Of a DNA stretch of 21,652 bases, positions 1-21,652 are shown one piece after another (position 1 is the stretch's first letter; every line of letters starts with the position of its first letter). The stretch is from a virus. The position numbers and the translations under genes were made by a program. The stretch spans positions 1 through 21,652 of IMG/VR virus record IMGVR_UViG_3300010939_000073, one strand, 5' to 3'. Below the pieces are notes generated by a model. That model ran no database searches. It saw nothing but the letters and a program-made list of their open reading frames with translations, and was not told the DNA's origin.

Positions 1-3
1 ATA

Positions 4-120
4 TTAAATCCCCCGCCTAACAACCCATCGAAAGTCACCGTTGGGTAAACGTACAATCTCCCATCTGTGGCGTTTTGTAAACTTTTTCATTTTGATTTCT
101 TTTTTATTTGGGTTTTTCAT
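4..120 (-). CDS. Small basic hypothetical protein (38 aa)
   Basis: Reading leftward from ATG at 120 to TAA at 4-6 gives 38 residues, very rich in Lys and Arg, with a core WEIVRLPNGDFRWVVRRG. A GGGAGG-type ribosome binding site lies just before the ATG. A second in-frame ATG at 90 would give 28 residues. It follows the 136-residue leftward gene by about 32 bases and is probably the fourth gene of the same operon. Function unknown; the core resembles short phage proteins that form a small beta-hairpin (impression only). The rightward reading frame over the same DNA has no ribosome binding site and is taken as a shadow. Confidence 0.55.
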   Translation of the reverse strand: MKNPNKKEIKMKKFTKRHRWEIVRLPNGDFRWVVRRGI

Positions 121-152
121 CTTTCCCTCCCGCTCTATAAATCAGTTTAATA

Positions 153-563
153 CTATACCCACTTCTCCATATCTGATGCCTGAATTGTTACAGCTAATCG
201 ATCGGGGAAGTTTCGTTCAACAAACTTAATACATTGATTTCGTTTGTGACCCGATTCAAAATGCACCGATAGTGCAGCTAAATAATTATGAGTACTAAGA
301 TACTTCAATTCACGTTTTTCCCATGAACCTATGCTCCCACAACTTACGTGTTTCGTTGCAATAGTCCCTAGTTGATTTGGCGAATAGCTATTTTCACGTG
401 CCCATGTTTCAAACGACATTGTACGCAAAATACATCCGACTGCACAGACAGAACATTTTGCTTTGGGTTTACGGGGATCTGGACCAAACCACCAACCTCG
501 TTTAAGGGTTGGTTCTTTTTGTAATGCCTTGATGATTTGTTTTTTTGTAATTATTTTTACCAT
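153..563 (-). CDS. Phage hypothetical protein with CxVCAVG motif (136 aa)
   Basis: Leftward gene of 136 residues. The N-terminal part is basic and contains a CSVCAVGCILR stretch (about residues 37-47) with three cysteines close together; a further Cys is at about residue 75 and another near 111, so metal binding is possible but unproven. The second half (about 80-130) looks alpha-helical. Its ATG overlaps the end of the upstream 61-residue gene by 7 bases, with GGGGAAG upstream, indicating translational coupling. The CxVCAVG layout recalls small phage early proteins of unknown role. No enzymatic motif is visible. It lies in the leftward operon read from the promoter at 1001-1029. Confidence 0.75.
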   Translation of the reverse strand: MVKIITKKQIIKALQKEPTLKRGWWFGPDPRKPKAKCSVCAVGCILRTMSFETWARENSYSPNQLGTIATKHVSCGSIGSWEKRELKYLSTHNYLAALSVHFESGHKRNQCIKFVERNFPDRLAVTIQASDMEKWV

Positions 564-742
564 TGTATGGTTTCTTCCCCTTTTACTTGATGCCCTTCCA
601 CCTCTTTGATTAGCCTACCGCAATACTGATCACTCCCAGCTCCTACGGTTTGGCATACCCCATTCTTTACCCAGACTTGAAGGTTATAGTCGAAACCATT
701 CCATACTGCTTGGTTTTTAATCTCATCGGTTGATTCTCTCAT
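557..742 (-). CDS. Small hypothetical protein (61 aa)
   Basis: Leftward gene of 61 residues, acidic N-terminus, two cysteines and several Trp and Tyr. No family recognised. The start ATG forms an ATGA overlap with the stop of the upstream gene (739-742), and a G-rich AGGGGG stretch precedes it. The stop overlaps the next gene by 7 bases. Being locked between two overlapping frames in the same direction is the main support that it is real. Confidence 0.65.
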   Translation of the reverse strand: MRESTDEIKNQAVWNGFDYNLQVWVKNGVCQTVGAGSDQYCGRLIKEVEGHQVKGEETIQW

Positions 743-969
743 AATGAAGCCCCCCTATCAAACTGTTTCATCATAATACGAGCTGTTCGTGCACTCTTAC
801 CAGTTAAGTCCCTCAAAAACTGATTGTGACGCCGCGCACGCCAATTTTTTTTAAGTTTTCCATAAGCCAAGTAAGCATGATCTTCTGCTGTAAAAAACGG
901 AGTTGTACCGTATATTCCTATGATTCTGTACTGGCCCGTCTTTTCGTTTTGCTCTAGAGATGCTTTCAT
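739..969 (-). CDS. First gene of leftward operon, hypothetical (76 aa)
   Basis: Leftward gene of 76 residues with a basic centre (KLKKNWRARRH around residues 38-48) and two Arg-rich segments, which might allow nucleic-acid binding; no defined fold is recognised. AAGGAGG stands 8-9 bases before the ATG, and a near-consensus sigma70 promoter lies about 30 bases further upstream, so it is the promoter-proximal gene of the leftward operon. It is coupled through ATGA to the following gene. Confidence 0.7.
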   Translation of the reverse strand: MKASLEQNEKTGQYRIIGIYGTTPFFTAEDHAYLAYGKLKKNWRARRHNQFLRDLTGKSARTARIMMKQFDRGASL

Positions 970-1000
970 AGCGAAGCCTCCTTATTTGTTTTCTACTATG

Positions 1001-1029
1001 CTTATACTCCCAGTATCAGTGTTTGTCAA
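1001..1029 (-). promoter_or_regulatory. Leftward sigma70 promoter, copy 1
   Basis: On the minus strand TTGACA (1029-1024) is followed by a 17-base spacer and TATAAG (1006-1001). The -35 is perfect and the -10 is one base off TATAAT. It reads into the 76-residue gene starting at 969. It sits in a 59-base block repeated at 1978-2036. Confidence 0.85.
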
Positions 1030-1059
1030 GGCCTATTTTTAATCTTTACGAATTTAGTG

Positions 1060-1069
1060 GTGAGCTCAC
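1060..1069. promoter_or_regulatory. 10-bp palindrome, possible operator
   Basis: GTGAGCTCAC is a perfect palindrome about 30 bases upstream of the -35 of the leftward promoter, a position usual for an activator or auxiliary operator. No regulator gene is visible in the window, so this is only a candidate. Confidence 0.3.
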
Positions 1070-1093
1070 AAAATAACAAAGATGCCATCTGTT

Positions 1094-1129
1094 CGTAAAT
1101 TGCGTACATATATACGTAAATTGCGTACA
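1094..1129. repeat. Direct repeat pair CGTAAATTGCGTACA
   Basis: Two exact 15-base copies at 1094-1108 and 1115-1129, start-to-start distance 21 bp, i.e. about two helical turns, so a protein would meet both on the same face. They lie between the leftward promoter and the rightward extended -10 at 1199. Likely an operator pair; two copies are few for replication iterons. Confidence 0.6.
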
Positions 1130-1198
1130 ACGAAAAGACTTGATAATCAACGAATCAATAAATTATCTTTAAAAACAGGAAAATATATACCTAAAATA

Positions 1199-1207
1199 TG
1201 ATATAAT
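1199..1207 (+). promoter_or_regulatory. Candidate rightward extended -10 promoter
   Basis: TGATATAAT gives a perfect TG-N-TATAAT extended -10. There is no good -35 at 17 bases, which extended -10 promoters can dispense with. A transcript would begin near 1214 and enter the hairpin pair at 1222-1254. The first convincing rightward gene lies a kilobase on, so the product may be a small RNA or an attenuated leader. Confidence 0.35.
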
Positions 1208-1221
1208 TTTGTTGTTTAGTG

Positions 1222-1254
1222 CCCCTATATATAGAGGGTCTTTTTCTAGGACCC
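1222..1254 (+). promoter_or_regulatory. Overlapping alternative hairpins (attenuator-like)
   Basis: Stem A pairs CCC+CTATA (1222-1229) with TATAG+GGG (1230-1238, A1235 bulged) and is followed by TCTTTTTCT, like a terminator. Stem B pairs GGGTC (1236-1240) with GACCC (1250-1254). The two share the GGG at 1236-1238 and so exclude each other, the layout of an attenuator or RNA switch. No ligand or leader peptide is recognised. Confidence 0.35.
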
Positions 1255-1524
1255 CTACTCTTTGCGACACACGTCTTTAACCGACTTGGACGAAAACTAA
1301 GAACGCGACTATATCGAATGAGAGGGGATTATTAGTCTTTTACCCGTTGTGACTACCCCGACAATTGCATGAAGCGTAAAGCTTTACAAAAAATAGTTCG
1401 ACAATAGCCATACGGTAAGGCATTAATACTTATCGACTATACATACAGTAATGCAAAGGAAAGACAACGGGAGACCTATGTCTAAACAATTAAGTCTAAA
1501 GACGTGTTTTTCACTATGCCGATT
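1255..1524. other. Non-coding interval, content unknown
   Basis: No open frame with a credible ribosome binding site was found on either strand apart from a dubious 28-codon rightward frame beginning near 1478. A perfect 12-bp palindrome GTAAAGCTTTAC lies at 1376-1387. Together with the upstream promoter and hairpins, this could be an untranslated RNA or simply a spacer. Confidence 0.4.
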
Positions 1525-1557
1525 AAAAAAAACAATGTCTAGACGGCCCTGTTGTTT
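1525..1557 (-). terminator. Weak leftward intrinsic terminator
   Basis: Read leftward, AAACAA (1557-1552) pairs with TTGTTT (1535-1530) around a 16-base loop, and the RNA then continues as a T-run (8 Ts counting those in the stem). It overlaps the stop codon of the 42-residue gene. The stem is AT-rich, so efficiency is doubtful, but it is well placed to end the second leftward operon. Confidence 0.4.
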
Positions 1558-1684
1558 AGCCTAGTTTCTTCAGGTAATATTGTAAAGCCGTCTGGGCATC
1601 TTGTTCTGTTTTAAACGGTCCGTATAGCTCAAAGGCTTCGTTGAAAAAGTACCAGTTGTTTTTATGCTTGTATGGGTTTCTCAT
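1556..1684 (-). CDS. Small aromatic hypothetical protein (42 aa)
   Basis: Leftward ATG at 1684 to TAA at 1556-1558 encodes 42 residues, with the pattern NNWYFFNEAFELYGPFKTEQ followed by a helix ending QYYLKKLG. Short phage proteins with a W-F-x-E-x-x-E-L-x-G-P-F-x-T-E-x-x-A pattern are familiar; role unknown. GAGGAG stands about 6 bases before the ATG. Second gene of the leftward unit from promoter copy 2, about 100 bases after the 55-residue gene. Confidence 0.65.
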   Translation of the reverse strand: MRNPYKHKNNWYFFNEAFELYGPFKTEQDAQTALQYYLKKLG

Positions 1685-1784
1685 ATGGGTCTCCTCATTT
1701 GGTTTTCTCGTATTGCTGCCTCTAGTGGGGTTTATTTGTTTAAAGATTCTAGATAGCCTTTTGTTTTAGATATTATACGAGGCT

Positions 1785-1952
1785 TTATTTGTGGGACTTA
1801 TAGTGTAGGAATTCATATATTCGGGTTACTTGCTTGGCGGCCTCTTGTTGGGCTTCTATTGATAGATCGAAGTCCGATGGGTAGTCAATCAAATTGTTTA
1901 GTTGGGAGAGAATGGCTTGGATGGCTTCTTCTTTGATCTCTTTGCGTTTCAT
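1785..1952 (-). CDS. Small helical hypothetical protein (55 aa)
   Basis: Leftward ATG at 1952 to TAA at 1785-1787 encodes 55 residues. An N-terminal amphipathic helix (about 1-22, Lys/Glu-rich with regular Ile/Leu), a DYPSDFDLS turn and a C-terminal helix are evident, compatible with a helical hairpin. AAGGAG lies 8 bases before the ATG, and promoter copy 2 lies about 40 bases upstream. No recognised family. The rightward frames across this DNA lack ribosome binding sites and are shadows. Confidence 0.65.
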   Translation of the reverse strand: MKRKEIKEEAIQAILSQLNNLIDYPSDFDLSIEAQQEAAKQVTRIYEFLHYKSHK

Positions 1953-1977
1953 GGTGTTGTCTCCTTGTTGTTTGTCT

Positions 1978-2036
1978 TTTGTTTTCTACTATGCTTATAT
2001 CCCCGATACCAGTATTTGTCAAGGCCTATTTTTAAT
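1978..2036 (-). repeat. Duplicated promoter block (partner 985-1043)
   Basis: This 59-base block matches 985-1043 with only a handful of substitutions and no gaps. Conservation extends beyond the boxes on both sides, into the transcribed start (ACTATG...GTTTTC on the plus strand) and upstream AGGCCTATTTTTAAT. The shared flanks suggest a recent duplication or selection for a common regulator. Confidence 0.85.
1994..2022 (-). promoter_or_regulatory. Leftward sigma70-type promoter, copy 2
   Basis: On the minus strand TTGACA (2022-2017), 17-base spacer, TATAAG (1999-1994), identical boxes to copy 1 at 1001-1029. It reads into the 55-residue gene. Confidence 0.85.
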
Positions 2037-2249
2037 TATTTTCTTAGACTTAACAAATATGTTAAGTGTCATACTCTAGGGGAAGAAATTAGAATGTCTT
2101 TAGACCGCCACATTGTTTCATTCAAATTTTGACTAATAAGTTGTGTTATGTGTTGCTTTTAAGCTACAAAGAGTCTCAACGACGTATTGTAACGTGTTTA
2201 ATCTAAAATGCCGCTGAAACAAAAAAATTAATTCTAGGAGATAATTCCC

Positions 2250-2780
2250 ATGTCAACCAACGAAAAACCGGTCACTCCAGGTCAAACTAAGTCTGATTTA
2301 ACCGCAGCTGTAACTGAAACCCGCATAAAAGAGCTCACTAATGTCAACCGTATTGTCGTTAACGCCGTTAACCTAATAAACGATGTCGAGATCAAGGGAG
2401 CTCATGCACAGCCCGTCACGGAGATCCTCGGGTGGCTGGTGGGGTTTAGTCAGTCCTTGCTCGGGCAGATTAAAACCCTGCAGTCGACCTTGCCGAAGGT
2501 GGAAGAGAAACCAACGAAGGCAGACGACAACGGTTCGAAAATTCCTGAACCACCGGCCCCTGACGTTGCGCCTGAAGATCTTAAATCATCGAATGACTCT
2601 AGGGCCGTGCCGGTTGTTGAGGGGCATAGACATGCGACACCAGGATCTGTTGGTGTTAAGGTGCCCGGGCCAAATAAACCACCTCGTGTGGGGGTTGTTA
2701 CGCCCCGGGTTGAATGTAGCGATTCAGCTATACCACGGGCTCCTCAAGCCATCCGAACCGGGGATAGCCCAACAAAATAG
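2250..2780 (+). CDS. Hypothetical protein with disordered Pro-rich tail (176 aa)
   Basis: First convincing rightward gene, AGGAG at 2236-2240 before ATG 2250. About residues 20-85 look alpha-helical with a hydrophobic stretch near ILGWLVGFSQSLLGQ (59-73). From residue 88 onward the chain is rich in Pro, Asp and Ser and probably disordered. No enzyme motif or signal peptide is seen. Base composition is more GC-rich than in neighbouring genes, which may mark recent acquisition. Possible structural or scaffold-type protein, but this is not established. Confidence 0.7.
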   Translation: MSTNEKPVTPGQTKSDLTAAVTETRIKELTNVNRIVVNAVNLINDVEIKGAHAQPVTEILGWLVGFSQSLLGQIKTLQSTLPKVEEKPTKADDNGSKIPEPPAPDVAPEDLKSSNDSRAVPVVEGHRHATPGSVGVKVPGPNKPPRVGVVTPRVECSDSAIPRAPQAIRTGDSPTK

Positions 2781-2963
2781 TTGAGACTGTAGCTAAACCA
2801 GTATTTATTAAATCGGAAGTTAAATAGAGCTGTTGGGTTTAGGTGGGGGGAGGGGTACTGCACCAGTATGGCCAGTCCCTTGGGGTATAAGTGTGAAACC
2901 TATATTGCCACAGACATACACCTTAATTTAGTGATTTGCAAACCGGTAATGAGGAGAATAGAT

Positions 2964-3037
2964 TTGGCCAGAGTTCGGGAGAAGAACGACAGGTTGTGGT
3001 CCTGTAGGCACGAGTGCGAATCTCGTTGGTCAACCCA
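2964..3037 (+). tRNA. tRNA-His(GTG)-like gene, degenerate core
   Basis: A full cloverleaf can be folded: acceptor TTGGCCA/TGGTCAA (7 bp, one G-U), D-stem GTTC/GAAC, anticodon stem ACAGG/CCTGT with loop TTGTGGT (anticodon GTG at 2996-2998), 4-base variable loop, T-stem ACGAG/CTCGT with loop TGCGAAT, discriminator C and encoded CCA. C73 fits histidine tRNAs. Unusual bases: position 8 is G not U, 14 is G not A, 55 is G not U, and the -1 base is T rather than the G expected for tRNA-His. It may be a decayed or specialised tRNA. It ends 4 bases before the next start codon. Confidence 0.7.
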
Positions 3038-3041
3038 TATT

Positions 3042-3191
3042 ATGAAAAACAGTCTTGCTGAACGACTTTTAAAACTTGCAGCCAAGCTATATTATTATGC
3101 TTCCAAAGAAGGGAACCATCCTGTTTCTAAAGAGACAGCCTTTCAACGTATGAAGGCGGTGGCGAAGAGTGATGAGGACTTAGAGTTCTAA
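3042..3191 (+). CDS. Small MKNxLxERLL-type protein (49 aa)
   Basis: ATG at 3042 gives 49 residues beginning MKNSLAERLLKLAAKLYYYA, a Leu-rich helix, then a charged tail. The same frame is open back to 2868, but that part overlaps the tRNA; the N-terminus at 3042 also matches the next gene (MKNDLIERLL), supporting this start. There is no Shine-Dalgarno, since the ATG is only 4 bases after the tRNA CCA; tRNA 3' processing would leave a nearly leaderless message. It is coupled by TAATG to the following gene. Function unknown. Confidence 0.55.
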   Translation: MKNSLAERLLKLAAKLYYYASKEGNHPVSKETAFQRMKAVAKSDEDLEF

Positions 3192-3373
3192 TGAAAAACG
3201 ATCTAATCGAACGGCTTTTAACACGCGCTAGAATACGCCGGCAAATTCAGACACGTAAAAGTGTTCGGGACGGAAATCCGGATCGGCTTGCAAACTTGCT
3301 TGAAGAAGCAGCCGAAGCTCTTAAAGAATCCCAAGCATACAGTCGTAGAGATTGGTTAGATTTGGAGGATTGA
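3191..3373 (+). CDS. Small helical MKNxLxERLL-type protein (60 aa)
   Basis: ATG 3191 overlaps the previous stop as TAATG. The protein is 60 residues: N-terminal Arg-rich helix (about 4-25), then LANLLEEAAEALKE (33-46), a clear amphipathic acidic helix, and an acidic tail. Helical LLEEAAEAL segments are common in small phage proteins of unknown role. N-terminus is shared with its neighbour, suggesting duplication. No catalytic motif. Confidence 0.65.
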   Translation: MKNDLIERLLTRARIRRQIQTRKSVRDGNPDRLANLLEEAAEALKESQAYSRRDWLDLED

Positions 3374-3388
3374 TGAGATCTATGAGCT

Positions 3389-3814
3389 ATGCGAAAAGCA
3401 ATTCTTGAACGTCTAGAATCATCTGATGAAGGAACGTTTGGTATCCTTCAAATCGAAGACAATGAGTCTAGATATTATTTTTATACTGGTGAACTACCCT
3501 GGCGGAAGAACCGTGCAAATACCAGTTGCATCCCGCCAGGAATATATACAGCTTTCTGGACGAAATCCCCGAGATTTGGGCGGTGCATGTATCTAGTTGA
3601 TGAAGTAAAGAATCGAGGGGGTATTCGCTTCCATTCTGCCAATTTCATGGGCGACAGGAAAAAGAAGTTTCGAAGTCAGTTACACGGTTGTATTGCTCTT
3701 GGAGAGAAGTTAGGGTGGTTGGACGGGCAGAAAGCTATTTTGGTGTCAAGACCGGCAACGAGGAAATTCGAGAAAATCGCGGGAGGAGTCCCGTTAGAAT
3801 TGGAGATAAAGTGA
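3389..3814 (+). CDS. DUF5675-family protein, possible lysis role
   Basis: 141 residues matching the DUF5675 pattern as I know it: GTFGILQI (15-22), SCIPPGIYTAF (46-56), SPRFG (60-64), GIRFHSAN (78-85) and HGCIALG (99-105). The family has no assigned enzymatic role. His82, His99 and Cys101 have a spacing (16 residues between His82 and His99) reminiscent of the YkuD L,D-transpeptidase motif, and the gene lies upstream of holin-like membrane proteins, so a peptidoglycan-active enzyme is a reasonable hypothesis. ATG 3389 is the first start after an in-frame TGA at 3383; the only strong ribosome binding site (GGAGG, 3364-3368) is 20 bases away, suggesting reinitiation. No signal peptide. Confidence 0.75.
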   Translation: MRKAILERLESSDEGTFGILQIEDNESRYYFYTGELPWRKNRANTSCIPPGIYTAFWTKSPRFGRCMYLVDEVKNRGGIRFHSANFMGDRKKKFRSQLHGCIALGEKLGWLDGQKAILVSRPATRKFEKIAGGVPLELEIK

Positions 3815-4062
3815 GTTTGCGTGATACGATAAGCTTTCGAGAACTTCGGATTCATCTTACAAAGGATCATTTCTTTTGCTTTTGTTCGGCGCATTTTAAG
3901 ATTCTTGTGAAGGGTAAGGTAAAGATGAGTTTTACGGTAAAATATCGAACGGATAGTCATCCGTGCGAAATACCTTGGTGCGGCCAGAGAAAAGTTCGTG
4001 AGGTCTATCCGACTAGTAAAAAGATTGTAAGTTTTTGGCAGCCACGAAAGGACGTTAAATAA
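3811..4062 (+). CDS. Cys-rich small protein, GTG start (83 aa)
   Basis: GTG at 3811 overlaps the TGA of the DUF5675 gene (GTGA) and has GGAG 5 bases upstream. A longer frame from 3688 lies entirely inside the DUF5675 gene and is less likely. The 83 residues are basic; CFCSAH (22-27) and CEIPWC (53-58) could supply four Cys plus His ligands for a zinc site, but spacing is not that of a classic finger. Ends at TAATG, coupling it to the micro-gene that follows. Function unknown. Confidence 0.6.
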   Translation: MSLRDTISFRELRIHLTKDHFFCFCSAHFKILVKGKVKMSFTVKYRTDSHPCEIPWCGQRKVREVYPTSKKIVSFWQPRKDVK

Positions 4063-4146
4063 TGGTAGCTTTTTTCCAGCATAATTGAATTGTTGGCTTT
4101 GATGATTATAGGAATTGGAGCTATATATTATACGAGGAGACAATAA
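4062..4146 (+). pseudogene. Frameshifted one-helix membrane micro-gene
   Basis: ATG 4062 sits in a TAATG overlap and the region ends in another TAATG at 4144-4148, but the frame from the ATG stops at TGA after 8 codons. Skipping one base, for instance one T of the run at 4070-4075, gives 27 residues ending LLALMIIGIGAIYYTRRQ. That closely resembles the intact peptide at 4697-4789 (LIVAGLGAIYYDRRDR). So it is a paralogue with a one-base insertion, either a decayed gene, programmed +1 frameshifting on a T-run, or a sequencing error. Product would be a short transmembrane peptide with a basic cytoplasmic end. Confidence 0.6.
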
Positions 4147-4352
4147 TGGATATTCTAGGGATTATTAAAAAGTATATGCGGAAAAAACCAGTAGGACCCC
4201 GTTGTATATTTTGCAAGATAGATCTAAGCATGCGATTTCACGGTTCTCAATTCGGGTTTTTTGAACGACCCAAACGGATAGGAACCGGCTATATTTGTTT
4301 AACTTGTATTCGAGAACTAGCCAATGCATTAGCGCCGGCTATAAAGGTTTAA
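4146..4352 (+). CDS. Zinc-ribbon-like miniprotein (68 aa)
   Basis: 68 residues with CIFC (about 20-23) and CLTC (about 51-54), a two-CxxC layout separated by 27 residues and typical of a zinc ribbon or finger. N-terminus MDILGIIKKYMRKK is amphipathic and basic. ATG 4146 is in a TAATG overlap, with CGAGGAGA 8-10 bases upstream. The first six codons and preceding bases nearly match those of the holin-like gene at 5054, so the 5' end seems shared by duplication. Might bind nucleic acid or a host protein; not shown. Confidence 0.7.
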   Translation: MDILGIIKKYMRKKPVGPRCIFCKIDLSMRFHGSQFGFFERPKRIGTGYICLTCIRELANALAPAIKV

Positions 4353-4371
4353 TGGAAGGAGGAAAATTCAG

Positions 4372-4533
4372 ATGAAAGATTATTTAATTCGTATGCTTGG
4401 CGGTTTAACAAAGCATCAATTTCAAGAAATGCGGGACAACGGGTGTAAAAAACTTGCAGACGCTCTTGTTAAAGCCGGTATTGTAGTGTGGTTTGATGGC
4501 AATAATCTCATTGTCGAGGATGCTACAAAATGA
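4372..4533 (+). CDS. Small hypothetical protein (53 aa)
   Basis: ATG 4372 follows a strong AAGGAGG at 4357-4363. 53 residues: N-terminal helix MKDYLIRMLGGLTKHQFQEM, then a Cys-containing helix CKKLADALVKAG and two short beta-like strands IVVWFDG and NNLIVED. Could be a small alpha/beta fold. Coupled by ATGA to the next gene. No family recognised. Confidence 0.6.
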   Translation: MKDYLIRMLGGLTKHQFQEMRDNGCKKLADALVKAGIVVWFDGNNLIVEDATK

Positions 4534-4700
4534 GTGATAGCCTTAAAACAATTAATAAAATTAAGATGCTAAAAGCGGCCTTAGAGCTTGCGGCGGAAGA
4601 ATTGCCCTCTTTGATAAAATCAAATAATAGAATAGTAGATTCTTATGCACTACCGGTAGTCAAACGAGCTCTTCTTGCATTGGAGGACACTAAAAAATGA
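4530..4700 (+). CDS. Small helical hypothetical protein (56 aa)
   Basis: ATG 4530 lies in ATGA with the previous stop; CGAGGA at 4515-4520 can serve as ribosome binding site. 56 residues, almost all predicted helix (KMLKAALELAAEELPSLI and VVKRALLALEDTKK), consistent with a helical hairpin. Coupled by ATGA to the membrane peptide gene. Function unknown. Confidence 0.6.
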   Translation: MSDSLKTINKIKMLKAALELAAEELPSLIKSNNRIVDSYALPVVKRALLALEDTKK

Positions 4701-4789
4701 ATGTCTTTTTACAAGATAATTGGATTCTATTTTTGGTTCTTATAGTTGCGGGGTTAGGGGCCATATATTATGACAGAAGGGATCGATAA
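4697..4789 (+). CDS. One-helix membrane micro-protein (30 aa)
   Basis: ATG 4697 overlaps the previous stop (ATGA), with GGAGGA at 4682-4687 upstream. 30 residues: MNVFLQDNW, a hydrophobic helix (about 9-25) and a positively charged end YYDRRDR, so likely N-out/C-in in the inner membrane. Coupled by TAATG to another one-helix peptide. It has a frameshifted paralogue at 4062-4146. Candidate pinholin, holin regulator or other membrane-active peptide. Confidence 0.6.
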   Translation: MNVFLQDNWILFLVLIVAGLGAIYYDRRDR

Positions 4790-4869
4790 TGTGGGCTGCG
4801 GTTATAGTACCTTTTCTTTATTTAACGATTTGTTTAGTTTTTATTCGTTATGCGGGGAGAAACCGATAA
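4789..4869 (+). CDS. One-helix membrane micro-protein (26 aa)
   Basis: ATG 4789 in a TAATG overlap; 26 residues, hydrophobic from about 3 to 19 (AAVIVPFLYLTICLVFI) followed by basic RYAGRNR. Stops in another TAATG. Same topology as the preceding micro-protein. Too short for any homology judgement; the coupling at both ends is the main support. Confidence 0.5.
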   Translation: MWAAVIVPFLYLTICLVFIRYAGRNR

Positions 4870-5054
4870 TGAATAGGGTTTCTTATCCATTACGAGCAAC
4901 TTGTATTAGCATAGACATTAAGCCGTTTGGTTTTTGGCCGGTTCCAGAATTTTCTTATAGAAAAAATTTAACTGAACGCGCAAAAGCCGAAGGAGCGACT
5001 ATATGGTGGTTCAGATGGGCTTGGTTTCAGTTGTCGTGTTCGAGGTTTTTATAA
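4869..5054 (+). CDS. Trp/Phe-rich small protein (61 aa)
   Basis: ATG 4869 in TAATG gives 61 residues. Notable pattern: ISIDIKPFGFWPVPEFSYR in the first half, then a basic stretch, then WWFRWAWFQLSCSRF, extremely rich in Trp and Phe. Small phage proteins with a similar PFGF...W-W-F pattern are known to me only as hypothetical. The frame is open back to 4770, but that overlaps the two coupled peptides. The C-terminal aromatic segment might lie at the membrane interface. Coupled by TAATG to the holin-like gene. Confidence 0.6.
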   Translation: MNRVSYPLRATCISIDIKPFGFWPVPEFSYRKNLTERAKAEGATIWWFRWAWFQLSCSRFL

Positions 5055-5602
5055 TGGATATTCTAGGAATAGTCACATCATTATTCGGCGGTGGACTTAC
5101 CGGTTTGATTGGCGGGGTCACTGAGAAGGTTTTTGCTTATAAGGCTAGAAAGTTAGCTTTGCAAGAAAATCGTGAGAAATATACTCATGAAGTTAATATG
5201 AAAAAAGCCGACGCGGCTATAATGGCTCAAGAATGGGTGGCTCGAACAAAGGTTGCTGATATTGAGATGGTTGCAAAAATAGACACCGCTGATGCAAAAG
5301 CTTTTAGTGCTTCATTCAATGAACCGGTTCGGTATAGTCAGGGGGATCTTACAAAGAAACAAAATTGGTTTATGGTTTTATTGGATTTTATTCGTGGTAT
5401 TGTCCGTCCTGGTTTAACTTTATATTTGTGTGTGATTACGACAATTTTATATTTGAAGGCCGTTGCATTTGTTCCGGAGGGGGTTTCAGTTGAGCAATCG
5501 ATGGCTCTTGTTGACAAAGTGACAAATATGATTCTTTATGTTACGACAACTTGTATTTTATGGTGGTTCGGTAGTCGGAATCGTTTGAAAGCCGTGAGAT
5601 AA
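5054..5602 (+). CDS. Putative three-helix holin-like membrane protein
   Basis: 182 residues from ATG 5054 (TAATG with the previous gene). A Gly-rich hydrophobic N-terminus (about 4-24), a long charged helical section (25-100), then RGIVRPGLTLYL beginning a membrane segment (118-140) and another at about 152-172 ending WWFGSRNR. The R-x-x-RPG then two-helix arrangement resembles the three-TM holin family described from gene-transfer agents (GTA_holin_3TM), from memory. Placement among membrane peptides and near the DUF5675 gene supports a lysis role. The open frame extends to 5003 upstream, but the TAATG start is preferred. Confidence 0.65.
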   Translation: MDILGIVTSLFGGGLTGLIGGVTEKVFAYKARKLALQENREKYTHEVNMKKADAAIMAQEWVARTKVADIEMVAKIDTADAKAFSASFNEPVRYSQGDLTKKQNWFMVLLDFIRGIVRPGLTLYLCVITTILYLKAVAFVPEGVSVEQSMALVDKVTNMILYVTTTCILWWFGSRNRLKAVR

Positions 5603-5635
5603 TCCGGGTATTAAAAATAATCAGAGGAGATTATT

Positions 5636-5848
5636 ATGAATAAAAAACAGGATCTACCGAAGGTGTTCAAAACGCAAACGGGTTTATCGCTCCAATGGTC
5701 GGACGGTCTTACGATTAATTCTAGAACCGATACAAAGACAGTTATTGTACATATTCCTCATACCGAACTAAATAAAATTGTTCGTTTACTGTTTGAGGAA
5801 CTGAAAAGAGGGGGGATTATTTGTTCGATCGCGGAGACAAACCTATGA
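5636..5848 (+). CDS. Small hypothetical protein (70 aa)
   Basis: GAGGAG precedes ATG 5636. 70 residues: beta-rich N-terminal half (LSLQWSDGLTINSRTDTKTVIVHI) followed by an amphipathic helix LNKIVRLLFEELKRGG, so probably a compact soluble alpha/beta protein. Coupled through ATGA to the following membrane protein gene. No family recognised. Confidence 0.65.
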   Translation: MNKKQDLPKVFKTQTGLSLQWSDGLTINSRTDTKTVIVHIPHTELNKIVRLLFEELKRGGIICSIAETNL

Positions 5849-6099
5849 ACCATCAAGCGTTATTTACGACAACCGTTACAACTATTCTCTTGGGTTTGGC
5901 GGGATATTATCAGGATACCGCATTTGCTTATGCTTCAGTTCTTTCTTTGGCGATTGGTGCGGTTCAATCAATATATACCCGGCTTGTAGCGATACGCGAG
6001 AAGAAACCAGGACTAGACGATAAAACACGACAAGTTATTCATGATCTCGGTGCTCGTGTGGCTACGATAGAGTATAACGTGAAGCAGCGTGGCTTCTAA
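5845..6099 (+). CDS. Small two-helix membrane protein, holin-like
   Basis: ATG 5845 (ATGA with the previous gene, GGAG 8 bases upstream) gives 84 residues; a TTG at 5821 in the same frame is less likely. Hydrophobic segments at about 7-23 and 27-48, then a polar helix ending ARVATIEYNVKQRGF. Two membrane helices with a charged C-terminus is the layout of class II holins. Second holin or antiholin for the 5054 protein is plausible, not proven. Confidence 0.6.
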   Translation: MNHQALFTTTVTTILLGLAGYYQDTAFAYASVLSLAIGAVQSIYTRLVAIREKKPGLDDKTRQVIHDLGARVATIEYNVKQRGF

Positions 6100-6100
6100 A

Positions 6101-6157
6101 ATGCCTGAACGATACGCTGATCGTTTGAATCGAGCAAAACAGTATTTAGGATTTTAA
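6101..6157 (+). CDS. Possible 18-residue peptide
   Basis: ATG 6101, one base after the previous stop, opens 18 codons (PERYADRLNRAKQYLGF after Met), a basic amphipathic helix. No ribosome binding site is seen, so expression would rely on reinitiation. Listed with low confidence. Confidence 0.25.
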   Translation: MPERYADRLNRAKQYLGF

Positions 6158-6173
6158 AACTAGGAGACGATAT

Positions 6174-6575
6174 ATGGCTTTAACATTTGGAACATCAATC
6201 GCGGTTAATAATATTCTAGCCCTTCGAGCTTTCCATACATTCATTTTTAATTATACGTTTCATGAAAAAACCTCTTTGTTTGAGAGACTTTGGCTGCCCG
6301 ACCTTAAGAAGTGGGTGGCGAAGCGTGCAATGGCGACAATGAGAAGCCTCCTCAAGGACTCTAATGCGAAAACCGCTTCTGTCTCACTAAACGATGTATC
6401 CGGTGATTTTTTTGCAGTTTTGTACATTGTGCGTAATTCACATCTTATTGTAAATATTCATACTGGGCAGGATCTTTTCCAGCTTTTAGCCCAAATGGCT
6501 CTTGAGTTTGAGAAAATTCGTAAACCTAAAATGGAGGCGGGATATGAACAACGAAAGGCTAGCCAAAACGGGTAA
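6174..6575 (+). CDS. Hypothetical protein before terminase (133 aa)
   Basis: TAGGAGA lies 8 bases before ATG 6174. 133 residues, mixed alpha/beta with hydrophobic patches (LALRAFHTFIFNY; FFAVLYIVRNSHLIVNIHTG) and a basic Lys/Gln-rich tail. No transmembrane helix of full length, no motif recognised. Overlaps the terminase small subunit gene by 32 bases. Position just before the packaging genes is the only functional hint. Confidence 0.65.
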   Translation: MALTFGTSIAVNNILALRAFHTFIFNYTFHEKTSLFERLWLPDLKKWVAKRAMATMRSLLKDSNAKTASVSLNDVSGDFFAVLYIVRNSHLIVNIHTGQDLFQLLAQMALEFEKIRKPKMEAGYEQRKASQNG

Positions 6576-6993
6576 CATTAGAAAGGGCCAGGTATTAAAT
6601 CCGAACGGACGACCGAAAGGTGCTAAAGGGAAAAGATTTAATATTAAGGAACGATTACTTGGCAAGTGGAAAAGGCATCCCGCCGATGAATTAGTTCAGC
6701 TGGCTAAAACCCTTAAAGATAACGGAAAATACGAAGAGGCGGCTGATATTTGGGAAAACCTCCTTAAATATTTCGAGCCAACAAGAAAGCCGGTTGAATC
6801 AAAACCCGAACCGTCTAATCCAGACGAGTCGGCAGAAGCCGCGGCAGAAACTTTTAAACTTTTAGAGGAGATAGAGCAGAATGGATTTGACCAAACTAAG
6901 GGCAGTGAAAGAGATGGCTTGGAGGGCGGGAAGATTAATCTACCTTTTAAAGCCAGCCCAAAAGAAGATTTACCGGGACATAAAAAACAGTAA
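6544..6993 (+). CDS. terS: Probable terminase small subunit
   Basis: 149 residues from ATG 6544 (GGAGG 9 bases upstream); a start at 6502 in the same frame lacks this site. The N-terminus carries NPNGRPKGAKGKR (residues 19-31), the motif seen in DUF5681 proteins often encoded next to large terminases. Residues 35-80 form helices with a DNA-binding look, then a Pro/Glu-rich linker. It recognises the packaging site on phage DNA and recruits TerL. The 3' end overlaps terL by 113 bases, longer than any other overlap here. Confidence 0.65.
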   Translation: MNNERLAKTGNIRKGQVLNPNGRPKGAKGKRFNIKERLLGKWKRHPADELVQLAKTLKDNGKYEEAADIWENLLKYFEPTRKPVESKPEPSNPDESAEAAAETFKLLEEIEQNGFDQTKGSERDGLEGGKINLPFKASPKEDLPGHKKQ

Positions 6994-8341
6994 TGAGCTG
7001 ATTTATGTTATAAATTGTTCTAGACGACTAGGTAAAACTTTTGTTATGAGTGTAATTTGTATTGAAGCGGCTTTACAGAATATAAATTTTCAGATTCATT
7101 TTGGAGCTCCTTATCAAAACGCGCTTAGAGACTTTTTATTGCCGATTTTTAGACAGATCCTTAAAGATTGTCCCGTTGATATCAGACCCGTCTGGAAACA
7201 ACACGAAAGTAAGTGGGTTTTTAAAAACGGTAGCTACATTAAGTTGTGCGGCGCTAATAACGGTCAGTTCGATAATCTTCGTGGGAATAAGTCTGATCTT
7301 TTCGTTTTGGATGAAGCGGCTCAAATTGATAAAGTTGATGATGTTATACACGGGGTGGCTATGCCGCAGCTTCTTAGCAGTAAAAACCCCCATAAAAAAA
7401 TTATTCTTCCGAGTACGCCGCCAACAACTCCTGATCATCCGTTTAAACGGTATGCCGAAAATGCAAAAGCGGTTAATGCCTATTCACACTTTACCATTTA
7501 TGATGCCGGATATTCTGTTGAGGAAATCGACCGGATCGCTAGTGAGATTGATGGCGGAAAAAATTCTACTTATTTTAAACGAGAATATCTTGCTCAGTTT
7601 GTCGTAGAAGAAGAACTTCAGATACTTCCTGAGTGGAAATCTGAATACGTTCAAGAAATAAAGAAAAACGATTTCTTTCAGTTCTATACGGTAGTCGAGG
7701 GCCTTGATATCGGTTATCGTGACTTTACTGCTTGGATTATGGGATATTATGATTTCACCAACTCACGGTTAGTAATCGAACACGAATATTCGTTGCGCGA
7801 AAACGAATATACAACTAAAACCTTGGCGAAAGGAATTAAAGTCGGTGAGGACGAATATAGAAAAGGTAATACAACACGGATTCGTCGTATCTCCGACAAT
7901 AATAATCTTAATTTGATTGCGGATTTATCTCGTCTACATAAATTACCGTTTGGTCCGATACGCAAAAATATAAAGGACGGAAAAATAAGACACGATAAAG
8001 AGTGGATGGTAAGTCAAACAAGAAAATGGATTAATGATGGAAAACTTATCGTTCATCCACGATGTAAGATGCTTATAGCGTCATTAGATTTTGGTATTTG
8101 GAAAGCAGGACATTCAGACTTTGCGAAGAGTGAAAAACTAGGACATTATGATTTTTTGGATGCTTTGATTTATCTAGTCGCGGGACTTATTCCGTCTGTT
8201 CAAAATATAAATCCTATTCCGCCGTTATATAAAATAAACGTTACAAAAACGATGTTTCCTAATAATAAATTGCCCACACAGCATGAAAACCCGCAAGACG
8301 CTGAAATTTTAAAGATTTTTAACTACGAAACTAAAGGATAA
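6881..8341 (+). CDS. terL: Terminase large subunit (packaging ATPase-nuclease)
   Basis: 486 residues, usual size for this family. Walker A CSRRLGKT (46-53), Walker B LFVLDEA with D144/E145, coupling motif PSTPPT (177-182). The nuclease domain has acidic residues in GLDIG (D276), RISDN (D339) and HYDFLDAL (D424, D427), as in RNase H-like terminase nucleases. It powers DNA translocation into the prohead through the portal and cuts the concatemer. ATG 6881 has GAGGAG 10 bases upstream; an internal ATG at 6914 would shorten the overlap with terS. Confidence 0.93.
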   Translation: MDLTKLRAVKEMAWRAGRLIYLLKPAQKKIYRDIKNSNELIYVINCSRRLGKTFVMSVICIEAALQNINFQIHFGAPYQNALRDFLLPIFRQILKDCPVDIRPVWKQHESKWVFKNGSYIKLCGANNGQFDNLRGNKSDLFVLDEAAQIDKVDDVIHGVAMPQLLSSKNPHKKIILPSTPPTTPDHPFKRYAENAKAVNAYSHFTIYDAGYSVEEIDRIASEIDGGKNSTYFKREYLAQFVVEEELQILPEWKSEYVQEIKKNDFFQFYTVVEGLDIGYRDFTAWIMGYYDFTNSRLVIEHEYSLRENEYTTKTLAKGIKVGEDEYRKGNTTRIRRISDNNNLNLIADLSRLHKLPFGPIRKNIKDGKIRHDKEWMVSQTRKWINDGKLIVHPRCKMLIASLDFGIWKAGHSDFAKSEKLGHYDFLDALIYLVAGLIPSVQNINPIPPLYKINVTKTMFPNNKLPTQHENPQDAEILKIFNYETKG

Positions 8342-8343
8342 TT

Positions 8344-10446
8344 ATGGCAATTAAAATCAGCCAGGATATTTATTGGGCTGTGGAACCGGAACTATCAACA
8401 CTAATCGGGTATTTATCCCAAAAAGTTACAGATTTCGATAAGCATATTGATATGTCGGGTCGTTGGTTAACTGCTCGTGATCTTTATTACAATTATTATC
8501 TTGTTAATGAAACTAATTTTACTTATCCGACGTACGGTGCAGACGGATTTAAAAGATTAAATATAAATCATTTTCGTCATAAACTAAAAGCCTTGTTGTC
8601 TCTGGTCACAGCGCAACGAGTTGTTCCGGAACCTATTGCGACAAATACTGATCACAAGTCACAATCACAGGTTAATTTCTGTAAAAATATTCTTAAATAT
8701 TTAAACGTTGAAAAGAAACTTGATTCGAAGTTTCAACTTGCGACAGAATCGGCGTTAGTTTTAGGTGCGGCTTATATAGCCCGAGAATGGGACGCTAAGT
8801 TAGGGGATGTATACGCGGTAGATCCAGAAACAGGACTATCTAAACATAAAGGGGATGTTGTAGTCAGTGTTTATAACTGGTTAGACGTGATTTTTGATTA
8901 CGCTAACGGTTCGTATGAGGATTGCCCTTGGGTTATACTCCGGAGATATGTTAATCGTTGGGATTTAGTTGCCAAATTTCCTCAACACGCTGATGCAATT
9001 AAAGCGATGCAAATTGCTCCGGAGACCAAACGACATCGACTCGGCCATATTATTAATGAATTCAACGAGGATTTAATCCCTCTTTATACTTTTCATCATA
9101 AAAAAACGGCGGCATTACCTAATGGTCGGACTACTCTTTTCCTTGATAGCAATACTGCTTTGTTTGATGGTGATCTGCCTTATAAGCGGATTCCTGTCGC
9201 TCGTATCGCATCTGACGACCAGATAGATAGCCCGTTTGCTTATACAATAGCTATGGATCTTTTACCGATTCAAAAGGTTTACAATGCTCTTTGTTCTGTG
9301 GTTTGTACGAATCAAGCTGCATTTGGAGTACAGAACATATTAATCCCGCGTGACGCCTCTATTTCATTGACCCAATTAACCGAGGGCCTTAATGCGATTT
9401 ATTATGATCCGTCATTGACACAAGGCGCTAAACCGGAACCGTTAAATCTTTTAGTGACCAAACGTGAGGTTTTCGAGTGGATTGAATACCTCGAACAAAA
9501 AATGGCACAGATTTCGGGAGTGAACGAGACAATCCAGGGACAGCCCGAAGCGAATTTGAAAAGTGGAACCGCTTTAGCTTTTGTCGCGTCTCAAGCTCTT
9601 GTTTTTATTAGTCCATTATCTCGTTCGTATCATTCTTTAATCAGTGATACTTGGACCGGTATTCTTGATATTTTAAAAGAGTACGCCACGACCCCCCGCA
9701 TGATTCTCATTTCGGGATTAGCGAATAAAGCTGAAGCAAAGAATTTTACCAATAAGGATGTCGCAAGTATCGATCGTGTTATAGTTGAAGACGGTAATCC
9801 GTTGACACAGACGTTAGCCGGTCGTATTCAAATTGCACAAGATTTAGTTCAAGCAGGACTAGCAACTAAAGAAGAATATTTAAATGTTCTAACGACGGGC
9901 CAGCTTGAACCAGTTTATCAGGCAGAAAACGCAGGAGTTATGCGCATTAAAGAAGAGAACGAACGGTTACAAAAAGGTCAACCTGTTAAGGTTATATCAA
10001 CAGATAATCATCCACTAGATATCCGTGAACATATGATTCTTTTAAATTCGCCGGACGTTCGAAATGATCCGAACCCGAATAATCCGATTAAGAAAGTTGT
10101 TACGGAGCATGTTTTGGAACATATTAATCAGTGGAGTATGATGGATCCTCGTCTCGGCGTTGCACTAGGAATTCCTCCCGCGCCCTCGCCGCCTCAAATG
10201 GCCGGACCACCGGGACCACCGGGAATGCCGGGCGGCGCGCCACCTACCGGGATTCCCGGTCAAAATTCCGGAAAGGAAAACCCCACGGGAGCAAGTACGC
10301 CGGGCGTCATTGCAAATGTTCCGCCGGTTTCACCTCCGAATGTTGCCGCGCCGAAGCAACCGTCTTTACCACCAGGAAGTCCAGAAATAAATCAAGATGC
10401 TGCCGGGAGTGTGCCTATGGGTATTCCCCCAGTACCGTCTCAATAA
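8344..10446 (+). CDS. Portal protein with Pro/Gly-rich tail
   Basis: 700 residues, close to the P22 portal length (about 725). Starts 2 bases after terL, with AAGGAT 6 bases upstream. Typical portal features: N-terminal helices with aromatic DLYYNYYL, central beta/alpha domain QRVVPEPIATN... to about residue 240, and ISGVNETIQGQPEANLKSGTA (about 390-410) leading to long helices, the stem and crown. From about residue 610 the sequence is Pro/Gly/Ala-rich with collagen-like GPPGPPGMPGG, probably disordered. The dodecamer forms the DNA gate and nucleates head assembly. Family call is from size, position and sequence style. Confidence 0.85.
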   Translation: MAIKISQDIYWAVEPELSTLIGYLSQKVTDFDKHIDMSGRWLTARDLYYNYYLVNETNFTYPTYGADGFKRLNINHFRHKLKALLSLVTAQRVVPEPIATNTDHKSQSQVNFCKNILKYLNVEKKLDSKFQLATESALVLGAAYIAREWDAKLGDVYAVDPETGLSKHKGDVVVSVYNWLDVIFDYANGSYEDCPWVILRRYVNRWDLVAKFPQHADAIKAMQIAPETKRHRLGHIINEFNEDLIPLYTFHHKKTAALPNGRTTLFLDSNTALFDGDLPYKRIPVARIASDDQIDSPFAYTIAMDLLPIQKVYNALCSVVCTNQAAFGVQNILIPRDASISLTQLTEGLNAIYYDPSLTQGAKPEPLNLLVTKREVFEWIEYLEQKMAQISGVNETIQGQPEANLKSGTALAFVASQALVFISPLSRSYHSLISDTWTGILDILKEYATTPRMILISGLANKAEAKNFTNKDVASIDRVIVEDGNPLTQTLAGRIQIAQDLVQAGLATKEEYLNVLTTGQLEPVYQAENAGVMRIKEENERLQKGQPVKVISTDNHPLDIREHMILLNSPDVRNDPNPNNPIKKVVTEHVLEHINQWSMMDPRLGVALGIPPAPSPPQMAGPPGPPGMPGGAPPTGIPGQNSGKENPTGASTPGVIANVPPVSPPNVAAPKQPSLPPGSPEINQDAAGSVPMGIPPVPSQ

Positions 10447-10460
10447 TTTAGGAGAAAGCT

Positions 10461-10814
10461 ATGCCATACCAAAAAATAGATGGAACCATTATTACGCTGA
10501 CAGATGTAGTTACTTTACAGAATGTTGATTATAATCTGCATAATGTAAACAACCAAAATAAAGCGGCGTATGGACTTTCTGTTCAGGTTGTTTATAGTTC
10601 TGCTGGCGGTTTTGATTGGACTTTAAAACTACAAGGTTCAAATGACGGAGTTAATTTTTCAGATGTTGTCGGAAGTTCGTTAAATATTACGGCTAATGGA
10701 AATACAATTTATGACATTGGAAATCCTAATTATCGTGTTCTTCGTGTGGTGGCTACGCGGGTATCCGGAACAGTTACTTTTGTTCTAACCTATAATGCGG
10801 TTAATTTAAGTTAA
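10461..10814 (+). CDS. Small beta-rich virion protein (117 aa)
   Basis: TAGGAGA before ATG 10461. 117 residues, almost all beta-strand in appearance, with KLQGSNDGVNFSDVVGSS and YRVLRVVATRVSGTVTFVLT. The GSNDG-x-x-F motif is common in phage beta-sandwich decoration or fibre-associated proteins. Lying between portal and scaffold genes suggests a head or neck accessory protein. Confidence 0.65.
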   Translation: MPYQKIDGTIITLTDVVTLQNVDYNLHNVNNQNKAAYGLSVQVVYSSAGGFDWTLKLQGSNDGVNFSDVVGSSLNITANGNTIYDIGNPNYRVLRVVATRVSGTVTFVLTYNAVNLS

Positions 10815-10824
10815 GGAGAACATT

Positions 10825-11184
10825 ATGGGAGATATAATTAAACTACCCTTAAGTGATAGTGGGATTTCTAACCAAGTTCGTGGGACGATTCTTGTTGGAG
10901 ATATTGGAGCTAATGCTGGTGCTCTTACAGTAACAGGGGGTTTAATTAGCGCCTCTGCTACAGTTCCTTCGGCGGGCGTATCAAATATCACTCTTACTTT
11001 TCCTGCTGTTACGAATCCAATAGTTTCTATCACAGTTGAAGGTATAGGGTCAGATATTCTAGATAATGATCTTGTTATGCCCATTATTCGGAGTTTAACT
11101 AGCACAAGTTTGGATATTTTTGTGGAAGAGTCGGCGGCTGTCGTTCAGAATGTTATTTTTCATATTACTATAACCGCGCAATAA
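10825..11184 (+). CDS. Small beta-rich virion protein (119 aa)
   Basis: AAGGAG before ATG 10825. 119 residues, Gly/Ala/Ser/Val-rich, alternating hydrophobic strands (VSNITLTFPAVTNPIVSITV; VIFHITITA). No cysteine, no signal peptide. Probably a virion decoration or fibre knob-like component, by position and composition only. Confidence 0.6.
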   Translation: MGDIIKLPLSDSGISNQVRGTILVGDIGANAGALTVTGGLISASATVPSAGVSNITLTFPAVTNPIVSITVEGIGSDILDNDLVMPIIRSLTSTSLDIFVEESAAVVQNVIFHITITAQ

Positions 11185-11194
11185 ATTTTAGAGG

Positions 11195-11231
11195 ACGCTT
11201 ACGTACTCTCTGCTGTATAAAAGAGAAGCGT
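11195..11231 (+). promoter_or_regulatory. Hairpin in scaffold gene leader
   Basis: ACGCTT (11195-11200) pairs with AAGCGT (11226-11231), continued inside by CTCT (11206-11209) with AGAG (11222-11225) across a 5-base bulge. It stands 4 bases before the AAGGAG of the scaffold gene. It could stabilise mRNA or gate the ribosome binding site; no T-run follows, so it is not a terminator. Confidence 0.45.
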
Positions 11232-11246
11232 TAAAAGGAGATCATA

Positions 11247-12263
11247 ATGGCTAAAGCACCTACAGTACCGATTGTAACACCACCGACAATACCACCGACA
11301 ATACCACCGACAATACCACCGACAATACCACCGACAATACCACCGACAATACCACCGACAATACCACCGACATCAGCCGGTAATGCTGGGTCCAAAGACG
11401 GAAAGCCGGTTTTAAAAGACGTTAAAATTCTAAATACGCCGGCCAACAAAGAAGCAGCCGATAAGATTAAAACTGAAACTTCCAAAGAGAAAGAAGTAAT
11501 TCGCAAGATTAAAATTGGTGAAATAGAATATGATGAATTGGTTCTTGCCAAGATGATCGAAAAATCGAAAGGGGCCGATAAAAAGTTCTTAGAGGCTGCC
11601 AAGACTCGTAAAGAAGCGTTTCGAGTTTTTAAAATGGCCAAAGAGAACCCTCATGAGTTCCTTAAAAGAACCGGTCACGATCCGAAAAAGTTTTCATACG
11701 ATGAGGTTGCAAAAGATATTCAAGATAAACTTCGTGATCCTCGTGAGGTAGAACTAGAGGCCGCAAAGAAACGGCTTGATGAATTTGAGAAAGAAAAGGC
11801 CACTCGTAGACAAACTGAAAAGGATGCAAAAACAGCCCAAGAAGCTAAAGCGTTAGAACAACGCTTCCATAGTGAGATTATAGAAGCTCTAGAAGCGACA
11901 CCTTCAATTCCTAAAAACGGATTCAGCGTTGCTAAAATTGCAAGGTACATTGATACGGTTCGGGATAAAACCGGCGTTCTTTTAAATGCTAAAGAAGTGA
12001 TCGGTGTTATTGATAAAGATATCCGGTCTGAGGTGTCTGGAATTCTTAAGGGGGCGACAGCCGAGCAGATCATAGAATTAGTTGGTGCGGAAGGTATTGA
12101 AGCAATCCGGCAGTATCACTTGACGAAACCCAAAGATCCGCTTGCAGGAAATGATGGTCAGGAAACAAAACCTGATGGTAAGTTTAAACCTAGACGCTGG
12201 GGTACGAGTCATGAGTTCTGGAAGACTATTGATGTAGCCGCTAAAGAAGAGAGGGGTGAATAA
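11247..12263 (+). CDS. Probable scaffolding protein
   Basis: 338 residues from ATG 11247, with AAGGAG upstream. After MAKAPTVPIVT comes a PPTI repeat (residues 12-43), then a long Lys/Glu-rich, mostly helical protein (about 60-290) and a basic C-terminus KFKPRRWGTSHEFW. The position between portal and major capsid, the size (P22 scaffold about 303) and the charged helical make-up fit a scaffold that directs prohead assembly and exits through the portal. No protease signature. Sequence similarity to known scaffolds was not tested. Confidence 0.65.
   Translation: MAKAPTVPIVTPPTIPPTIPPTIPPTIPPTIPPTIPPTIPPTSAGNAGSKDGKPVLKDVKILNTPANKEAADKIKTETSKEKEVIRKIKIGEIEYDELVLAKMIEKSKGADKKFLEAAKTRKEAFRVFKMAKENPHEFLKRTGHDPKKFSYDEVAKDIQDKLRDPREVELEAAKKRLDEFEKEKATRRQTEKDAKTAQEAKALEQRFHSEIIEALEATPSIPKNGFSVAKIARYIDTVRDKTGVLLNAKEVIGVIDKDIRSEVSGILKGATAEQIIELVGAEGIEAIRQYHLTKPKDPLAGNDGQETKPDGKFKPRRWGTSHEFWKTIDVAAKEERGE
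11280..11375 (+). repeat. Eight 12-bp tandem repeats encoding PPTI
   Basis: Eight consecutive units of CCACCGACAATA, the last ending in TCA, encode PPTI x7 then PPTS. Units are almost identical at the base level, so copy number probably changes by slippage. The product segment is an extended polyproline-type linker at the scaffold N-terminus. Confidence 0.95.
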
Positions 12264-12265
12264 TC

Positions 12266-12460
12266 ATGGGCGATCAAACTACGGTTGAACCTAAAATCAT
12301 AGAAGCGTTTTATATTGTCCCTAAATCTGGTGGCTTTCAAACTCATAAAGTTACCATTAAAGACGGTGACGTTTATAGTGATAAGCTTTTTGGCGATCTT
12401 GATGCTTGGGATCCAGTTATGAATTCATTGGAATATGAGTTAAGTAGCCGGTTTCAATAA
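12266..12460 (+). CDS. Small acidic hypothetical protein (64 aa)
   Basis: ATG 12266 starts 2 bases after the scaffold stop, with GAGGGGTGA upstream. 64 residues, acidic, beta-rich first half (AFYIVPKSGGFQTHKVTIKDGDVYSD) and helical end. No family recognised. It may be a head accessory protein, going by its place between scaffold and capsid genes. Confidence 0.65.
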   Translation: MGDQTTVEPKIIEAFYIVPKSGGFQTHKVTIKDGDVYSDKLFGDLDAWDPVMNSLEYELSSRFQ

Positions 12461-12534
12461 AGTTTTAAGTTGGGGCGTTTCTTAGTGCCCATATGTTTTC
12501 TTACGGTCTTTCCAAAATAAAGATCGCAATTTAA

Positions 12535-12610
12535 CGCAGAATGGAGTAATGGTTAACTCGCGAGGCTCATAATCTCGAAACCGACGGTTCGATTCCGTCT
12601 TCTGCTACCA
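12535..12610 (+). tRNA. tRNA with CAU anticodon (Met-type, initiator-like features)
   Basis: Complete cloverleaf with encoded CCA: acceptor CGCAGAA/TTCTGCT in which only position 1 (C) and 72 (T) fail to pair, T8, D-stem GAGT/ACTC with GG in the loop, anticodon stem CGAGG/TCTCG, loop CTCATAA (CAT at 12568-12570), 5-base variable loop, T-stem GACGG/CCGTC with loop TTCGATT, discriminator A. The 1-72 mismatch and A11-U24 pair recall bacterial initiator tRNA, but the three G-C pairs of the initiator anticodon stem are missing. It could also be an elongator Met or, if lysidine-modified, Ile tRNA. Confidence 0.93.
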
Positions 12611-12639
12611 TTTATAGCCGATAGTTTATTATAAACCAT

Positions 12640-12797
12640 TGGCCATACGGACTGATCTCCCGTATGGCCAGCCATATAATTACGCCAAAGATTTCGGTAC
12701 CTCCCCGCGGGGGGATGAAATCGCCTTTGTACAGAGGTAATTCCCGCCCCATTTAAAATCCACCTACCCCTTTCGTTGGGATGGTCGGTCTCGAAAG
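12640..12797 (+). ncRNA. Candidate structured RNA after the tRNA
   Basis: Successive hairpins: a perfect 11-bp stem TGGCCATACGG/CCGTATGGCCA (12640-12650 with 12660-12670, 9-base loop); GATTTC/GAAATC (12690-12695 with 12717-12722) enclosing TCCCC/GGGGA (12702-12706 with 12711-12715); and CTTTCG/CGAAAG (12770-12775 with 12792-12797). No T-run follows the first stem. No start codon with ribosome binding site is found on the plus strand here. It does not match an RNA family I recognise. It could be part of a tRNA-containing transcript or a long capsid leader. Confidence 0.5.
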
Positions 12798-12883
12798 AGT
12801 GCAGCAAAATGATGTATCTAAAATGATAATCGACGGTGCAAAACAGTTAACGGCACACCTAATCCCTAGCCATTGAATTATAC

Positions 12884-12921
12884 ATTATAACATCTAATGA
12901 TTATGTATTATAACATCTAAT
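12884..12921. repeat. Direct repeat pair ATTATAACATCTAAT
   Basis: Exact 15-base copies at 12884-12898 and 12907-12921, spaced 23 bp, located about 100 bases before the capsid gene. They contain TATAA-like sequence and could be tandem -10 elements or binding sites; no matching -35 at 17 bases is seen. Confidence 0.55.
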
Positions 12922-12925
12922 CATC

Positions 12926-12977
12926 CAGTCTATATACATTAGACTGTATAAAATAATTCTATGCGTTTACACGCATA
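12926..12977 (+). promoter_or_regulatory. Two hairpins in the capsid gene leader
   Basis: CAGTCTA/TAGACTG (12926-12932 with 12940-12946) and TATGCGT/ACGCATA (12960-12966 with 12971-12977, TTAC loop) are both perfect 7-bp stems. The second ends about 5 bases before AAGGAG of the capsid gene, the same placement as the hairpin before the scaffold gene. Possible 5' mRNA stabiliser or translational control for a highly expressed gene. Confidence 0.5.
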
Positions 12978-12997
12978 ATACTCTAAGGAGACTTTCT

Positions 12998-14275
12998 ATG
13001 GCCGCAACTATTCCCTCGTCTATTATCGGAGACTTTAAAGAACGATATAATACGAAGGGTATTCAGGACGCAATTCCTGAGTCCCGCGTATTACTAAAAA
13101 ATGTGGAGTTTGATAAGGCTACCCTTGTCGGGAATGCTTTTCACACGCCTGTAATCCTTTCAGATGAAGCTGGCTTCACCTACGCTGCAAATAACGCCGG
13201 AAACTATGCTTTAAATGGTCCGGTTAGCTTGAACGTGCCAGACGCTCAAGTTCGTCCTGCTCAAATCACTCTCGTTTCCCAGATTGCGTATGATGCTCTT
13301 TCGCAATCCCTTGGAAGCGGTGCTGCTTTTTTGTCAGCGACGAAACTGATAACCAAACGGATGATCGATTCTATGTCCAAGCGTGTTGAGCTTGCTGCTC
13401 TTTACGGGGGCGTAGGTCTCGCTAAATCAGCTCTTACCGGTTCTTCTAATACAGATGCTACGACCCAAGTTATTGCTTTCACACAAGCAACTTGGTCTGA
13501 TGGTATTTGGGCCGGTACTGTGAATAACGAAGTTCAGTTTTACGATGGAACGACACTTATTTCCTCGGGTGCTGATAGTGTGTTCACAGTCTCTGCTGTT
13601 GATCCGACCGCTCGAACCTTAACTGTTACGGGAACGGCTACCGGCATTACTGCTCTTGATGCCGCAACTGTTGGTATTCCTGTGACACTGGATGTTTATT
13701 TCAACTCCGCCTTTGGAAATGAAATGACTGGTATCGACCAAATCCTTACTAATACTGGGACTCTCTTCAACATCTCAGCTGCGACCTATGACCTTTGGAA
13801 ATCAAACGTCATTGATAATTCAGCCGGTAAATTGACCTTTCTTGCCCTTCAAAACGCAGTTGCAACTGCGGTTGGTCGTGGATTGGACAGTGAAGTTGAT
13901 GTATTGGTGAATCCTAAAGTATGGGCGAATCTTGTGACCTCCCAAAGTGGTGCTCGTCGACTTGATTCTTCCTACAAGAAGAACAACGTCGAGAACGGTG
14001 CTACCAAACTGACGTTTTATTCTCAGAATGGTACCATGAACATCACTCCCAGCTTGTATGTGAAAGAAGGGGATTGCTTCATTCTTCCCTTTGAGCACAT
14101 CCAGCGCATTGGATCGATGGACATTGAGTTCATGCCTCAAGTTATGGGTTCTGATGAATTCTTTCAATACGTTCCTGGTTTTAACGCTTATGAATTGCGT
14201 CTGTGGACCAATCAACAGATCTTCATTACGTTGCCGGCTCGTTGCGCAAAGATACATAACATCAGTCTAGTTTAA
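12998..14275 (+). CDS. Major capsid protein
   Basis: 425 residues from ATG 12998, preceded by AAGGAGA. Size equals that of the P22 coat protein (430). The N-terminal arm (1-60), a helix LITKRMIDSMSKRVELAALYGG (about 117-138) like the HK97-fold spine helix, a Thr/Val-rich beta insertion (about 150-245) and a C-terminal domain with ENGATKLTFYSQNGTMNI and YELRLWTNQQIFI fit an HK97-fold coat with an inserted domain. Codon use looks more regular than in its neighbours and it has its own leader and terminator, as expected for the most abundant virion protein. Call rests on position, size and pattern. Confidence 0.85.
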   Translation: MAATIPSSIIGDFKERYNTKGIQDAIPESRVLLKNVEFDKATLVGNAFHTPVILSDEAGFTYAANNAGNYALNGPVSLNVPDAQVRPAQITLVSQIAYDALSQSLGSGAAFLSATKLITKRMIDSMSKRVELAALYGGVGLAKSALTGSSNTDATTQVIAFTQATWSDGIWAGTVNNEVQFYDGTTLISSGADSVFTVSAVDPTARTLTVTGTATGITALDAATVGIPVTLDVYFNSAFGNEMTGIDQILTNTGTLFNISAATYDLWKSNVIDNSAGKLTFLALQNAVATAVGRGLDSEVDVLVNPKVWANLVTSQSGARRLDSSYKKNNVENGATKLTFYSQNGTMNITPSLYVKEGDCFILPFEHIQRIGSMDIEFMPQVMGSDEFFQYVPGFNAYELRLWTNQQIFITLPARCAKIHNISLV

Positions 14276-14305
14276 TCTGTAAAAGTTTAAAAGTAAAAAT
14301 TTCAA

Positions 14306-14343
14306 CCCCGGAATTCCCGCAAGGGTTTCAAGGGGTAATTTTT
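14306..14343 (+). terminator. Intrinsic terminator after capsid gene
   Basis: CCCC (14306-14309) pairs with GGGG (14332-14335) enclosing GAA/TTC and CCC-GCAA-GGG with a GNRA-type tetraloop, followed by TAATTTTT. Lies 30 bases after the capsid stop; may partly reduce transcription of downstream genes. Confidence 0.6.
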
Positions 14344-14399
14344 AAGGAACAATTCTAAAGAGCAGCCCGTTCCTAATCTAGTTTTAAAAGGAAACCAAA

Positions 14400-14936
14400 A
14401 TGTCATTTGTTAAACTTCTTATGTCTGTACCTGATTCAGCTATTACTATGACGGATCATCTTCAACTCAACGTTGCAGGAAACCACTTCGATGTCGAAGG
14501 ACTTGATAAACTTGTCGGAGATATGCTTAATGGTGCTTTGGTATCCTATACCAAACTATCAACCGGTTCAGTTCAAGCTATTGCGACAATAACGAGTACC
14601 GCCGCCGCTATAGCCGAAGAAACCGCTACCGTTGCGAATGTAACTCTTACGGCCAAAACTTCCGGTGCTGTAGCGGCAAACGGTGAATTCAATCTAGATG
14701 CTGATAATACCGTACAGGCCGCAAGTATAACGACAGCGATAAATGCCGTAACAGGACTATCCGGTATAGTTACAGCCACTTCAGTTCTGGGTGTTGTAAC
14801 GATTACAGCTGTTCAACCCGGTAAAAGTGGAGACGGGCTTGATATTACTGAAGCCCTTACAGGCGTTACTGTTACAGCCTTTGCTTCGGGATCAGATGGG
14901 TCTCAAGTTGCTATAGACTTTGGGGCTTCGTCCTAA
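14400..14936 (+). CDS. Decoration-like virion protein (178 aa)
   Basis: AAAAGGAAA precedes ATG 14400. 178 residues; the N-terminal 60 have mixed helices (FDVEGLDKLVGDML), then Ala/Thr/Val-rich beta structure from about 60 with PGKSGDGLDITEALTGVTV near the end, a pattern met in beta-sandwich modules of head decoration and tail proteins. Directly after the capsid gene, hence a candidate capsid-decorating protein. No enzymatic motif. Confidence 0.6.
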   Translation: MSFVKLLMSVPDSAITMTDHLQLNVAGNHFDVEGLDKLVGDMLNGALVSYTKLSTGSVQAIATITSTAAAIAEETATVANVTLTAKTSGAVAANGEFNLDADNTVQAASITTAINAVTGLSGIVTATSVLGVVTITAVQPGKSGDGLDITEALTGVTVTAFASGSDGSQVAIDFGASS

Positions 14937-15010
14937 TCATTTCTGTACGGTTTGGAGTCATCCTGGTAGATTAAAAACTCTATGGTTTATTTTCTTTCAA
15001 AGGATTAAAT

Positions 15011-17089
15011 ATGTCTGTAGATGTAACTTTTAACGGAGTAATATATACCGTCCCAGAAACCGGTGAAACCGGGTGGGGCGGCAATACTACATCCTATCTT
15101 GTGGCGATTGCTGCGGGTGCTCTTCAAAAAACCGGTGGTAGTTTTACATTGGCTGCTGATGTTGATTTTGGAGCGTCTTTTGGTTTAAAATCACTCAATT
15201 ATACCTCCCGGCACGCAAATTCTGCTTCCACAGGTGTTTTTCGTCTCGGGAATACGGAGAGTATTACCTGGCGCAATGCGACAAATACAGCAAATCTATC
15301 TTTGTTTGTAAACGCTTCGGATCTTTTAAGGTATGGGAACGGTACAGTCTATACACTTGGCGCGGGTTCTCTTGTTAACCTAGATATACAAGCGGCTGCC
15401 GGAATTGTTTACAGCAAATTAAATCTATCTCTTTCGATTGTTAATGCAGACATACAAGCGGCTGCTGGAATTGTTCATAGTAAGTTAAATTTAATTAACG
15501 GTATTGTAGACGTTGATATTAACAGTGCGGCCGGAATCGCTCTAACTAAATTAGCTACCGCTACGGTTGATCGTCTACCTCGTTTTGACGCTAGTGGCTT
15601 TCTTATTGCGTCTAACTGGGCGTTTGATGGTAGTAATCAACTTACCACAGGTTCACAAAAGGAATTCCGATTTCAAGACGGCACTACAAACTATGTTTCA
15701 ATTGCCGCGCCTATTGCCGTTACTACGCACGGATATTTATTACCTATTACTCAAGCGACAGCGGGTCAAGTTTTATTGAACGACGGAGCCGGCCAACTTT
15801 CATGGGGTGATTTGACGGGTGGCGGGACAGTTAATCTGGGAATTAGTGGGAGATTGGCTTATTATCCTGCGGCTGGAACGCTTGTAGATGATACGTCGGC
15901 GATTACAACTGATGGATCGACATGGGCAAGATTTGCGAGTGGTTCTGTAACAGTTCCAGGTATTGGCTTTAATGCACAACCCGGTACGGGATTCTTTCAG
16001 ACATTCAACGCACTTCATATTAGTACAGAAGGGGGAGAGCGGGCTATATTTAGCTCGGCAGGACTGACTCTTCCGGCAGGAAACTTAATTTTAAACGGCC
16101 CTGTACTTCTTAACGTTGGTGGATTTAGGTATACACTTTTTCCAGTTGCACCTGCGGCAGACCGCGTATACGGGATAAGAGACGCAGGAGCGAATGCAGA
16201 TTTTGTAATGACCGCGGGAGCACAAACTCTTGCTGGTATAAAGACATTTAGTTCAAATATTGTTGGTCATGCTGATCAAGACGCTACAACCGAATTAGAT
16301 AATCTCGGAGTAACTGCAATTAACACATCCCTCGTTTCGAGTGTTAGTGAAACTTATAATATAGGTTCATCTACTGTGCTATGGCAAATGATTCATGGGA
16401 GGAATGTTCAACTCGGAAAGAGTGGAGTAGGGGGAACGCTTATTCTACATCCGGGTACGGCACTGAGGGGTCGTTTGCTTATGTTTGTGTCTGATAATAC
16501 AACAGATACCGATACACAGTTTATATTTGCCGCGCAAGCTGCTGCTCGAAATTATACGGTTCCAGATGCGGGAGCAAACGCTAATTTCGTTATGACGGCA
16601 GGAGCACAAACTCTTGCCGGTATAAAAACATTTACAGGATTAGTTCGTAAACCAAACCAGCCGTGTTTTTTAGCGCAGGGACCGGCCGTTCCCACTCAAA
16701 ATGTTACAGGTGATGGTACGATATTTGTAATCGAATTTAACACGGAGGTTTTTGATTTGGACGGGAATTATAACATAACAACCTCTATATTTACCGCCCC
16801 GGTCGCAGGACAATATCACTTTACAGCCACAATTCGTATGCAAGGTTTAACCACGGGTAACACTTCAAGTTTTATAAGGCTCGTCACGTCTGGTCAAACT
16901 TTTGTAGGGACACGATATAATACGGGCGGCGAGCAGCAACCACTTACTAGTTATACTGTCGATGGCTATGCAGATATGGCCGCTTCCGATACAGCTTTTA
17001 TAAACATTCAGATTAGTGGTTCTACAAGGATTTGTGAAGCTTTTGGTGATGGTACGCATGTTTACTTTTCTGGATCTTTAGTTACTTAA
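15011..17089 (+). CDS. Tail fibre with C1q-like C-terminal domain
   Basis: 692 residues, AAAGGA before ATG 15011. N-terminal VDVTFNGVIYTVPETGETGW is a virion-anchoring opening seen in phage fibres. About 121-185 has three D-I-x-x-A-A-G-I...SKL/TKL repeats typical of fibre shafts. Two near-identical DAGANA...AGIKTF blocks (391-413 and 519-541) frame a middle section. From about 548, GNYNITTSIFTAPVAGQYHF and YFSGSLV match the C1q/TNF-like jelly roll that forms trimers. The fibre would bind the host surface; the C-terminal domain is the likely receptor-binding or trimerising tip. No chaperone domain or reverse transcriptase-type variable system is visible. Confidence 0.85.
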   Translation: MSVDVTFNGVIYTVPETGETGWGGNTTSYLVAIAAGALQKTGGSFTLAADVDFGASFGLKSLNYTSRHANSASTGVFRLGNTESITWRNATNTANLSLFVNASDLLRYGNGTVYTLGAGSLVNLDIQAAAGIVYSKLNLSLSIVNADIQAAAGIVHSKLNLINGIVDVDINSAAGIALTKLATATVDRLPRFDASGFLIASNWAFDGSNQLTTGSQKEFRFQDGTTNYVSIAAPIAVTTHGYLLPITQATAGQVLLNDGAGQLSWGDLTGGGTVNLGISGRLAYYPAAGTLVDDTSAITTDGSTWARFASGSVTVPGIGFNAQPGTGFFQTFNALHISTEGGERAIFSSAGLTLPAGNLILNGPVLLNVGGFRYTLFPVAPAADRVYGIRDAGANADFVMTAGAQTLAGIKTFSSNIVGHADQDATTELDNLGVTAINTSLVSSVSETYNIGSSTVLWQMIHGRNVQLGKSGVGGTLILHPGTALRGRLLMFVSDNTTDTDTQFIFAAQAAARNYTVPDAGANANFVMTAGAQTLAGIKTFTGLVRKPNQPCFLAQGPAVPTQNVTGDGTIFVIEFNTEVFDLDGNYNITTSIFTAPVAGQYHFTATIRMQGLTTGNTSSFIRLVTSGQTFVGTRYNTGGEQQPLTSYTVDGYADMAASDTAFINIQISGSTRICEAFGDGTHVYFSGSLVT
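16181..16633 (+). repeat. Two-copy internal repeat in tail fibre
   Basis: 69-base segments at 16181-16249 and 16565-16633 encode the same 23-residue block apart from one Asp/Asn change, with mostly synonymous base differences. They lie 384 bases (128 residues) apart, marking a duplicated fibre module. Confidence 0.85.
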
Positions 17090-17105
17090 TTAGGAGGAAG
17101 AATAA

Positions 17106-17387
17106 ATGCCACAGTATATAATTAATCTTACGGACTTCGAACAAAAACTTCTTGAGGATGATTTATTGGATGTTAATGATTGGTTTCAAAAAGCGAGTAC
17201 AGGAAAACTTAGTTATTGTTTAAAACGAGCAGCCCGTCGTTTTGAGGAAATAGCTAAAAAGGAAAATTTAATTACGATTCCGGTTGATCCGATTGAAAAA
17301 GCAAAGCATTTATTCGCTCATACGTCGTATAAAAATCGTGTAGCGCGGGATCTACTTGCGGACCTCGCACTACAAAATAACTCGTAA
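17106..17387 (+). CDS. Small hypothetical protein downstream of fibre (93 aa)
   Basis: TAGGAGGAAG before ATG 17106. 93 residues: an N-terminal strand QYIINLTDFEQKLLEDDLLD, then helices with an Arg-rich centre (KRAARRFEEIAKK). Short phage proteins of this type commonly follow fibre genes but have no known role; possibly a fibre assembly factor. Confidence 0.6.
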   Translation: MPQYIINLTDFEQKLLEDDLLDVNDWFQKASTGKLSYCLKRAARRFEEIAKKENLITIPVDPIEKAKHLFAHTSYKNRVARDLLADLALQNNS

Positions 17388-17392
17388 AACTA

Positions 17393-17418
17393 AAAATATT
17401 TACGCCTATGAATATTTT
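17393..17418. other. AT-rich inverted repeat
   Basis: AAAATATT and AATATTTT pair perfectly over a 10-base loop, followed by AGGGTTTTTAATT. Weak terminator or incidental structure in a 100-base gap. Confidence 0.3.
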
Positions 17419-17490
17419 AGGGTTTTTAATTAGTGAAAGTCGTGTTATTCGTCTTAAAACGAACCCACCATAAATAAAGGAGATACTGAT

Positions 17491-17862
17491 ATGTTACACG
17501 AAAATGATTCGCGGGATATGATTAAAGAAATCCTGCAAAAGATTATAGATGAAATGGGGGCTTTAGAGTCCGATCGAATTATGCCCGAGCATCGCCGACC
17601 AAAAGCAATAGCACTTGAAACTAAAATAGCAGCCCCCATTTCTGAAGAGTTGGATATTGAGACAGATGAAGATATCAATTCTACAGTTCTTGATGAACTT
17701 TTAATTAAAGCCGATAATGCCGATGAAACCGGTCTACTTCCTGAAGACGTTACAAACGATCTTCCAGATGAAATTACTGAAACTATTCGACGTAAAAAGA
17801 AACGGTTTGTAGACGGCAAGGAAGAAGAACCAAACCCGAATATCTTTAAGCGCTCAGGTTAA
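17491..17862 (+). CDS. Acidic hypothetical protein (123 aa)
   Basis: AAAGGAGA before ATG 17491. 123 residues: N-terminal helix MIKEILQKIIDEMGAL, a RIMPEHRRPKAIALE stretch, a very acidic middle (TDEDINSTVLDELL) and a basic Arg/Lys-rich end. Mostly disordered or helical. In the virion gene block, so perhaps an assembly chaperone or internal structural protein. Unrecognised. Confidence 0.65.
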   Translation: MLHENDSRDMIKEILQKIIDEMGALESDRIMPEHRRPKAIALETKIAAPISEELDIETDEDINSTVLDELLIKADNADETGLLPEDVTNDLPDEITETIRRKKKRFVDGKEEEPNPNIFKRSG

Positions 17863-17872
17863 GGCAATAAAA

Positions 17873-18253
17873 ATGGCTGAGCAAACGTTTCCGTTACAAG
17901 AAAAACTAAAGAAAGCCATGATTACTGATCCTAGGGGTATTCATGAGTTGAATAAGCATTTAATTGAGGCTCTTACGGCAAAAGATCCGGGTATGGTAGC
18001 ATTAGGCTATGATTGCTTGCAAGAAGTACTTGGACTTCTAACGATCGATCAAAGAACGCTTATCTTAGATAGTTGGAACGAATATTTTGATACCTCTTCA
18101 GAGTTTAAAGATCTTATGGACAATCATAAACCTTCAAAACGTCTTTTAGAAATTTACAAAAATAAAGTTCAACCTCTGAAAATGAAACCGAAGCCTATCG
18201 ACAAATCTAAACAACCAGATTTACGATCATATATAGAAAGCAAGGAAGTTTAA
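17873..18253 (+). CDS. Helical hypothetical protein (126 aa)
   Basis: ATG 17873, weak ribosome binding site TAAGGC. 126 residues, first 100 largely helical (KLKKAM, IHELNKHLIEALTA, LILDSWNEYF), then a basic Pro/Lys tail. Precedes the adaptor gene by 3 bases. No motif; virion assembly role inferred from place only. Confidence 0.65.
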   Translation: MAEQTFPLQEKLKKAMITDPRGIHELNKHLIEALTAKDPGMVALGYDCLQEVLGLLTIDQRTLILDSWNEYFDTSSEFKDLMDNHKPSKRLLEIYKNKVQPLKMKPKPIDKSKQPDLRSYIESKEV

Positions 18254-18256
18254 ATC

Positions 18257-19207
18257 ATGGCAATTGATTATTCCGTTAATGCCCTTTTAACGTCTGTTAA
18301 ACAACGTTCGATGAATGCGGATAATCAGAGTCTTCTTAAGGATTCTGATATTATTCGGATTGCGTCGGAAGAACTACAAGGTGTTATTCTTCCGTATATT
18401 GAGTCTGTTAAACACGAATATTATGTTACTTATACCGATTTACCGTTTAAAACAACCACCGGCAGTGCCCTTCCACAACGATCGGTAGACGCGCAATACG
18501 ACATACCCCAACGTGCGACCGGTACAAAATTACGTGACGTGTCTTTAGTTGATTTTCAGGACAATGAAGTTCTTTTAAATTATATAAACCCGGAAGATTT
18601 AAAGTCCTCGTGGGCCTATGCGCCCTATCAATTTGGCTTTTATCCTATAGATTATTCGATTCAGTTAGTTCTTGGAAATAACCTTGGTGCGGGAAATTAT
18701 AAATCTGTTCGGATGATTTATTTTCGACGGCCTAATACTCTTTGTCCTACAGGCGTAACAGGTAATGCAGGACAAGTCGTTTCATTCAACACCGGCGCAA
18801 AAACCATAACCCTTGATGCCGCTCCAACGACATGGACGCTTATTACTCAGTTTGATATTGTTAATTCAAATCCGCCTTTTCAAACAAGAACAGAAGATCA
18901 AGCTATTAGCCTTATAGCTGGTTTCGTTCTTACTTTTGTTAATGATCTACCTACGGGTTTGGCTGTTGGAGATTGGGTAAGCGAAGCAAATTTTTCGCCT
19001 ATCCCACAAATGCCCGTAGAATGTCATAGATTACTCGAAACTCTTACCGCTGCTCGAATTTTGCAGTATACTGGCGATCCTGCGTTTCAAGTCATGCAAG
19101 CAATGGCTGAAAGTATGAAAAAAAATCTAATTCAGATTTTAAGTCCGAGGGTAGACGGCAGCCCACAAAAAATCCCGATCAGAAATCGACTCTGGGGGGG
19201 CTGGTGA
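18257..19207 (+). CDS. Head-tail adaptor-like protein
   Basis: 316 residues, AAGGAAG before ATG 18257. Pattern MAIDYSVNALLTSVKQRS, helix DIIRIASEELQGVILPYI, then EYYVTYTDLPF..., a central beta-insertion (about 165-235) and helices PQMPVECHRLLETLTAARILQYT. Such proteins lie between capsid and nozzle genes in podoviruses and correspond in role to P22 gp4 or T7 gp11 adaptor rings that sit on the portal. Twice the size of gp4; the beta insertion accounts for much of that. Assignment from layout and pattern. Confidence 0.65.
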   Translation: MAIDYSVNALLTSVKQRSMNADNQSLLKDSDIIRIASEELQGVILPYIESVKHEYYVTYTDLPFKTTTGSALPQRSVDAQYDIPQRATGTKLRDVSLVDFQDNEVLLNYINPEDLKSSWAYAPYQFGFYPIDYSIQLVLGNNLGAGNYKSVRMIYFRRPNTLCPTGVTGNAGQVVSFNTGAKTITLDAAPTTWTLITQFDIVNSNPPFQTRTEDQAISLIAGFVLTFVNDLPTGLAVGDWVSEANFSPIPQMPVECHRLLETLTAARILQYTGDPAFQVMQAMAESMKKNLIQILSPRVDGSPQKIPIRNRLWGGW

Positions 19208-19210
19208 TCA

Positions 19211-21652
19211 ATGGCGAAACAACCTCTACAAGAAACTGAAACTCTTTCTTTAAAGCCCAAAGGTAAATATACTTATCCAAACCCTCTATCAGAAGTACCG
19301 CAAGGTGCTATGATAAAAGCTTTGAATGTTATTATATCACGACCGGGTGTTGTCGAACAACGACGAGGAATTAATACTTTCGGTAATATTCTCGCGGATA
19401 ACGTAGGTTCACTTTATAACTATCAAAATCGAATTATTGTTCATCATGGAACCACTTTTTCTTATGACTCAACTGGCAGTGGAGTTTGGGTTAATTATAC
19501 AGGATCGTTCACAAAACCAACAAACGCCATTGTTATTCGATCTTTTCAGGCCAATAAAAATATCTACTTTGTTACCGATACGGGCTTTAAGAAACTAGAT
19601 GCTCTAGCTAACGTAATAACGGATTCGGGCGCGCCGGCTGGCCTTGATGGTAAGGGAAGTACGACAGGAATAGGCTGGTTTACAAACCTTACTCAAGTTG
19701 CCTACCGAATTATCTTTGCTTTTACGGACGCTAATAATAATTTAATTCAAGGTGCGCCGTCTCAACGTATTATTGTCGCAAATAATTCTGGTGGACCGGT
19801 AAACGTTGATTTGACATTTTCTTTACCGGCTGGATTAACAACAACTTGGCAATACAAACTTTATAGAAGTCCTGAATCAGCCGATCTTAACACCGAACCA
19901 AACGATGAAATGGCTCTTGTCTTTACAGGCAATCTAACCGCCGGTGAACTTACGGCTGGTACGGTCAATCTTATTGATTCAATTAGTGATAACCTCAAGG
20001 GTGAATTTATCTACACAGCTTCGAGTCAACAAGGAATCGCCCAAGCAAATTTTCAACCGCCAATCGCGACAGATGTTACAACCTTCAAAGGATTTACTTT
20101 TGCAGCAAATATAACGTCCCAACAGTCTGCATTAATTACTTTAGTATCTGTAGAGTTACCGGGTTTGCAATTAAATGATACCGTAACGGTTGCAGGTGTA
20201 GTTTATAAAGCCAATACTATCGAAATAATCGCCAGTAATGAATTTGAACTGTTTACAGCCGGTACACCGTCTCAAGATATAGCGAATACCGCTAATAGTC
20301 TTGTTCGGGTAATTAATCGGTCAACCAGTAACACATTAGTTTATGCGTATTACTCTTCAGGATTTGCCGATCTTCCGGGTCGTATTACAGTCCGGAAACG
20401 TTCGATTGGAACGGCCGCTTTTACAGTAACTTCTTCCCGAGTGGGTGCATTTGTACCAGATATTGGTACGACGACTTTAACTTCGGGTAATGAAAATACC
20501 CCAAACGGTATTGCTATATCCAAGTTTCAACAGCCTGAAGCCTTTCCTCTTGGTCAGGTTATTAAAGTTGGATCAGCCGATAAAAGTATTTTACGTATTA
20601 TTGCGTTGCGAGATTATGTTCTTGTTTTCAAGCAAGACGGTGTTTTTCAAATAACAGGTACAGATACCGCATCCTTTGAAACACAGATTCTCGATAGTAC
20701 AATCGTAATTCGGGGAATTGAAACAGCTGTTTCCTTAAACAACAAAGTTTATTGTTTTACTGATCCGACCGTTATCTCAATAACCGTAAATGAGGGGACG
20801 GTACTAAAATCACGAATGATTCAACAAGAACTTTTAGTTCTTTCGTCAAGTTTGTTTCCTGACTTTGATACGGCTAGTTATGGGATTGCTTATGAGTCAG
20901 AAAACCAATATATTTTAGGTACGGTTAAAAAAACAAATGATACAACCGCGACACAATTTTATGTGTATAATTATTTAACCAATACCTGGACAAACTGGGA
21001 ATTTCCTAATACTCAAGGAATTGGTTTTGTTAATCCGACAGATAATAAGTTATATTTCGGATCGTCGGACCCAACTTCTAAACTCGTTTATCAAGAACGT
21101 AAAACCTATACAAATTTTGATTATGCCGATACATCGCTTTCTTTTACTATTGTTTCGGCAGCAGGAAGAACAATTACTGTAGTAGATTCAACAGATTTAG
21201 CGGTTGGATGGGCGGTCAATCAAGGTACGCAAACCTCAACCATAACATCAATCCCCAATTCAACTACGATTATCGTAGTTGATACATTGACCTGGACAGC
21301 CGACGTGGCGACGGGTTTTCGTCCAATCCCTATAGCCCTAGAATTCATTCAAGAACATATGGGGAATCCTGGAATTGTTAAACACTTTAAAGAATGTCAT
21401 GCTATTTTCTCTAGCGCCGGGTTTAATTCATTTGACTTAGGGTTCTTTACAGATTTTTATGAGCAGATCGATATAGCGACTTTAATTCCAAAAATTACAA
21501 GTGGATGGGGCAACGGATCATTCGGAGAGTTTTCTTGGGGCGGAGGATCGACTCGGGCTCAAGTTATACGCGGTTTAGTTCCGCTTAATCAACGTAAGGG
21601 ACACTGGCTTAGTATTACAATTGATTATTCAGACGCCCTTACAACATTTGCT
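19211..21652 (+). CDS. Tail nozzle/hub-like protein (partial, 3' end outside)
   Basis: ATG 19211 to the window edge is an open frame of 814 codons with no stop. N-terminus has NPLSEVPQGAMIKALNVIISRPGVVEQRRG, characteristic of large podoviral proteins in the T7 gp12/P22 gp10 class. The body is beta-rich with repeated blade-like strands (VYCFTDPT, YILGTVKKT, WTNWEFP), consistent with a beta-propeller nozzle. Start 3 bases after the adaptor stop; GGTGATC just before the ATG is complementary to the 16S 3' end but too near to act normally. Would close the DNA channel and hold fibres. Confidence 0.7.
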   Translation, partial: MAKQPLQETETLSLKPKGKYTYPNPLSEVPQGAMIKALNVIISRPGVVEQRRGINTFGNILADNVGSLYNYQNRIIVHHGTTFSYDSTGSGVWVNYTGSFTKPTNAIVIRSFQANKNIYFVTDTGFKKLDALANVITDSGAPAGLDGKGSTTGIGWFTNLTQVAYRIIFAFTDANNNLIQGAPSQRIIVANNSGGPVNVDLTFSLPAGLTTTWQYKLYRSPESADLNTEPNDEMALVFTGNLTAGELTAGTVNLIDSISDNLKGEFIYTASSQQGIAQANFQPPIATDVTTFKGFTFAANITSQQSALITLVSVELPGLQLNDTVTVAGVVYKANTIEIIASNEFELFTAGTPSQDIANTANSLVRVINRSTSNTLVYAYYSSGFADLPGRITVRKRSIGTAAFTVTSSRVGAFVPDIGTTTLTSGNENTPNGIAISKFQQPEAFPLGQVIKVGSADKSILRIIALRDYVLVFKQDGVFQITGTDTASFETQILDSTIVIRGIETAVSLNNKVYCFTDPTVISITVNEGTVLKSRMIQQELLVLSSSLFPDFDTASYGIAYESENQYILGTVKKTNDTTATQFYVYNYLTNTWTNWEFPNTQGIGFVNPTDNKLYFGSSDPTSKLVYQERKTYTNFDYADTSLSFTIVSAAGRTITVVDSTDLAVGWAVNQGTQTSTITSIPNSTTIIVVDTLTWTADVATGFRPIPIALEFIQEHMGNPGIVKHFKECHAIFSSAGFNSFDLGFFTDFYEQIDIATLIPKITSGWGNGSFGEFSWGGGSTRAQVIRGLVPLNQRKGHWLSITIDYSDALTTFA

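Follow-up and report, generated by a model that had tools for sequence, protein, structure and literature searches.

A conserved leader RNA element at the capsid gene of uncultivated tailed phages, and a hairpin that it has in common with the scaffold-like gene

The scaffolding protein of phage P22 regulates itself post-transcriptionally, in that unassembled scaffold lowers its own translation. MS2-type RNA phages carry a coat-protein operator hairpin at a ribosome-binding site, with a bulged A and a tetraloop. To our knowledge, the proportion of scaffold to coat in tailed phages is mostly unexplained at the RNA level, and a hairpin that is common to exactly two shell mRNAs and is kept by compensatory changes, as described below, is a small and concrete target for this question.

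The sequence analyzed here, called the window in its entirety, is the 21,652-base IMG/VR virus contig IMGVR_UViG_3300010939_000073, in which the portal (8344), scaffold-like (11247), and capsid (12998) genes follow one another in this order. The portal is of the P22 type (Pfam PF16510). A capsid search of IMG/VR yielded 12 relatives with best-segment identities of 83 to 93%, and a portal search contributed two more (L050 and L062). Among named phages, blastn and tblastn gave no DNA match, and the one distant capsid match (25%) was to a Silvanigrella phage; a capsid search of genome contigs gave no match. The carriers, tailed phages with a P22-like portal, belong to one uncultivated clade. The features of the window that surround the gap before the capsid gene are as follows.

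11201 to 11231, + strand: hairpin S, ACG-UAC-UCUC(loop)GAGA-AG-CGU, with UAAAAGGAG right after it
11247 to 12263, + strand: scaffold-like protein of 338 aa, named from its position and predicted shape only
12266 to 12460, + strand: 64-aa protein with a predicted beta-beta-beta-alpha fold, encoded between the scaffold-like gene and the tRNA; candidate regulator
12535 to 12610, + strand: tRNA-Met (CAT), found with ARAGORN and Rfam, adjoining the gap on its 5' side; optional among relatives
12998 to 14275, + strand: major capsid protein (phrog_14242, major head protein, E 9e-10)

By analogy, the self-regulation of the P22 scaffold is the closest functional precedent for this locus. The order of portal, scaffold-like, and capsid genes and the portal type are those of P22, and the proposed post-transcriptional site likewise lies at the scaffold start. 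In contrast to P22, the motif described here is also found in the capsid leader, the regulation is proposed from sequence, and Pfam, PHROG, and a fold search did not significantly relate the scaffold-like protein to any known scaffolding protein. Like the MS2 operator, the hairpin at the scaffold-like gene is short, stands at a ribosome-binding site, and has conserved unpaired adenines, but the phage is a double-stranded DNA phage, what is kept is an asymmetric internal loop in place of the bulged A and tetraloop, two genes share the hairpin, and the proteins are unrelated.

Between the end of the tRNA-Met gene at 12610 and the capsid ORF start at 12998 lie 387 bases, in agreement with an earlier note on this DNA that had described a non-coding gap of some 390 bases before the capsid gene. 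The gap is non-coding: the only listed ORF that enters it is an 84-aa antisense ORF with a TTG start that spans the tRNA, and its conserved part, element E, is 79 to 127 nt long in 13 sequences, is often not a multiple of three, and has stops in most frames. The several hairpins (12640-12670, 12690-12737, 12924-12949, and 12959-12978) and the direct repeat (12877-12922) that the earlier note had pointed out are present among the features of the gap.

12640 to 12670, + strand: perfect 11-bp stem-loop, lineage-specific, without a U run after it; relatives have other stems
12690 to 12747, + strand: element Q, a proposed pseudoknot (GATTTC 12690-12695 with GAAATC 12717-12722; hairpin 12724-12737; GCGGG 12707-12711 with CCCGC 12743-12747)
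12690 to 12722 and 12724 to 12737, + strand: stem pair, part of element Q
12752 to 12866, + strand: element E, about 110 nt, made up of the linker TTTAAAATC, P1, P2, P3, and a CTAA tail
12762 to 12785, + strand: P1, ACC-UAC-CCC(loop)GGG-AU-GGU, the hairpin in common with the scaffold-like leader
12790 to 12799, + strand: P2, CUC-GAAA-GAG
12835 to 12859, + strand: P3, GGUG...CACC
12867 to 12997, + strand: A+T-rich spacer that contains the tandem repeat, two hairpins, and the SD of the capsid gene (AAGGAG, 12985-12990)
12877 to 12922, + strand: tandem direct repeat of 23 nt, two copies, 87% identical
12924 to 12949 and 12959 to 12978, + strand: hairpins within the spacer before the capsid gene

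The fold of the gap (12611-12997) was more stable than the folds of shuffled sequences on both the + strand (z = -3.96) and the - strand (z = -3.66). The first hairpin (12636-12690, z = -4.4) and the spacer (12867-12997, z = -3.3 in one calculation and -3.8 in another) account for this excess, element E being ordinary (z = +0.3). The showiest hairpins and the repeat fall outside the conserved part. The spacer of the window is structured and 131 nt long, whereas those of 12 relatives are 60 to 79 nt long, with z about 0, A+T-rich, and mostly unstructured; because they are A+T-rich and unstructured, the capsid SD is free in the relatives. Leaders are mostly dissimilar between relatives both in the spacer and in the tRNA-adjacent part. 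Thus, of the claim that the gap is structured, it stands that the hairpins are real and that the fold beats shuffles, but most of the hairpins and the repeat on which the claim was built are absent from relatives. A conserved RNA within a gap can have ordinary folding energy while showy hairpins are lineage-specific, and the fold z-score, by which element E is ordinary, was rejected as a criterion.

No intrinsic terminator was recognized on the + strand of 12611-12997, where no G+C-rich stem is followed by a U run; two are found, on the - strand only. Known self-cleaving ribozymes were likewise rejected, with no Rfam match.

Element E is found just 5' of the capsid start in 14/14 readable capsid leaders (13 relatives and the window), L050 being counted among them though its leader stops at the contig end, and it usually opens with (A)TTTAAA(A/G)TC. 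The outer stem of P1 (ACC/GGU in the window) is followed by an asymmetric internal loop, whose 5' strand has three bases (UAC, CAC, or UAA) and whose 3' strand has two (AU or AC), and then by an inner stem that varies. Of the 12 sequences scored for P2, 9 have a loop of the GNRA type, the exceptions being L005, L007, and L011; L006 and L012 are without a clear P2. P3 takes the compensated forms GGCG/CGCC, AAUG/CAUU, and GGGUU/AACCC in relatives. In parses made by hand, and hence biased towards pairing, 73 of 79 helix cells of the capsid-leader P1 were paired (shuffle maximum, 62), as were 53/53 cells of P2 (shuffle maximum, 44) and 53/53 cells of P3 (shuffle maximum, 50); three loop strings in these parses are off by one base, which leaves the paired cells unaffected. 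An automatic scan that used no hand alignment detected P1-type hairpins in 13 of the 14 capsid leaders, compared with 1.5 expected from dinucleotide shuffles, the remaining leader being that of L004, whose P1 was parsed by hand.

At the level of sequence comparison, P1, P2, and P3 are backed by compensatory changes. Conservation and covariation, whose absence the earlier note had named as speaking against its reading, were thus both found, element E being kept with compensatory changes in every readable relative. The reading of the gap as a capsid mRNA leader with a regulatory role is accordingly supported for 12752-12866, the rest being mostly lineage-specific. A search of 12611-12997 and its surrounds against Rfam 15 at the gathering level matched tRNAs alone, and a relaxed search (E up to 10) added chance-like sub-threshold matches, none of them over element E. 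IMG/VR was also scanned with DNA patterns that represented P3 or the 5' half of the element, and the matches were in this clade only or due to chance. Element E is an RNA family new to Rfam; leader and operator RNAs of phages are, as a kind, already known. It resembles the structured RNAs of bacteria and metagenomes found by comparative genomics (PMC2864571, for example) in being a conserved structured RNA detected by covariation, and it differs in that no Rfam family matches it.

A P1-type hairpin also stands before the scaffold-like gene at 11247, where the earlier note had missed it. The S motif is located immediately 5' of the scaffold-like SD in 16/16 genomes whose sequence includes that start; in L050, for example, it reads ACC-CAC-CCGC..GCGG-AC-GGU-UAAAAGGAG. 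When S and P1, likewise parsed by hand, were pooled (30 hairpins, 16 from scaffold leaders and 14 from capsid leaders), 168 of 175 helix cells were paired, with a shuffle maximum of 128. Two opposite adenines of the internal loop are invariant in all 30 hairpins of both sites, and the loop positions that adjoin the outer stem are, in most copies, U..U or C..C. A covariance model built from 7 scaffold leaders only found the P1 of the window at 18.4 bits, its sole match in the window at E<=0.15, and its best held-out matches were one scaffold leader and, after it, P1 in the capsid leaders of L062, the window, L002, and L007. Scanning 348 kb of clade contigs for SD-adjacent hairpins with the A/A pair gave 17, of which 15 are at scaffold-like genes, while each of 15 other letter pairs put in place of A/A gave 0 to 6. 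The merged S and P1 covariance model found no further sites on these phage contigs (~350 kb). Searched in IMG/VR and in 84,980 species genomes of bacteria and archaea, the S-motif pattern had paired copies only in this clade, its matches elsewhere having just 0 to 1 inner pairs. The Silvanigrella phage has a short, A-rich capsid leader, and a P1-type hairpin is absent near its capsid start.

Our preferred explanation, to which we assign a probability of roughly 0.55, is that element E is a cis-regulatory capsid leader and that P1/S is an operator common to the scaffold-like and capsid mRNAs. The occurrence of the P1 hairpin at both leaders suggests that one factor controls both shell-building proteins. 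A post-transcriptional operator common to both genes is in keeping with S lying on the SD, with the copy in the capsid leader, and with the absence of the hairpin from other genes. S and P1 would then most likely be copies of one such operator, with an internal loop that one trans-acting ligand would read. This ligand would most likely be a phage assembly protein, the candidates being the scaffold-like protein itself and the 64-aa protein encoded between both genes. At the scaffold-like gene, binding beside the SD would block 30S loading, and at the capsid gene binding at P1 may tune stability or translation, with the outcome that scaffold and capsid output would be matched. That the element acts as RNA in the cell, that the ligand is a protein, the identity of this ligand, and the sign of the effect are all points that we infer. 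P1 lies about 150 to 240 nt 5' of the capsid start, in leaders whose last part is A-rich and unstructured in relatives; because it is distant from the capsid SD, simple occlusion is impossible at the capsid gene. Since internal-loop letters differ between the two sites within one genome (UAA/AU and CAC/AC in L004, for example), any ligand must tolerate variation. The weakness of the S and P1 hairpins and the ordinary folding energy of element E are points against an operator. S is not part of the predicted minimum-energy fold in the window.

The internal loop could alternatively be a variant GAAA 11-nt tetraloop receptor, docking a GNRA loop (either that of P2 within element E or one in trans) without a dedicated protein. 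Element E would in this case fold compactly and either shield the capsid mRNA at its 5' end or present the region where its coding sequence starts. The likeness to the known receptor (PMC11381326 and PMC3494683) lies in the CC-UA..A-GG loop. The sequence CCUAAG..CAUGG, present in S of L004 and L008 and in element E of L009, is one base off the receptor CCUAAG..UAUGG, and the conserved letters of P1/S fit receptor U3, A4, and A8, with position 9 varying; in the known receptor, position 9 is flipped out and C is tolerated there (PMC11381326). The exact CCUAAG..UAUGG with its A-A platform was found in none of the 30 hairpins, which mostly read CCUAC..AUGG (CCUAAG..CAUGG in 3/30), so that most copies have a C at the second platform A, position 5, and the CAC/AC and UAC/AG forms depart from the receptor as well. 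The GNRA loop on P2 in 9/12 sequences could supply a docking partner, but that partner is inconsistent: the receptor-like loop is kept in the three relatives with a P2 of another loop type and in the two without a clear P2, and the S hairpins have no neighboring GNRA hairpin. We regard docking of this sort as unlikely.

The sequence 5' of element E, to which it is joined by TTTAAA, is exchangeable among relatives. A tRNA precedes element E in 6 of 14 capsid leaders, the relatives having Met, Met plus Asn, Asn, or none at this site. In 7 of 14 leaders (L002, L005, L007, L009, L011, L012, and L062), a stem-loop ending in (C)ACAA replaces the tRNA. L010 has neither, but a stem-loop and element Q. 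Where a tRNA is present, a stem-loop and element Q (window) or a further stem (L008) may lie between it and element E. Element Q is found elsewhere only in L010 (about 4739-4805) and its near copy L025; in L010, the pairs, read by eye, are kept through changes (GCGAG/CTCGC, and CT..AG for CC..GG), and element Q is probably a pseudoknot. The (C)ACAA stem-loops look like mimics of a tRNA 3' end. A block 5' of the tRNAs, GGGAAGTCCCTTAGATTTCCCCAACGTCCAGGGTGATGACGC..CTCACCC, is common to L004 (4571-4665) and L008 (4570-4665), with similar pieces in L006 and L011, and another block, CTGTGGGTGAG..AGGTTGATCGCT..CGTTAA, is common to L012 and L050.

Processing of the gap RNA together with the tRNA, as the earlier note had suggested, is therefore possible in some of these phages and not general to the clade. 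The hairpins may be a site of mRNA processing or stability that a host or phage nuclease recognizes, with the tRNA or stem-loop marking a new 5' end. The swapping of tRNAs for unrelated stems is as expected of a processing roadblock. We nevertheless consider this improbable, and less probable than tetraloop docking, since it is an internal loop that is constrained and not a single-stranded cleavage motif, and the stems of S and P1 are much shorter than those of typical RNase III sites. Slightly less probable still is that element E is excised with the preceding tRNA or stem-loop as a free small RNA with a role in trans, for example in assembly or packaging like prohead RNA. Here the tRNA ending in CCA or the (C)ACAA stem-loop, followed by TTTAAA, that usually precedes element E does resemble a processing junction, but in the scaffold leader the copy of the hairpin is placed right at the SD, which fits a role in cis, element E is always beside the capsid start, from which a short A+T-rich spacer separates it, and its length varies strongly (79 to 127 nt).

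For the shared operator on the scaffold-like and capsid mRNAs, a more specific form can be proposed, namely a two-gene assembly feedback in which one assembly protein would read the hairpin on both mRNAs and set their ratio during shell building; we hold this tentatively, at somewhat below even odds. The scaffold-like gene is conserved in 14 genomes, and its product, which has no Pfam or PHROG match and no significant match in a fold search, is predicted to have a disordered Pro-rich N terminus, long helices, and a C-terminal helix (pLDDT 66). The 64-aa protein is also conserved in relatives and gave no significant match in a fold search, and for neither candidate regulator did the fold searches return a known RNA-binding fold.

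The start of the scaffold-like ORF in the window (11280-11390) is a run of PPTI repeats (PPTIPPTIPPTI...) that is absent in relatives. A second tRNA gene (His, GTG) at 2964-3037 of the window, distant from the capsid region, overlaps a predicted ORF at 2868-3191. In L011 (4349-5000) and L012 (5142-5763), the capsid gene is split near codon 46 by about 620 to 650 bases; the insert of L011 contains an HNH-like ORF and is perhaps a group I intron or a homing insert.
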